From Promethearchaeota archaeon (lineage in GTDB: Archaea; Asgardarchaeota; Lokiarchaeia; Sigyniarchaeales; SOKP01): a stretch of 64,000 nucleotides of DNA. Below are positions 1 through 64,000 of this stretch, piece by piece (position 1 is the first letter of the stretch; each line of letters opens with the position of its first letter). The stretch spans positions 1 through 64,000 of the forward strand of contig JAGXNS010000002.1 in NCBI GenBank assembly GCA_019894855.1, in the 5' to 3' direction. A program made the position numbers and the translations under genes. The notes under the pieces were generated by a model. It did not search any database and was not told where the DNA came from. It was given only the letters and a program-made list of their open reading frames with translations.

Positions 1-510
1 CATCCAAGCGTTCTCTATGTTTAACGGTGAATCTCCAGAGATCATTGCGATGCATAAACAATGCAAAACACGGTAAAATTCTCTCGGACGAACATTAACA
101 AATGCCTCAATATCAAAGTACTTAAGCCAAGTGTTTTCTAGCAAATTATTTACTGTTAGAGGAAGAATACCTTCCTGATCGTAGTACATTATGATTATAG
201 GTATGTTTCGGGTAATTTTTCTAATGTCGTGTAAAAGAGAATCAAATACTTCTTTTTCTTCGTTTTTCAGTGGATTTATGAAGTAGATAATACCATCAAC
301 AGTAGTTATCAATTCGTCAAGATCAGTATTCTCAACATCAATTATTGCGTTAACTTCTATATCGCAAGAATCCTCCAATATTTTTACTTCTTTATACAAC
401 TCTAAATATGGTCCTTTATTTTCGCCCTCTTCTCCGAAGGTTCTTATAGTATAAAGGGCGATTGCTTCTCCATCTAAGCCCAATATTAGAATCTTAAAGA
501 TGTAACGCAT
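1..510 (-). CDS. Ras-like small GTPase-fold protein, degenerate P-loop (truncated at window edge)
   Basis: Manual reverse-strand translation from ATG at 510: MRYIFKILILGLDGEAIALYTIRTFGEEGE...VDGIIYFINPLKNEEKEVFDSLLHDIRKITRNIPIIMIYYDQEG...; open to the window edge; Ras-fold strand pattern but no GxxxxGK[ST]. Confidence 0.55.
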   Translation of the reverse strand, partial: MRYIFKILILGLDGEAIALYTIRTFGEEGENKGPYLELYKEVKILEDSCDIEVNAIIDVENTDLDELITTVDGIIYFINPLKNEEKEVFDSLLHDIRKITRNIPIIIMYYDQEGILPLTVNNLLENTWLKYFDIEAFVNVRPREFYRVLHCLCIAMISGDSPLNIENAWM

Positions 511-721
511 AGGATTTATTTTATGAAGTTAATATTGTATTTAAACCTAATATAATTATAAAACATTTTTTCATATTATATACTTACTTTTTTCGTTCCC
601 GACGCAAGACTTATTAATTTATGAAAAAGTTAAAAAATTTTGAATATTTTACTTTAATAGTTCAAGAAGAATTTTAATTTACAATAAAAGTATTAGTAAA
701 TAAATTTGCTGGAGATTTTCT

Positions 722-1378
722 TTGGATTATGTGGAAAGGAATTGTAGAATTGTAAAAGAAAAAATGATTCAGCAAATGGAACAATCGCTTAAATTAGGGC
801 GAAAACTAATTGATACGGAATTAGATACAGGAATTTTGAATTTTGTAGTTAGACCTATCGTTAAAGCTTTCTATGATTATTGGGCTCAACATGACGCAAA
901 GAAGGGAACTTTAAAGCAAATTGACATCACTTTAGAAGCTGGTAAACAACTATTACTGAATGGAAATTCAGAAGAATCTTTTAATCGCATTTTAGAAGAA
1001 TTTTTTCCGAAGTACCTTAAAGGCGATCAGGTAACATATCAATGTAGTAAGAAGCATAGAAACTATGAAAAATTAAAAGAAAACTCGAGAGAGACTTTTA
1101 TCAATTATCTTAAAGAAGTCAAAACTTTCCTTGGTTTTGAAGACCATGTTACTGATTACGCTGATCTCGCCAGAGGTGCATTTAAGTCAAAAGAAATAGC
1201 AACTAAGAACTTAAAGAAACAGTTAGAATTCACAGAGAGAGGTATCAGTATCATAGAAGAAGACCCATCTATTCTATCCCTTCCTGCTGGAAAGAAGATA
1301 ATTGTTAAATCTTTAAGAAAAGGTTTCGAAGAGAGTAAAAAAGATTTTTTACAAGGTATTGACGAAACCTATGATTAG
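722..1378 (+). CDS. Hypothetical protein, tandem paralogue 1 (TTG start)
   Basis: 218 aa ORF alignable along its length with the next ORF. Confidence 0.75.
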   Translation: MDYVERNCRIVKEKMIQQMEQSLKLGRKLIDTELDTGILNFVVRPIVKAFYDYWAQHDAKKGTLKQIDITLEAGKQLLLNGNSEESFNRILEEFFPKYLKGDQVTYQCSKKHRNYEKLKENSRETFINYLKEVKTFLGFEDHVTDYADLARGAFKSKEIATKNLKKQLEFTERGISIIEEDPSILSLPAGKKIIVKSLRKGFEESKKDFLQGIDETYD

Positions 1379-1465
1379 TAAGTATCAAATCAATATTTCA
1401 AAAATATTAAAGATGATCTAATAACTCTATATTGGGTAAAAAAAATAACTGAGAGGATATATATT

Positions 1466-2125
1466 ATGAATTACTTGGAAAGAAATTATAAGATCGTTGA
1501 AGAAAAGATGATTTCAACAACTGACTTATCATTAAATTACGGCCGAGAGCTAATCGAGACAGAATTGGATGCGGGAGCGTTCAATTTTGTGGTTAAACCA
1601 ATAGTAAAAGCCTTTTATAAGTTCTGGAGCGATAATAACGCTCGCGTGGGAACATTAAAACAAATAACAATCGCTCTGGATTCAGCAAAATCTATAATAC
1701 AGAATGGTGAGATTACCCAAGAAAAATTTGACGAGGTTATTGAAAGAAATTTTCCTAGTTATTTAGAAAATGACCAAACTGATAAACAGTGTAAAAAAAA
1801 TCATAAACATTACGATAAGTTAAAGGAGATTACGAGAAAATCCTTTATATCTCAAGTTGAGGAATGTGTTTTGTTTTTGAACATTAAAGATGACGTTAAG
1901 AATTACGATGAATTATCCAGAGCAGCTTTTAAAACTAAAGAAAAAGCATATGAGGCTCTTAAGCGACAATTAGATTATAACGACGATGGAATTATAATAG
2001 TAGAAGAAGATGATAGCATCCTTAATGTGCCAACGGGGAAAAATATTATTATATCGGTTCTTCGCAAGGGATTTGAAAAAACCAAATTAAAATTAATTGA
2101 AGAGCTTGATGTCATTTTTTTTTAA
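1466..2125 (+). CDS. Hypothetical protein, tandem paralogue 2
   Basis: 219 aa ORF; shares YLERNxxIVxEKM, ELDxGxFNFVVxPIVKAFY and GTLKQI with the preceding ORF. Confidence 0.8.
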   Translation: MNYLERNYKIVEEKMISTTDLSLNYGRELIETELDAGAFNFVVKPIVKAFYKFWSDNNARVGTLKQITIALDSAKSIIQNGEITQEKFDEVIERNFPSYLENDQTDKQCKKNHKHYDKLKEITRKSFISQVEECVLFLNIKDDVKNYDELSRAAFKTKEKAYEALKRQLDYNDDGIIIVEEDDSILNVPTGKNIIISVLRKGFEKTKLKLIEELDVIFF

Positions 2126-2177
2126 ATTTATGAGAGATAATTTTATCTATTTTCATTAATTTTTTAATGCGATAAGC

Positions 2178-3245
2178 ATGAGCATTGATCCTAACGAAAA
2201 CAAACCGAGTAGTTTCATAAGAACGATATTTGTGAAAATTATAACGGTTTTCTTTATTTTTATGAGTTACTTATACACTTCAGAATCATTTGGTTCTGTT
2301 TCTTCACCTTATATAGGAACTGTCAGTTTTTCGATTGTTTTTAGCGTATCCCTACTGATTCTTACATTCTTTTCAGTATTATCAGGGCCACTTCCAGCGT
2401 TTTTTGCGGGATTCCTCGGGGAACTCATCTATCAGATCGCATTCTATCATACAATCTACATCGATTGGTGTTTTATCGTTGCGATATTCGGATCTCTTGC
2501 TGGACTCTACAAATATAAACCATTAAAATATCATAACATTAAAAAAATCTTCTATTCCATTATAATTTTAGTTATCACTTCTTTAATTGCTACTATTTTA
2601 GTATTAACGACCACTATGTTATTTCATCATACTTCCCTACCACTAGTAGTATTGTTTTCTAACTACGGATTTAAATTTTTCTTTCAAAGCCTCATATCTG
2701 TTATAATATCGGTTCCAATTCTATTAATCATCTTTGACAAGATTTTCGGATCGAAAGAACAACACCTATATTACATGCTGCTAACCCACCATCCTGTTTC
2801 TGCCAACGATCACACATTTTATTTTCAATTTGGACGAACTAAAATCTATTTTTGCTCGAGATGCTCAGGAATGGTGATTGGAATAATAATATCAGTCTTT
2901 TTCACTCACCTGTTTGAACTAATCGTGAATCCTCAATTTAGCGCCGAATTGGCGTTCATAGTCATAGTCGTATTCCCAATACCCGGATTAATTGATTGGG
3001 GAACCCAAAAATTATTATTTAGGACAAGTACAACGGAATCTCGATTGTTTACGGGTTTTATTATTGGAATTGCACTCCATTTCATTTCGCTCACAAGAGA
3101 ATATTATTTCTTTACGCTAGTAATGATTACAGTATATTTTGGTATCTTTTTTCTGTTTTTTTATTTTGGTCAAAAAAAACTGCTAAAAGAATTGAATAAA
3201 GAACTCAACCCTGTAAGCCCAAAGGACTTTGAAATTGAATATTAA
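2178..3245 (+). CDS. Multi-pass membrane protein with DUF2085-like C-terminal region
   Basis: Multiple hydrophobic segments; FYFQFGRTKIYFCSRCSGMVIGI resembles the DUF2085 Cys motif. Confidence 0.65.
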   Translation: MSIDPNENKPSSFIRTIFVKIITVFFIFMSYLYTSESFGSVSSPYIGTVSFSIVFSVSLLILTFFSVLSGPLPAFFAGFLGELIYQIAFYHTIYIDWCFIVAIFGSLAGLYKYKPLKYHNIKKIFYSIIILVITSLIATILVLTTTMLFHHTSLPLVVLFSNYGFKFFFQSLISVIISVPILLIIFDKIFGSKEQHLYYMLLTHHPVSANDHTFYFQFGRTKIYFCSRCSGMVIGIIISVFFTHLFELIVNPQFSAELAFIVIVVFPIPGLIDWGTQKLLFRTSTTESRLFTGFIIGIALHFISLTREYYFFTLVMITVYFGIFFLFFYFGQKKLLKELNKELNPVSPKDFEIEY

Positions 3246-3267
3246 AGGTTAACTAGAAACTTCTACA

Positions 3268-3768
3268 ATGAAAAATATTATTTTTATCCACGGTCTTGAA
3301 AGCTCAGGCAATGGATTTAAAGGAACCTACCTGAAGGGTTTATTCCCAAATATTTTTACACCCAATTTTAAAATATTTAAACAGAACACCTCGATTTATA
3401 CTCTCCTAAAAGAGAGAATGGGACAATTAGATTTAATTCTTAAAAAAAGAAATTCATGGATAATAATAGGTTCAAGTTTCGGAGGATTAATGGCTACGCT
3501 CTATGCTCTTCGACATCCTGAAAAAATCGAGCGATTAATATTATTGGCCCCTTTTTTAGCAACTCCCTTGCTACAAATAGATAATTTCTCACCTTTAACT
3601 ATCCCTACTATAATTATTCATGGAAAATATGATGAAATCGCCCAATATCAAGCATCTCGTGAGCGTGCCTACCAGTTATTTACTAACCTAAAATTTCATA
3701 CAACTGAAGATCATCACGACTTAAATAATACTATAAAGACTTTAAACTGGAGCAAACTCATTACTTAA
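3268..3768 (+). CDS. Alpha/beta hydrolase (YqiA-like esterase)
   Basis: IFIHGLESSG, nucleophile elbow GSSFGG, late IIHGKYDE and HHD. Confidence 0.75.
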   Translation: MKNIIFIHGLESSGNGFKGTYLKGLFPNIFTPNFKIFKQNTSIYTLLKERMGQLDLILKKRNSWIIIGSSFGGLMATLYALRHPEKIERLILLAPFLATPLLQIDNFSPLTIPTIIIHGKYDEIAQYQASRERAYQLFTNLKFHTTEDHHDLNNTIKTLNWSKLIT

Positions 3769-4081
3769 TCTTTAGTCCGATTATGCAAATTTGGTGAAAT
3801 TATTAAATTTTTATTCTTTGGGAAAAATTGGACCCCATTTTTTTTATATTCTCATCCCTCATTCTTTTATTCAACTATTCATATTTAAAAAAAATTCACG
3901 CTTAGAATTGTAGTTGTAAGGAAATGATAGGTTTTAGTGTTAGTAGTGTAAAATTAAAAATCATTTTAAGCAAATCAATTCTCGTGGAATATTTTTTCCT
4001 CCAAAAATCTGCCTTTAAAAACTAATAATCAAAAATTAAAAAAATTAAATATAATAATTAATATATAAGTGTGAGGCTTTA

Positions 4082-5653
4082 ATGAATAATAAACTGTTTA
4101 TTTGTCGTAATTGTTCTTATGTGTTTCCAAAAGAATTATCTAAACTAATTGAAGATAGAACTCAAGTTTATTGTGAAATGTGTGGATCACCTTTTTCATT
4201 ATCTGGAGTGAATTTTAAACAACCTCCAACAAGAAAACAAAGAAGCAAAATTCAAACACATCCAAAATACGGATTAAGTAATAAGGATAAAACTAATTTA
4301 GAAAAAGCAATAGAATATTTAAACAAATTTGATTACATTCCTATAATCCTTTATGCGTTAGCTATATTAGGTTTGAGTTTTTTTAATTTTTACATTTCTG
4401 GGGGTATTAATAATGTAATTAATTCTTACATACTCGTTTTAGCTAGTGTATTAGTATTAATCTACGACCTAAGATACATATCGCCAAGAGTTCAGTCAAA
4501 AAACTACGATGAAATTGCCTTGGATGCAATCTGTTACGGCATATTAGGGTGCATTTTTTACGGGTCCGGTGTCATTTTATTAATTAAAGGAATTTTGATT
4601 CTAATTCATTCGATTGTTTATCATAAAGGAGAAGATCACAAAGTCTACAACTATGGTCTCAAACTTAAAAACTCGATAAATTATTTCTCAGCGAAAGCGG
4701 GATTTATTATCGCTTTATTAGTTTTAAATAACCTAATTATTGGTGGTTTATTATCAGATCTTTTTAGTAATCTATTTTTGTTTTCAATGGGCTTATCTTT
4801 TATTATAAGCCCTGTTATCATGTTAATCATCGATTTAGCTTTAAGAGGGAAAATCCACAAACAAAAAGAGGTTTCAGGAGCTATGGTGATCGGAATATTT
4901 ATAATGGGGGTAATCTCTACTACATTTCTTAGCATTGGTATTTTTATCTTGATAAAAGCGTTGATATTACTTCTTTTATTCGTAGGAAAACCTATTGATC
5001 CTGTTATCAAGAAAGAAATGAGAGAATTTCAACCAAAAAGCGAGCCCTCTACAAAAATACAACTTGTGGAAGAAATAAATTCTTTAGAAAAAGAGGAGAA
5101 ACCTCAAATAATTGAAGATGAGATCATTCCCTTAGAACAGGAAACGGTAGAACTAAAAATTGAGAAGGAACCCTTAAAAGATACCCCAGAGGAAATCAAA
5201 TCTATCAATGACATAAAAGAAGAAGTTGAGATTGAGACACTTGATATTAAAAAAACAGAAGAGAAAAAAGAGGAACCCTCTGTATTAAGACTTCACGAAT
5301 CCCTATTACCGGTTAAAAATGACAAAGATAAGAAAATAGTTAAAGAATATTTTGCCAAAATATTTAACATAATCTCTAAAGATTTAAGAAAACAAATATT
5401 AGACCTTGATATCCCAAAAAAGGAACGCAAAAATATTATAAAAGAATTAGCATACATTGCCGAGGAAGAACAATTAAAGTATATTGAAGCGTTAAAAGGA
5501 TTATATGAGGAAATTCCTCATAAATTAATCGAGCGTATTCGCAAGCTTCCAAATCTTAAGCCAAAATATTATGATAAATTGGTAGAAGAACTAAAATATA
5601 TGGATAATGCCCAACAATTCGAATTTGTACAGTTTTTAGAGAAAAATGCCTAA
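4082..5653 (+). CDS. Zinc-ribbon multi-pass membrane protein with charged C-terminal region
   Basis: N-terminal CxxC...CxxC, several TM segments, acidic/basic C-terminus. Confidence 0.75.
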   Translation: MNNKLFICRNCSYVFPKELSKLIEDRTQVYCEMCGSPFSLSGVNFKQPPTRKQRSKIQTHPKYGLSNKDKTNLEKAIEYLNKFDYIPIILYALAILGLSFFNFYISGGINNVINSYILVLASVLVLIYDLRYISPRVQSKNYDEIALDAICYGILGCIFYGSGVILLIKGILILIHSIVYHKGEDHKVYNYGLKLKNSINYFSAKAGFIIALLVLNNLIIGGLLSDLFSNLFLFSMGLSFIISPVIMLIIDLALRGKIHKQKEVSGAMVIGIFIMGVISTTFLSIGIFILIKALILLLLFVGKPIDPVIKKEMREFQPKSEPSTKIQLVEEINSLEKEEKPQIIEDEIIPLEQETVELKIEKEPLKDTPEEIKSINDIKEEVEIETLDIKKTEEKKEEPSVLRLHESLLPVKNDKDKKIVKEYFAKIFNIISKDLRKQILDLDIPKKERKNIIKELAYIAEEEQLKYIEALKGLYEEIPHKLIERIRKLPNLKPKYYDKLVEELKYMDNAQQFEFVQFLEKNA

Positions 5654-5678
5654 AATTTAAAAGTAAACTCATTAAGTA

Positions 5679-6581
5679 ATGTCGTTAGAAAAAAGAAGAG
5701 AAACTAAAGAAAAACCAAGGGAAAAAGAGTTAGAAGTAAGTTCATTTAGGCGAGCAGATTTTACTCCTTTACAAGATGTCAAAATTGAAAAAGGAGAATT
5801 ACAAATCGAACCGGAACCATTAATCGAAGAGCTTACTGAGATTGAGGCCGACGTCTTGAATATCGCAAAAGATATTTTGAAATTAAAAAGGTATGATGCC
5901 GATTTTGAGATCGATGTAGCTTCTGAAGCAGAGTTACAAAAATTTCCTATTATTGAGAAATTATATGCAAAAAGTATAGCCAAACTTGCGTATAAGAAAG
6001 GTTATAGTAAGGAAGAAATATTTTTAGCAATAAGGAGTTTAGAAGATAAAAGTTGGATTGTAACCAAGGAAAGAAGAACAAAGTTAGAAATTCTAAATAA
6101 CGAAAAACTAGCAAAAATATTGGAATTCATAAAAGAGAATCCAGGAATTCACGCTAGAGATGAGAAAATCGAAGAAGAATTAGGAATAACGAGAACACCC
6201 TTTTTAAAACATATTATGACTTTAGAACGCTTCAAGCTCATAAGGTCGAAAAGAATAGGAAAATCTTTACATTATTTCTTAGCTGATATTCCAGAAGATT
6301 ATGATAAATTTAAAGTAGTCTTTATAAATCCTTTAATTCCAAAGTTAATTGAGGAAATTTTTAAGGAAGAGGGAATTTCAATCTCTAAGATCGGAGAAGA
6401 ACTTGATGTTTACTCTGGAACTGTCCAATATCATTTGAAAAAATTAAAAGAATTAGATCTAGTGAAATCAGTTAAGACGCAAAAAAAAAATAAAATACAT
6501 GTGGTAAACATTGAGCTTTTAAAAAAGTTTAACGGATTTTTTGACGAACCAGATTTCTCTAAATTACTAAACGGCTTATGA
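5679..6581 (+). CDS. Protein with two winged-helix domains, probable transcriptional regulator
   Basis: Two wHTH-like segments: ENPGIHARDEKIEEELGITRTPFLKHIMTLERFKLI and EEGISISKIGEELDVYSGTVQYHLKKLKELDLV. Confidence 0.75.
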   Translation: MSLEKRRETKEKPREKELEVSSFRRADFTPLQDVKIEKGELQIEPEPLIEELTEIEADVLNIAKDILKLKRYDADFEIDVASEAELQKFPIIEKLYAKSIAKLAYKKGYSKEEIFLAIRSLEDKSWIVTKERRTKLEILNNEKLAKILEFIKENPGIHARDEKIEEELGITRTPFLKHIMTLERFKLIRSKRIGKSLHYFLADIPEDYDKFKVVFINPLIPKLIEEIFKEEGISISKIGEELDVYSGTVQYHLKKLKELDLVKSVKTQKKNKIHVVNIELLKKFNGFFDEPDFSKLLNGL

Positions 6582-6592
6582 TAATCCTGTAT

Positions 6593-7468
6593 TCATAGAG
6601 AATGTTGTATTTTTGGGAGCGCTTTTATTAGAATTTTGATTGCATTATTTATACCAACCTCAAAATCGGGATGAATTTCGTTTGATTTAAGGAGATCGTA
6701 TTTCAGATCTCCAGGTAAATCTGAAACGGAAAGTATCGAAGCAACCTTTAGATTGTAAAGTTGCCCCAATAAAAATAAAATCGAGGATTCCATATCGATT
6801 GCTTTAATATCAATTGAATTTAAGGCACGTATAAATTCATGTGTTTCACAAAATAACGCATCTGTAGTCCAAAGGTGAGATTCTCTTACGTTATTTGGGT
6901 AAAGAGAACGAGCTTCCCTAATAAGAAGTTCTTTTAAAATTTCGTTAGGTTTAGATATAAAAATTGTTTGTGGACTAGCGATGAGATTTTGGGTCGTTGA
7001 AAGTGGGTTGGTTATTGATCCTAATCTGTTCAGTAGAGTTTGATTAGCTCTTAAGTACTCAGAACTCGTTCCATCTCCACAATAAGCTGATTTTGGTATC
7101 ACAATGTCACCAATATTTATCTTAGTATTTTCTCCATAAATTCCACCACAAAAATCTACCCTTACAACTATTTTTGCTTTGGATCGTTTCAAACATTCTA
7201 TTGTAAGTGCAGCGTTAGGACACCCTACTTGAGAACGGATAACACTTACTTTTATTCCATTCAATGTACCGTTATAAACTCTACCATGAACAATTTTATT
7301 TTGAAGTCGATTAACTAACTTTTTCATAACAATTTTTACAGCGGGCAATAACACGATTTCGTTAATATTCGAAGAACTCGTTTCCAATAACATTCTTACA
7401 ATTTTATCATCCACGCTTATAAATTTTAATCCCAAATTTAGCATCTGACTTTTAATTTTATTCAACAT
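6593..7468 (-). CDS. Uridine/purine nucleoside phosphorylase family protein
   Basis: Phosphorylase features: FCGGIYGENTKINIGDIVIPKSAYCGDGTS and IDIKAIDMESSILFLLG. Confidence 0.75.
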   Translation of the reverse strand: MLNKIKSQMLNLGLKFISVDDKIVRMLLETSSSNINEIVLLPAVKIVMKKLVNRLQNKIVHGRVYNGTLNGIKVSVIRSQVGCPNAALTIECLKRSKAKIVVRVDFCGGIYGENTKINIGDIVIPKSAYCGDGTSSEYLRANQTLLNRLGSITNPLSTTQNLIASPQTIFISKPNEILKELLIREARSLYPNNVRESHLWTTDALFCETHEFIRALNSIDIKAIDMESSILFLLGQLYNLKVASILSVSDLPGDLKYDLLKSNEIHPDFEVGINNAIKILIKALPKIQHSL

Positions 7469-7562
7469 TTTTTTCTCAATTAGAAATTCTTCAGAAATAC
7501 TTATATTTCTAAATAATAATTTTTAATATCTAAATTAACCTATAATTATAATCTATTAGGCT

Positions 7563-8876
7563 TTGAATAAAATAAGGTATTGGAGAATGACGAATCCATA
7601 TATTATTGACAATAAGATTACAAATGCGTTTGTCGAAGCATATTCAAAATCAACTTATCGAATTATAGGAAAAAATAAACATACTGCAATTAAACCTTGT
7701 CATTGGTTAGAACAAAAACTGATGACTGGTAGAAATAATAGAAATTGTTATAAGGGAGTTTTTGGCATTGAAAGTCATCGATGCTTACAAAATACTCCAG
7801 CTTTGCCATTTTGTAATCAGCAATGTGTTTTTTGCTGGAGAGATAACGAATTAGGAAATCTAAGTAGAGATTTTATTGTCATACCAGATGAATCCAAGGA
7901 GCTCGTTGATGAAATGATACGCCACCATCAAGATATTATTAAAAACCACTTACCTCTAAGACGATATCTTGAAAATTATGAAATTATGGCAGATGTGCTT
8001 TATTACATGTTAAAAAATAACGAAGATCACGGTGTAAATTCCCTTTCCAAGAGCCTTCATGTTAGTAAGAACAAAATTGAGAGAGCTGTAAATCTCTTAA
8101 AAAATCAAGAATTTATTCATCCCTCAGAAGATTCGTTAAAGAATTATAAGCTTGACGATGAGATATCTTGTTGTATAGATTCTAGGGAAGAAGTCGTGAG
8201 GTTAATCAATGTATCCTTAACCACGCCTGATGAAATCATGCAAACTCACAGTGAAGCGATGAATCCTAATCACGCAGCTATATCACTTGATGGTGAACCA
8301 TTCTTATATCCAAAATTAGATGGATTAGTAAGTGAATTTCGTAATCGAAATATGACAACATTTATTGTAACTAACGGTACGTTACCAGAAAAAATTGAAA
8401 GTTTGAACTCGTTGCCATCCCAACTCTATATCACGCTACCAGCACCAAATAAAGAGATTTATAAAAAAGTTTGCCGACCTATGATTAAAGATGGGTGGAG
8501 TAAAATATCGAACACCTTAGATTTAGTTGAAAGTTTATCTTGTAGAACCTTAGTGAGATTAACAGCTGTAAAAAACTTAAATTTATCTGAAAATTACATA
8601 AAGGATTATATTAAATTAATTGATAAAGCTAATCCCAATTTTTTTGAAATTAAGGGCTTTACTCTTCAAGCACGGGCGCTAAATATAAATAAGAGACTAA
8701 ATAGCGAAGAATCTATGCAGTATTACTTTCCGACTTACGAATATTTAGAAGATTTAGCTCTCAAATTCGAAGAAATAGGAAATTTTCCATTGATCTATAA
8801 AAATAAGGCGAGTAGAGATTTTTTATTTGCAATAAATTGGGATAAGAACAAAGATCCTGTTATAACAAATCCATAA
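7563..8876 (+). CDS. taw1: S-adenosyl-L-methionine-dependent tRNA 4-demethylwyosine synthase (radical SAM), with extra wHTH-like insertion
   Basis: CYKGVFGIESHRCLQ, CNQQCVFCWR Fe-S motif, EAMNPNHAAISLDGEPFLYP. Confidence 0.88.
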   Translation: MNKIRYWRMTNPYIIDNKITNAFVEAYSKSTYRIIGKNKHTAIKPCHWLEQKLMTGRNNRNCYKGVFGIESHRCLQNTPALPFCNQQCVFCWRDNELGNLSRDFIVIPDESKELVDEMIRHHQDIIKNHLPLRRYLENYEIMADVLYYMLKNNEDHGVNSLSKSLHVSKNKIERAVNLLKNQEFIHPSEDSLKNYKLDDEISCCIDSREEVVRLINVSLTTPDEIMQTHSEAMNPNHAAISLDGEPFLYPKLDGLVSEFRNRNMTTFIVTNGTLPEKIESLNSLPSQLYITLPAPNKEIYKKVCRPMIKDGWSKISNTLDLVESLSCRTLVRLTAVKNLNLSENYIKDYIKLIDKANPNFFEIKGFTLQARALNINKRLNSEESMQYYFPTYEYLEDLALKFEEIGNFPLIYKNKASRDFLFAINWDKNKDPVITNP

Positions 8877-8894
8877 TGCTCAAAAATAAAATTT

Positions 8895-9530
8895 TTAACC
8901 TTTTCTTTGTAGAGTTGTATTTATAATTCTTTTCAATCTATCTAAATTTGTTTTTTTCGTTGCCGAGAATTCTAAATAAGGTATTTCGTTATAAACCCTA
9001 TCTTTTTTATCAGTTATTTGAACTAAGTTTATTTCATAAGCCTTAGCAGAATTGATCAATAATGAAAATATTCTTTTCTTATCAAAAACTGAAATCTTAT
9101 CTATTTTATTTAAAATGACCAGAAGTGGTATTTCAAATTCTTTTAAAAATTTAATTAACTCAAAAGTTAGAGGGATTGCAGTTTTATCTTCCATAAAATA
9201 TTTTTTTAACTCATCTTCAATTCTTAGTGAATTTAGTACTATTAAACCAAAAAAGTATTCATCATGGTGTTTTTCAATATGGATAACTATTTGCTTTTTT
9301 ATGTGTTCCTCTCTTCGACGGCTAGAGTCTTTCATATACCCAAATCCAGGTAAATCCACGATTTTATAGGGCATCTGAGGGAATTCTATAGCTTTTATTA
9401 GTAGTGTGCTCCCGGGTTGTTTACCTGCTCTCCCTTTAAACTTTTTTGGATTTGGGAGTAATAATCTTGTTATTGAACTTTTTCCTACATTTGAATTTCC
9501 CATAATCAGTAAAGAAGGTTTAACTTTCAT
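8895..9530 (-). CDS. engB: EngB/YihA-family GTP-binding protein
   Basis: GNSNVGKSS, GRAGKQPGST, VDLPGFGYM, NKIDK. Confidence 0.82.
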   Translation of the reverse strand: MKVKPSLLIMGNSNVGKSSITRLLLPNPKKFKGRAGKQPGSTLLIKAIEFPQMPYKIVDLPGFGYMKDSSRRREEHIKKQIVIHIEKHHDEYFFGLIVLNSLRIEDELKKYFMEDKTAIPLTFELIKFLKEFEIPLLVILNKIDKISVFDKKRIFSLLINSAKAYEINLVQITDKKDRVYNEIPYLEFSATKKTNLDRLKRIINTTLQRKG

Positions 9531-9680
9531 GGTTTTGAATAATACAATATTGCTATATGACTGATATCTACTTATTAATTAAATATTTTTAATCTTATTA
9601 ACATTCACAGTTTACTAAGTGAAGAAATTCTTATTTTAAATAAAAAGGGGTTAAACAGTTAATCAAAAAAAGAAAAAAAA

Positions 9681-10451
9681 TTATTTGGTAAAGATTTTTT
9701 TCATCCAGTTTGGTAAGAGAAAACCGCCATAGAAGGCAAACGCGCTTGCTATTAATAGCAATCTCATAACTACTAGCATCACCGAGAAAAGTAGAATAGT
9801 TGGATCAGGAAAAACTGTTCCTATCAGAATAGATCTTGCTGTTTTCTCTATCACAGCGGCAATTGTAAAAGCGATAAAAGCAAATTGAAGGAGCTTCCCT
9901 TTTAATCTAACTTCTTTATTTTCAGATTTTATTGATTTTCTAGCAAACTTAAAACCAGTCACAAATAAGATTAGAAATGAGATTAACAATAATATTGCTA
10001 AGAAATAGCCCAAATCGGCACTGAATGGTCTTGATAGGGTAATAACTCCTATTAAATTAATATCCAAAAAGAAATTGTAGAAAAACAGCACTTCAAAGAC
10101 AACACCAAAGATTAAAATGAGCACTATAGCTATCTTTTGTTTATCTTTATTGACCATATCTGTATAAGCAGTTACCCAACAAATTAAAGCGACCGGAACG
10201 AAAACATTACCAAGAATAAAATACCATTCTATAGCGAGAGTTCGTTGAATGAATAAGCTCATTAGAAATGAACTTGCTTCGGGTAGCCAAAGAGTGGACA
10301 ATGTGAGCCAAGTAAGTCCCACTAGAATGTATATTCTATTCTTAATTTTACCATATTTGGAAATGATTGTAACTCCGATAATAAAGGAAATTATAACAAA
10401 AATTAGGCTAAGACTTCCTTGTAAAATATCTACTATATCCATATTAACCAC
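9681..10451 (-). CDS. Multi-pass membrane protein
   Basis: 256 aa, approximately seven hydrophobic segments. Confidence 0.7.
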   Translation of the reverse strand: MVNMDIVDILQGSLSLIFVIISFIIGVTIISKYGKIKNRIYILVGLTWLTLSTLWLPEASSFLMSLFIQRTLAIEWYFILGNVFVPVALICWVTAYTDMVNKDKQKIAIVLILIFGVVFEVLFFYNFFLDINLIGVITLSRPFSADLGYFLAILLLISFLILFVTGFKFARKSIKSENKEVRLKGKLLQFAFIAFTIAAVIEKTARSILIGTVFPDPTILLFSVMLVVMRLLLIASAFAFYGGFLLPNWMKKIFTK

Positions 10452-10567
10452 TAATTTTTCTATTTTTTTTTATTAAATGGTAAGGTAAATATGTAATTAA
10501 TATTATGAACTATTTATAATGTTAAGTATCAAAAGCAGTTTTTTTATAACATTACGATTTCATTCCT

Positions 10568-11464
10568 TTAAATCTGATCAAAGAAATCGTCATTGAGAAA
10601 TTCTTCATACATTTTCTTTTTTTCGTCATCTGTTAGAATAGGGCGTCTGTTTATTGGTTCCCCTAAGACATCTAGAAGATCTTTAATCCCTTTTTCACTT
10701 ATATTTATCTTAAATTTACCCCCTTTGATGTATTTAACAACTTGTTTTTCATTTAGTGATAATCTTAAAATGTAACCTAATCCAAAATAAAACTGGTTTT
10801 CTGGAATAGGATCTATGGGACTTTTGCTCGTAACTTCCTTCAACATTTCATATAGAAGTGTCTTACTCGCAATGTGGTCTTCTGCCTCATAAACTAAATA
10901 ACAAAGCGCATGATACCAAATTTTATCGCGTTTATCCTTATTGCGTTCAATGAAAATTTCAGGTGTGATTACCTCTTTTTTAGCTTCCTGTTTTCTTTCT
11001 AAAAGTTCTTGTTTGATACGGTCTCCCAAATCTGAAGACATTAAAACGGGTTCTGCCATTTGGTTTATTTCTGTTCCAGTTTCTTGAATCTCTTCTTGTT
11101 TTACAGATTCAATTGCTTTTTGCATTTCTTGCAGTTCCTCAAAATCGATACCTTCAATATCTGAAAAATCACTTATCATCGCTTCTTTTTGCGCTAAATA
11201 AACTTCTTGCTCAGATGATTCAAGATCTGGTATAATTTCCTCAAGATTCTCGTCACCCTCTAAATTTTCTAATTCTTTTACTTTTGCAATCGCTTCTTGC
11301 ATTTCTTTTAATTCCTCGAAATCTAAATCTTCCAAATCAGAAAAATCAGTCTCGAGATTTTTCATTTCTGAAACATATATGTCTAAATCGTCTCGATCCT
11401 CTCTTGGTTCTTCTTTCTCCGTACTAGTTTCTACATCGTTTTGATTTTCTTGATCTTCGGTCAT
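10568..11464 (-). CDS. Acidic hypothetical protein with internal repeats
   Basis: Repeated DFSDLEDLDFEELKEMQEAIAKVK / DFSDIEGIDFEELQEMQKAIESVK; conserved-looking C-terminal half. Confidence 0.75.
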   Translation of the reverse strand: MTEDQENQNDVETSTEKEEPREDRDDLDIYVSEMKNLETDFSDLEDLDFEELKEMQEAIAKVKELENLEGDENLEEIIPDLESSEQEVYLAQKEAMISDFSDIEGIDFEELQEMQKAIESVKQEEIQETGTEINQMAEPVLMSSDLGDRIKQELLERKQEAKKEVITPEIFIERNKDKRDKIWYHALCYLVYEAEDHIASKTLLYEMLKEVTSKSPIDPIPENQFYFGLGYILRLSLNEKQVVKYIKGGKFKINISEKGIKDLLDVLGEPINRRPILTDDEKKKMYEEFLNDDFFDQI

Positions 11465-11654
11465 ACTTACATCAAATTTATTCGCTTTAATTCATTTTAA
11501 AATTCCCTTAATAGTACTAATAAATCTTTAATTCTATAAATGTTGAGATTTGGAACATTATAAAGAGATAAAAATAATCGAGTTCATTATTCATTGTAGA
11601 TATTAAAAATTATTATTAAAAAAGTTGAAAAAAACTAAATTTCCATAAAATATA

Positions 11655-12218
11655 ATGTCTGGCGAAGGAGAAGATTTTAAATTCAAAATAATAGTAGTTG
11701 GAGACCCCTCGGTTGGAAAAACGACTCTAATTAGGAAATATACCACGGGAGCTTTTCAAAAGGATTATATCGCCACCTTGGGTGCTCAATTTTCTAATTA
11801 CGAAGAAAACCTACAAGGGAAGAAAGTCAGATTATTTATTTGGGATCTGGCGGGTCAAGAATCGTTTGAATTTATGCGCCATAAGTTTTATAAGGGAAGT
11901 AGCGGGGCGATAATTGTATTTTCCCATGCTCCCGAAGAATTAGAAAGTTTTAATAACACTGAAAAGTGGTTGAATGAACTTAAAAAATATTGCGGAGATA
12001 TTCCAATCGCTTTATTTGGGAACAAAATCGATTTAATTAAAAAAAACGAGTTGATATCTAACGAGGAAAAAGCTAACTCAGATTTTAAAGTTGAGAAATT
12101 TGTAAATGAACACGGCATCATCGAATACTTTAAAACAAGTGCTTTGACAGGACAAGGAGTTATTGAAGCGTTTCAAAAGCTAGTTAGAGAGCTCTACTTC
12201 AAAGTTTTTAAAGAATAA
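11655..12218 (+). CDS. Rab/Ras-family small GTPase
   Basis: G1 GDPSVGKTT, G3 WDLAGQE, G4 GNKIDL, G5 TSALTG. Confidence 0.92.
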   Translation: MSGEGEDFKFKIIVVGDPSVGKTTLIRKYTTGAFQKDYIATLGAQFSNYEENLQGKKVRLFIWDLAGQESFEFMRHKFYKGSSGAIIVFSHAPEELESFNNTEKWLNELKKYCGDIPIALFGNKIDLIKKNELISNEEKANSDFKVEKFVNEHGIIEYFKTSALTGQGVIEAFQKLVRELYFKVFKE

Positions 12219-12248
12219 AAATATAAAAATAAATAATAATAATAAAAC

Positions 12249-14501
12249 CTAAGTCTTTTTGTAGATAAATCGATCCCAGCTTGAAGAATTGGCCAAATGG
12301 TCGGGCATACCCTTACGTTTGCGAATTTCGAGGATAAGATCTTCTTCTAAACTTTTTGGTACTTTTTCAAAACCAGAAAATTCGTATCCAAAAAACGCTC
12401 TTCCTTGAGTAGAACCTCGAATATCGTCAGCTATACCAATAGTTTCAGCTGCGGGAATTACACCGTGAACTCTTACGTATTCTCCTTCTGGAATTACATT
12501 CGTAATTTTGCCGCGTCGCCGGTTAATAATAGCATTAACTGGTCCCTCTGTCCCCTCTGGAGTTTTCACATCAATTCTCTGAATAGGTTCAAAAAGATGA
12601 GGATCAGCATCCAACATTGCTAAGGACATAGCAGAGAAAGCCATTCCTGCTATTTGTCCGTACGATGTATGGCGAGTGTCTTCATGAATAGTCATGTCTG
12701 TGAAAACTATTTTAAATCCTGCGGCTGGTTCTTTCGCAAGAATACATTCTCCAAGCCAATCTCTAAAGGCAGCCGTTAAATAAGATTTAACTTTATCAAA
12801 TCGTTGTAATCCTGAGGTGCCATTTACGAGTAAGCTTCCTTGATACACGTCAACGATCCTTCTAGCTTCTTTCGCATCCCAACCTGCTTCTTCTCTTAAG
12901 ATTTTTGCTCTATCTTTGTCATGCATCAAATCTGTTATTTTTCCGGAATCAATTAGTTTTTCTGTTAGCTCGTCTAGTGGTTCAAGGTATAACAAGATGC
13001 GATTATGAGAGTTTGCAGATTTTGTGTAAAAGTCTCTGCTTCTCTTAGTAATTTTTTCTCGAAATACTATAATCGGCTCTCCGATTATAATAGAAACTTG
13101 GTTATTGATCCGTTTGGTAAGGATTTCAATTTGAAGCGGATCGATTCCACTTAGGATGAACTCTCCAGATTCTTTATCCCGCCGATACATCGCAGTAGGA
13201 TCTGCTTGAAGCCACTTACTTACTACCGTATCTAATTTGTCGATTTCGTGTGGATCTTTGGGTTTTATGCTTCTTGAAACAACTGGTTCGCACGCATATT
13301 GGATTTTTTCAAAAGACGGGAGAAGCATAGCTTCTTTTTTATCCTTTGGGACATCACTAGCTGACATAAATGTCTCTCCAGAGGGACAAATAAAACCATA
13401 TAAAGCAAACAGATTTCCTGCAGGAATTTTTGGGACATCCAATAGATCTGTAATTTCCATGACTCCTAATCGTTTTACTCGATTACTTGTTCTATTATTT
13501 ACCAAATAAATCGCGTCCGATAATCGGAATGTACCAGAAAAAACACGGCCTATTAGGGTAGGTTGGTACCCTCTTCGTGGGTCTAAGAATATTTTTGTAA
13601 TCATACCATAGAGAGGCCCATTAGGATCGCATTTTTGGAGTGATTGTCCTAGTTCTGAGTCTAAATCACCAGCCCATATGTGAGGAATTCTATACTTTGA
13701 AGCTTCAACAGGATTAGGTAAGTGATCCACAACCATCCTTAACATAGGCTCGTCAAGTGGAAGATTATCTCTTAACCACTGAATGTCGCCTTCGCTATAT
13801 TTTGCGAATACATCTTGTGGCTTTAAACCTTTTTCTACTAAAATTTCGTACGTAAACCCCCACCCGTGTTTCGCTGAACCAACAGCAACGCTATTTTTGG
13901 CAAAATCGACGGTCCAACCTGATCCTTCGGGCCTAATCTTTTTGATTAATTCATTTACCTGTCTAGATATTTTATCAATTTTTTCGAAAGTATCTTGTGG
14001 ACTTAATTTAAGTTCACTTATTAACCGATCTACCTTATTAATAAATAATACAGGTTTACAATACTCTTCACCAACGGATAATCGGATATTTGTCTCTGTT
14101 TGAGTCATAACCCCTTCTAACGCGTCGACGAGGATAATTGCACCATCGCTACCTCTAAGAGCACGCGATACTTCTCCGGTAAAAGAGATATGTCCAGGGG
14201 TGTCATTAATTTGAAGGATGTATGGTTCATCATCATCCGGTTTTCTTGGGTCATTGAATGCTAACAGAACAACACTCGTGAAAATCGTAATTCCTCTTGC
14301 CTGCTCCTCTTCGTCAGAATCAGTCATCTGAAGTTGTCCGGCGTCCTCTTCCCTCATCAAACCCGCACGTCTTAACAGGTAATCGCTTGCGGTAGTTTTA
14401 CCGTGGTCTATATGAGCTACTATTGAAAACAACCGCTTTTTCTCGAATGAACCTGATGTAATGAGTTGTGCGATCTCTTCGGGATTTTTTACTTTAACCA
14501 T
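12249..14501 (-). CDS. fusA: Translation elongation factor EF-2 family protein, divergent domain IV loop
   Basis: AHIDHGKTTASDYLLRRAG, EEEQARGITI, NDTPGHISFTGEVSRALRGSDGAI, full length 750 aa. Confidence 0.93.
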   Translation of the reverse strand: MVKVKNPEEIAQLITSGSFEKKRLFSIVAHIDHGKTTASDYLLRRAGLMREEDAGQLQMTDSDEEEQARGITIFTSVVLLAFNDPRKPDDDEPYILQINDTPGHISFTGEVSRALRGSDGAIILVDALEGVMTQTETNIRLSVGEEYCKPVLFINKVDRLISELKLSPQDTFEKIDKISRQVNELIKKIRPEGSGWTVDFAKNSVAVGSAKHGWGFTYEILVEKGLKPQDVFAKYSEGDIQWLRDNLPLDEPMLRMVVDHLPNPVEASKYRIPHIWAGDLDSELGQSLQKCDPNGPLYGMITKIFLDPRRGYQPTLIGRVFSGTFRLSDAIYLVNNRTSNRVKRLGVMEITDLLDVPKIPAGNLFALYGFICPSGETFMSASDVPKDKKEAMLLPSFEKIQYACEPVVSRSIKPKDPHEIDKLDTVVSKWLQADPTAMYRRDKESGEFILSGIDPLQIEILTKRINNQVSIIIGEPIIVFREKITKRSRDFYTKSANSHNRILLYLEPLDELTEKLIDSGKITDLMHDKDRAKILREEAGWDAKEARRIVDVYQGSLLVNGTSGLQRFDKVKSYLTAAFRDWLGECILAKEPAAGFKIVFTDMTIHEDTRHTSYGQIAGMAFSAMSLAMLDADPHLFEPIQRIDVKTPEGTEGPVNAIINRRRGKITNVIPEGEYVRVHGVIPAAETIGIADDIRGSTQGRAFFGYEFSGFEKVPKSLEEDLILEIRKRKGMPDHLANSSSWDRFIYKKT

Positions 14502-15104
14502 TTCATTTTCTCTCTTTTCACTTAAAGATCATAGTAATTAGCTATGAAATAATAAGAATAATATTTAAAATTTAATTAGTAAATGAATAAAATCATAAAA
14601 ATTTTATGGAAAAAGCAATCTACTACTAACTTAAAAGATTTATTAAATGTTTTTTTATAAAGAGAGTAACAAATTTTGTTATAGTCTCGATATCTTAGAA
14701 AAAATTAGAATCTTTCTTTAAAATAAATCGTAATTAAAAATCTATACGCTCAGAAAAAGCGTCAGCAGTTTTTATTATAATTGTTCTTTTTGTATACTTG
14801 TCCATTTTCATTTACCTTTTATTGGGGTTTTTTGGTATTTTTAATAATAAAAAATGTTAAAAAAAAAATAATTCGTTCTTATCTTGCAACAAAATTTAAT
14901 GTTTTGAAGTTCATTTTAGCTTTTACGGCTTCAATATTGGTTTTTTCCATTAGTTTTTACCTCCTTTTTTTTATTTTTCTTGTTTTTGTTCTTAATTAAA
15001 ACAAGGTAAGGATGCATAATTAGTTTTTAATGCTAAACTATGAATGGACTTTTGAACATTTGATGAACTGTTCTAAATCCTGTGGAGAAGCAAAAAAAAG
15101 GTGT

Positions 15105-16559
15105 TTATGTAAAAGGTAAAACCATATTTACCAATATGTAGATACTTCTTTTACCCGATTTTGTCATTGTTTCTTTAGAATTTGATATATTTACAATTCT
15201 TAAATTGTCTGGAATTTTGTTTGTGATGAAATCCTTTAAATAATCTTCAAAAATGTCATAATCTCTTATAGTTTTTACCCATAAGTAGCCATCTTTCTCA
15301 AAAAAATCTGGATTCCTTTGTTTAAATTTGTCTGAGTGTACTTTATCTTTAATTGGAGGGCCTCGACGTAAATAAGATTTCTCTATTTCAGGATATTCGC
15401 AGTATATAGCGAGATTATAATCCTCATAATCTGCTTCAAAATACACTTCAAATTCTATTTTGCCAAATCGCTCAGCGCGCGAGACTTCTTTTTCTCCCTT
15501 CGATTTTACGCTATCCCCTATGGAGTATAATTTATCCCTATTAATCGTATAATGAATCTCAGAGTTTTCGTTTTTAAGCTCGATTATGAAAATATTATCA
15601 GCAAGAGACGGTTTTATAGTGGAGATGTTTATTTCCGGAATTTCTTCTATAACAAAGAATTTCTTATTAGGATTATCTAGAAATTCCTTAATTCTCTGAT
15701 TACAATATTTATACGCTTTTTCTGAAATTGCAGAAGCCACATTTCGATTCTTATCAATAGGATCAGAAATGATGAGATAATCGTTTTGAAAATGTTGAAT
15801 CTTCCTTAAATCATTAATGGATCTATTATGGAAATCAATAGGGATATTTTTAAGTAAATTGAAATTAGAAAACAAATTCTGCAGAGTTTTGTAGTGGGAT
15901 ATAAGAAGCTCTGCACTATAGCCAATGAATCCTACTTTTCCGACAGCGCTTTTGTCACCGTAGCAATTGTTAGCTTTAAAAAACTGCTTTAATATTCTTA
16001 CTTCATTTCTTTGTTCTTCCGTTAAATTATTTTTGATAAAATGACCATGCCAAGGTGATCTATCGACTGCCGTCACGGGGCCATATTTATCTATAAAATC
16101 CAAATCTAAATCGAAAAAAAGAACAATATCTATTTTAATTTTATAATTTTCAGTGAAGTAATCTACCGTTACATAAGGGTGTTCAGCATAAAGGAGCCGT
16201 GGATTGCGAAATTCTTTTGGGGTTAACGATTTTTTTATCCAATTATTACATAAATTAAGAAAATCTTTCTTAGATTCTTTTTTTAATTTATTTTTGCTTA
16301 ATCCTTCGTATTTTGGTTTATATAACTCATAATTCAATCCAACAAATAAATCAATGTCAAAATCGTTTTTTAATTGTGTTTGTTTGATTCCTGTTGAGCC
16401 CTGAGGTTCAATTTTTGTGTATGGTATATTTAATTGTTGGGCTTTCTCATCTAATATTACTTTGAGTTTTTTAATGATAACGTTGATTAAAGTGAGTTCA
16501 TGTTGGGTTGGAATGATATCTTCTAAAACTTCTTTAAAAATTGTATTTATTGAAGTCAT
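15105..16559 (-). CDS. cca: Archaeal CCA-adding tRNA nucleotidyltransferase
   Basis: EPQGSTGIKQTQLKNDFDIDLFV, HPYVTVDYFTENYKIKIDIVLFF, EVRILKQFFKANNCYG. Confidence 0.9.
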   Translation of the reverse strand: MTSINTIFKEVLEDIIPTQHELTLINVIIKKLKVILDEKAQQLNIPYTKIEPQGSTGIKQTQLKNDFDIDLFVGLNYELYKPKYEGLSKNKLKKESKKDFLNLCNNWIKKSLTPKEFRNPRLLYAEHPYVTVDYFTENYKIKIDIVLFFDLDLDFIDKYGPVTAVDRSPWHGHFIKNNLTEEQRNEVRILKQFFKANNCYGDKSAVGKVGFIGYSAELLISHYKTLQNLFSNFNLLKNIPIDFHNRSINDLRKIQHFQNDYLIISDPIDKNRNVASAISEKAYKYCNQRIKEFLDNPNKKFFVIEEIPEINISTIKPSLADNIFIIELKNENSEIHYTINRDKLYSIGDSVKSKGEKEVSRAERFGKIEFEVYFEADYEDYNLAIYCEYPEIEKSYLRRGPPIKDKVHSDKFKQRNPDFFEKDGYLWVKTIRDYDIFEDYLKDFITNKIPDNLRIVNISNSKETMTKSGKRSIYILVNMVLPFT

Positions 16560-16688
16560 GCGTGAAGGATTTGAAGGCGTTGATTGAAGTAAAAATTATT
16601 CTTATTATATAAAGGTATTCCAAATTTAAATAAATTCTATGAACTTAAATATTTTTATCCAATTAACTTTAATTTTCATACAAATTCT

Positions 16689-17306
16689 CTATTTAATTGG
16701 GTTCCTTAAAAGACTCCAATGAAAAATCTTGGTGCCTGGAAGAATAACTTTTTGAAGGATGCAAAAGCCGAACTGCTTAAAAAGTTCTACGTTTTTCTCT
16801 TTATTCGTTTCAAGATAAATTGGTTTGCTTTCTAGATCAATTTTATTAATAGTCGTAGATAGTAATTGTTGTCCGAAACCTATTCCCTGATGGTTTGGTC
16901 CTACTCCAATTAGAGATAAGTACCAATGTGGGTATGGAGCAAATTTTTTATGAAGATTATTGGTAAATTTATAAATTTTATTTTGTAAAGTCAGGTATTT
17001 CCATTTAACTTTTACTGGCAGAGCTAATGCCCCCGTTTTAATTGCTTTCCATCTGGTGTGAGACGAATTCTTTGGTGGTAACCAAACTGAAATACCTTCA
17101 AAATTTGGAGATGAATATACTTCTCCATAACATAAGCCATATTTGATAACATGCTGAAAATAAAGATTAAGTGTTTTTAATCGTTGATTAGTATCCAGAA
17201 TAATATAATTAAAAATAGGATCGTGCTGAAACGCTTTACTAAGGATATTACTGGCAATTTTTAATTTATTGATGGGAAGATGCAAAACTTTTCGAATTTC
17301 AATCAT
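16689..17306 (-). CDS. GNAT-family N-acetyltransferase
   Basis: WYLSLIGVGPNHQGIGFGQQLL acetyl-CoA binding motif; likely start MIEIRKV at 17306 overlapping the infB stop (TAATG). Confidence 0.82.
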   Translation of the reverse strand: MIEIRKVLHLPINKLKIASNILSKAFQHDPIFNYIILDTNQRLKTLNLYFQHVIKYGLCYGEVYSSPNFEGISVWLPPKNSSHTRWKAIKTGALALPVKVKWKYLTLQNKIYKFTNNLHKKFAPYPHWYLSLIGVGPNHQGIGFGQQLLSTTINKIDLESKPIYLETNKEKNVELFKQFGFCILQKVILPGTKIFHWSLLRNPIK

Positions 17307-19114
17307 TACATGCCCCACCACGGGTGTTGCATCGATCTTTGGAGGATAATATATTCTCGTAAAGCTTGTTTTTGATCCACGGTTAATTCATCTAGGAATT
17401 TTCCCATGATCTGTCTCACGTGAGATTCTGGTACATTAACGAACAGAGTTTCATCTCTATCGATATCTCTCCCTATCTCAATGCCACGAATAGATATAGC
17501 TACTTCGTCATCTTTTACAGCTTTTTCTAAAGTTTTACCTTTATCCTGAATTTGGTGAACTCTTTTCGCTTTCTTTCCGTCAGCAGTGATTAACGTTACT
17601 TTAGGATATAAAGTACCCGCTTCCACATGTACTCCAAATACTGCGGGATCTGAATTTCTAAATATAAAATCGGGCATCATTCTTAGTTTAGCAGGTAAAA
17701 CTAATTCGCTTAATCCTTTTGCGGTCTCCTCTGCTTTTCGTACCTCAGCATATTCTATATAATCTTCCAACAGTCTATAAATGACATTATTCGTGAAAAT
17801 TCTTATATTGTCTGTTATAGCTTGTTCTTTTGCATCGGGTAGAATAGCCACATTAAATCCTAAAACGGTTGCTGAATATGGATCGAGACTTTTAACTAAA
17901 TTTGCATTCATAATATCCTCTTTTTTAATCGGACCCACATCGGCAATACTTATCTTAACACCATTCTTTGTGAAATGATTTTCTAACGCTTCAAGAGAAC
18001 CTAATGTATCTGCTTTTAACACTACGCCTGCTTTGTCTGTTTTAATTCGAATACTTTCTACTTCTGATTCAATTTCGTTGTATACAGTTTCTTCTTGTGA
18101 AGGATCACCAATTCCTCTAAATGGAGATCCAGCAACAACATCTTCGATATTAGGAGCAAGAATCTTAATTCCAGCTGCTGCACTTACTATATCTACAGAA
18201 TCAAATTTTTGTCTAGGATCTCTTATCTCATCTAAAGGTTTCGGCATGAGTAAAGCTCTTACTTTCGACTTAATAGGTTTTTCTAAACCGCCAACAATGA
18301 ACTCTTCGCCTTTCTTGATTATTCCATCGTATATTAAGACATCCATAGTTACTGCTTGACCTTTTTCTTTCTTCACCTCCAAAACTACGCCTTTGGCGGG
18401 TCCTTCACTAAATTTCAAGTTTTCAGTTAAAAATTGTTGCACCAGTCCCATTAAAACCATCAATAAAGTTGATATTCCCTCGCCTGTTTTGGCGCTCGTA
18501 GGTACGATTGCCACTTTTTTAGTAAAATCTTTTATTTTATCGTAACGATCGATTCCTGTAAAACCTTCCTGTAAGAAATCTATTCCTATTTGAATTAATT
18601 TTTCGTCAAGAAAATCTCTAACATGAGGTTTTTGTTTATTATATGAATCTAAAAAATCAGCATCTTTAATAGATTTCCACCCTGTTATCCTATCGATTTT
18701 ATTAGCAGCAATAACAAATGGCACTTTCCGCTCGCGTAATATTCTAACGGATTCCCACGTAATTGGCATGTTCCCGGCTGTTACATCGATAACCAATATT
18801 GCTATATCTGCAACAGCCCCCCCTCTTTTACGCAAGTTCATAAAGGCGGCGTGTCCTGGAGTATCAATAATTAATATGCCAGGTAATTGAATTTCTTTTT
18901 CAGCAAATTCTTGCTTTGATTTCTTTAAGAAATCTTTTATATCTTTAGTGGGAAAATAAGAAGCTCCAATATGTTGTGTAATACCAGCAGCTTCTCTTTG
19001 TTGCACTACGGTTCCTCGAATATAATCTAACAGAGAAGTTTTACCATGATCAATATGTCCTAAAATCGAAGCAATAGGAGCCCTTATAATTTTTTTATCG
19101 GTTTCAGCTGTCAA
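17306..19114 (-). CDS. infB: Translation initiation factor aIF5B/IF-2
   Basis: APIASILGHIDHGKTSLLDYIRGT, DTPGHAAFMNLRKRGG, 602 aa. Confidence 0.95.
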   Translation of the reverse strand: MTAETDKKIIRAPIASILGHIDHGKTSLLDYIRGTVVQQREAAGITQHIGASYFPTKDIKDFLKKSKQEFAEKEIQLPGILIIDTPGHAAFMNLRKRGGAVADIAILVIDVTAGNMPITWESVRILRERKVPFVIAANKIDRITGWKSIKDADFLDSYNKQKPHVRDFLDEKLIQIGIDFLQEGFTGIDRYDKIKDFTKKVAIVPTSAKTGEGISTLLMVLMGLVQQFLTENLKFSEGPAKGVVLEVKKEKGQAVTMDVLIYDGIIKKGEEFIVGGLEKPIKSKVRALLMPKPLDEIRDPRQKFDSVDIVSAAAGIKILAPNIEDVVAGSPFRGIGDPSQEETVYNEIESEVESIRIKTDKAGVVLKADTLGSLEALENHFTKNGVKISIADVGPIKKEDIMNANLVKSLDPYSATVLGFNVAILPDAKEQAITDNIRIFTNNVIYRLLEDYIEYAEVRKAEETAKGLSELVLPAKLRMMPDFIFRNSDPAVFGVHVEAGTLYPKVTLITADGKKAKRVHQIQDKGKTLEKAVKDDEVAISIRGIEIGRDIDRDETLFVNVPESHVRQIMGKFLDELTVDQKQALREYIILQRSMQHPWWGM

Positions 19115-19283
19115 TTAAACTCACTTATGATTTATAATAATAGTAAAAATCTAATTAATTCTCATAATTATAAAAGGTATAATATGATATAGATTTAACT
19201 AGAAATAAATAGATGTAATTAACTAATTGAGGTCTCTCTTTTGATTACAAAAGAGATAGATACACTTATCATACTAATTTATC

Positions 19284-20030
19284 ATGTCTAAAAAAAGAAA
19301 AAAACGCGTAAGGCGCGGTCATCCAGTAGCTATCCTTATTGGTCTGCATGATAACGATGCAGTACTTTGGAGAATATTCAGCGAGACTATTAGACTACAC
19401 TTCAAAATAAATCGTGGAAGGAAGAGAAGAAATCAAAATAAAAAGCATATATTTCATTTCCATGAGGAAATCATTAACGCATTAAGACCTTTAATTAAAG
19501 AGGGCATCAGAAGCGTAATATTGCTCTCCCCACCAAAAGAAGAATATTCAGATGAATTTCTTAATCACGTTAATAAACATCATTCATGGTTATTAAAAAA
19601 GGGGAATAAAGGGGTTGTTTTTTCTAAGATCATAGCTAATCAGGCGAAGACTCAAAAGGATGTGTATTACCTAAAAACACAAGACTATTTTAAAGACATT
19701 GTGGGGGAAACTTCAAATCAAGAGGCTTTGCTGATACTAGAAGAATTGACGGAGGTAATTAACAAAAATGAAAAGTTCTCAAAGATTCTCTATACATGGA
19801 GAGAAATCGATTATGAATTAAGACTTATAAGACAAAATCCTAATTTACCTAAGCCAAATTACATAATTCTAACTGAAGAATATCTAAAAAATCCAAAGAA
19901 TAGAAACAAAACACATCGAATTTTACAACTCGCAAAAAATCTTGAGATTAAAACTAAAATCGTAAGTCAAGAATCTGAGGCGGGTATTAGCGTAGAGAAA
20001 TTTGGAGGAATAGTGTGTTATTTTAAATAA
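19284..20030 (+). CDS. eRF1/Pelota/Vms1-like release-factor-fold protein, domains 2-3 only
   Basis: Short protein ending EAGISVEKFGGIVCYFK (eRF1/Pelota domain 3-like); internal RGRKRRNQNKKHIFHFHEEIINAL resembles the region after the GGQ loop. Confidence 0.6.
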   Translation: MSKKRKKRVRRGHPVAILIGLHDNDAVLWRIFSETIRLHFKINRGRKRRNQNKKHIFHFHEEIINALRPLIKEGIRSVILLSPPKEEYSDEFLNHVNKHHSWLLKKGNKGVVFSKIIANQAKTQKDVYYLKTQDYFKDIVGETSNQEALLILEELTEVINKNEKFSKILYTWREIDYELRLIRQNPNLPKPNYIILTEEYLKNPKNRNKTHRILQLAKNLEIKTKIVSQESEAGISVEKFGGIVCYFK

Positions 20031-20084
20031 ATCTTCAATTAGGAGAAAATTACCAAACTAAGAAATAAATTTATTAGAATTCTT

Positions 20085-22973
20085 TTAATTCGATTTTGAT
20101 GAATTATTCATATATTTCGCTAAATACGTTGATGTGTATGATTCTTTAAAATCTATAATCGATTCAGGTACACCTTCAATGACAATAGACCCTCCACCTT
20201 CTCCTCCTTCTGGTCCAAGGTCAATAATATAATCTGAAGATTTAATTACATCCATATTATGTTCTATTACTATTACTGTATTACCTTTATCAACCAATTT
20301 TTGAAGTACTTTCAACAAAAATTTTATGTCATGGGCATGCAATCCTACAGTTGGTTCATCTAGGATATATAATGTATTCCCTGTGCTTGTTTTCCTTAGT
20401 TCTCTTGCAATTTTCAAACGTTGAGATTCGCCTCCACTTAAGGTAGTTGAAGATTGACCTAATTCTAAATACCCTAATCCTACATCTACTACAGTTTTTA
20501 AAGTTTGTTTTAAATTAGGAATACTATCGAAGAATTCAAGAGCTTGATGAAAAGTCATTTTTAATACATCTGAGATCGTTTTCCCTTTAAATCTTATCTC
20601 TAAGGTCTCAGCGTTATATCTATAACCCCTACATAAATCGCATTTAATATAAACATCTGGAAGAAAGTACATCTCTTTAAGAATATACCCTGTACCTTTA
20701 CATTTTTTACAATGACCTGCCTTGGTATTAAAACTAAATCTACCTTTTTTATAGCCTCTCTCTCTGGATTCTTCAAGCTTAGCAAAAAGGTCTCTAATAT
20801 AATCTAAAGCTTTTGTGTAAGTCGCCGGTACAGAACGAGGTGTTCTTCCGATTGGAGATTGATCTATGTTAATTATTTTGTCAATACTCTCGTATCCTTT
20901 TAGTTTGTCAAAATCTCCGCTTATTATTCTGGAACTGCGAGTGTTTATTAAGTTATGTAATCCCTTGTATAAACAATCAATTATTAAGCTAGTCTTTCCA
21001 GCTCCTGAAACTCCCGTAATACACGTAAAGATTCCTAATGGTATTTTTACTTTTATATTCTTTAGGTTATTTTCTCGAGCGCCTATGATTTCAAGAAAAT
21101 TGTTATTTGGTTCTCGTCTATTCTTAGGAACGTCTATTTTTTTCTCCCCAGATAAATATTTACCAGTTAAAGTTTTGGCTTCTAAAATCGTTTGTAAAGG
21201 GCCTTCTGCTACAATCTCTCCTCCATTTTCTCCTGCTAAAGGGCCCAAATCAATTATATGATCGGCATTGCGCATGATCTCGTCGTCGTGCTCTACAACA
21301 ATAACGGTATTACCCAAATCTCTTAATTTTTTCAACATCTCAATTAATCGTGATATGTCTCTTTTATGTAAACCAACGGAGGGCTCGTCTAACACGTATA
21401 ATACCCCAACAAGCCTAGAACCTAATTGAGTCGCTAATCTTATTCTTTCAGCTTCGCCAACAGATAATGTATGAGATCTTCTACTTAAAGAAATGTAATC
21501 TAAACCAACGTTATCTAAAAAAGATAACCTATCAAGTATCTCTTTTAATACATCTTTAATAATCGTTTTTTGAAGCTCGTCTAATTGTAAATCTTTGAAA
21601 AATTCTAACGAATCTTTTACCGCTAAATCTGATAATTCAGTGATATTAATGTTATTAATTAGAACTGAAAGACTTTCAGGTTTTAACCTTTGCCCTTTGC
21701 ATTGAGGACAGTTTATTTGATTCATAAAAGTTTCGTAAGTATCACGAGCCCATTCGGATCGCGTATCCATGTATCTTCTATGTAACATCGGAATAATTCC
21801 TTCGAAGGGTCTTACTACATGATAAGATGAAGACTTGATATCTTTTTTTTGATTGTTGTAACCGTTATTTTCACTCTCAAAGTGGAATTCGATTGCTTCC
21901 TCTTCTGTTCCAAATAAAACTTTTTGCAATTTCTTAGGATCAATATCCTTTATCGCAGTTTTATGAGTATCAAATTTGTAGTGTTTAGCTACTTGGTTTA
22001 ATGATTGCCAAAAGTACCCCGTTAACGACCCAAATCCAGGGATATTTCTGATAGGAGTGTCTTGGAGTGGAAGGCTAGAATCGTTTCCTAAAACTAAGGA
22101 GTAGTCAAATTCCATCACTGTTCCTAACCCACTACAATATTTGCAACTTCCATGAGGAATATTAAAAGAAAACATTTTATGGTCAATAGGCGGAAACGAA
22201 ATACCACAATCTACACACGCTAAATGTTCAGAATAAATTTGTTCTCCAATGTTAAGAACTTCTACAACCACGATTCCATCAGTTAATCCAAGGGCAGTTT
22301 CTATTGAATCGGCTAATCTAGTTTTGATATCATCCTTCATGACTAGCCTATCCACAATTACATTGATGTGATGCTTTACATTTTTTTCCATTGGAATTTC
22401 TTCATCTAAAGTATACTGAATACCATCTACTTCAACTCTGACATAGCCTTGTTTTTTAAGATCGCTTAACAAGTCTTTGTATTCGCCTTTTCTATCGCGA
22501 ATAATCGGCGCTTTAATGATAAACTTTTGGTTTGTTTCAAGTTCTTGCAGAATTTGTTGGATTATTTGCTGAGGTGTTTGGGGCGTAATTTCTTTACCGC
22601 ATATGGGGCAATGAGGAACTCCAACATTAGCGAAAAGTAACCTATAATAATCGTATATTTCTGTGACCGTTCCTACAGTACTTCTTGGGTTCTTTGACAA
22701 CGGTTTCTGCTCTATAGCTATAGCAGGAGAGAGGCCTTCGATTGAATCTACGTCGGGTTTATCCATTTCTCCAAGAAATTGTCGGGCATAACTCGATAAT
22801 GACTCAAGAAACCGTCTTTGCCCTTCAGCATACAGTGTGTCCATTGCTAAACTAGATTTACCACTACCACTAATTCCAGTTATGATAACTAGTTTATTCC
22901 TTGGAATTATAACATCAATATTTTTTAAATTATTTTGTCTTGCTCCTTTAATAATAATAGAATTATGATTCAT
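20085..22973 (-). CDS. uvrA: Excinuclease ABC subunit A
   Basis: IKGARQNNLKNIDV, two ABC ATPase cores, Zn motifs, 962 aa. Confidence 0.97.
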   Translation of the reverse strand: MNHNSIIIKGARQNNLKNIDVIIPRNKLVIITGISGSGKSSLAMDTLYAEGQRRFLESLSSYARQFLGEMDKPDVDSIEGLSPAIAIEQKPLSKNPRSTVGTVTEIYDYYRLLFANVGVPHCPICGKEITPQTPQQIIQQILQELETNQKFIIKAPIIRDRKGEYKDLLSDLKKQGYVRVEVDGIQYTLDEEIPMEKNVKHHINVIVDRLVMKDDIKTRLADSIETALGLTDGIVVVEVLNIGEQIYSEHLACVDCGISFPPIDHKMFSFNIPHGSCKYCSGLGTVMEFDYSLVLGNDSSLPLQDTPIRNIPGFGSLTGYFWQSLNQVAKHYKFDTHKTAIKDIDPKKLQKVLFGTEEEAIEFHFESENNGYNNQKKDIKSSSYHVVRPFEGIIPMLHRRYMDTRSEWARDTYETFMNQINCPQCKGQRLKPESLSVLINNINITELSDLAVKDSLEFFKDLQLDELQKTIIKDVLKEILDRLSFLDNVGLDYISLSRRSHTLSVGEAERIRLATQLGSRLVGVLYVLDEPSVGLHKRDISRLIEMLKKLRDLGNTVIVVEHDDEIMRNADHIIDLGPLAGENGGEIVAEGPLQTILEAKTLTGKYLSGEKKIDVPKNRREPNNNFLEIIGARENNLKNIKVKIPLGIFTCITGVSGAGKTSLIIDCLYKGLHNLINTRSSRIISGDFDKLKGYESIDKIINIDQSPIGRTPRSVPATYTKALDYIRDLFAKLEESRERGYKKGRFSFNTKAGHCKKCKGTGYILKEMYFLPDVYIKCDLCRGYRYNAETLEIRFKGKTISDVLKMTFHQALEFFDSIPNLKQTLKTVVDVGLGYLELGQSSTTLSGGESQRLKIARELRKTSTGNTLYILDEPTVGLHAHDIKFLLKVLQKLVDKGNTVIVIEHNMDVIKSSDYIIDLGPEGGEGGGSIVIEGVPESIIDFKESYTSTYLAKYMNNSSKSN

Positions 22974-23015
22974 AATGACTCCTGTTAACCATTAATTTAT
23001 GTGTAATGAAACTAT

Positions 23016-25025
23016 TCACGATTTTATTTTATAGTCTTTCTTAATTTCTTTAATTTTATCTCTTAAATAGGCAGCATCCTCGAACCGTAGCTCTTTGGCT
23101 GCAAGAAACATTTTGATTTCAAGATACTCAATTACTAAATCTTTATCTCCCTGTTTTTCTAAATCTTCAATCTTATCTTTAACATTTCTTTTTAATTTCT
23201 TTGTTTCTCTTTCCTTGAACTCATGTTCCTCAGAAAGCGAATTTAAGATGTTTTTCTTAATTGTTTGAGGTGTAATTTTAAATTTCTCGTTGTAATCTTC
23301 CTGTTTATTTCTTCTTCTATTTGTTTCTTCAATTGCTTCCTTCATAGCTCGAGTAATTTTATCGGCATATAATATCGCTCTACCTTTTATGTTACGGGAA
23401 GCCCTACCAATGGTTTGTATAAGCGATCGCGTGTCGCGTAAGAATCCTAATTTATCTGCGTCCAGAATTGCTACTAATTGGACTTCGGGTAAATCTAATC
23501 CTTCTCTAAGAAGATTAATTCCCACTAAAACATCGTGAGTACCATCTCTTAAATGTCTTAATATTTCAAATCTCTCGACAGTTCCTACTTCGGAGTGTAA
23601 GTAAGCAACCTTCAACCCTAATTCAGAATAATACTCAGCAATATCTTCCGACATCCGTTTAGTAAGAGTGGTGACTAAAACTCTTCCTTTATTGGTTATA
23701 ACTTTCCTTATCTCATCTAACAAGTCATCAATTTGATTTTTAGCAGGACGAATTTCCACCTGAGGATCAACCAATCCAGTTGGTCTAATTATTTGTTCAG
23801 CAGATACTCCACCGCTCTTTTTAAATTCCCAACCTCCGGGAGTAGCGCTCATAAAAATTATATGATTTATTTTTGCTTCCCATTCTTCAAAAGTCAAAGG
23901 CCTATTATCGTATGCGGAAGGTAACCTCCACCCAAAATCAACGAGGTTCTTTTTTCTTGATCTATCTCCCCCAATCATTCCATGAATTTGAGGAATCGTT
24001 ATGTGACTCTCGTCAGCAACTATTAAAAAATCTTTTGGAAAATAATCAATTAAACACATCGGTGGACTCCCGGGTGGCCTGCCATCAAGGTGTCTCGAAT
24101 AATTTTCCACTCCCTTACACCATCCCATTTCTCTCATCATTTCAAGATCAAATTTTGTTCTTTTTTCAATCCATTGGGCTTCGGCATATTTCTTCTCTTT
24201 CATGAATTTGGCTATCTGCTGCTCTAACTCTTCTTCAATTGAAATTAATGCCTTAGCTTTATTTTCTTCGGGTATAATGAAATGAGTAGCTGGGAATATT
24301 CTACAATTTGATAAATCTTTTAAAACATCATTAGAAACATAATGAATTTCTTGTATAGACTCGATTACATCTCCAAATAATGAAACACGAATTGCGTTGT
24401 TCAAATACGCTGGAAAGATGTCGATAATGTCTCCCTTAACTCTGACTATGCCGGGTTTAAACTCGATATCCTTTCTTTCATAGTTCATCAGGATTAATCC
24501 TTTTATTATTTCCTTCCTTTGAATAGTCTGACCAACATCAAGGTTCAGGGAAATATCGGTCCAAACTTTTGGATCACCAATACCATAAATACATGATACA
24601 GTTGCAACAATGATAACATCGTTCCTTGTTCTAATTGCATGAGTAGCAGCTAATCTTAATCTCTCGATTTCCTCGTTTACGCTGAAATCTTTTTCAATAT
24701 ATAATCCTGTCACAGGCATATAGCTTTCAGGTTGATAATAATCGTAGTAGCTAACAAAATAGTGAACAGCATTCTTAGGAAATAATTCTTTAAGCTCGTT
24801 ATATAATTGGGCTGCCAGCGTTTTATTTGGTGCCATAACTAAAGTAGGTTTCTGAATTTTCTGAATTATATTTGCAACAGTGAATGTTTTCCCCGTACCG
24901 GTAGCGCCTAATAGCGTCTGAAAGCGGTTTCCGTTTTTTATGTTACCGACTAGTTTCTTGATTGCTTCTGGTTGATCTCCGCTAGGTTTGAAACTAGATT
25001 CAATTTTGAAATTGGATATTATAAT
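23016..25025 (-). CDS. uvrB: Excinuclease ABC subunit B; apparent AUU/AUA start
   Basis: Supplied ORF starts too late (24836). Manual in-frame extension gives IISNFKIESSFKPSGDQPEAIKKLVGNIKNGNRFQTLLGATGTGKTFTVANIIQKIQKPTLVMAPNK..., preceded by an in-frame TAA. Confidence 0.93.
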   Translation of the reverse strand: MIISNFKIESSFKPSGDQPEAIKKLVGNIKNGNRFQTLLGATGTGKTFTVANIIQKIQKPTLVMAPNKTLAAQLYNELKELFPKNAVHYFVSYYDYYQPESYMPVTGLYIEKDFSVNEEIERLRLAATHAIRTRNDVIIVATVSCIYGIGDPKVWTDISLNLDVGQTIQRKEIIKGLILMNYERKDIEFKPGIVRVKGDIIDIFPAYLNNAIRVSLFGDVIESIQEIHYVSNDVLKDLSNCRIFPATHFIIPEENKAKALISIEEELEQQIAKFMKEKKYAEAQWIEKRTKFDLEMMREMGWCKGVENYSRHLDGRPPGSPPMCLIDYFPKDFLIVADESHITIPQIHGMIGGDRSRKKNLVDFGWRLPSAYDNRPLTFEEWEAKINHIIFMSATPGGWEFKKSGGVSAEQIIRPTGLVDPQVEIRPAKNQIDDLLDEIRKVITNKGRVLVTTLTKRMSEDIAEYYSELGLKVAYLHSEVGTVERFEILRHLRDGTHDVLVGINLLREGLDLPEVQLVAILDADKLGFLRDTRSLIQTIGRASRNIKGRAILYADKITRAMKEAIEETNRRRNKQEDYNEKFKITPQTIKKNILNSLSEEHEFKERETKKLKRNVKDKIEDLEKQGDKDLVIEYLEIKMFLAAKELRFEDAAYLRDKIKEIKKDYKIKS

Positions 25026-25150
25026 TTAGACACCAAAATTTAAAGATTAATTAAAGATGAAGTTAAACTTAATTTATAGACGATAGGTCTATAGATTTTT
25101 TAATGTAACATAGTTTATTTTTATTACTGTTATAAATAAAAAGTAAGGAT

Positions 25151-28100
25151 TTAAGTGGTAACGATTTCGTCGTGTATATCCTCTGCGCCTTCCTTGGTCC
25201 GAACTAAGATGTTTAAAATTTCGCCATTACTTACTAATCCGATTATAGTTTCAAGATCATCCGTGCTGATCGTAAATATAATTGAATCTCCTGCTTCAAT
25301 ATCATAAGTAGCTACATCAAAATTACTCAACGAAATAAATGTATTATTAATGTAAATGGATTCCACTGTAAGATTAAACAATCCTTCGTTGTCAATTTTT
25401 ATATCAACAAAGCCGCCAATAGTGGCAGTCGTTTCAGTATCATCGATATTTATTTCGTAAAATGTTGAATCTACAAATACGGGAAAGTCCATGTTATATT
25501 GAGCAGAAGAGTTTGTAGTTATGTTTACATTAACAATATTAGTGGAATTTAACGCTAAGCCCGTGATATTGAAAGAAACTAAAGCACATTCTTGTATATC
25601 GAGAGTAATATCTCCATATTCAAATATTACATCGTTTGTAAAGGATAAGCTCGTTGTACTATTCAGATATATTTTATCTAATGTAATCTCTTCATCTCCC
25701 GTGTTTTTGATCAAAATTTTGCCTGTTTCGTTAGCAGCTATAAAGGAAGCAACATGTCCTTCTACGGAATCAATGATTTCAATATCTGGTTTGTCTATAA
25801 TTGTGTGAACAAATCCAATATCAGAAGCTTTGGTATCACCATCGAAATTCGCAGTCACAATAATTCCTATCTCATCGTTTACTTCAATGCCTGTTAAATA
25901 ATCTGAGGCTGTTATAGTAAGACTTCTTTCTTGTCCAGGATTTAAATTAAAGGCCCCAAAATTCAATATGGATGTCCAACTTGAAGAAGTAGAAAGATAA
26001 ATCGAATCTAGTCCTAGTATAATATCTCCGGTATTTTTAACCATTAAGTTTACGTGAGTTGTTCCATTATCATAAGTATACGCAAATGTTTTTTCGAGAT
26101 TAATTGGAACGTGATTTCGAAAATCAGTTTGTGTAGCAATTAATGCTTCTGGGGAGGCTATTCTGCTTTCTTCAAGAATAGAAATTTTAAACCCATCATA
26201 ATTTGAGGTGAGTATTAACTCGTCTGTGATACCATTAGGGGTAGCTACGCCTATTTTGTGTTCAGTTCTTAATGGATAAAACGGATAGAGAGTATTTGCG
26301 ATATTAACACTTGCTATTTGACCCGGTTCTAAAATTGGAGTTCCTGAAACATAATTTATATTGTTGAGAGTATTATTTTCATTATCGATATAGAAATCTT
26401 TCAAGATTACTGTACTTAGTCCCGTGTTTTCAATTTCGAGATTTATTTCACTCAACGACGAATCTATTTGAACGACATTACTGCTGATTTTATTAATCCT
26501 AATATCTCCTTCCCTAGCTTCTTTTACAAACAGATTGCTTGTATCGTTCGTGAAAGTGAAAGGTGAAGAATCAACTGCAATTGATTGAGCTTCTACTTCA
26601 ATGTTTACCACATCATTTATTTCAAAAGAATTTCCACTAGATTTAATGTCTACCCAAACTAAATCTTCCTCGTTAGAGTTTAATATATTTGTCTCGATAC
26701 CTTTACCCAGGTTAAAATCGTAACTCTCACCGTTTATCTTAATATCGCTAATCGTTAAATCTTTTGAACCTGTGTTTTTCAATTTGAAAGTAGCATAACC
26801 AGTATCGAATACTTCTGGATTTTGTATTTGAAAACTAGATTCTAAAGCAGTATAATCAAGTTTGAACAATTTTACCATTCCATTTGTCGAGATATATGCG
26901 TACTTAAAAACATTGAATTCATATAATCCATCAATTGGTATATGTGTGGTATATGGGTTTCCTTGGTCGTCTGTTAATGTATTAACTTGACTTTGGTAGT
27001 ATTCAGTAAATGTTTGGGGGTTATTAGGATCTGATGGAGGAGCTGTTGGATTTCCGTAGAACATTAATTTAACTAACTGACTTTGGAACCATTTTGAAGT
27101 GGGGCTTCCCGTGGTTGAGTTAAAATATTCATCTTCAACGAATACAGAATTCGAAGCCCAATTATCCTCTTCCATGCCATAATTCTTATAGCTCTGGTAG
27201 TTATCGTTGCAGATCCTTACCATCCAAGGCCATTTACCTTCATCCCCTCCTAAATTAGGATACAGCATTCCAAAATAGACTAAGACATAGTCTGCTTGTA
27301 ACGCTCTAAACACTTTAGCACTATAAATCTCGTTTGTTTGCATCATTGCCATTCCTGTCATACCCATTCGAGTTTGGTTGATTGTTCCATTATCGTTAAC
27401 CGTTGTCATGTTTCCTATGGGGGTTATCCAATAACCATAATCCCACCACGAGACAACAACGGATGTACCAGGCAGATTTGTTTTCATCCATGTTAGAGTT
27501 TCTTCCCAATCGTGTATTTGTCCTCCTGGCGCCAATTGACTCTGCGACAGTTGAGTTAAAGCAATGTTAGAAGCGTGCATAACTTGAGCCATACACATAA
27601 TCCCAACAATGAAATAAACAGCACCAATTTCAGATTTTCCAACCATCCGTTTTACTTGGCGCTTTCGTTTTCTACTAACACCTGTTCTTTTTTCTCCATA
27701 GAAACTGCCAAAAATTTTTAAAACATTAACTAATCCATATGCACCCACTAAGCATGCTGCGGGCGCAAATAATAATATTATTCGAATCATGCTGCCAGTA
27801 AAATAAAAAATCAAAAGTAAGAAAGTGAGTAATAGGATATCGGCGACATTAGCTCGTTTAAATAAGAAAAATAATCCAAGAGGTAAAAGAGTCAGAGGAA
27901 TCAAAGTATTATAGTAAAACACACTCCATGAACTTGGCATATGTTCAGCCACGGAAGCTGTAACACTAATAGAATCTCTAATTAAAGGACTTAATACACT
28001 CACTAATCGTCCTCCGAACCCAAAAGGAATTAAATCTGGAGCAACCCATATAATAACGCCGAAAATGGTGATTACGGGTATCAATGCCCACTTTATGGTG

Positions 28101-29023
28101 TTGATTAAACCATTATATAGACGAGAAAGTTTGTTTCTATTTGTATATAAAATATGAAATATGGCTAGAAAAATAGTAAAATAAAAAACTGCTCCAAGCT
28201 CCACACTAGTTAAGAAAGAACTATATGGGAATGTAAAACTTATAGCATAGACAAGTAACCCAACTCCTTCGATTCCCGCATAGGCTATTAAAATATTAGA
28301 ATCGTATTTCTTCAGTAAAATCATAATTGCAACTATAATAGGAAGAATTAAAAAAACGAAGTTAAAACCTCCCCAACTTAAAGCTAAATAACCAGAAAAG
28401 ATGCCACCTAAAACAGAATGATAGAATTTCCCTGTTCTCACTGTTTTAATAAAGAAATAAAAAGCCATTAAAGCAGCAAAAACACCGATAGTTTCATTAT
28501 CGAAAAACCCTGCCGTCGTTCGTTGCATGAAACCAGGGTTAAAAGCTAAAAAAAATGCAGCGACTAATCCGCATCTTCGATCGAGCGCTTCTTTCCCTAC
28601 CAGATAAATAGCAAAAACAGATGCTCCCCCCATAATCGCTGGAAAAAAGTAACATATATCATATAAAGATATTGGAATCCCTATAAAATTAAAAGCTTGG
28701 TAAATTGCTACTACAGTGAAAGTTAGTCCAGGTCTAAGGGTCCCCCGGGAAAAACCTTCAGGAAACCAACTTTTTATGTCGTGCCAATTAAAGTATTCAA
28801 ATACAGAATGCGTTGATAAATATTCTGCGTTGTAATATTGAATCCATGGGTCAAATGCTTTTATAAGGTAATTACCAGATATAATTGGTGAAAGTCTTAT
28901 TAAAATGGCTAAAAACACAACTAAAAAGAGAGCTAAGAAAAACACGATGTTAAATGTTTTTACTGTTATGGTTGCTCTTGCGCGATCTCTGAAATTTTTT
29001 AAAGATGGGTAAATAAAGGACAT
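25151..29023 (-). CDS. aglB: Oligosaccharyltransferase STT3/AglB with C-terminal beta-domain repeats
   Basis: SWWDYGYWI catalytic signature, multi-TM N-terminus, five C-terminal [IV]xNTG-type repeats. Confidence 0.92.
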   Translation of the reverse strand: MSFIYPSLKNFRDRARATITVKTFNIVFFLALFLVVFLAILIRLSPIISGNYLIKAFDPWIQYYNAEYLSTHSVFEYFNWHDIKSWFPEGFSRGTLRPGLTFTVVAIYQAFNFIGIPISLYDICYFFPAIMGGASVFAIYLVGKEALDRRCGLVAAFFLAFNPGFMQRTTAGFFDNETIGVFAALMAFYFFIKTVRTGKFYHSVLGGIFSGYLALSWGGFNFVFLILPIIVAIMILLKKYDSNILIAYAGIEGVGLLVYAISFTFPYSSFLTSVELGAVFYFTIFLAIFHILYTNRNKLSRLYNGLINTIKWALIPVITIFGVIIWVAPDLIPFGFGGRLVSVLSPLIRDSISVTASVAEHMPSSWSVFYYNTLIPLTLLPLGLFFLFKRANVADILLLTFLLLIFYFTGSMIRIILLFAPAACLVGAYGLVNVLKIFGSFYGEKRTGVSRKRKRQVKRMVGKSEIGAVYFIVGIMCMAQVMHASNIALTQLSQSQLAPGGQIHDWEETLTWMKTNLPGTSVVVSWWDYGYWITPIGNMTTVNDNGTINQTRMGMTGMAMMQTNEIYSAKVFRALQADYVLVYFGMLYPNLGGDEGKWPWMVRICNDNYQSYKNYGMEEDNWASNSVFVEDEYFNSTTGSPTSKWFQSQLVKLMFYGNPTAPPSDPNNPQTFTEYYQSQVNTLTDDQGNPYTTHIPIDGLYEFNVFKYAYISTNGMVKLFKLDYTALESSFQIQNPEVFDTGYATFKLKNTGSKDLTISDIKINGESYDFNLGKGIETNILNSNEEDLVWVDIKSSGNSFEINDVVNIEVEAQSIAVDSSPFTFTNDTSNLFVKEAREGDIRINKISSNVVQIDSSLSEINLEIENTGLSTVILKDFYIDNENNTLNNINYVSGTPILEPGQIASVNIANTLYPFYPLRTEHKIGVATPNGITDELILTSNYDGFKISILEESRIASPEALIATQTDFRNHVPINLEKTFAYTYDNGTTHVNLMVKNTGDIILGLDSIYLSTSSSWTSILNFGAFNLNPGQERSLTITASDYLTGIEVNDEIGIIVTANFDGDTKASDIGFVHTIIDKPDIEIIDSVEGHVASFIAANETGKILIKNTGDEEITLDKIYLNSTTSLSFTNDVIFEYGDITLDIQECALVSFNITGLALNSTNIVNVNITTNSSAQYNMDFPVFVDSTFYEINIDDTETTATIGGFVDIKIDNEGLFNLTVESIYINNTFISLSNFDVATYDIEAGDSIIFTISTDDLETIIGLVSNGEILNILVRTKEGAEDIHDEIVTT

Positions 29024-29211
29024 ATTTTTTCTTCTATATTATTGTTAAACGGTATAATCGTTATGAAATTTAAAAGATTTTAAAACATTAAAAGATTGTT
29101 TTTTAACAAATTAATTAGTCTTGATATTTTAACACAAACAAAATTCAATTATTATAAAAATCCTATTTCAAGCATAAAATTATTAAAATTTTAATGCTGT
29201 AATTAATAGGA

Positions 29212-30069
29212 ATGGAAAAAACGAGGTATATCTTTAAATTCTATTACATAGGGTCGAAAAAATATCATGGCTCTCAACGCCAACCTGATTATTTAACTGT
29301 TGAAGAATGTCTATTGAGCGCCTTAAAGGAGCGAAAATATATAAAAGATGATAAGACATCGGGTTTCGAAGTAGCAAGCAGAACCGATAAGTACGTTTCA
29401 GCCCGTGGATCTACTTTTTCTTTTGAGACAGAAAAAAAACCTATTTTAATGGAGATCAATACAGCTCTCCCAAAAAATATAGGAATCTGGGGGTATTCCG
29501 AAGTACCAATAGATTTTTTATCAAGATACAATGCATTGTATCGACATTACAAGTATATTGTTCCCTATTCAATTAACTTTCGTAGAAAAATAGCCTCAAA
29601 TAACCTAAACGAAATGATTAAAGCGTGTAGAACATTTGAGGGAAGACACGATTTTAGAAACTTTTTCAAACCAGAGAAAGATAATGAAAAAACGATTAGA
29701 GACATTATGTTAGCATCTTTGAGATTAGACGGTGATTTCCTAATTTTCGATTTCAAGAGTCGGGCTTTTTTAAGACAACAAATTAGAAGAATGATTGCTA
29801 AAATCTTTGAACTTGGTTTAGAAATAATTACATTTGAAGAGTTTTTAGATTTATTTAATCCCTCCAGAACTTACTCCTATCAACCCGCTGATCCCTTAGG
29901 ATTAATTTTATGGGATATTAATTACGGAAAAAAAATGCAATTTACAATTGATGCCAAATCAAAAGAGAGAATGAATAAATTCTTTCTGCGACAGGAAATT
30001 AAATTTTCAACCAAACAGAAATTATTCAGTCTTATGCAGCGTAACAATATTAGCGAGAAGGGCCTGTAA
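29212..30069 (+). CDS. truA: tRNA pseudouridine synthase TruA
   Basis: KFYYIGSKKYHGSQRQP, ASRTDKYVSARG, RYNALYRHYKYI, DFKSRAFLRQQIRRM. Confidence 0.9.
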   Translation: MEKTRYIFKFYYIGSKKYHGSQRQPDYLTVEECLLSALKERKYIKDDKTSGFEVASRTDKYVSARGSTFSFETEKKPILMEINTALPKNIGIWGYSEVPIDFLSRYNALYRHYKYIVPYSINFRRKIASNNLNEMIKACRTFEGRHDFRNFFKPEKDNEKTIRDIMLASLRLDGDFLIFDFKSRAFLRQQIRRMIAKIFELGLEIITFEEFLDLFNPSRTYSYQPADPLGLILWDINYGKKMQFTIDAKSKERMNKFFLRQEIKFSTKQKLFSLMQRNNISEKGL

Positions 30070-30993
30070 TTGAATTTCTTCCGTGCCTCCTTGACTTAAG
30101 CGGTACTCGAACTCCGCAAGGATTTTAGTTAGCTCTATTTTTACATCTTCTGACACATCTAAATCGTAAATTTCTCGATGTAAATTCTTAATGATATTTA
30201 TGCCTGACAATCCATACTCTCTTGTTATATCATTTAACAATTTTAGTGAAAATTGTAATTGCCCCTTAAGAGCTGTTTTAAGGACAACTCTGATCCGTTC
30301 GGGTGGGACTTCTCCAGCAACCCGGAAAACCACATCTTGGTCAATATTTTTAGAGATTGTTCCGCATGATTGCAGGTAATTTATAGCTCTTCGGCAATCT
30401 CCCTTAGATACATCAACTAAAGCGTTTAAACCATCAGGGCTAATGCTTATGTCCTCTTTGCTAGCAACGAATTTGACACGGCTTTTAATATCTTCGTTTC
30501 TCAAAGATGAAAAGCGGAAAACAACGCATCTAGATTGGATAGGTGGAATAATTTTATTAGAATAGTTACAAATTAATATCATTCTACAGTTCCGCGTATA
30601 CTTTTCCATTGTTCTCCTTAAAGCCTGTTGGGCTGGTGCTGTCATATTATCTGCTTCATCTAAAATTAGAATTTTAAAGGATATAATGGAAGGAGGTTTA
30701 GCTTTAGCAAAATCCTTGATATATGTTCTTATAACATCTATACCTCTAGCATCACTTGCATTCAGTTCTAAATATGTAAGATTAATTGCTTTTTTATTAC
30801 CGTATAATTCTCTGACCATTGCTAATGCAGAAGTAGTTTTACCAGTACCGGCGGGACCAGCGAATATAAGGTGTGGCATCGATTTATCCTTTACGAATTG
30901 CTTCAATCGTTTAATAATTCCTTCTTGGTTAACCACATCACCTAATAAGCGAGGTCTGTATTTTTCCACCCATGGTTTGTTTTCAACTGACAA
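30022..30993 (-). CDS. rfcS: Replication factor C small subunit
   Basis: PWVEKYRPRLLGDVV, FAGPAGTGKTTSA, LDEADNMTAPAQQALRRTME. Confidence 0.96.
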   Translation of the reverse strand: MSVENKPWVEKYRPRLLGDVVNQEGIIKRLKQFVKDKSMPHLIFAGPAGTGKTTSALAMVRELYGNKKAINLTYLELNASDARGIDVIRTYIKDFAKAKPPSIISFKILILDEADNMTAPAQQALRRTMEKYTRNCRMILICNYSNKIIPPIQSRCVVFRFSSLRNEDIKSRVKFVASKEDISISPDGLNALVDVSKGDCRRAINYLQSCGTISKNIDQDVVFRVAGEVPPERIRVVLKTALKGQLQFSLKLLNDITREYGLSGINIIKNLHREIYDLDVSEDVKIELTKILAEFEYRLSQGGTEEIQLQALLANIVTLHKTE

Positions 30994-31110
30994 TGTAACA
31001 CCAAATATAAATAGATTTACAAATAATAAATAAAAAAATACTATTAAGAATTAAAGTTTCTTTATTTATTATTATATACAACTTTAAAAAATGGATGAAG
31101 AAACGATACA

Positions 31111-32415
31111 ATGACAGATTATAAAATCACGAAAATTAAATCTCGATGGATTTTAGATTCACGGGGAAACCCTACCGTCGAGTCTGACGTGTTTGCGGGA
31201 AAAACTTATTCAAGAGCTGCAGTTCCTTCTGGAGCATCAACGGGAATTATGGAAGCTTTAGAATTACGAGACGGAGGAGACGCTTTCTTGGGTAAACATG
31301 TTACTAGTGCAGTATCTAATGTAAACTCTATAATAAGTAATAAACTACAAGGTTTTGATGTTCGAGAACAAACCAATATTGACGAGGAGATGATAGCAAT
31401 TGATGGCACGGAAAACAAAAGCAACTTAGGTGCCAATGCAATACTTTCAGTATCTTTAGCTGTTTCAAAGTTAGCTGCGTATCTATCTGAGAAACCCTTA
31501 TATTATTATCTCTACGAATTAGCATATGGAAAATCAAGGGAAGACTTTTTATTACCAATACCGTCATGTAATATAATTAACGGGGGAGAACACGCTGGAA
31601 ATGACTTAGCTATACAAGAATTTATGATTTTACCTATAGGTGCTGATTCATTTTCAAACGCAATTCAAAATGTCGCAGAAGTCTATCAAAACTTAAAAAA
31701 GCTACTGAAACAGAATTATGGCGCTTCCGCAATTAATGTAGGCGACGAAGGGGGATTCGCTCCAAATTTATCGACAACTACGGAGGCTGTAGATATAATT
31801 ATAGAAGCTATCGAAGCGGCAGGTTTTATGATGGGCACCGATTTCGTACTTGGAATGGACGCAGCAGCAAGTGAATTTTACGAAGATGGAATGTATAACA
31901 TTGACGGGAAAAATCTCACAAATGAGGAACTAATGGAATATTACTTGAATTTAATACACGAATACCCATTTAAATCCATTGAAGATCCATTTGATGAGAA
32001 AGATTTTAGATCTTTTTCAAACCTAACAGCTAAGGTTGATAGATCGATCCAAATTGTCGACGACGATCTTACTGTTACGAATATAAAAATATTGAAAAGA
32101 GCGATAGATGAAAAAGCAGGTAATGCCTTATTACTAAAAGTTAATCAAATAGGATCCCTAACGGAAGCAATAAAAGCGGCTAAAATGGCATTTAATAGTG
32201 GGTTCAATGTAATGGTATCGCACCGTTCAGGGGAAACTGAAGATAGTTTTATTGCAGATTTAGCTACAGGTCTTTGTACGGGACAAATGAAATCAGGTGC
32301 CACATGTAGGAGCGATAGAACCTGTAAATTTAATCAACTACTTCGCATAGAAGAAGCATTAGGTTCTAAAGCAAAATACCCCAAAAAATTTGATTCGTGG
32401 AAGAGTTACATGTAA
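31111..32415 (+). CDS. eno: Enolase
   Basis: ILDSRGNPTVESDV, GDEGGFAPNL, SIEDPFDEKD, VMVSHRSGETEDSFIADLA. Confidence 0.97.
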   Translation: MTDYKITKIKSRWILDSRGNPTVESDVFAGKTYSRAAVPSGASTGIMEALELRDGGDAFLGKHVTSAVSNVNSIISNKLQGFDVREQTNIDEEMIAIDGTENKSNLGANAILSVSLAVSKLAAYLSEKPLYYYLYELAYGKSREDFLLPIPSCNIINGGEHAGNDLAIQEFMILPIGADSFSNAIQNVAEVYQNLKKLLKQNYGASAINVGDEGGFAPNLSTTTEAVDIIIEAIEAAGFMMGTDFVLGMDAAASEFYEDGMYNIDGKNLTNEELMEYYLNLIHEYPFKSIEDPFDEKDFRSFSNLTAKVDRSIQIVDDDLTVTNIKILKRAIDEKAGNALLLKVNQIGSLTEAIKAAKMAFNSGFNVMVSHRSGETEDSFIADLATGLCTGQMKSGATCRSDRTCKFNQLLRIEEALGSKAKYPKKFDSWKSYM

Positions 32416-32421
32416 TTTTTC

Positions 32422-33075
32422 TTAACTCTCTCTTTTTCTTTTAAATCTGTAAATATTTACATTAATTGATTTAGTTTTTTGTTTGTGAAATTGATATGTC
32501 TTACTAAGCTTCAAGTGATAAGGAAATACATAATCGATCTCCCAATTATATTTTTTTACAAATGTCGAGATAAATTGGTGTACATTTGGATTTGCGAGAT
32601 GTATCGAGTATACAACCTGTGAGATGTTAAACGCTTTCGCTAAAAAAAAGCGATCAGCAGTTTTTTTTTGGACTCCAAAAGGAGGATTCATAATAGTAGT
32701 AATAAAAAGCCCCTCTGGATTCACATTTCGAAAAAGTTCAAATTGATTTATATCAGAACAGATAGGGGAGATAATAGATTCTAAACCGTATCTACGGATG
32801 TTATTTTTTAATATCTTTAAAGCATTGAAATCTATGTCTACACTTACTACATAATGAGCTTGGAGATACGCACACGCTATTGATAATCTTCCGGTTCCAG
32901 CCCCTAAATCCAAAATCAACCGGTTTTTAACGTCGTTAAATTCGACTCCTGCGAAGAAAACAATGTCGACAGCACTTTTTGCATCAATGCAATATTGTTC
33001 TAACTCTATAATAGGATTCGAAAATCCTTCAGTTTGCTGAAGTAACGATATTAAATCTCTCTTGTTTATCGTAAT
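32422..33075 (-). CDS. METTL5-like SAM-dependent methyltransferase; apparent AUU/AUA start
   Basis: In-frame extension ITINKRDLISLLQQTEGFSNPIIELEQYCIDAKSAVDIVFFAGVEFNDVKNRLILDLGAGTGRLSIA; MNPPFGVQKK catalytic motif. Confidence 0.85.
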   Translation of the reverse strand: MTINKRDLISLLQQTEGFSNPIIELEQYCIDAKSAVDIVFFAGVEFNDVKNRLILDLGAGTGRLSIACAYLQAHYVVSVDIDFNALKILKNNIRRYGLESIISPICSDINQFELFRNVNPEGLFITTIMNPPFGVQKKTADRFFLAKAFNISQVVYSIHLANPNVHQFISTFVKKYNWEIDYVFPYHLKLSKTYQFHKQKTKSINVNIYRFKRKRES

Positions 33076-33173
33076 CGCCTAAAATCTGTTCTCCATAATA
33101 TATTTTATGAAAAATTATGAAAAAATTTAATTATTTTAATTAATAATAATTAAATAGAGAAATTAAAAGATTT

Positions 33174-33782
33174 TTGTTGAAATTTATGAAAGAATCTAAG
33201 AAAAATAATGAAATAGTTCTTACGGGTCAATATTTAGGTGTTGTAGAAGAATACTTACCGGATAAAAAGTCTACTTTCGTAAGAGATGGCCAAATTTTTG
33301 CCACTAAAACAGGAATAGTCAGTATCGATAAACAACGAAGAGCTATAGAGATTAAAAGTCACCAAGACGAAGATCGAAAAATAGTAAAAATTAACGATAT
33401 TATAATAGGAACGATTCAATTTCTAAGACTTTATTCAGTTGGTATTAGTTTTGCTACTATCAATAATAAAATTCATTTTAATAGTTCTTACTTTGGCAAT
33501 ATCCATGTATCTAATATATCCCATAAGTTTATTGAAAAAATCGCAGATGCATATCAAATTACCGATATTGTCAGAGCTAAAGTTATTAAGCAAGAACAAA
33601 ATGAATACAGCTTGAGCACCGTAGGTAATGATCTAGGTGTTATCCATGCTGATTGTAGCATATGTGGATCAACTCTTGAGAAAATAGGACAAAATAAGTT
33701 GAAATGTTCACGATGTGGAAACACTGAAAATAGGAAATTAGCTAGCGATTATGGAAATGTTAAAGAAAATCTAAGATACTAA
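33174..33782 (+). CDS. csl4: Exosome RNA-binding protein Csl4
   Basis: GQYLGVVEEYLPDKKSTFVRDGQIFATKTG, S1-like region, C-terminal CxxC...CxxC ribbon. Confidence 0.85.
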   Translation: MLKFMKESKKNNEIVLTGQYLGVVEEYLPDKKSTFVRDGQIFATKTGIVSIDKQRRAIEIKSHQDEDRKIVKINDIIIGTIQFLRLYSVGISFATINNKIHFNSSYFGNIHVSNISHKFIEKIADAYQITDIVRAKVIKQEQNEYSLSTVGNDLGVIHADCSICGSTLEKIGQNKLKCSRCGNTENRKLASDYGNVKENLRY

Positions 33783-33843
33783 ATCGGTTAACTTCTTTTT
33801 AATACATGTTTAGATGAATAGAAATAAACAATGAGGATTTATT

Positions 33844-34065
33844 TTGGGTAACCGTGGAGGCAGAAAAGTTATGAATTTCTATAATTCAAGAGGAGAGTTA
33901 GCGAATATTGTAAAATTTCTTGAAGAAGTTCAAAAAAAAATAAATTATCTTAATCTAAATTGTAAAGTGGATGGAAAAGTAATTAAAATCACATTATTTG
34001 GACCAAGAGACCTTCAATATTTAGCAAGTGAAAGATTAAGGGAGCTAGCTAACCAATATTTATAA
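33844..34065 (+). CDS. Small hypothetical protein between csl4 and rpoL
   Basis: 73 aa, TTG start, co-directional and closely spaced with neighbours. Confidence 0.6.
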   Translation: MGNRGGRKVMNFYNSRGELANIVKFLEEVQKKINYLNLNCKVDGKVIKITLFGPRDLQYLASERLRELANQYL

Positions 34066-34147
34066 AGATGCTTATCTAGTTATTGTTTTAAAACCAAAAA
34101 ACATTTATTTAATTATAGATTAGAGAACTTAGTTTTGGTGGATTATT

Positions 34148-34636
34148 TTGGCAAAAAAAAAAGCTGAATCGAAAGATGAAAATTTAGATACTGATGAAAA
34201 AGACTTACTTGATGATGAAGAGATAGAAAGTCACTATCCAGATTTATCAGATGATTCAAAAATAAAAGAGGAATCAGTCTCTATAGATGTAGTTGACGAT
34301 GAGGACGAAGATGAAGAAGAAGGTTTTGAAATTGAACCCGAACCCGAACAAACTTATAAATTTTTAACACTAGGCTTAAAAAAAGGTTTTAGGGACGATG
34401 ATTACACGTTATCCGTAGAAGGCCAATCGCACGGATTTTGTAACATTTTTGTTAAACTTCTATTAGAAACTGAAGGTGTAAATTCAGCAGCGTATAAAAT
34501 CACCAAATTAGTTCCTCCAGAAATATTCATTAGGTTGGAAGATGGCTATGAAATAAAAAAAATTCTTTACAAGACGATAGAAACCTTGAGAACAGAAGTT
34601 GGAAAAGTCGAAAAAGTGTTTAAAAAACTCATGTAA
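34148..34636 (+). CDS. rpoL: DNA-directed RNA polymerase subunit L (Rpb11-like) with acidic N-terminal extension
   Basis: DDYTLSVEGQSHGFCNIFVKLLLETEGVNSAAYKITKLVPPEIFIRL; csl4-linked. Confidence 0.65.
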   Translation: MAKKKAESKDENLDTDEKDLLDDEEIESHYPDLSDDSKIKEESVSIDVVDDEDEDEEEGFEIEPEPEQTYKFLTLGLKKGFRDDDYTLSVEGQSHGFCNIFVKLLLETEGVNSAAYKITKLVPPEIFIRLEDGYEIKKILYKTIETLRTEVGKVEKVFKKLM

Positions 34637-34696
34637 ACCTCTCTTTTTTGTATTTGTATGAAAACTTTATAAGAAATTACTGCTCTTCTATTCTTA

Positions 34697-35149
34697 ATGC
34701 CATACGATTTTTTGTTAAAGGATATAAATTCCATTCTAACCTGTAAGTCGATAGGGACAGATAAAGGGTTAGCGAAAATAGGAGACGGTGTAGTTAATCT
34801 TACTTACTCAATAGCAAAATCTATTTTTTTAACTAAAGTTAACAAAAACAATAAGAGTATAAGAACGGGATTAAAAGTAAGTAAAAAAATTCTGTCAGAA
34901 GCTCTAAAAAAAGCCGATATGAAAAAATTTTCAAAAAGTAGGGCAGACGCTCACGACCTTGCTGACACCGTTGAGGCACTTATTGCATACGTATGGTTTT
35001 GTGATAAAATGACGATAGAGGATATGGTTAATTTTCTCGCCGATTCTTTAAGTGGTGATCTATACATTAGAAGCGAGGAAATTCAAAACGCAACGATTGC
35101 CTTCACTAAACTGCTGTTACACATTAAAAAGTTTCTACCCGAGAGCTGA
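34697..35149 (+). CDS. Stand-alone RNase III-fold protein
   Basis: LAKIGDGVVNLTYS and DTVEALIAY resemble RNase III GDAVL and D..EALIGA motifs; no dsRBD. Confidence 0.6.
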   Translation: MPYDFLLKDINSILTCKSIGTDKGLAKIGDGVVNLTYSIAKSIFLTKVNKNNKSIRTGLKVSKKILSEALKKADMKKFSKSRADAHDLADTVEALIAYVWFCDKMTIEDMVNFLADSLSGDLYIRSEEIQNATIAFTKLLLHIKKFLPES

Positions 35150-35151
35150 GC

Positions 35152-35712
35152 ATGAAAGAATTCCCAATAACAATTGGAGTAGACGATGCGAAATTTAAAT
35201 TTGGTTCTGAATCACACACGACTGATTTAATTGGAGTAGTGTGTCAAGGTACGAGAATGGTTAGCATGGTCAAAAAAGAAATAACTATTGATGGAGATGA
35301 TGCTACGGAAGTTTTAATCGAACTTATAAGGCAAAATGAAAAACACGTGCAATTCATAATTACCGATACTATTACTTTTGGTGGTTTTAACATAATTGAT
35401 TTAGAAGAAATCTACAACGCTACGAATAAACCAATTATTGCTGTAACTGAAAAAGAAGTGGATCTTGATGCAGTTAAAAAAGCAATTTTAAAAAAATTCC
35501 CACAAAATAACATAGCTAAATTACGAAAAATTGTAAATGCAGGTAATTTGTATGAAACTGTAACTGAAACAGCGGGAGGGCTATCAAAAGTGTTTTTTCA
35601 TTCTAAAGGAATTTCATATACAGATGTTAATTCTTTATTTCAAAAAGTTTGCATCGATTCAAAAATCCCCGAACCCGTGCGCCTTGCTCACATAATAGGA
35701 AAAGCTTTATAA
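35152..35712 (+). CDS. DUF99/UPF0215 family protein
   Basis: GVDDAKFKF, LIGVVCQGTRMV, TDTITFGGFNIIDL, IAVTEKEVD. Confidence 0.8.
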   Translation: MKEFPITIGVDDAKFKFGSESHTTDLIGVVCQGTRMVSMVKKEITIDGDDATEVLIELIRQNEKHVQFIITDTITFGGFNIIDLEEIYNATNKPIIAVTEKEVDLDAVKKAILKKFPQNNIAKLRKIVNAGNLYETVTETAGGLSKVFFHSKGISYTDVNSLFQKVCIDSKIPEPVRLAHIIGKAL

Positions 35713-35719
35713 TAAAGTT

Positions 35720-36196
35720 TTATTTGGTATGAATCTCATACTCTAAAATTTCTCTCATCCTTTGTTGTAACTCAGGTCTGATAGCTGACATTCCGTACGT
35801 TTTAACACCGCCTAATTTTTTCTGGATTTCCTTAGCGCTTAAGGCACCAGGTAGATCTTGCTTATTTGCGATTGCTATGATTTTAGTTCCTAAACTACGT
35901 TCAAACCTATTATAGATTTCCTTTGTTTGCTCTACATTTTTTTCAGTAGAATCACACACGATCACTGCTAAACCAGCTCCTCTGAGAAAATCCTGCCACA
36001 TAAACTTAAACCTATTCTGGCCTCCTAAATCCCAAACTGAACAATTTTGACCGTTCAAGATGGAATCTTCCACTTCTAGACCTACTGTAGGAGTTCTTTC
36101 CTCGGAGACCTCTCTCCCCTGCAACAAAGACAAAAGCGATGATTTTCCAACAGACTGTTCCCCTATCAAACATATCTTCTTCTTGGTTGTTAACAA
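35720..36196 (-). CDS. Arf/Ras-like small GTPase
   Basis: GEQSVGKSS, WDLGGQNRFKFMW, ANKQDLPGA. Confidence 0.9.
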   Translation of the reverse strand: MLTTKKKICLIGEQSVGKSSLLSLLQGREVSEERTPTVGLEVEDSILNGQNCSVWDLGGQNRFKFMWQDFLRGAGLAVIVCDSTEKNVEQTKEIYNRFERSLGTKIIAIANKQDLPGALSAKEIQKKLGGVKTYGMSAIRPELQQRMREILEYEIHTK

Positions 36197-36379
36197 AATT
36201 AACCCTTTCTAATTACGATTTATAATAATTAGAAAAGGCAAATAATCTTACAAAAATGAAAATAATATTCACATAACATGAAATTATAAAACTAATAGAA
36301 ATTGGATTACCAGAAAAAAGCAAATAAAAATAAATTAAAATTAAATATTAATTAAAAAAATCAAAGAAAGATTGTTTCT

Positions 36380-36481
36380 TTATTCTTCCCCTGTCTCAAG
36401 GTCTTTTACAATTCCCACGCATGCTGGTGATATTCTATTTGGTTGAAGATTCTTCTCCTGAAGAGATCGAGTCAAACAATT
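36380..36481 (-). pseudogene. C-terminal remnant of an EF-1A gene
   Basis: Manual translation ...LQEKNLQPNRISPACVGIVKDLETGEE*; last 13 residues identical to the C-terminus of the intact EF-1A at 37393..38697; no start and an upstream in-frame stop. Confidence 0.7.
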
Positions 36482-36787
36482 TTAGCTGTTTTCTCACCTG
36501 ATTTTCATCTCGTATACTTTGAAATTTTCGAAATTATTGATTTTTGTTAGGTAAATATCTCCACATAAATTTTTCTCATAAAAAAACTTTTAAATATAAA
36601 GTTAATAATAATCTTTTTAGACAATAACTATCCTTCAAGACAAGGGACGCAGCCTTATCTTGTTTACTAGGCCAATGAGACCGTTTGGAGTTGGTGGATA
36701 CTCAGATGTGGTCGGGTGGGAGTGGCACTTTTCGCATAATCCGTAACCCTCGTAAAATTTAAATATGCTTGTCGAGGTTTAATACTT

Positions 36788-37180
36788 GTGAAGAAGAAAA
36801 GATCAATTTTAATCAATAATCCACAACTGCGTAAAATTCGCAATAATTTACGCTTATTGCTCATGAGATGGGCAAGTAGAGAGTGGAATTTACTTAACGA
36901 CAAAGAAACTAATTTAAGCTATGATGAAGAGGGAAGACCAAGGCATCCAAGCACTTATTCTGAAAAAGAAAAGAGCGAACGGATTAGATTAAGTAGTCAA
37001 ATGGATAAGAACAAAGAAATAGTCAAAAATTCCATTTGTGTATGTTATCGGTGTCCTGCAACAGGCAAAAACATGACTTACAATCCAATCGAAAAAGCGT
37101 GGTTTTGCTTCCAATGCTACGAAGAGATGAAGCAATGGACCGCGAAAAAGAAGACAGGGATATCCGTAAGATTCCCTTGA
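36788..37180 (+). CDS. Hypothetical protein with C-terminal Cys4 zinc-binding motif
   Basis: CYRCPATGKNMTYNPIEKAWFCFQCYEEM; GTG start. Confidence 0.7.
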   Translation: MKKKRSILINNPQLRKIRNNLRLLLMRWASREWNLLNDKETNLSYDEEGRPRHPSTYSEKEKSERIRLSSQMDKNKEIVKNSICVCYRCPATGKNMTYNPIEKAWFCFQCYEEMKQWTAKKKTGISVRFP

Positions 37181-37392
37181 ACATCCTTTTTATTTTTTAA
37201 AATTTTTTCTAGTTGAAATTATTAAATCGCCTTAATCTCATATTTCTTAATCGAGGCGTTCCTATTTTTTACATGGTTGATATAGAATTCCTAAAACCTC
37301 AAAATGTAAGTTTACATTAGGCTTTAATTAATTATAATAAAAACTAAAAAAATAGTAAAATAAAATTAAAAATAAAAGCAGAATTTTATATT

Positions 37393-38697
37393 TTATTCTT
37401 CTCCTGTTTCTAAATCCTTCACAATACCTACACATGAAGTTCTAGACATATCCCTTACCGCAAATCTTCCAAGTTCCGGAAACTCATGATAGCGTTCTAA
37501 ACAAAGTTTCTTGATCGGTTGCAATTTAACTAAAGCTGCTTCGTTCTTCTTGAGAAATTTCGGATTGTCCTCGATTACGGCACCAGTCTTCTGATCTAAC
37601 TTTTTGTTTAACTCAATAAACTTGGCGGCTACTTGAGCTGTATGAGCATGAACTACAGGAGTGTATCCTTGAGCAATTGCTGTTGGATGCCAAATAACAA
37701 TTATTTGTCCTGTCCAGTTCCCCTTTGGAGTGATTACAGTTGGAGGATCCTTCGGATGGCCCATGACATCGCCACGACCAACATCCTCCATAGTAATTCC
37801 TCTAATGCTAAATCCGATGTTATCACCAGGTTCGGCAGAGTCTTGTTCTTCGTGATGCATTTCGATGCTTCTTATTTCGCCTTGAAAGCCAGTTGGCATG
37901 ATAACAATTTTATCATTCTTCTTCAATACGCCAGTTTCTACTCTTCCAACAGGGACAACTCCAGTACCTTTAATACTGTATGCGTCTTGAATTGGAACTC
38001 GTAGTGGCTTACCAGTAGGTTTTGGAGGCATATCAAAGGAATCAATCGCTTCAATTAAGGTTGGACCGTCGTACCATGAAAGTTTATCGCTTTTTTCCGT
38101 CAAATTCTCTGCTTTAATACCACTAACAGGGACAAACGGAATTTTTTTGACCGGAAAACCGATATTTTTTAGGAGATCAGAGACAGCATCTTTTACTTCA
38201 TTATAACGCGCCTCGCTATAATCATAGGCGTCTGCTTTATTAACAGCAACGACCAATTGCTTAACACCTAAAGTTTGGGCTAAATAAGCGTGCTCTCGAG
38301 TTTGACCATTGGCTGCAATACCTACTTCCATTTCTCCTTTCTTTCCAGAAACGACTAAAATTGCGGCGTCAGCTTGAGAGGCTCCAGTGATCATGTTCTT
38401 TACGAAATCAGCATGGCCAGGAGCGTCAATAATGGTGAAGTATTTTTTACTCGTTTCGAACTTTCGGAATGCTAAATCAATAGTAATACCACGTGCTCGC
38501 TCTTCTTTTAACCTGTCAAAGACATAAGCGTATGACCAAGATTCTCTATCGTTTTCTTTTGCTAATTTTTCAAGTTCTCGTGCTTCTCTGTCGGTTACTG
38601 CCCCAGTTTTGATGAGCATTGCACCCATCATGGTGGATTTGCCGTGATCTATATGACCTATTATAACAAGATTTAAATGTTCTTTATCAGTTGGCAT
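37393..38697 (-). CDS. tuf: Translation elongation factor EF-1 alpha
   Basis: IIGHIDHGKSTMMG, DAPGHADFVKNMITGASQADAAIL, NKADA. Confidence 0.97.
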   Translation of the reverse strand: MPTDKEHLNLVIIGHIDHGKSTMMGAMLIKTGAVTDREARELEKLAKENDRESWSYAYVFDRLKEERARGITIDLAFRKFETSKKYFTIIDAPGHADFVKNMITGASQADAAILVVSGKKGEMEVGIAANGQTREHAYLAQTLGVKQLVVAVNKADAYDYSEARYNEVKDAVSDLLKNIGFPVKKIPFVPVSGIKAENLTEKSDKLSWYDGPTLIEAIDSFDMPPKPTGKPLRVPIQDAYSIKGTGVVPVGRVETGVLKKNDKIVIMPTGFQGEIRSIEMHHEEQDSAEPGDNIGFSIRGITMEDVGRGDVMGHPKDPPTVITPKGNWTGQIIVIWHPTAIAQGYTPVVHAHTAQVAAKFIELNKKLDQKTGAVIEDNPKFLKKNEAALVKLQPIKKLCLERYHEFPELGRFAVRDMSRTSCVGIVKDLETGEE

Positions 38698-38768
38698 TTT
38701 AAATCAATTTCCTCTACTTATTATTAGGTTTGATAATTTAATATGAAATTATAAATAATAATTTTAGA

Positions 38769-38812
38769 TTAATGATATCAAATATATAATCCTTAATGAT
38801 ATCAAATATATA
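38769..38812. repeat. Two copies of a 20-nt direct repeat TTAATGATATCAAATATATA upstream of EF-1A
   Basis: Perfect copies at 38769..38788 and 38793..38812 (24-nt period). Confidence 0.85.
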
Positions 38813-38898
38813 TTTTTTACTATAAATTCTAGCATTACTTCGAAAGGAAGCACTAGATAAATTTGTTGAGTAAGAGATGATTTATGTTTTCCAAAATA

Positions 38899-39339
38899 TT
38901 AATTAGTAAAATACTCCCCTTTAAGATCTGAGTATAATTCGTCTTTATTTTTTCTTAGAACATCGAAAATTTGATGAATTTCTTTCAAGAAATTAATTTT
39001 ATTCCCTTCAGCATTTATGGTTTCAGTTTCAATTTTTTCTTTTAAAAATTGATCGAAAACAAAATTTATCTCATATATGTTTATTCTCGTTTCTCTAAAG
39101 TAATCTAATAAGTGGTGCAGGTAATATGCTTTAACATATGACTTGTGGTTATTTTCATTGTCTAAATCTTTCTGATGAAAAAAATTTAACTGCTTTGCTA
39201 CAGCACTTTCGTATTCCTCCACATAAAATTCATTATCACCTTCAGTAAATGCCCAAGAAGTTCCATAATCAATGTTTCTATTTACAAAATCAGCGATAAA
39301 TTTGTCAATTCCTGCTTTTTTTGCCCATTTACTGTGCAC
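38899..39339 (-). CDS. Hypothetical protein
   Basis: 146 aa ORF with no antisense competitor of substance. Confidence 0.6.
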   Translation of the reverse strand: MHSKWAKKAGIDKFIADFVNRNIDYGTSWAFTEGDNEFYVEEYESAVAKQLNFFHQKDLDNENNHKSYVKAYYLHHLLDYFRETRINIYEINFVFDQFLKEKIETETINAEGNKINFLKEIHQIFDVLRKNKDELYSDLKGEYFTN

Positions 39340-39507
39340 GATCCAGTTTGGTATTTTTAGATCACTTTTTATTTTGTTCTATACTATAAATTTGATAGAG
39401 AACAGTAAAAAAAAACCTTTTTCTAATATTTGCATAATAAAAGTAAAAAGTTATAATTCGTTAAATTACATAGTAATAACAAAAAAAATAAAAAGTTTGT
39501 AGATATC

Positions 39508-40332
39508 ATGGTCAAGAATAGAAATCCGTTTCCTAAAGAAGGCGCGTTTATCATGGCGCGCGTTGTCGATATCCAACAACAATATATATATGTGGATTTA
39601 CCAGATTACGATGGCCTCCCATCGGAAGAAACTGCAAGAGGAATGATTCATATTAGTGAAATTTCAAGTAGATGGGTTAGGAATATTAGAAGTATTGTGA
39701 GGGTTGGTCAGAGAGTAGTATTGAGAGTTGTGAAAGTTGTTCCTGATAAAGGACAAATTGATCTCTCCTTAAGACGCGTCAATTCTGCCCAGAAAGCTTT
39801 GATAGCAAAAGAACATAAATATGCAAATAAATTTGAGATTCTCCTGCAGTTTTTAACAGAAACGGAAGGAATTGATCTAACCTTAGAGCAAGCTTACGAG
39901 TTAATAGGTTGGCCTATAAAAGAACAATTTGATTTTTACCAAGAAGCTATTGAAGCGCTTAAAGAAGAGGGAGAAGAAATTTTAAATGACCTTACTGACG
40001 CTCCAGATCATGTTAAAGATGCTTATTTGAAAATTGTAGACGAAAATGTTGAGATTTCTACAGTAAGCATAATCGGTAAACTAAAACTTATCAATAAAAG
40101 CGGAGATGGAATTACTAAACTAAAAGAAACTTTGAATGAAGTTGTGAATGTAATCGATAAACCAGTAGAAACGCGTAAATTAAGTTTATCGTATCTGGGT
40201 GCGCCTTATTATAGATTAAAAATTGTTACTAAAGATTATCTCGACGCAGAAAGTATTCTATCAGATGCCCTTGAAGTTCTTGAATCAACCACTCAAAAAA
40301 CTAATGGTTCATTTGAATTTATTAGAGATTAA
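39508..40332 (+). CDS. eif2a: Translation initiation factor aIF2 alpha subunit
   Basis: FPKEGAFIMARVVDIQQQYIYVDLPDYDGLPSEETARGMIHISEIS S1 domain. Confidence 0.94.
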   Translation: MVKNRNPFPKEGAFIMARVVDIQQQYIYVDLPDYDGLPSEETARGMIHISEISSRWVRNIRSIVRVGQRVVLRVVKVVPDKGQIDLSLRRVNSAQKALIAKEHKYANKFEILLQFLTETEGIDLTLEQAYELIGWPIKEQFDFYQEAIEALKEEGEEILNDLTDAPDHVKDAYLKIVDENVEISTVSIIGKLKLINKSGDGITKLKETLNEVVNVIDKPVETRKLSLSYLGAPYYRLKIVTKDYLDAESILSDALEVLESTTQKTNGSFEFIRD

Positions 40333-40361
40333 AACTTAACGATTTTTTTATAACTAAAACG

Positions 40362-40553
40362 ATGACGAAATACCTTCAAAAATGTAGTAAATGTAGAGAG
40401 TATGGATTGATCAATGCAAAATCTGTGTGTAAACACTGTGGAGGTACTTTAATTAACCCATTTCCTCCAAAATACTCTCCTATCGATAAATATTCAAAAT
40501 ATCGAATGGTCTACTTTAAAGAGGAGTTTAAAAAGAAGTTTAAAGATAATTAA
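40362..40553 (+). CDS. nop10: H/ACA RNP protein Nop10
   Basis: QKCSKCREYGLINAKSVCKHCGGTLINPFPPKYSPIDKYSKYR; follows aIF2 alpha. Confidence 0.93.
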   Translation: MTKYLQKCSKCREYGLINAKSVCKHCGGTLINPFPPKYSPIDKYSKYRMVYFKEEFKKKFKDN

Positions 40554-41239
40554 GATAATTCGATCTTTTCTGCTATTTTTTCGTAAATTAGGATTTTCGC
40601 ATTTTTATAGGGCATATTTGTAATATCATTTACCTGAAAGGGTCCATAATTAATAAGGTCAATCCCTACTAAAGGCGGAGAAGGCTCGTTAAATCGAATA
40701 AGCATATAATTATATTCATCCTCTAGGTTAGGTTGACCGTTTTCTACTTTTTCAAGTTGAGCGTTATTACTTGTTTCAATTGAATGTTCTTCGGTGGATT
40801 CCTCTATAATGGGAACGTTATCCGGTTTTTCTTCGTCCAATAAAATCTCTCCTATCTCAATTGGTTTCTTATCCTCGTAAAGAGCAAGCTTTTTAAGTTT
40901 TTTATATCCTTTAATCGTGCTAACTAAATTTTGAAAGAATAATTTTTCAGCCTCTATTACGCCATTTAGATCAATATCTTTAAGAGATAATGCTGAATTA
41001 AGTATTTTTACTTCCCGAACTTTTAAGAAATCGTTAAATAAATAAGTGAAACGCTTTTTGTATGAGATAAATAATGAGATTTCGACTTTGGGTTTTTCCT
41101 CTATCTGATATTGAGTGATGTAATTTAAACTTTTTTTGTAATTATCAAATATTTCTTGGGTTAAATGAGTCAACTCGGGTTGCTCAAATTCTTTAAGCCA
41201 ATGTTGATAAAGTTTATCGTAATCTTTTTTTAAATCCAT
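40550..41239 (-). CDS. gins51: GINS complex subunit
   Basis: Helical region plus C-terminal IRFNEPSPPLVGIDLINYGPFQVNDITNMPYKNAKILI; adjacent to primase; likely start MDLKKDY at 41239. Confidence 0.78.
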   Translation of the reverse strand: MDLKKDYDKLYQHWLKEFEQPELTHLTQEIFDNYKKSLNYITQYQIEEKPKVEISLFISYKKRFTYLFNDFLKVREVKILNSALSLKDIDLNGVIEAEKLFFQNLVSTIKGYKKLKKLALYEDKKPIEIGEILLDEEKPDNVPIIEESTEEHSIETSNNAQLEKVENGQPNLEDEYNYMLIRFNEPSPPLVGIDLINYGPFQVNDITNMPYKNAKILIYEKIAEKIELS

Positions 41240-41300
41240 AAGTCTCAGACAATTGAAATATGTTATATTAATGAAGGATAGGAACAAATATTATTTTATC

Positions 41301-42584
41301 CTAAATCGTTTTAGCAACTTCTTTACACAATAAAAAAACCGCAAAGTGGTGAGGAACTTCTATTATTTCACCTTTGATATAGGGCCCAAACGATTCGCCC
41401 TTGATTGAAGTGATTGGTAATTTATTTTCCACTATTTCTAATTTATGGGTCAAATTTTTCTTACTTTTAAACACGATTGGATCTAACTTCTCCTTAGATT
41501 CATCTAAAGGGTTAAAATCATCAAGCTCATTTAATTCAATTTCTTGAACTTTAAATCCTGTTTTTCCATGTAACGATCCAGGATATCGTATGAGTCTATG
41601 TATGTCTATTGATACCGGCTCATCTAATTCAATTCCTATTAGGTGAACAATTCCTCTTAGAAGTTTCTTCCAATTCGTTAAACCAAAGCCTTCAATAGCC
41701 CAAACACTTCTTTCTCCTTTAGTAATTAGCTCTAAGAAATCATCTTTATATTTTAAAAAACTTGTAACTACATTAGAATTAAAACCAAAATGATTTTTGT
41801 CTAGAAGTAAAGTTTCGATTTGTTTTGTCGGCTTATTTAATACTTCAATAATTTTTTTCATTATTTTTTGGGACCACCCAATATTTTCCTCCAACAATCC
41901 ATAGATTATGCTAGATTTTTCACTTAATCCTAAAACTTCAAAATTTATATTTTTTCCACTAACATACTCAACAATTTCTCTTCTTTCCTCACTGTTGAGC
42001 GTTCTTAGGTCTTCACTTTCAATTTTAAGGTGATATCCTCTGTGACCCGAAAACGCAATTTTCAAATACTTCTCGTCAATTCCAAAATCGGGTATAAGAA
42101 AATTGAATAATAACTTGGTGATTTCGTTTTTAGCAACATCTAAACATTGATTGCATACCCAGCTGATTTTAGTAAACTTTGAACCCTTACAATTTGGGCA
42201 GGTTTGGGGCATACCGGTCCCCTCATTTCCACAATCTTTGCAAATCCACAGATCATGTTTATCTTTACATGGAGTATAGAAGTGATCAACATCAATATCA
42301 ATTATAAAATCACACCCCTGGTAATCTTTTTTGTTCATGTCTGGTGCATCAGGTTTTAGATAAAGTGAACCACTGGAATACAAGTGCCTCGGAGCATCCG
42401 TTATAAGATAACTTTTTAAAACATCTGGGTTTTCAAAACTCATATGTCTCTTCATATAAACTTTTTTTTCCCAAGGGATTAAACCAAATTCTCGTAAGTT
42501 GAACGAACTTACTTTTGGGAATTCAAATTGTTTTTCTTGGTAATACGCTTGGAATAACTTTTTTAAATATATGATGTCATTCAT
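41301..42584 (-). CDS. priS: DNA primase small (catalytic) subunit
   Basis: FIIDIDVDHF catalytic DxD, CxxCG...CPNC zinc motif, FSGHRGYHLKIES; likely start MNDIIYL at 42584. Confidence 0.95.
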   Translation of the reverse strand: MNDIIYLKKLFQAYYQEKQFEFPKVSSFNLREFGLIPWEKKVYMKRHMSFENPDVLKSYLITDAPRHLYSSGSLYLKPDAPDMNKKDYQGCDFIIDIDVDHFYTPCKDKHDLWICKDCGNEGTGMPQTCPNCKGSKFTKISWVCNQCLDVAKNEITKLLFNFLIPDFGIDEKYLKIAFSGHRGYHLKIESEDLRTLNSEERREIVEYVSGKNINFEVLGLSEKSSIIYGLLEENIGWSQKIMKKIIEVLNKPTKQIETLLLDKNHFGFNSNVVTSFLKYKDDFLELITKGERSVWAIEGFGLTNWKKLLRGIVHLIGIELDEPVSIDIHRLIRYPGSLHGKTGFKVQEIELNELDDFNPLDESKEKLDPIVFKSKKNLTHKLEIVENKLPITSIKGESFGPYIKGEIIEVPHHFAVFLLCKEVAKTI

Positions 42585-43845
42585 TTTTTTTCTGTGATTC
42601 CTCTTGTTCTCTTTTCTCCTTACTTTTAAGGAATTCTCCTTCTTTCTCATCTCTGTATTGTTTTATCCTGACATACGCTAAAGGATGTTTTAATTTCTTT
42701 CTCTCAGATGGTTCAATAGAACCATATCCTTCTAAACACAGCGTATCTTTATACTTCTCTTTCTTACAAAGACTAATTGATTGCAAAGTAGAACACTGAT
42801 ATGGAGTATATTTTTTTTTCTTTGCATACTCTACTTGATAATTAGTTTTTTCTCGATCAAAATCGGGTAAAGTGGAAAAAATATCTACAACATGTTCAAC
42901 TGGATACTCTAAAGCGAGTAAAAACCAAACTATAAAGAGTCGTTCATGATGCACTAAATTTTGTCCTTCTTTAGCTTTTTTTAAAATTTCAAGTACACAT
43001 GGAGGATAAAGCTTCAAAATATCTGTTTTATTGGTAATATCGATTTTAAAACTAAAATCAAAATCTTCTTCTTTTTTTGCCCAAATATTTTTGATTTTCT
43101 CATATAGTTCTTTAAATTCTTGAATTTTAAGGACTTCTTCAAGAAATGATTTTAAAGATGCTTTATCTTCCGTTTCTTCAACAAGGATTTTGGTTCTAAC
43201 ATACTCTTGTATCAAACGCATTAAGTTTCTATTCTGAATATACACATAACCATTTTTTAATGAATTATGGGTTAGTTTTCTATAATCGTCCCTTAACTTT
43301 GAAGCAAGTTTAAGATAATCAATATAATAAATAGTAAAATTGGTAATTTTTCTCTCTCGATTATCTTTTAATATCTTAATCCCAAATTTTTCTGGAGGAT
43401 CATAAAAATTAACTCTCAATTCTAAATCTAAACATATATTGTAAAGATCCGATTCGCTGTTATCTCTTTCCATCTTGTTATACGCATTCTTAGAATACAA
43501 ATTAGCGATTCTATTTGTTATTAACTTATTATTTAGGGCGTAAATTAAAATTTTTAGTAAAATATATACCTGGATAGATAAATTTTCGTCCTTTGGATTT
43601 GGGATGTCTTCCAAATTATTGAAAGCAAATTCAAAAATTAGAAGAACGCGTTCAGATATTTGCTTACTATCGCCTTTAGAAAAAAGATCAGAAATAAATT
43701 CCGAAGGTTCTTTATCAGCAATATCAGAATACTGAAGTTTCAAAGAAGGAAGCCAAGGATAACGGTTTACTAAATCAGTTGGTATGCTCAAAGCTTCTCC
43801 TACCCTACATTTTAGATTTAAAATTAGTACATATAATTGAAACAA
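42577..43845 (-). CDS. priL: DNA primase large subunit
   Basis: PPCVLEILKKAKEGQNLVHHERLFIVWFLL; C-terminal Fe-S cysteines CSTLQSISLC..C; adjacent to priS. Confidence 0.93.
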   Translation of the reverse strand: MFQLYVLILNLKCRVGEALSIPTDLVNRYPWLPSLKLQYSDIADKEPSEFISDLFSKGDSKQISERVLLIFEFAFNNLEDIPNPKDENLSIQVYILLKILIYALNNKLITNRIANLYSKNAYNKMERDNSESDLYNICLDLELRVNFYDPPEKFGIKILKDNRERKITNFTIYYIDYLKLASKLRDDYRKLTHNSLKNGYVYIQNRNLMRLIQEYVRTKILVEETEDKASLKSFLEEVLKIQEFKELYEKIKNIWAKKEEDFDFSFKIDITNKTDILKLYPPCVLEILKKAKEGQNLVHHERLFIVWFLLALEYPVEHVVDIFSTLPDFDREKTNYQVEYAKKKKYTPYQCSTLQSISLCKKEKYKDTLCLEGYGSIEPSERKKLKHPLAYVRIKQYRDEKEGEFLKSKEKREQEESQKKNE

Positions 43846-43916
43846 GAATTTTTCTGATTTAACCGCAAAGAGTTAATCAGTTTATAATCGTTATCAAAAA
43901 AGGTGGTGGAAAAATC

Positions 43917-44717
43917 TTAGAATTCGTCCATATCGTCGTCGTCAAATTCAGCTTCTTCAACACGAGGAGCTAAAAAGTAGTTTAATTCGCCGCCCTCTAA
44001 TAGGTTAAATATCATTTTGAGAGGGTGATCTGTTTTTAATGAAATTTCTAACTTTTCGGTGATTGAAGCGATTTTTAATATAGCCTTTAGAAACGTTAGA
44101 CTATACGCACCTGTAGATGTTTCCTTAATATCGCTTTCAATTAGATCATCGACGCTTAAGTCGTATTCCATCTCTCCAATTTGTCCTGTAGAACTAAAAA
44201 CTAACCCTTCGTTAGCTACCGCCTTCATGTTCAAGATTTCAGAATAAATTTCAGCGTCCTTAATAGCCTCTACTAGAAAGTCGGTATCGATCACCCAATT
44301 TGTTGGATATTCAATTTTTAACAGATTATCCATTGGAATTTCTTCTCTTTCCAGATCGATCAAAGCTAGACTAAATGTCCGTTTACGAGTGTTTCCTTCT
44401 CTTTGCATCGTGATTTTGATTTTTTGTTCCGATTCTTTAAAGTCAATTTCAATATTGTCATTCGTGGCACTTCTTCTAAGGATTTTATCCAAATCATCCA
44501 AGTTCAAACCGATTTTTGATTCTGTACTACATTTGTAATCGTCAAAATTCTCTTTTTTAATCGACAATTTTAACAAACAGATTCGACTTGGGTCCATTGC
44601 TGTAATGACAAATTCTTTAGGAGATACTTTGAATTCTGTCTCATCGATGATGCTCGAAAGAGTTTCGACTATACCCTTTAATATCCTACTATTATCCAGC
44701 TTAAGTGTAAAGCTCAT
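43917..44717 (-). CDS. pcn: DNA polymerase sliding clamp PCNA
   Basis: 266 aa, DEtEFkvspkEFVITAMDPSRICLL, C-terminal LNYFLAPRVEE. Confidence 0.95.
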   Translation of the reverse strand: MSFTLKLDNSRILKGIVETLSSIIDETEFKVSPKEFVITAMDPSRICLLKLSIKKENFDDYKCSTESKIGLNLDDLDKILRRSATNDNIEIDFKESEQKIKITMQREGNTRKRTFSLALIDLEREEIPMDNLLKIEYPTNWVIDTDFLVEAIKDAEIYSEILNMKAVANEGLVFSSTGQIGEMEYDLSVDDLIESDIKETSTGAYSLTFLKAILKIASITEKLEISLKTDHPLKMIFNLLEGGELNYFLAPRVEEAEFDDDDMDEF

Positions 44718-44885
44718 TATTTATCAGCACTTTAATTGATTAGTAATTTATATTAATATTGTTTTATTAGCAATATTTATAAAATTCAGTATTAGAGGTT
44801 TAATAATACCTATTTGTAATTTTTGAATTAATTATTTATAGTCATCTTAAATTTTTTAAACTATAAAATAAAAAAAATTGTTATT

Positions 44886-45209
44886 ATGTCTCGCGAACAC
44901 GCAGCCCAAAGAATTATTCAAGATATAAAAAGTTCTGACAGTCGAGTTCAAATAATCGGTTATATCAAGGATATCGTTGATAATGACCATATAATTCTCA
45001 AAGATAAGTCTAATGATATAAATGTTGACATTAAAAAAGTTGATTTTACCTTTCAAAAAGAAGATTTAATCAATGTTATTGGTGAATTAAACATCAATAT
45101 GGAAGGTGAGAAGGAAATAGAAGCAGAAATTATACAGGATAAAAAAAATCTGAACTTTGATTATTACTTGAAATTGTACGAGATTAAAAAAGATTTGAAG
45201 TTAATTTAG
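44886..45209 (+). CDS. Small OB-fold protein (RPA small-subunit-like)
   Basis: VQIIGYIKDIVDNDHIILKDKSNDINVDI...LINVIGELNI OB-fold pattern; divergent from PCNA. Confidence 0.6.
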   Translation: MSREHAAQRIIQDIKSSDSRVQIIGYIKDIVDNDHIILKDKSNDINVDIKKVDFTFQKEDLINVIGELNINMEGEKEIEAEIIQDKKNLNFDYYLKLYEIKKDLKLI

Positions 45210-45390
45210 AGGTAAAAACAAGCTCAGTATCCTAAATATATCATAATCCTATTCCCTTAACTTAATCTGATTTAGTAGATCATCCTATTTCTTGAAATAT
45301 TGAAAATTATATTAAATATAACGAAAAAATTTATTAAACACGCTTATTTTTTACTATTAAGGAAAAATACTATATTCTAAAGTTTTAAAA

Positions 45391-45729
45391 ATGGTAGAAT
45401 TTTGCCCAGAATGCTCAAATCTCTTACGAAGACAAGTGATTGGCGAAAGCAAAACATTAGTTTGTAAGTGCGGCTTTCAAAAGGATTTATCTCAAAATGC
45501 AGAAGACATAAAAAACAATACCAAACTGAAAGAAGAAGCTTTAAATAAGAATCTAATTATAGTCTCTCAAGCAGATAAAATATCCGTTCACCCGATCGTA
45601 AAAAAATTTTGTCCTAAATGCACCAGCAAAGATGCTGAAGCTTGGCAAGAACAAACTCGAAGTGCGGACGAACCAAGTACTTCTTTTTTTAGGTGTGTTG
45701 AGTGTAAACATACTTGGCGGGAATATTAA
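45391..45729 (+). CDS. tfs: Transcription factor S (TFIIS/Rpb9-like)
   Basis: N-terminal FCPECSNLLRRQ, C-terminal CPKCTSKDAEAWQEQTRSADEPSTSFFRCVECKHTWREY. Confidence 0.95.
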   Translation: MVEFCPECSNLLRRQVIGESKTLVCKCGFQKDLSQNAEDIKNNTKLKEEALNKNLIIVSQADKISVHPIVKKFCPKCTSKDAEAWQEQTRSADEPSTSFFRCVECKHTWREY

Positions 45730-45845
45730 AGTAATAAATTCTTTTTCCGCTTTTTCTTTGAAAATTGAAAGCATATATTCTAATCTTCGTGAAAGAGTGG
45801 TTTCACGATCTAAATATCGTTAAAAATTGAGCGCGTAGTTATTTT

Positions 45846-46055
45846 TTAAGAAAGAACTTCTAAAATTTTAGTTAAAATTCGCGCTTTACCACCTGTAGAT
45901 TGAAGCAGAGTCTTTCCACATACTAAACATTCTACATCCGTAGCGGAACAACCGAAAATTATTTGTTGGTTTCCACAATTTAAGCACTTTACTCTTAAAA
46001 ACCTACTTTGGGGTTGGGGGATTAATTCCTTATTTGCTTTTCTTTTTGGTATAAT
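45846..46055 (-). CDS. rps27e: Ribosomal protein S27e; apparent AUU/AUA start, absent from supplied ORF track
   Basis: Manual translation [69 protein letters not shown]; 9 bp downstream of L44e; SD-like AAAGGTG upstream. Confidence 0.92.
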
Positions 46056-46064
46056 ATAACACCT

Positions 46065-46346
46065 TTAAACTTCTTGAAGTTCGAACTTTTTAACTCTATA
46101 TGATTTAGAATACTGTTTTTTTTTACACTTTGGGCATTCTAATATTGGTAATGACCGTTTATTTACTTTGGCGTTCTTGTGAAATATTTCCTTTGGAAAG
46201 GACCCGTAACCCCTCTTTTTTCTCTCTAATCTTCTTCTTCCGTGATTGAGCGATCGTTCTTTTCCCTTTTTATAAAGCGAAACACTGTGCAGAGTATGAG
46301 ATCTACAGTTTGGGCAATAGCGATTTATTGTACGAGGGTATTTCAT
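46065..46346 (-). CDS. rpl44e: Ribosomal protein L44e
   Basis: RYCPNCRSHTLHSVSLYKKGKERSLNHGRRRLERKKRGYGS...KCKKK. Confidence 0.95.
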   Translation of the reverse strand: MKYPRTINRYCPNCRSHTLHSVSLYKKGKERSLNHGRRRLERKKRGYGSFPKEIFHKNAKVNKRSLPILECPKCKKKQYSKSYRVKKFELQEV

Positions 46347-46503
46347 TTTTCACACAACTTCAATTTAGAATTTAACTTAATAAGTTATTTATAAATTTTA
46401 AATTTTATTAGTTCTGCTTTATTCTTATTTGGAAAAGCAAAATTTAATAAAAAATAATTTAAATGGTATTAACATAATTTTATTAAAAGTTTTATTTAGA
46501 ATT

Positions 46504-47427
46504 ATGTCTTTTAAAGAGAAATTTAGAGAGGGTATCATATCCGCAAAAGACTTTTCTCGAGAGGATATAGATTATATCTTAAAAAAAGCTAAGGGTATAG
46601 TACTTAACAAAAAGGGCACAGAAATCTTAAAGGGTAAGATTTTAGCTTCTCTATTCTTTGAACCCTCCACTAGAACCCGTTTAAGTTTTGAATCTGCAAT
46701 GTATCGCTTAGGTGGAAATGTGATAGGTTTTCATACTGGTGATGTTTCTTCTATAAAAAAAGGAGAAAGTATTGCTGACACAATTCGCACTGTAGAAAAC
46801 TACAGCGACGGTATTGTAATGAGACATAATTTAGAGGGAGCTGCTAGGTTGGCAGCAAAGTTCTCAAAAATACCCGTTGTAAATGCAGGCTCGGGAAGTG
46901 GCGAGCATCCAACTCAAGCATTATTAGATTTATTAACAATTACTGAAGTGGGTCATAGTTTAGACGGTTTAAATATCGGGATAATGGGGGATCTTAAATT
47001 CGGAAGGACGGTACATTCTTTGTCGATATTGCTTTCAAATTACGACGCAAATATCTATTTTATTAGCCCTAGAGACTTGATGCTGCGTAAAAGAGACAAG
47101 GACTTCTTACAACAACGACAAGCAAAATACAAAGAAATAGAAAAATATAGAGAAATATTAAGTGTTTTAGATGTTCTCTATGTTACGAGAATTCAGAAAG
47201 AAAGGTTTGCTGATATTGAAGAATATGAAAAAGTAAAAGATTTCTATGCATTCGGGAAAAAGGACTTGGAGGAAACAAAAGACGATTTTAAAATTATGCA
47301 TCCTTTACCAAGGATTACAGAAATTTCACCTGATATTGATGGTTCTCCTAAATCAATTTATTTCAAACAAGCATATTATGGAATACCTATGAGAATGGCA
47401 ATCTTAGAGGAGTTATTATCTGACTAA
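46504..47427 (+). CDS. pyrB: Aspartate carbamoyltransferase catalytic chain
   Basis: FFEPSTRTRLSFESAM, HPTQALLDLLTI, HPLPRI; likely start MSFKEKF at 46504 rather than 46429. Confidence 0.95.
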   Translation: MSFKEKFREGIISAKDFSREDIDYILKKAKGIVLNKKGTEILKGKILASLFFEPSTRTRLSFESAMYRLGGNVIGFHTGDVSSIKKGESIADTIRTVENYSDGIVMRHNLEGAARLAAKFSKIPVVNAGSGSGEHPTQALLDLLTITEVGHSLDGLNIGIMGDLKFGRTVHSLSILLSNYDANIYFISPRDLMLRKRDKDFLQQRQAKYKEIEKYREILSVLDVLYVTRIQKERFADIEEYEKVKDFYAFGKKDLEETKDDFKIMHPLPRITEISPDIDGSPKSIYFKQAYYGIPMRMAILEELLSD

Positions 47428-47439
47428 TCTTTCATAATT

Positions 47440-49431
47440 CTATTTTAATTGAAACGTGTTTACTTTTGAATAAGATATTTGTGCCATTAATTCTTTTATG
47501 GGTTTGTTATTTACATTAAATGTAAAAACACTACCACCATCAATAATGCTTTCAAAATTTTTATAAATCTGAACTCTTTTCTCTAGTGATAATTTTGAAT
47601 TCCCTCGTATCAAATCTATGCAATATTTGTTAGGGCCATTACCCACTTCACCCATATTCCTGCACCAATGTTTAGAAAGATAACTGTCATTATGAGGCTG
47701 AGTAAGGATATAGTTTTCGTTTTGGTCCTTGTTAATTTCGTTAATCATATCTTTCATAAACATTAGAAGATTGTAAGCGAACGATTCGCTGTTTTCTATC
47801 CTATCGATCTCGATACCGCAATGAGTCTTTATGGCTTCATTTAATCCGAAAAAACTAACTGATTTTAATGAGTCATCTATCCAATTAAGGGATTCTGGTT
47901 TAATGAAATTAGATGTAATTCTATTCCATTCCTTTGAAGTAGATAGCCTTCTATTTATTAAATCTTTTTTATGAGCAAAAATTTCAAATACTGAATTAAG
48001 CTTTTCTTGAACATTTTCTAAAAATAAAGAATCGTTCTGTTTAGAATTATCAGCAATATTATGTAGATTTACTAAAATTTTATCTAAAACAACCCTACTT
48101 TTAGGTTCTTCTTTAATATTATTCTTATTCACATTTATCAAAGTAGAATTTAGTAAGCCTGGTCCATTATTTAAAGAGAATATTATATCGTTAGAACGAG
48201 GTGAATTTATGGTTTCCCTTAAGAATTCATATCCAGACTTATTATCACGCAGTAGTGAGTAATCAAATACAATCTGAGGACAAGCAAATCCATCATTTTG
48301 ATCAATCTGGTTAAATAATCTGCCCAAAAAGTAATAAATAGATTGGATTTTCATATTCAAGGAGTTAGAATCTTCAAATACGTTTGAAGAAGAAATTTCT
48401 AAAGAGAGATGAGGCTTTTGGTCATAAATTCTATTTGAATGATTTAAAATCTCTGAATTTAGGAAATTAATAAGAACCTCTGAATTCTCGTTGGAACTAA
48501 TGCTCTTGAATAAAAAGTCTGAAAAATTACCCAGCAAAATATCTTCAGAGATATAAGGCTTTATCTTGCCTAACATATTAAAGAAATTAGAGCATAGTTT
48601 AATCAATTCAATTGGTTTGTCTAATTTATTAATGTCTACTAATTTTTGTTTTGAGAGATAAGATATGATTGAATTTGAGTCTATATAGAAGCCCAAAGGT
48701 CTTAAGCTCCAGTAATTTAAGTTCAGTAAAACTAATTCTCCTGACAAATACATATCCGCTAAATTCTTTGGCAACAAGTTTAGTAATAGAAATTGCTCTG
48801 AAACTTCTGATCCAAGTTTAGAAAGAAGTTGGTCAGGACTGATTTTGTCGTTATCAAAGTATCTAGAAACTTCATAAGGAGGAGTACCTAATCGAGTCAG
48901 TCTATGTCTAATCTCTTCGAGACCATTTTCCAATAGAATTCCGTTTATATATTCCCTCATTAAAGGAGCTGTTAAATATACTATATTCGTTTTAGATAAG
49001 CGTTCTTCAACTTCGCTTGCAATTTGTTTTGCTAAATGACCATCAACTTTACCTTCCTTAACTAAATAATTTTCGATTTTACTCGAATCAAATGGCTCTT
49101 TGGAATATTTAGAGGTTCTAATCATTATTGTTTTGTTCTTTTCATTTAGAATTTTTTCAATAGAGACAATATTCTTTAGAATTTGACCTCCTAAAGCACT
49201 CAAAGCATAGCCATCATCAGTGGTATGCATTAAGTCGCTGTTTTTCAACGCCTTTAAGTGAAATGAAAAATTGACGGAATTCGGATTACTTCCTAAAACT
49301 TCCTTTTGAAGTATAGAATAGGGTAAAGGATTACTGCTTACACTTAATTTCTTTAAAATATCAATCCTTATCTTTTGACCTAATGTTTTAAGATGCTTTT
49401 CTAAAACATCGTGATTTTTGTCGGAATTCAA
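47440..49431 (-). CDS. ArsR-like HTH + ATP-cone + NrdD-like fusion lacking the glycyl-radical C-terminus
   Basis: N-terminal wHTH; MIRTSKYSKEPFDSSKIENYLVKEGKVDGHLAKQIASEVEERL ATP-cone-like; RNR-like LNLNYWSLRPLGFYID; ends before any radical loop. Confidence 0.65.
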   Translation of the reverse strand: MNSDKNHDVLEKHLKTLGQKIRIDILKKLSVSSNPLPYSILQKEVLGSNPNSVNFSFHLKALKNSDLMHTTDDGYALSALGGQILKNIVSIEKILNEKNKTIMIRTSKYSKEPFDSSKIENYLVKEGKVDGHLAKQIASEVEERLSKTNIVYLTAPLMREYINGILLENGLEEIRHRLTRLGTPPYEVSRYFDNDKISPDQLLSKLGSEVSEQFLLLNLLPKNLADMYLSGELVLLNLNYWSLRPLGFYIDSNSIISYLSKQKLVDINKLDKPIELIKLCSNFFNMLGKIKPYISEDILLGNFSDFLFKSISSNENSEVLINFLNSEILNHSNRIYDQKPHLSLEISSSNVFEDSNSLNMKIQSIYYFLGRLFNQIDQNDGFACPQIVFDYSLLRDNKSGYEFLRETINSPRSNDIIFSLNNGPGLLNSTLINVNKNNIKEEPKSRVVLDKILVNLHNIADNSKQNDSLFLENVQEKLNSVFEIFAHKKDLINRRLSTSKEWNRITSNFIKPESLNWIDDSLKSVSFFGLNEAIKTHCGIEIDRIENSESFAYNLLMFMKDMINEINKDQNENYILTQPHNDSYLSKHWCRNMGEVGNGPNKYCIDLIRGNSKLSLEKRVQIYKNFESIIDGGSVFTFNVNNKPIKELMAQISYSKVNTFQLK

Positions 49432-49657
49432 GTTAAGTTTAAGTCGTCATATAGTTCATTATTTCTGCTTAACTAAATAATATACTTAAGAGATATATAA
49501 AAATTAGGAATTTTATTAACCCAAAATAAGATTTGATATTATGTGGGTGATATCGCATAATTTCCTTTTGATAATCTAGCCTAGTTAGGTTAATACTTAA
49601 AAAAGACAAAGAAAATTAATAAAGAGGTTTGAATTAGATTCCTAAATTATATCTTTC

Positions 49658-50278
49658 TTAACGAGCAGAAACCGCTATCCTTTCAATTTCATCCTTTCTT
49701 TTTATAGCCCTTGACTCTTGGCTATCGCTTGCTGCTAATACTAGTTCCTGAGCCAAATTAGCTGCGAATTGTTTCTCGTTTGAATGTGATTTTGTGCCAA
49801 TAGCTTGAACTAAATACTTAATCGCTAAATCTACTCGACGCTGTGGCGATACATCTACAGCAGACGCATAGGAGATACCTCCCATAGCAATCTTTGTCGT
49901 TTCTTCTCTAGGTGCCGTGTTACATATTGCATCAACTAGCACCTGAATTGGGTTATTACCAGTGTTTAATTCCAACAAAGTAAAAGCATTTTCTAGATTC
50001 CTTAAGAGTTTACTTTTTTTGCCAGAACTATATGAACTTTTATGTCCTTTAATTTTACTACCAATAAAACCGGGTGCTAGTAACCTGTTTACAAAACGCT
50101 CAATAACAGATATTTTAGAAGTTTTCCAAAAGCGCTTATGTTCGTGCCTTCCTGCTGTATGAGGAATTATAACCGGTTTTAGATTGATATAACTTTCCAA
50201 TGTCCAATCTCTAACTTCAATGTTTTCAAATGACCATTTGTTAAAAAGTTTAATATCTTTTTTCACTTTACTCATCAT
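49658..50278 (-). CDS. rps7: Ribosomal protein S7
   Basis: HTAGRHEHKRFWKTSKISVIERFVNRLL...APREETTKIAMGGISYASAVDVSPQRRVDLA. Confidence 0.96.
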   Translation of the reverse strand: MMSKVKKDIKLFNKWSFENIEVRDWTLESYINLKPVIIPHTAGRHEHKRFWKTSKISVIERFVNRLLAPGFIGSKIKGHKSSYSSGKKSKLLRNLENAFTLLELNTGNNPIQVLVDAICNTAPREETTKIAMGGISYASAVDVSPQRRVDLAIKYLVQAIGTKSHSNEKQFAANLAQELVLAASDSQESRAIKRKDEIERIAVSAR

Positions 50279-50284
50279 TTACAC

Positions 50285-50719
50285 CTATCTCATTGGTTTT
50301 TCTTTCTTGCCTGAGATTAACGCTTGTAAGCTTACACCGTTTACCATAACTACGCGCCATCGCACACCAGGAAGATCACCTACTGCCCGACCCTTGGCTC
50401 CCCCGATCCCTTCCACAAGTACTCTATCATGTTCTTCAATGAAATTAAGGGCACCGTCTCCCGGAAGAAAAGCAGTGATTGTTTTTCCATTCTTTTTTAA
50501 CTGAACACGGACGCATTTTCGAATAGCAGAGTTAGGTTGTTTACTTTCTCTCCCAACTTTTTGAAGCACGATACCCAATGCTTGAGGAGATCCCTCCATA
50601 GGGTCAACTTTCTGTTTTAATTTAAGCTTCGTTCTTTTATATTTAGTTTTGCTCCATCTAAGCTTCTTTCGGTTATTTTTTAGTTGTCTTGCTGCGTAGA
50701 GACCTTTAGGTTTTGCCAT
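50285..50719 (-). CDS. rps12: Ribosomal protein S12
   Basis: [47 protein letters not shown]. Confidence 0.97.
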
Positions 50720-50820
50720 GAAAAATCAAGTTAATCTTTTTTTTTTTTAATATTACTTATTGAGATATAGCTTAATATCTTCCTTAGAACTTAAAATTTT
50801 TTAATTGAGAAAAATAGAAC

Positions 50821-51309
50821 CTAATTTTTTGTGTTAACTATTACATTATCAACTTCAAAATGACGTAAAACGAGTTCTTTTATCTTTCTTATCATTGAAC
50901 CCTCTTTACCGATTGCTTTTCCTCGATCTTGAGGTCGTACAGAAATAATCACAGTTTTTTTCTCGTTTCTACTTTCTTTTACTTCTATGTTTTGAACTTG
51001 GATTGAATTCTTAGTAGTATTTAATATGAATTGAATGAATTGTCCAAGATCTTCTGACCAGGGAATCACATCAATCTTCTTTTGAAGCTTATTCATAAGA
51101 TCTTTCACATGTTCCCCAGCTTTACCAATAGCTTTTCCTACATCTTCTTTTTTAACTAAGAATATAATTATTTCAGAGTTATTTTCAGGAGATTCAAATA
51201 TTAAACAATCTTTAATAATAGCCCCAGAAATATTATTGAAAAGCGATATTAATTCCATCGATTTTCTGTCGAGTTTGATATTTCTATGTAACATCATTAA
51301 CGGTTCCAT
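50821..51309 (-). CDS. nusA: NusA-like KH-domain protein
   Basis: VKKEDVGKAIGKAGEHVK and RPQDRGKAIGKEGSMIRKIKEL KH motifs; operon position. Confidence 0.92.
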   Translation of the reverse strand: MEPLMMLHRNIKLDRKSMELISLFNNISGAIIKDCLIFESPENNSEIIIFLVKKEDVGKAIGKAGEHVKDLMNKLQKKIDVIPWSEDLGQFIQFILNTTKNSIQVQNIEVKESRNEKKTVIISVRPQDRGKAIGKEGSMIRKIKELVLRHFEVDNVIVNTKN

Positions 51310-51316
51310 TTAGTCT

Positions 51317-51697
51317 TTAATTATTTTTATCCTTCAAAGTTATTAAGTCTGAATCTCCAAAATCGTTGATTCCGATAACGGAAATCATGTATGGCTTGCC
51401 CATTGCTAACCCCAGTTCCCACGAAGAACCTTTATATTTGTGTATATATACATTTTTATTTATAAGAGAATTATAATAACTTAATTGGGCTTCCAATTCG
51501 GTTGGACAATTATTTGCGATAATGATCATCTTAAAAGGATCTTGTCTTAGTTGCCTTAAGACTTGCGTTTTACCAAAAATCATTTTACCGGTCTTATACG
51601 CAACTTTTATATTAGTATCAATATCGAATTCTTTGACTTTCTTTCTAGATAAATCGATTGTATCGCTTATCTTTATGTTTTTCCTTGCCATCGTCAT
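51317..51697 (-). CDS. rpl30e: Ribosomal protein L30e
   Basis: KTGKMIFGKTQVLRQLRQDPFKMIIIANNCP; operon position. Confidence 0.92.
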   Translation of the reverse strand: MTMARKNIKISDTIDLSRKKVKEFDIDTNIKVAYKTGKMIFGKTQVLRQLRQDPFKMIIIANNCPTELEAQLSYYNSLINKNVYIHKYKGSSWELGLAMGKPYMISVIGINDFGDSDLITLKDKNN

Positions 51698-51901
51698 TAC
51701 TTGTTGTATCAGTTTTAAAAATCAAAAACAATGTAATAAAAAAAATACAGAATAATTTAAATTTTTATCGCATGTTCTCCTATTTCTTGCTTTCAAGCAT
51801 TTTCAAATTAATATTAAAATTTAACTTTTATTTTTTTAGTATTGGGTTTATGAAGCGTAAAAACCGTGGATTATGATTGTCATTCGTGCTATATAGCTAA
51901 T

Positions 51902-53110
51902 TTATGTATTCTCGTCTTTTCTTAATTGATTTAATATTTTAAGGTTAGCATCTAAATCGAACATAACATTTACACGACCCGTGCCGATGGGAGATATCTG
52001 ACCTATGATAACATTTTCGGGAATTCCAAGTAATTTCTCTTCTTCACCATACAATCCTGCATCAAGTAATTGGTTTACTGTGACTTCAAACGCTGCTCTA
52101 GCAAATACACTCGATTTAGAACCTGAAATTCCGTGCCTTCCAATTGATTGAATTGAGCCTTCTACGCACATTAAATCGGATAAAATAAGGAGGTGCCTTT
52201 TATCGACATCTAAACCTTGTTGCTCTAAAACTTTTTGAGCTTCTTTAATTATCATGTTTCGAGCTGCCTCGATTCCATAGAGTTTTTCGATTTCATGAAT
52301 GTGATTTGATACAGTCCTAGTAGTATCTACCCCTTCGATTTGAGTGACGCCGTGCATATTTGTTCCTTCGGTTTTAATAACCCACTCCTTTTTATCGTCT
52401 GTTGGGGTTAGTAAACCTCTTTTAATACCACGTACACCTTTCACTACTTTTTTAAGTATCTTTTCTCTTAATTTTTGCAGATTCTGAATATCTTCAATCT
52501 GAGGATCAATTATTATAGAATTACCTTCGCGTTTAATTGTTCCCTTCTTTTTGTATCGTTTTAATATTTCAGGAATAGCTTCTATATCAATACCGCGTTT
52601 CTCACAAATTTCGGGTATTAAGTTGATGATGATATTCCAGTTGACAAAATCTAAGTCGACATCATGAGTAATTTGTTCAATGCGAATTTGTTCGATTCTT
52701 TTGTGAACTTCAATAGCCTTCTCTTCACTTTGATTATACGGTTCTTCTAAATAAATTGTTTGTTGAGGTGTACTTGGAAAGCGTCTAGCATCTACGATTT
52801 CTATTAGTCTAGGAAGACCTTGGGTTACTGAGAATTCTTCTACGCCAGCGTAGTGAAATGTTCTTAAAGTCATTTGTGTTCCTGGTTCTCCAATACTTTG
52901 AGCAGCTACTGTTCCAACAGGTTCATGAGTTTCGACAATAGCGTTATTATAATTAATATAAATCTTGTTTAAAAGGTATTCCAGTTGTTCTTCTTCAAGA
53001 TCTTCACCTTTTACACGATTTCTGATTCTGTTAATTAGATCGTTTGGAATACCATCTTCTTTGAGTATTTCTAAGTTTTCCTCTAAAATTTCTTGAGTTA
53101 CTTTTGCCAT
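51902..53110 (-). CDS. rpoA2: DNA-directed RNA polymerase subunit A''
   Basis: [49 protein letters not shown]. Confidence 0.97.
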
Positions 53111-53139
53111 TTCATTTGACCTTTATAAAATTTAATAAA

Positions 53140-56112
53140 TTATCCTAATCTTTCTTTTTTCCACTCTAAATATCCTTTTGTGAGTTTCCCTCTCCATTCT
53201 GCGTTTTTACCTTCCTCTGTGTTATACAATTCCCTCAATTCTTCTTCACTGAGCGCTTGATCTTTCTTATCTGCTTTTTCTTGTTTTTCAGACTCATCTT
53301 TGACAGTATTTTTGGGTGTAGGTTTTTTGGTGGGGGGTTTTTTAGTGGAAGGTTTTTTGGTTGTTGTTGCCTTAGATGTAACTTTAGGTTTTGGGATTCT
53401 TTTGATTTCCTCACGAATTTCGTTTAAGTCAAGGGCTTTAGCTTTGAGCAGAAGAACATCAAGATTTACTGCATCAGAATGATCGGTATGCATAGGATCT
53501 ATACCGTCGTCACCATAGCGGAATTGAATAATATTTTTATCACTGTTCCTTACAGTTCCATCATTTTCTACAATCATGTCTTGTAAAGCGTTTACCAACC
53601 GCCTTTGCATATACCCACTAGTAGAGGTACGAACAGCAGTATCTACTAGCCCTTCTCGACCACCCATTGCATGAAAAAAGAATTCCTCTGGATTTAGTCC
53701 TTTTCGGTAAGAACTCTCGACGAAACCTCTTGCTTTAGGTGTTAAGTCGTCTTGTTTAAAATGTGGAAGAGTTCTTGAACTATATCCTCTATTAATTCTT
53801 TCACCTCTTATCGCCTGCTGGCCCACTACAGCGGACATTTGTCCTAAATTTAAGATGTTTCCTCTAGCTCCCGATTTCGTCATAATTACTGAATGAGCTT
53901 CGTCTCCAATATGGTGAGCTGCGGTTTCTTCGGCCATTTTTCTCGCTTCTGCTAATATTTGTCGTATTCTAAGTTCAAGTGTTTCGCGCATAGAACGTCC
54001 GGGGGCTCTTCTCAAAACCGTCGTGTCATTTTCTCTATATGCTTTGATTAGTTTCTTTGCTTCGATATCAACATCTTTTAATATTTTAAGAATCTTATCA
54101 TAAGCTTCACCGTAGACATAAACTTCATCCAATCCCATTGTCATTCCATTCTGACGGATAACGTACAATAGCATTTTTGTGGCGTTGTCTAAAAATTCTC
54201 TCCCTCGCGCGTTTCCATGATCCTTAATTACACGCTGTAGAATACTATTAGATTGCATAGCACCGAATGAGTTTTCGTCAATAGTTCCCGTTATAAGAAT
54301 ACCGTTTTTGATTACCACATAAGCATCGTATTCACAATCTTCTTCCTTACAAACTTCACATTTTTTACAAAATTTCGATTTTACTTTTATATTCAAATCG
54401 TTCGGAAAAAGAGTGCTAAAAATTTGCTTTCCTGAATATAACTTCTCAGGGACCGTTTTAACTGGAGTAATGTCATCTAAACTAAATCCTGGTTTAGTAG
54501 TAAAGACACCTCCCATATAAAGTAGTTTTAATGCGTCCTTTCTGTCATAAACTGAGTCTAAACTTGTAAATTGAAACACAGAGGAAATAAAGTCTTGAAT
54601 TCCTCCCAGAATTGGGCCACCAAATCTCGGAGATAATATGTGGTTTTGCACTTTCAATAGCAGTTCGGCTTCAGTTCGAGCTTCTTCGCTTTGTGGGACA
54701 TGCAAGTTCATCTCATCACCATCAAAATCGGCGTTGTAAGGTGGACAAACCGTTAAATTTAACCTAAAAGTTCGACCATCCATTATTTTAACCTCGTGAG
54801 CCATAATAGACATTCTATGAAGGGAAGGTTGTCGATTAAACAAAACTAAATCACCGTCAGCTAAATGTCGTTCAACGGTATATCCTGGAGCAAGCATTTC
54901 CGAAATGATTTTACGATTCTTAACGTACCGTAAATCTATCCTTCTTCGATCGCTTCTAATTATATAATTTGCTCCTGGATGATGAAAGGGTCCATTGAGA
55001 ACGAGTTGTTTCATTTCTTCGATGTTCCAATCGTTAATATTTGTAGGTATGGTTAAAATTTTAGCAATTTCCATTGGTACACCTACATCATTAATGCTAA
55101 TGAAAGGGTTTGGAGAAATTACGGAGCGTGCGGAAAAATCAACTCTTTTTCCACTCAAATTGCTTCTAAACCTTCCTTCCTTCCCTTTTAATCTTTGTGT
55201 AAGAGTTCTTAACGCTCTCCCAGATCTATGTCTCGCTGGTGGAATTCCAGAAACCTGATTATCGAAATAGGTTGTAATATGATATTGAAGTAATTCCCAT
55301 AAATCCTCAACGATTAGATGAGGTGCACCTGCATCAATATTTTCTCTAAGTCTTTGGTTAATACGAATAACATCAACTAATTTGTGGGTTAAATCGTCTT
55401 CAGATCTAATTCCACTATCTAACGTAATAGAAGGTCGAGCACAAACAGGTGGAATTGGTAATACCGTAAATATTACCCATTCAAGTCTCGCATTTTCAGG
55501 GGATACTCCTAAAATCCTAAGGTCATTATCTGTCATTTTTTTAAGGCGTTCTAGTATTTCAATAGGAGTAATCCTTCGAGAGCCCTTAGTTTCTTCTTCT
55601 TCATAAAAAGTAGTAGGTTTTTCTATTACAATTTTTTTCTTTTTTGCGCCACAATACGGACAAATTTTACTTTTTCTTGCCTGCTTAAACACATTCTTTG
55701 TAGCATCTTCATCATCTTCAAAGAAAATTCTACGGTGCTTTAATTGTCCTTGCCTAAATGTTTCCATTTCTTCATCTGTTAACATTAACCTTGAGCATTC
55801 AGGACAGATGCTTCTTAGGACTTTGAGGACTTTTTTCGAATAGCCGACATGAATAACGGGCCTTGCTAATTCTATATGACCAAAGTGCCCCATACAATTA
55901 CTAACAAGGTTGCCACAAGTCTGACATCTCTGTCCCGGCTCAATAGTCCCTAACCGTTGATCCATAAGACCACTGGGAATAGGTAAACCATCTTCATCAT
56001 AAGTATCTGCCGTAATTATCCTGGCAGCAGACATTTTTCTAATTTCGTCGGGACTTAATAATCCGAATTTAATTTTTTCAACTAATTTAGTACGACTGAA
56101 TGAATAACTCAT
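53140..56112 (-). CDS. rpoA1: DNA-directed RNA polymerase subunit A'
   Basis: CPPYNADFDGDEMNLHVPQS catalytic motif, GKRVDFSARSVISP, N-terminal Zn motifs. Confidence 0.98.
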   Translation of the reverse strand: MSYSFSRTKLVEKIKFGLLSPDEIRKMSAARIITADTYDEDGLPIPSGLMDQRLGTIEPGQRCQTCGNLVSNCMGHFGHIELARPVIHVGYSKKVLKVLRSICPECSRLMLTDEEMETFRQGQLKHRRIFFEDDEDATKNVFKQARKSKICPYCGAKKKKIVIEKPTTFYEEEETKGSRRITPIEILERLKKMTDNDLRILGVSPENARLEWVIFTVLPIPPVCARPSITLDSGIRSEDDLTHKLVDVIRINQRLRENIDAGAPHLIVEDLWELLQYHITTYFDNQVSGIPPARHRSGRALRTLTQRLKGKEGRFRSNLSGKRVDFSARSVISPNPFISINDVGVPMEIAKILTIPTNINDWNIEEMKQLVLNGPFHHPGANYIIRSDRRRIDLRYVKNRKIISEMLAPGYTVERHLADGDLVLFNRQPSLHRMSIMAHEVKIMDGRTFRLNLTVCPPYNADFDGDEMNLHVPQSEEARTEAELLLKVQNHILSPRFGGPILGGIQDFISSVFQFTSLDSVYDRKDALKLLYMGGVFTTKPGFSLDDITPVKTVPEKLYSGKQIFSTLFPNDLNIKVKSKFCKKCEVCKEEDCEYDAYVVIKNGILITGTIDENSFGAMQSNSILQRVIKDHGNARGREFLDNATKMLLYVIRQNGMTMGLDEVYVYGEAYDKILKILKDVDIEAKKLIKAYRENDTTVLRRAPGRSMRETLELRIRQILAEARKMAEETAAHHIGDEAHSVIMTKSGARGNILNLGQMSAVVGQQAIRGERINRGYSSRTLPHFKQDDLTPKARGFVESSYRKGLNPEEFFFHAMGGREGLVDTAVRTSTSGYMQRRLVNALQDMIVENDGTVRNSDKNIIQFRYGDDGIDPMHTDHSDAVNLDVLLLKAKALDLNEIREEIKRIPKPKVTSKATTTKKPSTKKPPTKKPTPKNTVKDESEKQEKADKKDQALSEEELRELYNTEEGKNAEWRGKLTKGYLEWKKERLG

Positions 56113-56298
56113 AAATCTAAAATAACCTCAATTTTTGAATTAAAAAGATAAAACAATAAAGAATAAGTTAACAAGTTCTGCACTATAAAAAAACTAAGCA
56201 AGCAAATATTAAAAATTTTTCGGATTAGACATTTTTTTATCTATTCTATTATTACTTTATATCAAGTAGTTTATTTTATAGATGTATTCACTCACGCA

Positions 56299-56910
56299 AT
56301 GATGAAGATAAAGTCGCTATTTAAAAGTAAATTAATGGTATTCTGCATTCAAATATTGATTTTACTAATATTCAGCGCTATATTTAATTATCAGATTCAA
56401 ATTGATTTTGATTCGAGTACTGACCCTAGAGCAGGGGAGCAACAATTTATTATCCAATTTCTTGCTAACTTATTTTTATATAACACAACTTTTGGTTTTT
56501 TATACATAAATTTTACATGGGTAATTGTTTCGTTATTACCTATTCTCATGTTTAACAATTTCAGAAAAGCTTATTCAATGAATTTAGCAACTTTCTTTTT
56601 TCCTAATTTCTTTTTTTATGTTTTCTATTGGAGGTATTCAATAACATCCTTTAGTTCTGTTTTCCCAACTTTTTTAGTCGAAACTGTCGCGCTAGCAATT
56701 ACACTCGTAATAATTTCCATAGGGTTGTCATTTGTCTTAAAATTAATTAGAAGTGAAGAAAAGAAAATAGATATAAAAGATATTGAATTAAAAAATAGAT
56801 CAGAATGCCCTCAATGTGGAGCTAAATTCGATTCAAAACCAGAATATTGTTATAACTGTAATACTTATTTAAAAGAAGAATTAGGGGAAATAATTGGAAG
56901 CGAGAAATGA
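56299..56910 (+). CDS. Membrane protein with C-terminal zinc ribbon
   Basis: TM segments, then CPQCGAKFDSKPEYCYNCNTYL. Confidence 0.7.
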   Translation: MMKIKSLFKSKLMVFCIQILILLIFSAIFNYQIQIDFDSSTDPRAGEQQFIIQFLANLFLYNTTFGFLYINFTWVIVSLLPILMFNNFRKAYSMNLATFFFPNFFFYVFYWRYSITSFSSVFPTFLVETVALAITLVIISIGLSFVLKLIRSEEKKIDIKDIELKNRSECPQCGAKFDSKPEYCYNCNTYLKEELGEIIGSEK

Positions 56911-56914
56911 AAAA

Positions 56915-58348
56915 ATGTCATTTGAACGATTGTTTAAACCAAAAAATGTTCTAATATATGATGCAAAACCCAAAATTTCGTTTTTTATAGATGGATTTAT
57001 TAGACAAGGATACAATTTGAAAAATCTCTATCTCGTTTCTACTCAAGTTAAAGAAATTTTAGGCATAAAATGTTTAAAATCTGTCGACGATGTTCCTGTT
57101 GATTCGATCGATCTCGTTATTTTATCCGTTAGAAGAGACAATTTGGTTAAGGAATTATCAAACTTATTATCTCGTAAAATAATTAAGTTTATTCATATTT
57201 TTACAGCGGGTACTGGAGAATTTGACGAAAAAGGTGCTAATATTGAAAGGGAAATTAAAGAAATTCTTAATGCCTATTCCTCTACGAGAAGCATAGGTCC
57301 AAATTGTATGGGTTTGTATTGCCCACAAGGAAAAATAGCATATTACTCCTCTTTTCCTACCGAAAATGGGGATGTAGGATTAATTTTTCAGTCTGGAGAT
57401 TTACATTCTAAGATGGTTAAGTTTGGTTCTCGAAGATACAATTTAAGATTTTCGAAAGGGGTTAGTGCAGGAAATTGCATTGATATTCAAGTTTCTGAAT
57501 TATTACAATACTTAAATAATGACAATGAAACGCAAGTTATTTGCGTTTACTTCGAGGGTCTGCCTGTCTTACAAAAAAATGAAGGAAGAAGACTCCTAGA
57601 AGTATTAAAAAATATGAAGAAACCCGTGCTCTTTATGCGCGGAGGAAGAACTGAGAGAGGTCAGGCAGCAGTTTTAACTCACACGGGCTCCTTGGCTTCA
57701 AAAGGTAATATTTGGAAAGCAATTTTTAAACAGACGCCAATTATTGACGTTCCACCGTCTTTAGATGAGCTAATCGATTATACTTACCTATTTTCCAACA
57801 ATATACAACATTATAAAGAAAGAAAGAAAGAAGTGAAGTATCCAAAATCAAAAAATGTTTTAGTAGTTTTATGGTCTGGTGGTTTTGGGATTTTAGCTAC
57901 TGATATTTTAACTGAATTAGGACTGAACCTACCGATTATATCAGGAAAAAAATTAGACGCCCTAAAACAGATATATCCTATTAGGGTTGGGAGCTTAACT
58001 AATCCTTTGGATATGCCTTGGATTATTTCAAGTAAGGTGTATTCGGAGGTTTGTAAGGCGGCGATAGATGATACTATCGATTTAGTATTGATAGTAACAG
58101 ATGCTTGGAGAGATTTGGATGATGATAAATTTAAAAATTTTTATATCAATTTACTTGGAATTAGAACGCATGTAGAATCTTTAGATAAAATCTTTGTGAT
58201 TATATTGCCGCAGTATCCTAGCGAATCACGGCAGATATTATCCAATAAATTGAAAAATGATGGATTTCTCGTGTATGAATCAATAGAAAGCGCAGCAAGG
58301 TCGTTTTTGAAATTATATGAATATGGTAATAAGAGGAAAGTAGTTTAA
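56915..58348 (+). CDS. ADP-forming acyl-CoA synthetase / CoA ligase alpha-like protein
   Basis: SIGPNCMGLYCP, GLIFQSGD, AVLTHTGSLAS; likely start MSFERLF at 56915. Confidence 0.78.
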   Translation: MSFERLFKPKNVLIYDAKPKISFFIDGFIRQGYNLKNLYLVSTQVKEILGIKCLKSVDDVPVDSIDLVILSVRRDNLVKELSNLLSRKIIKFIHIFTAGTGEFDEKGANIEREIKEILNAYSSTRSIGPNCMGLYCPQGKIAYYSSFPTENGDVGLIFQSGDLHSKMVKFGSRRYNLRFSKGVSAGNCIDIQVSELLQYLNNDNETQVICVYFEGLPVLQKNEGRRLLEVLKNMKKPVLFMRGGRTERGQAAVLTHTGSLASKGNIWKAIFKQTPIIDVPPSLDELIDYTYLFSNNIQHYKERKKEVKYPKSKNVLVVLWSGGFGILATDILTELGLNLPIISGKKLDALKQIYPIRVGSLTNPLDMPWIISSKVYSEVCKAAIDDTIDLVLIVTDAWRDLDDDKFKNFYINLLGIRTHVESLDKIFVIILPQYPSESRQILSNKLKNDGFLVYESIESAARSFLKLYEYGNKRKVV

Positions 58349-59304
58349 TGACTGGAGAATTAATCGCAATTTTCGCAGTCTTAACTTTTGTAATATCAAA
58401 CGTCCTCTTTCGAAAAACTGAGCGGCATGCTAGCCCTGTTTTTATTAACTTTTTTCGTACTGCAATTGGAACTTTAACATTTATAGTAATCGCTGTTATT
58501 TTAGGTATTTTTACATATATATTCTTATTACCATGGAATTTGTGGTTAATAACATTCCTAAGTTTTCTTTTTGGACAAGTAATTGGAGACACAGCGTATT
58601 TTAAAGCGCAAAAAGAACTTGGTACTACACTTGCTTTAGCGGTTTCAATGACATTTCCTGTATTTACCGTTCTTCTATCATTACTTTTTCTAAACCGTGC
58701 TTTTGACTATAAGATAATTCTGTCGATTGTTCTTATTGGGTCAGGGATCATAGTAATAGGGAAGTCCAAAATAATCACTGAAAACAAAAACTCAATAGAT
58801 TTGGAAACTCACCCTCAAAAATTAATTTCTCATACGTCCTATAAACCAATCGTATACGCCTTAATCGCTTCACTTGGATGGGCTATAGGTCTTGTCATAA
58901 TAGATTATGTGACGAATCAAATTGATCAAATATTAGTTTCAAATGGAATAAGTTCTATTATTAGCAATGTAATTCGCTTTCCATTTGCTCTGCTGATCTT
59001 ATTCTTAATGGTTTGGAGAGAAAATAGATTTGGTGATGGTAACCAAAATTTATTCTCATATAGAAAACCTTCTAAAACATGGTCTATTCTGCTTATAGCA
59101 TCCATTATTGGTACTTCTTTAGGAGCGTATTTATATACTGAAGCAGCTCACACAGCTGGAGCCATTGTGATGTCATTATTAGCGAGTGCAAGCCCTTTGT
59201 TTTCACTTCCACTAACCTATTGGTTGAATAAAGAAAGGATTAGTAAATACGGTTTTTTAGGAGTACTTGCTACAATCTTAGGAGTAGTTGTGGTTATAAT
59301 ATAA
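58348..59304 (+). CDS. EamA/DMT-superfamily transporter
   Basis: Ten-TM hydrophobic pattern with repeated DMT halves. Confidence 0.8.
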   Translation: MTGELIAIFAVLTFVISNVLFRKTERHASPVFINFFRTAIGTLTFIVIAVILGIFTYIFLLPWNLWLITFLSFLFGQVIGDTAYFKAQKELGTTLALAVSMTFPVFTVLLSLLFLNRAFDYKIILSIVLIGSGIIVIGKSKIITENKNSIDLETHPQKLISHTSYKPIVYALIASLGWAIGLVIIDYVTNQIDQILVSNGISSIISNVIRFPFALLILFLMVWRENRFGDGNQNLFSYRKPSKTWSILLIASIIGTSLGAYLYTEAAHTAGAIVMSLLASASPLFSLPLTYWLNKERISKYGFLGVLATILGVVVVII

Positions 59305-59320
59305 AATTTTAAAGGATTGT

Positions 59321-59899
59321 TTAGAGCAGTTTGTCGTACGTAAAGTTATGAAGATCAAGAATTTTTTTCGTCATCTCTACGAAAATTTCTCGTATATTAT
59401 AATTTTTCTTCGCAGAAGTCTTAAAAAATTCAACATCATTATGTTTTTTTCTAAAACTCTCTATAACTAACTCGTCAACTTTTTCCGGTTTTTTTGCTAA
59501 ATCACTTTTACATCCTACTAGTAACTTTGGTGTTTTACTTTGTTTCTGTTTTATGAGATGTTCATACCACCAGTCCAAACCAAGTAATGTGTTATTTAGG
59601 TTAAACAAGCTGAATACCATAAATATTCCGTTTGCTCCATGGATATAATAGCTAAACATTTGTTTAAATTGTTCTTGTCCCCCAAAATCCCAAAGAGAAA
59701 GCCTAACATAAGTTTCATCTCCATCTACAATAATAGGAAGGTCATATGTGAAGAAATCAATTCCTATTGTTAGTCGTGTATTCGCGTCAAAAGTATCAAA
59801 GCACAGTCTTCTCGCTATACAAGTTTTTCCTACACCTCCTTGACCGAGTAGGCATATTTTGAAGATATAATGGGGTTGTTTTTCAGGTTCAAATGACAT
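59321..59899 (-). CDS. Rab-like small GTPase
   Basis: GQGGVGKTC, WDFGGQEQFKQMF, GCKSDL, TSAKKN. Confidence 0.92.
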   Translation of the reverse strand: MSFEPEKQPHYIFKICLLGQGGVGKTCIARRLCFDTFDANTRLTIGIDFFTYDLPIIVDGDETYVRLSLWDFGGQEQFKQMFSYYIHGANGIFMVFSLFNLNNTLLGLDWWYEHLIKQKQSKTPKLLVGCKSDLAKKPEKVDELVIESFRKKHNDVEFFKTSAKKNYNIREIFVEMTKKILDLHNFTYDKLL

Positions 59900-60025
59900 T
59901 GAGTTTCAACTACTGTTTAAATTGCTTTAAAAATCTATTAGATTCTAGGAATATACATCACGATTGGTATTAAATCTTTATGTAATAGAGAGAAATTTTT
60001 ATTATCGAATTGAAATATAGGAATT

Positions 60026-60487
60026 ATGAACGAAAAAAATATGTTTCCTGATTATCAACCAAAGATTAATCCGGACTCGCTTGAAGATTATCTAAAAAAG
60101 CCAAGTGAGGTGTATAAAATCCTTGAAGAAATCGGAGAACCTAACATCAATAATCTAAAAACTATTGTAACTAATTTTTTAAAACATAAGAATGCCGCTA
60201 AGAATAATCCTGGAAGTGCTCAGAAGGGAAATGTTGCTATTGGAGCAGACGAAGACCAATATTTTCCCTCGGAAGATGAATTGTTAGTATCAGAATTAGG
60301 AAAATTAATACTACGAGTTACCGGGTCTTATTCCAAACAGCAAATGAAGATATTAAAGTTAAAACATCAAATTAAGTCTCAACGATTGAGCTACCCGGAG
60401 ATAACTTTTAGACATGTGGATGTTATGGGATCAGGCCGATTTTTTTACGCAGAAAAAGCTACGCTGGAAACAAAAATTGAATTGTAA
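60026..60487 (+). CDS. Hypothetical protein
   Basis: 153 aa ORF, no recognised motif. Confidence 0.6.
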   Translation: MNEKNMFPDYQPKINPDSLEDYLKKPSEVYKILEEIGEPNINNLKTIVTNFLKHKNAAKNNPGSAQKGNVAIGADEDQYFPSEDELLVSELGKLILRVTGSYSKQQMKILKLKHQIKSQRLSYPEITFRHVDVMGSGRFFYAEKATLETKIEL

Positions 60488-60566
60488 GTCATTGGATTCT
60501 GCTTAATTGATCGCAACGGGGTGATTTACTTATAAGTGACGAAGAAAAGTTAAGCGAGAAAAATGA

Positions 60567-60728
60567 ATGACTATTTTTTTTTACAAAGCGAATAACTTTA
60601 CGGAATTCTTTTCAATATTTAATTCGTTTACTTTTCTCTTTTGTTTTGCATTTCTCGGATTTAGCTTATATTACTACCGTTACGATCTTCCGAAAGATCA
60701 AAGTTTCAGAAATCCAAATTTATATTGA
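60567..60728 (+). CDS. Possible 53-aa single-TM small protein
   Basis: Manual translation MTIFFYKANNFTEFFSIFNSFTFLFCFAFLGFSLYYYRYDLPKDQSFRNPNLY*; below ORF-track length cut-off. Confidence 0.25.
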   Translation: MTIFFYKANNFTEFFSIFNSFTFLFCFAFLGFSLYYYRYDLPKDQSFRNPNLY

Positions 60729-60828
60729 GTATAAAAATACGGTTAATAATTGACTATTTCAAAAAGATAAAAAGATAAAAAGAAAAAAAAATAAAGATGT
60801 AAATATAGTAAGCTTTCAGGAAATCGCT

Positions 60829-61035
60829 TTAAATTAAGTTGATAGCGATTTTCATATCAGCTTGAGTTACTTTCTTACGACCAGAGTGTTTTGCGATATC
60901 TAAAGCACAGCCAGTTAATGTTTTTGCATATTCTTCTAAATAGTCCATTAACTTATCAACAGCAGCTCTACTTACGATTTCTGCTCCAGCCTTTTTCATT
61001 AAAGCCCGTAAAGGACTCCATGCGAATGCAGCCAT
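60829..61035 (-). CDS. Archaeal histone
   Basis: SPLRALMKKAGAEIVSRAAVDKLMDYLEEYAKTLTGCALDIAKHSGRKKVTQADMKIAI histone fold. Confidence 0.93.
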   Translation of the reverse strand: MAAFAWSPLRALMKKAGAEIVSRAAVDKLMDYLEEYAKTLTGCALDIAKHSGRKKVTQADMKIAINLI

Positions 61036-61226
61036 TTTTTTATTCCTCCACTAATTTAAAATTTTTTAAAATTTTGTTATAAATTTATATTGGTATTATA
61101 TTTAAATTGGAATTACTTATATTTAAATGTGTTGGTTGGTCATTGTTTATTCGATTAATTATATCACCCAATTCTGGTCGACAAAAAAAATACTTGTTGA
61201 TAAAAAATATTTTTTTTACTAGCAAT

Positions 61227-61334
61227 ATCAGATCAATAGATCTGATCAAATATTGAGTTCGAATGATAAGGTTGATCAGTCATTCAATGCTAATATAAGA
61301 CTAGTTGGTAAAATTCATAAACCAACGAGCTAGT
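61227..61334. repeat. Cluster of inverted repeats in a ~400-bp intergenic region
   Basis: ATCAGATC-AATA-GATCTGAT (61227..61246); GAATGA/TCATTC (61261..61285); ACTAGTTGGT/ACCAA..CTAGT (61300..61334). Confidence 0.6.
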
Positions 61335-61438
61335 AACTAACTTGTAAATAAGATTTAATTATATCGAAATTTCTTAGTTTTGACTTTTTCTCATTTACAG
61401 GAGAGTTATTCAATTTTTTCAGTAAAATAGGTCAAGAT

Positions 61439-62341
61439 TTATTGATCTATCTTTATTTGTTCAAGTTTAGCTTGCCGTTTAGTGAGTAAAAAAGAACTAC
61501 TTATAATGAGAATAAATCCAATTATCAAATAGATTACTGAAAGAATATTAGATGGCGTCGATAGAAATACAATAAAAAAAGCAAATACGGGTATTGTCTG
61601 AATCGGGACGCTTGTCAATGGGATCAAAATATTAGCTTGACCATATTTAAGCGAGATTTGTCCTATAGTGATTCCAATAGCTACAATTAGGAGTAGGATT
61701 ATGCCAATTATAATTCCAAATATTATTTCTTCTTCAATTATAATTCCATCAACCACATGAGTCACAACTGTAGTTCCCGGACTTGCCCAAACTGTATTCA
61801 GAGAGAGAATCAAACCCGCCTCGATTGCCATTAATAAACCTTTAAACTTTTTGTGTTTTCGACGTAAAACTTCAAACAAAATTGCTAAAGAAAGAACAAC
61901 AATCGTGAACAAAATAATTCTAAAAATAAAATCATAATCAAGGATAATAAATGTAGAAACATCAATTGATAATTGGCTTAAGCCAAGTAGAGTAACGCCA
62001 ATAATCATTAAGATTATACCAAAAATCTCCACTTTTCCTAATGTTTCTTTCAAAATTTTAACAGAACCTAACGCAAGAACAATTAATCCTACAGACATTA
62101 GACCTGGAACCAAGGCAGGTCCTATGAAAATAATCGCTATAAAGTAAAAAACAAGCCCTCCAATAACAATTTGTAATAGAAGCCCCATGAACCATTTTGG
62201 GCTTTTAACAAGACTTCTGATAAACTTTGGGTCATTAGAGTGTTTATTAATAACAGACTTTTGAATAAGAGCTCCAATATAGACCACAATTCCCGCTAGG
62301 AGTGCGAAAATAATTCCTATAAAATAAGTTAAATCAGACAT
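61439..62341 (-). CDS. DMT/NIPA-like multi-pass transporter
   Basis: 300 aa, many TM segments with DMT-like organisation. Confidence 0.7.
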   Translation of the reverse strand: MSDLTYFIGIIFALLAGIVVYIGALIQKSVINKHSNDPKFIRSLVKSPKWFMGLLLQIVIGGLVFYFIAIIFIGPALVPGLMSVGLIVLALGSVKILKETLGKVEIFGIILMIIGVTLLGLSQLSIDVSTFIILDYDFIFRIILFTIVVLSLAILFEVLRRKHKKFKGLLMAIEAGLILSLNTVWASPGTTVVTHVVDGIIIEEEIIFGIIIGIILLLIVAIGITIGQISLKYGQANILIPLTSVPIQTIPVFAFFIVFLSTPSNILSVIYLIIGFILIISSSFLLTKRQAKLEQIKIDQ

Positions 62342-62438
62342 GTTTTATTTTCACTTTATGGATTGAATAATTAAAATATTTTATTTTCTATTCTTAATTA
62401 TTTTTTCTATATTTTTTTAAAAACGCAGTCTTTTAAAG

Positions 62439-64000
62439 ATGACTTATAACACTAATAAACGACCTTTCAATAAGCTCAAGCCCGTTTCGTTTGTAAATGT
62501 TAATATTAACGATAGTTTTTGGTCAAAGAGACAAAAGATCAATCGAGAAATATCAATTCACCATCAACATCAAATGTTAGAGGGGGATTTTCACATAGAT
62601 AATTTTAGAGTTGCTTCAGGTCTTAAAAAAGGAGTTCAAATAGGAGAATTCTACTTTGATTCGGATTTATATAAATGGCTTGAAGCAGCATGTTACATCA
62701 TTAATATTTATAGTGATCCTGGCCTGGAAGTAAAAGTGAATGAGGTTGTTGATTTAATAAAGAAATCTCAAACTAATGATGGATATGTTAATACATTCTA
62801 TTCAACCAGATTTATAGAAAAAAGGTTTACAAATATATACCTAATGCATGAATTGTATTGTGCGGGTCATTTGATCCAAGCAGCTATCGCCCACCATCAT
62901 GCTACTAAAAGCCAAGTAATGATAAATGTAGCCATTAAGTTTGCAAATTTGCTAGTATCTCTTTATTTGGGAGGAAAAAGGAAGGGCGTTCCCGGTCACG
63001 AAGAAATCGAAATGGCTTTAATCGCGTTGTATAGAATCACTGAGAACTCAAATTACTTAAAATTAGCGGAAGAATTTATTAACCGAAGAGGAAATGTTTC
63101 GAACTTTAAAACATATGTTGCTAATCAGTACTTTAACATGCGCTCTATCTTAGGAATAGCAAAGAAGAGAAATAAAGAATTTTTATTGTCAGTAGGAAGA
63201 GAAAATATTATTAAAGAACAGGAGAGCGAAGTATCAGAATGGGCTACGAATCTTACACTAAAAAGTCAATTAATATTCTTCAAAGAAAACTTGATCGGGG
63301 CCTATATTCAATCAAATGTTCCAGTAAGAGAAATTTTCGAACCAGTTGGCCACGCTGTTAGAGTGATGTATTTATTTTGTGGGATGGCCGATCTATATTC
63401 TGAAATAGGAGACAAAACTTTATTAAAAGCCCTTCGTAGGGTATGGTTGAAAATGGTTAAAGCCAGAATGTATATTACTGGTGGGACTGGATCTGAAAAA
63501 TGCACAGAAGGTTTTAAAAAAGATTTTGCTTTAAAGAATGAAGATTCTTATTCTGAAACTTGTGCCGCTATCGGGAACATGATGTGGAACTTGCGAATGC
63601 TCCAAATAACCGGCAACTGTAAATATGCAGATTTGATAGAAAGGGTGTTATATAACGCGATGTTGGTAGGCCAATCCATCAATGGTAAAGAATACACATA
63701 CAATAATCCGTTAATTTCTTATGCTAAGGATAAAAGAAGCGAATGGTTTAGATGTGCCTGTTGTCCTCCTAATGTAGCTCGAACCATTGCTTCTTTAGGC
63801 GATTATATCTACAGCACTTCGGAAGAAGGAATTTGGATTCACCAGTACATTGGAAATAAAGCAAATATTGAATTGAGTTCAAATGTGGTCAAAATTATCC
63901 AAAAAAGTGAACTCCCTTGGAAAGGGGAGATTACCATTAAACTTGAATTGTCTAAAAGCCAAAAGTTTTCTTTATTCCTTAGAATTCCAGATTGGAGTTA
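62439..64000 (+). CDS. GH127/DUF1680-like glycoside hydrolase (partial, runs off window)
   Basis: Manual translation MTYNTNKRPFNKLKPVSFVNVNINDSFWSKRQKINREIS...PGHEEIEMALIALYRIT...WFRCACCPPNVARTIASLG. Confidence 0.85.
   Translation, partial: MTYNTNKRPFNKLKPVSFVNVNINDSFWSKRQKINREISIHHQHQMLEGDFHIDNFRVASGLKKGVQIGEFYFDSDLYKWLEAACYIINIYSDPGLEVKVNEVVDLIKKSQTNDGYVNTFYSTRFIEKRFTNIYLMHELYCAGHLIQAAIAHHHATKSQVMINVAIKFANLLVSLYLGGKRKGVPGHEEIEMALIALYRITENSNYLKLAEEFINRRGNVSNFKTYVANQYFNMRSILGIAKKRNKEFLLSVGRENIIKEQESEVSEWATNLTLKSQLIFFKENLIGAYIQSNVPVREIFEPVGHAVRVMYLFCGMADLYSEIGDKTLLKALRRVWLKMVKARMYITGGTGSEKCTEGFKKDFALKNEDSYSETCAAIGNMMWNLRMLQITGNCKYADLIERVLYNAMLVGQSINGKEYTYNNPLISYAKDKRSEWFRCACCPPNVARTIASLGDYIYSTSEEGIWIHQYIGNKANIELSSNVVKIIQKSELPWKGEITIKLELSKSQKFSLFLRIPDWS

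Follow-up and report, generated by a model that had tools for sequence, protein, structure and literature searches.

Evidence for an AUA start codon of uvrB and for near-cognate starts, including that of aIF1, in a family of Promethearchaeota

Where does translation of a uvrB gene begin when no usual start codon precedes its Walker A motif? The question is raised by a locus in the window, the whole stretch of 64,000 nucleotides analysed here, which comes from an archaeon whose genome (G000) is a 2.5 Mb draft, with 84% completeness and 5% contamination. The replication and RNA polymerase genes of the window are archaeal and the genome encodes Ras/Arf-type GTPases; together with the size and structure of its phylum, this suggests an Asgard archaeon, probably one of the Lokiarchaeia. 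On the minus strand, an in-frame TAA (25028-25026), matched in position by an in-frame stop in most close sisters, bars starts further upstream, and the uvrB frame then reads ATT (25025-25023), ATA (25022-25020), ATA (25019-25017) and TCC AAT TTC. No ATG, GTG or TTG occurs in this frame between the TAA and the ATG at 24836-24834, which is the first in-frame canonical start in the ORF listing and the one a standard caller takes. The ORF called mechanically from it has 606 amino acids and begins past the Walker A motif. A preliminary description of this DNA had reported the ORF start, its coordinates and the start-free stretch, all of which were borne out base for base; it had also warned of a catalytically dead automated call, and the standard call indeed starts at what we number Met63, so that Walker A is missing from the called protein. 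Our preferred reading, to which we assign a probability of about 0.88, is that a functional uvrB begins at the first ATA (AUA), a near-cognate codon that would be read by the CAU initiator tRNA, in a lineage that tolerates such starts and whose aIF1 likely limits its own synthesis.

The identity of the gene could be established from the extended frame. Read upstream of the ATG, it gives FKIESSFKPSGDQPEAIKKL...LLGATGTGKTFTVANII, which had been proposed to be the UvrB N-terminus. In agreement with this, the extension adds about 100 bits against both UvrB equivalog models: the TIGR00631 score was 993.9 bits with it and 889.6 without (cut-off 750.1), and the full-length extended protein reached 1001.8 bits against NF003673 (cut-off 743). 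Matches to the N-terminal ResIII/DEAD domains were present solely in the extended protein. Counted from AUA, the Walker A sequence GATGTGKT, identified by translation and by alignment to the UvrB structure 2fdc, occupies residues 39-46 (24885-24908), upstream of the first ATG; it is missing from the ATG-called ORF and intact in all sister uvrB sequences. The uvrA partner (20085-22973, minus strand, ATG start, TIGR00630 1318 bits) lies directly 3' of the gene. The full-length match above the cut-off, the intact Walker A and the adjacent uvrA together assign the product to UvrB. Re-called from AUA on the basis of the sister start alignment, the equivalog models and the register of solved structures, the coding sequence spans 23016-25022 on the minus strand (668 codons plus the stop). 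A related-locus search of other genome contigs returned distant bacterial UvrBs only.

We then compared 25 genomes of the genus, all of them drafts and mostly metagenome-assembled; uvrB was found in most. The frame, its extension and the missing canonical start recurred in two other independently assembled species, G017 and G019. At the position of the first ATA (25020-25022), ATA was present in G000, G017 and G019; G014 has GTG, and the remaining sisters with a recovered 5' end have ATG. The three ATA species share 93-100% protein identity and form one clade with 100% bootstrap in the DNA tree, with G023 (ATG) as sister group and G014 (GTG) branching next. Since the ATA species are grouped in this way among sisters with ATG or GTG, the simplest history would be a single change from ATG to ATA, kept over a dS of about 0.26-0.40.

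The earlier proposal of an AUU or AUA start of a functional UvrB thus held for a near-cognate start and could be narrowed by the sister alignment to AUA, the AUU being dismissed. Initiation at the preceding AUU (25025-25023), which is nearer to the GGUG motif and has in its favour that the lineage's other genes with a non-canonical start usually have AUU, appears very unlikely: the aligned sister codon is unconstrained (ATT, TAT, TTT, CTT, CTC, AGT, CCT or CAA), and it is with the next codon that the sister ATG and GTG align. We judged this ATT to be non-coding 5' leader because of that lack of constraint. The register with solved bacterial UvrB also fits AUA, since, counted from it, residue 4 pairs with residue 4 of UvrB in 2fdc, 1t5l and 2d7d and the Walker A lysine is residue 45. 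The start-codon comparison and the UvrB alignment that had been suggested as checks thus both point to AUA 25022-25020, evidently the start of uvrB as far as comparison of sequences goes.

The selective regime of the extension bears on whether it is translated. Among the three ATA species, dN/dS was 0.103-0.124 in codons 2-62, compared with 0.08-0.09 in the rest of uvrB. Strong purifying selection on the 61 codons that precede the first ATG argues that the extension is translated, drift being expected had the start moved to Met63. That the gene has decayed, or starts at Met63 and yields a protein without Walker A, is suggested by Met63 being the first canonical start; we consider it extremely unlikely, because codons 2-62 evolve at a dN/dS of about 0.1, much like the rest of the gene, because GATGTGKT is intact in all sisters and because close relatives have ATG or GTG at the AUA position. 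A base-call or assembly error that removed a real ATG or GTG might be suspected in a draft metagenome assembly of this completeness and contamination, but the same ATA occurs in three separately assembled species with a synonymous divergence of 0.26-0.40, and further genes are start-less across about 20 genomes each, so that such an error is scarcely credible. Both findings that might have undone the preliminary description, an error and a non-functional gene, are contradicted by these data.

In G019 (locus L005), codons 2-62 show a raised dS and resemble those of the G022 group (SIAQVIQ), which suggests a local recombination in the N-terminal segment that would have left the ATA start in place. 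A second, partial uvrB (L002) lies on a G000 contig of 1082 bp (C74); it shows 49% identity, a TTG start and a strong GGGGAGGTGAG, and the contig is probably a contaminant.

Upstream of the gene, GGTG (25034-25031, minus strand) forms a partial Shine-Dalgarno (SD) motif separated by 5 nt from the ATT and by 8 nt from the first ATA, in line with the preliminary description. It is weakly conserved, the sisters having GGTG, GGTA, GGCG or none. The GTG within it (25033-25031) opens a short mini-ORF, GTG TCT AAA TTA TAA, that overlaps the uvrB start region, and ribosomes initiating there might shift into the uvrB frame. This frameshift has next to no plausibility, however, as the site is without a standard slippery heptamer and the GTG is missing in many sisters that have the same gene and the palindrome described at the end of this text.

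The uvrB gene is not alone in this respect. Scanning 595 kb of G000 for long 5' extensions free of canonical starts returned uvrB and a dozen others, three of which were followed across the genus. A TatD-family nuclease was compared in 21 genomes, where 18 have ATT as its start, two TTG and one ATA, with GGTGA or GGTGG just upstream in nearly all ATT-started copies. A DhnA-type aldolase (ADH synthase subfamily) had ATT in 18 of 20 genomes, one of the other two having ATA and the other TTG. In a RadA-like gene, ATT and ACG were each found in five genomes (ACG in six copies), ATA in two and TTG in one; a single genome and one paralogue had ATG. In uvrB, these three genes and aIF1, no ATG, GTG or TTG occurs between the upstream in-frame stop and the conserved coding part. 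That ATT, ATA, ACG, TTG and ATG replace one another at a single aligned position behind an SD-like motif is, from the alignments, the behaviour of a start codon, because an ordinary isoleucine codon would not turn into ACG, TTG or ATG.

Further cases emerged when G000 was set against the syntenic parts of G019 (227 gene pairs, shadow ORFs among them): a Ras-like GTPase, whose extension had 8 synonymous and 2 nonsynonymous differences (Sd 8, Nd 2), a cytidylyltransferase (ATC), the ribosomal protein eS27 and a winged-helix protein. The eS27 frame (45846-46064, minus strand; PF01667 and NF001629 matches) is without a canonical start before its conserved domain; its start, located after AAGGTG, is probably AUU (46055-46053) or AUA (46052-46050), and these codons are identical in G019. 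At G000:C82 (merged stretch offset 63366, plus strand), ACG in G000 is replaced by ATG in G019 after GGAGGT, possibly a further case of start-codon turnover. Several candidates were set aside: a phosphofructokinase (C55) that misses the first 100 profile positions and is probably frameshifted was left uncounted, L184:2101 looks like a tRNA gene mistaken for a protein-coding one, and several antisense shadow ORFs among the G000/G019 pairs were discarded.

Start-less coding extensions were found for 17 of 399, 9 of 264 and 5 of 144 genes in three members of the family (3.4-4.3%), and for 3 of 107 and 3 of 128 (2.3-2.8%) in two genomes of another family of the same order; a more distant genome had 2 of 140, both N-masked stretches. 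The excess over the other family is modest and suggestive, and the specificity to the lineage rests on the named genes followed in multiple genomes. About 9-13 of the 399 G000 frames, with extensions of at least 25 codons, were convincing by eye. Because only about 39% of 25-codon stretches are without an in-frame ATG, GTG or TTG, the true share of genes with near-cognate starts may, as a rough figure, reach 5-8%. In a genome-wide test for ATH codons at SD spacing, few genes had strong SD motifs.

Among these genes, aIF1 deserves particular attention. The protein belongs to the SUI1 family (PF01253; NF002096 above cut-off) and was present in 23 of the 25 genus genomes, so that its loss can be discarded as the cause of near-cognate starts. 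None of the genus genomes had a canonical aIF1 start. We extended the survey to 232 sampled genomes of the phylum and read the 5' ends of 40. The start was ATT (ATC in G134) in genera g1, g3, g4, g5, g7 and g8 of the family and in most of g9; in the first six, no canonical start occurs between the in-frame stop and the CxxC motif. The stop often lies only one to three codons upstream, as in TAG CCT ATT, TAG AGC ATT or TAA AAA ATT. The offset from GTGA to the ATT or ATC was constant at 12 nt in nearly all distinct sequences with GTGA, longer than the peak of 9-10 nt for canonical genes, although the intervening codons differ and stops are found among them. At a similar position, genus g2 and certain other families of the order or class carry ATA; ATG, GTG or TTG was read in the remaining families and in the other classes that were sampled. 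Three genomes have an additional aIF1 copy that is divergent (57-61% identity): at L286 (G011:C60), where the frame opens with ATT ATA ATT, at L288 (G002:C133) and in G020:C252.

The initiation machinery of the genus looked ordinary. The 16S 3' end GGCTGGATCACCTCC, a canonical anti-SD, was found in 16 of 25 genomes, which excluded an altered anti-SD, and G000 and G017 both contain a CAU tRNA-Met with the initiator-type GGG/CCC anticodon stem (GGGCTCATAACCC). A dedicated initiator tRNA with a UAU, GAU or AAU anticodon would explain why AUH codons dominate the non-canonical starts, and one GGGCTAATAACCC and two GGGCTGATAACCC matches exist in the genus. These matches are confined to two genomes and are as frequent as those of the reversed-pattern control, and ARAGORN calls no tRNA at them; moreover, ACG is also a start in the RadA-like gene and the normal CAU initiator-type tRNA is present, so that a variant initiator seems highly unlikely. 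At L156-L158, L160, L162 and L163, covariance models matched tRNAs, mostly long, that ARAGORN did not call; these likely contain introns.

With a standard 16S tail and CAU tRNA, and with variant anticodons at control level, the ordinary initiator tRNA acting on a near-cognate codon becomes the likely mechanism. We thus favour initiation of uvrB at AUA, with methionine most likely supplied by the CAU initiator through near-cognate pairing at the third position and with help from the weak GGUG motif. The lineage would tolerate AUU, AUA, AUC and sometimes ACG on a small share of genes, with a permissiveness set by aIF1, and aIF1 would probably reject its own AUU start and so limit its own synthesis, as IF3 does in bacteria. 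We infer the methionine, the near-cognate pairing and the aIF1 feedback, the last made plausible by precedents for aIF1, IF3 and eIF1. A broader reading, for which we see somewhat less than an even chance, is that third-position stringency is relaxed in this lineage, that it is set through feedback on the AUU-started aIF1, and that the near-cognate genes (uvrB, the RadA-like gene, TatD, an SMC-like gene, eS27 and the Ras-like GTPase being the proposed members) form an aIF1-dependent translational regulon convergent with IF3/infC.

These precedents are instructive. In Saccharolobus, aIF1 promotes discrimination against start codons other than the canonical ones (PMC6237735). Bacterial IF3 represses its own AUU-started infC, with an autoregulated start that is AUU in E. 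coli and AUC in Streptomyces (PMC5472188 and references there). The aIF1 gene resembles infC in being a fidelity-factor gene with a conserved AUU or AUC start, but the factor is an archaeal SUI1 protein not homologous to IF3, its feedback is deduced by analogy and more genes share the start type; aIF1 would therefore work like infC/IF3 without being IF3. In eukaryotes, the homologous eIF1 represses its own poor-context AUG (as cited in PMC6237735). A weak start site would in both cases allow the factor to curb its own production, although eukaryotes keep AUG and weaken its context, whereas here the codon itself is near-cognate. The GTC start of Streptomyces sigR under IF3 control (PMC5472188) is similar in that a non-canonical start, mis-annotated by gene callers, puts one gene under a fidelity factor; it differs in being bacterial, restricted to a single regulator gene and experimentally proven. 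A 2020 review gives AUG, GUG and UUG as archaeal starts and notes that SDs are not prevalent at the annotated starts of Prometheoarchaeum (PMC7531240), to which mis-set starts could contribute. In the Kariarchaeaceae, one "rare ATT start codon" was inferred in 2026 for the AtubA tubulin (PMC13394414). As here, an Asgard ATT start with a plausible ribosome-binding site was deduced from an N-terminally truncated annotation, but it concerned one gene in another Asgard lineage and not several genes conserved over a family, plus aIF1. An incomplete search of the Asgard, Lokiarchaeota and Prometheoarchaeum literature found no report of lineage-wide near-cognate starts or of this aIF1 start.

The UvrB proteins of 2fdc, 1t5l and 2d7d share full-length homology, all domains, Walker A and the numbering with the protein described here; the bacterial genes use canonical starts, in contrast to AUA. 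If AUU, AUA, AUC and ACG do open a few percent of the genes in this family, many annotated proteins would be without their N-termini, catalytic motifs included, because such codons go unrecognised by standard gene finders, which to our knowledge accept only ATG, GTG and TTG. Domain surveys, structure prediction and phylogenies addressing the origin of eukaryotes would be affected, the family probably being among the closest prokaryotic relatives of eukaryotes. The AUU on aIF1, a relative of eIF1, suggests that self-limitation of a fidelity factor by a weak start would also exist in archaea, in parallel to IF3 and eIF1.

Finally, a palindrome, CTATAGAC-N5-GTCTATA (25075-25094, minus strand), lies upstream of uvrB and overlaps the TATA-like CTATAAATT. 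In 14 of the 25 genus genomes the exact pattern has a single copy, which in every case sits shortly before uvrB; it may serve as an operator for this gene alone. Its arms are fixed and its spacer changes.
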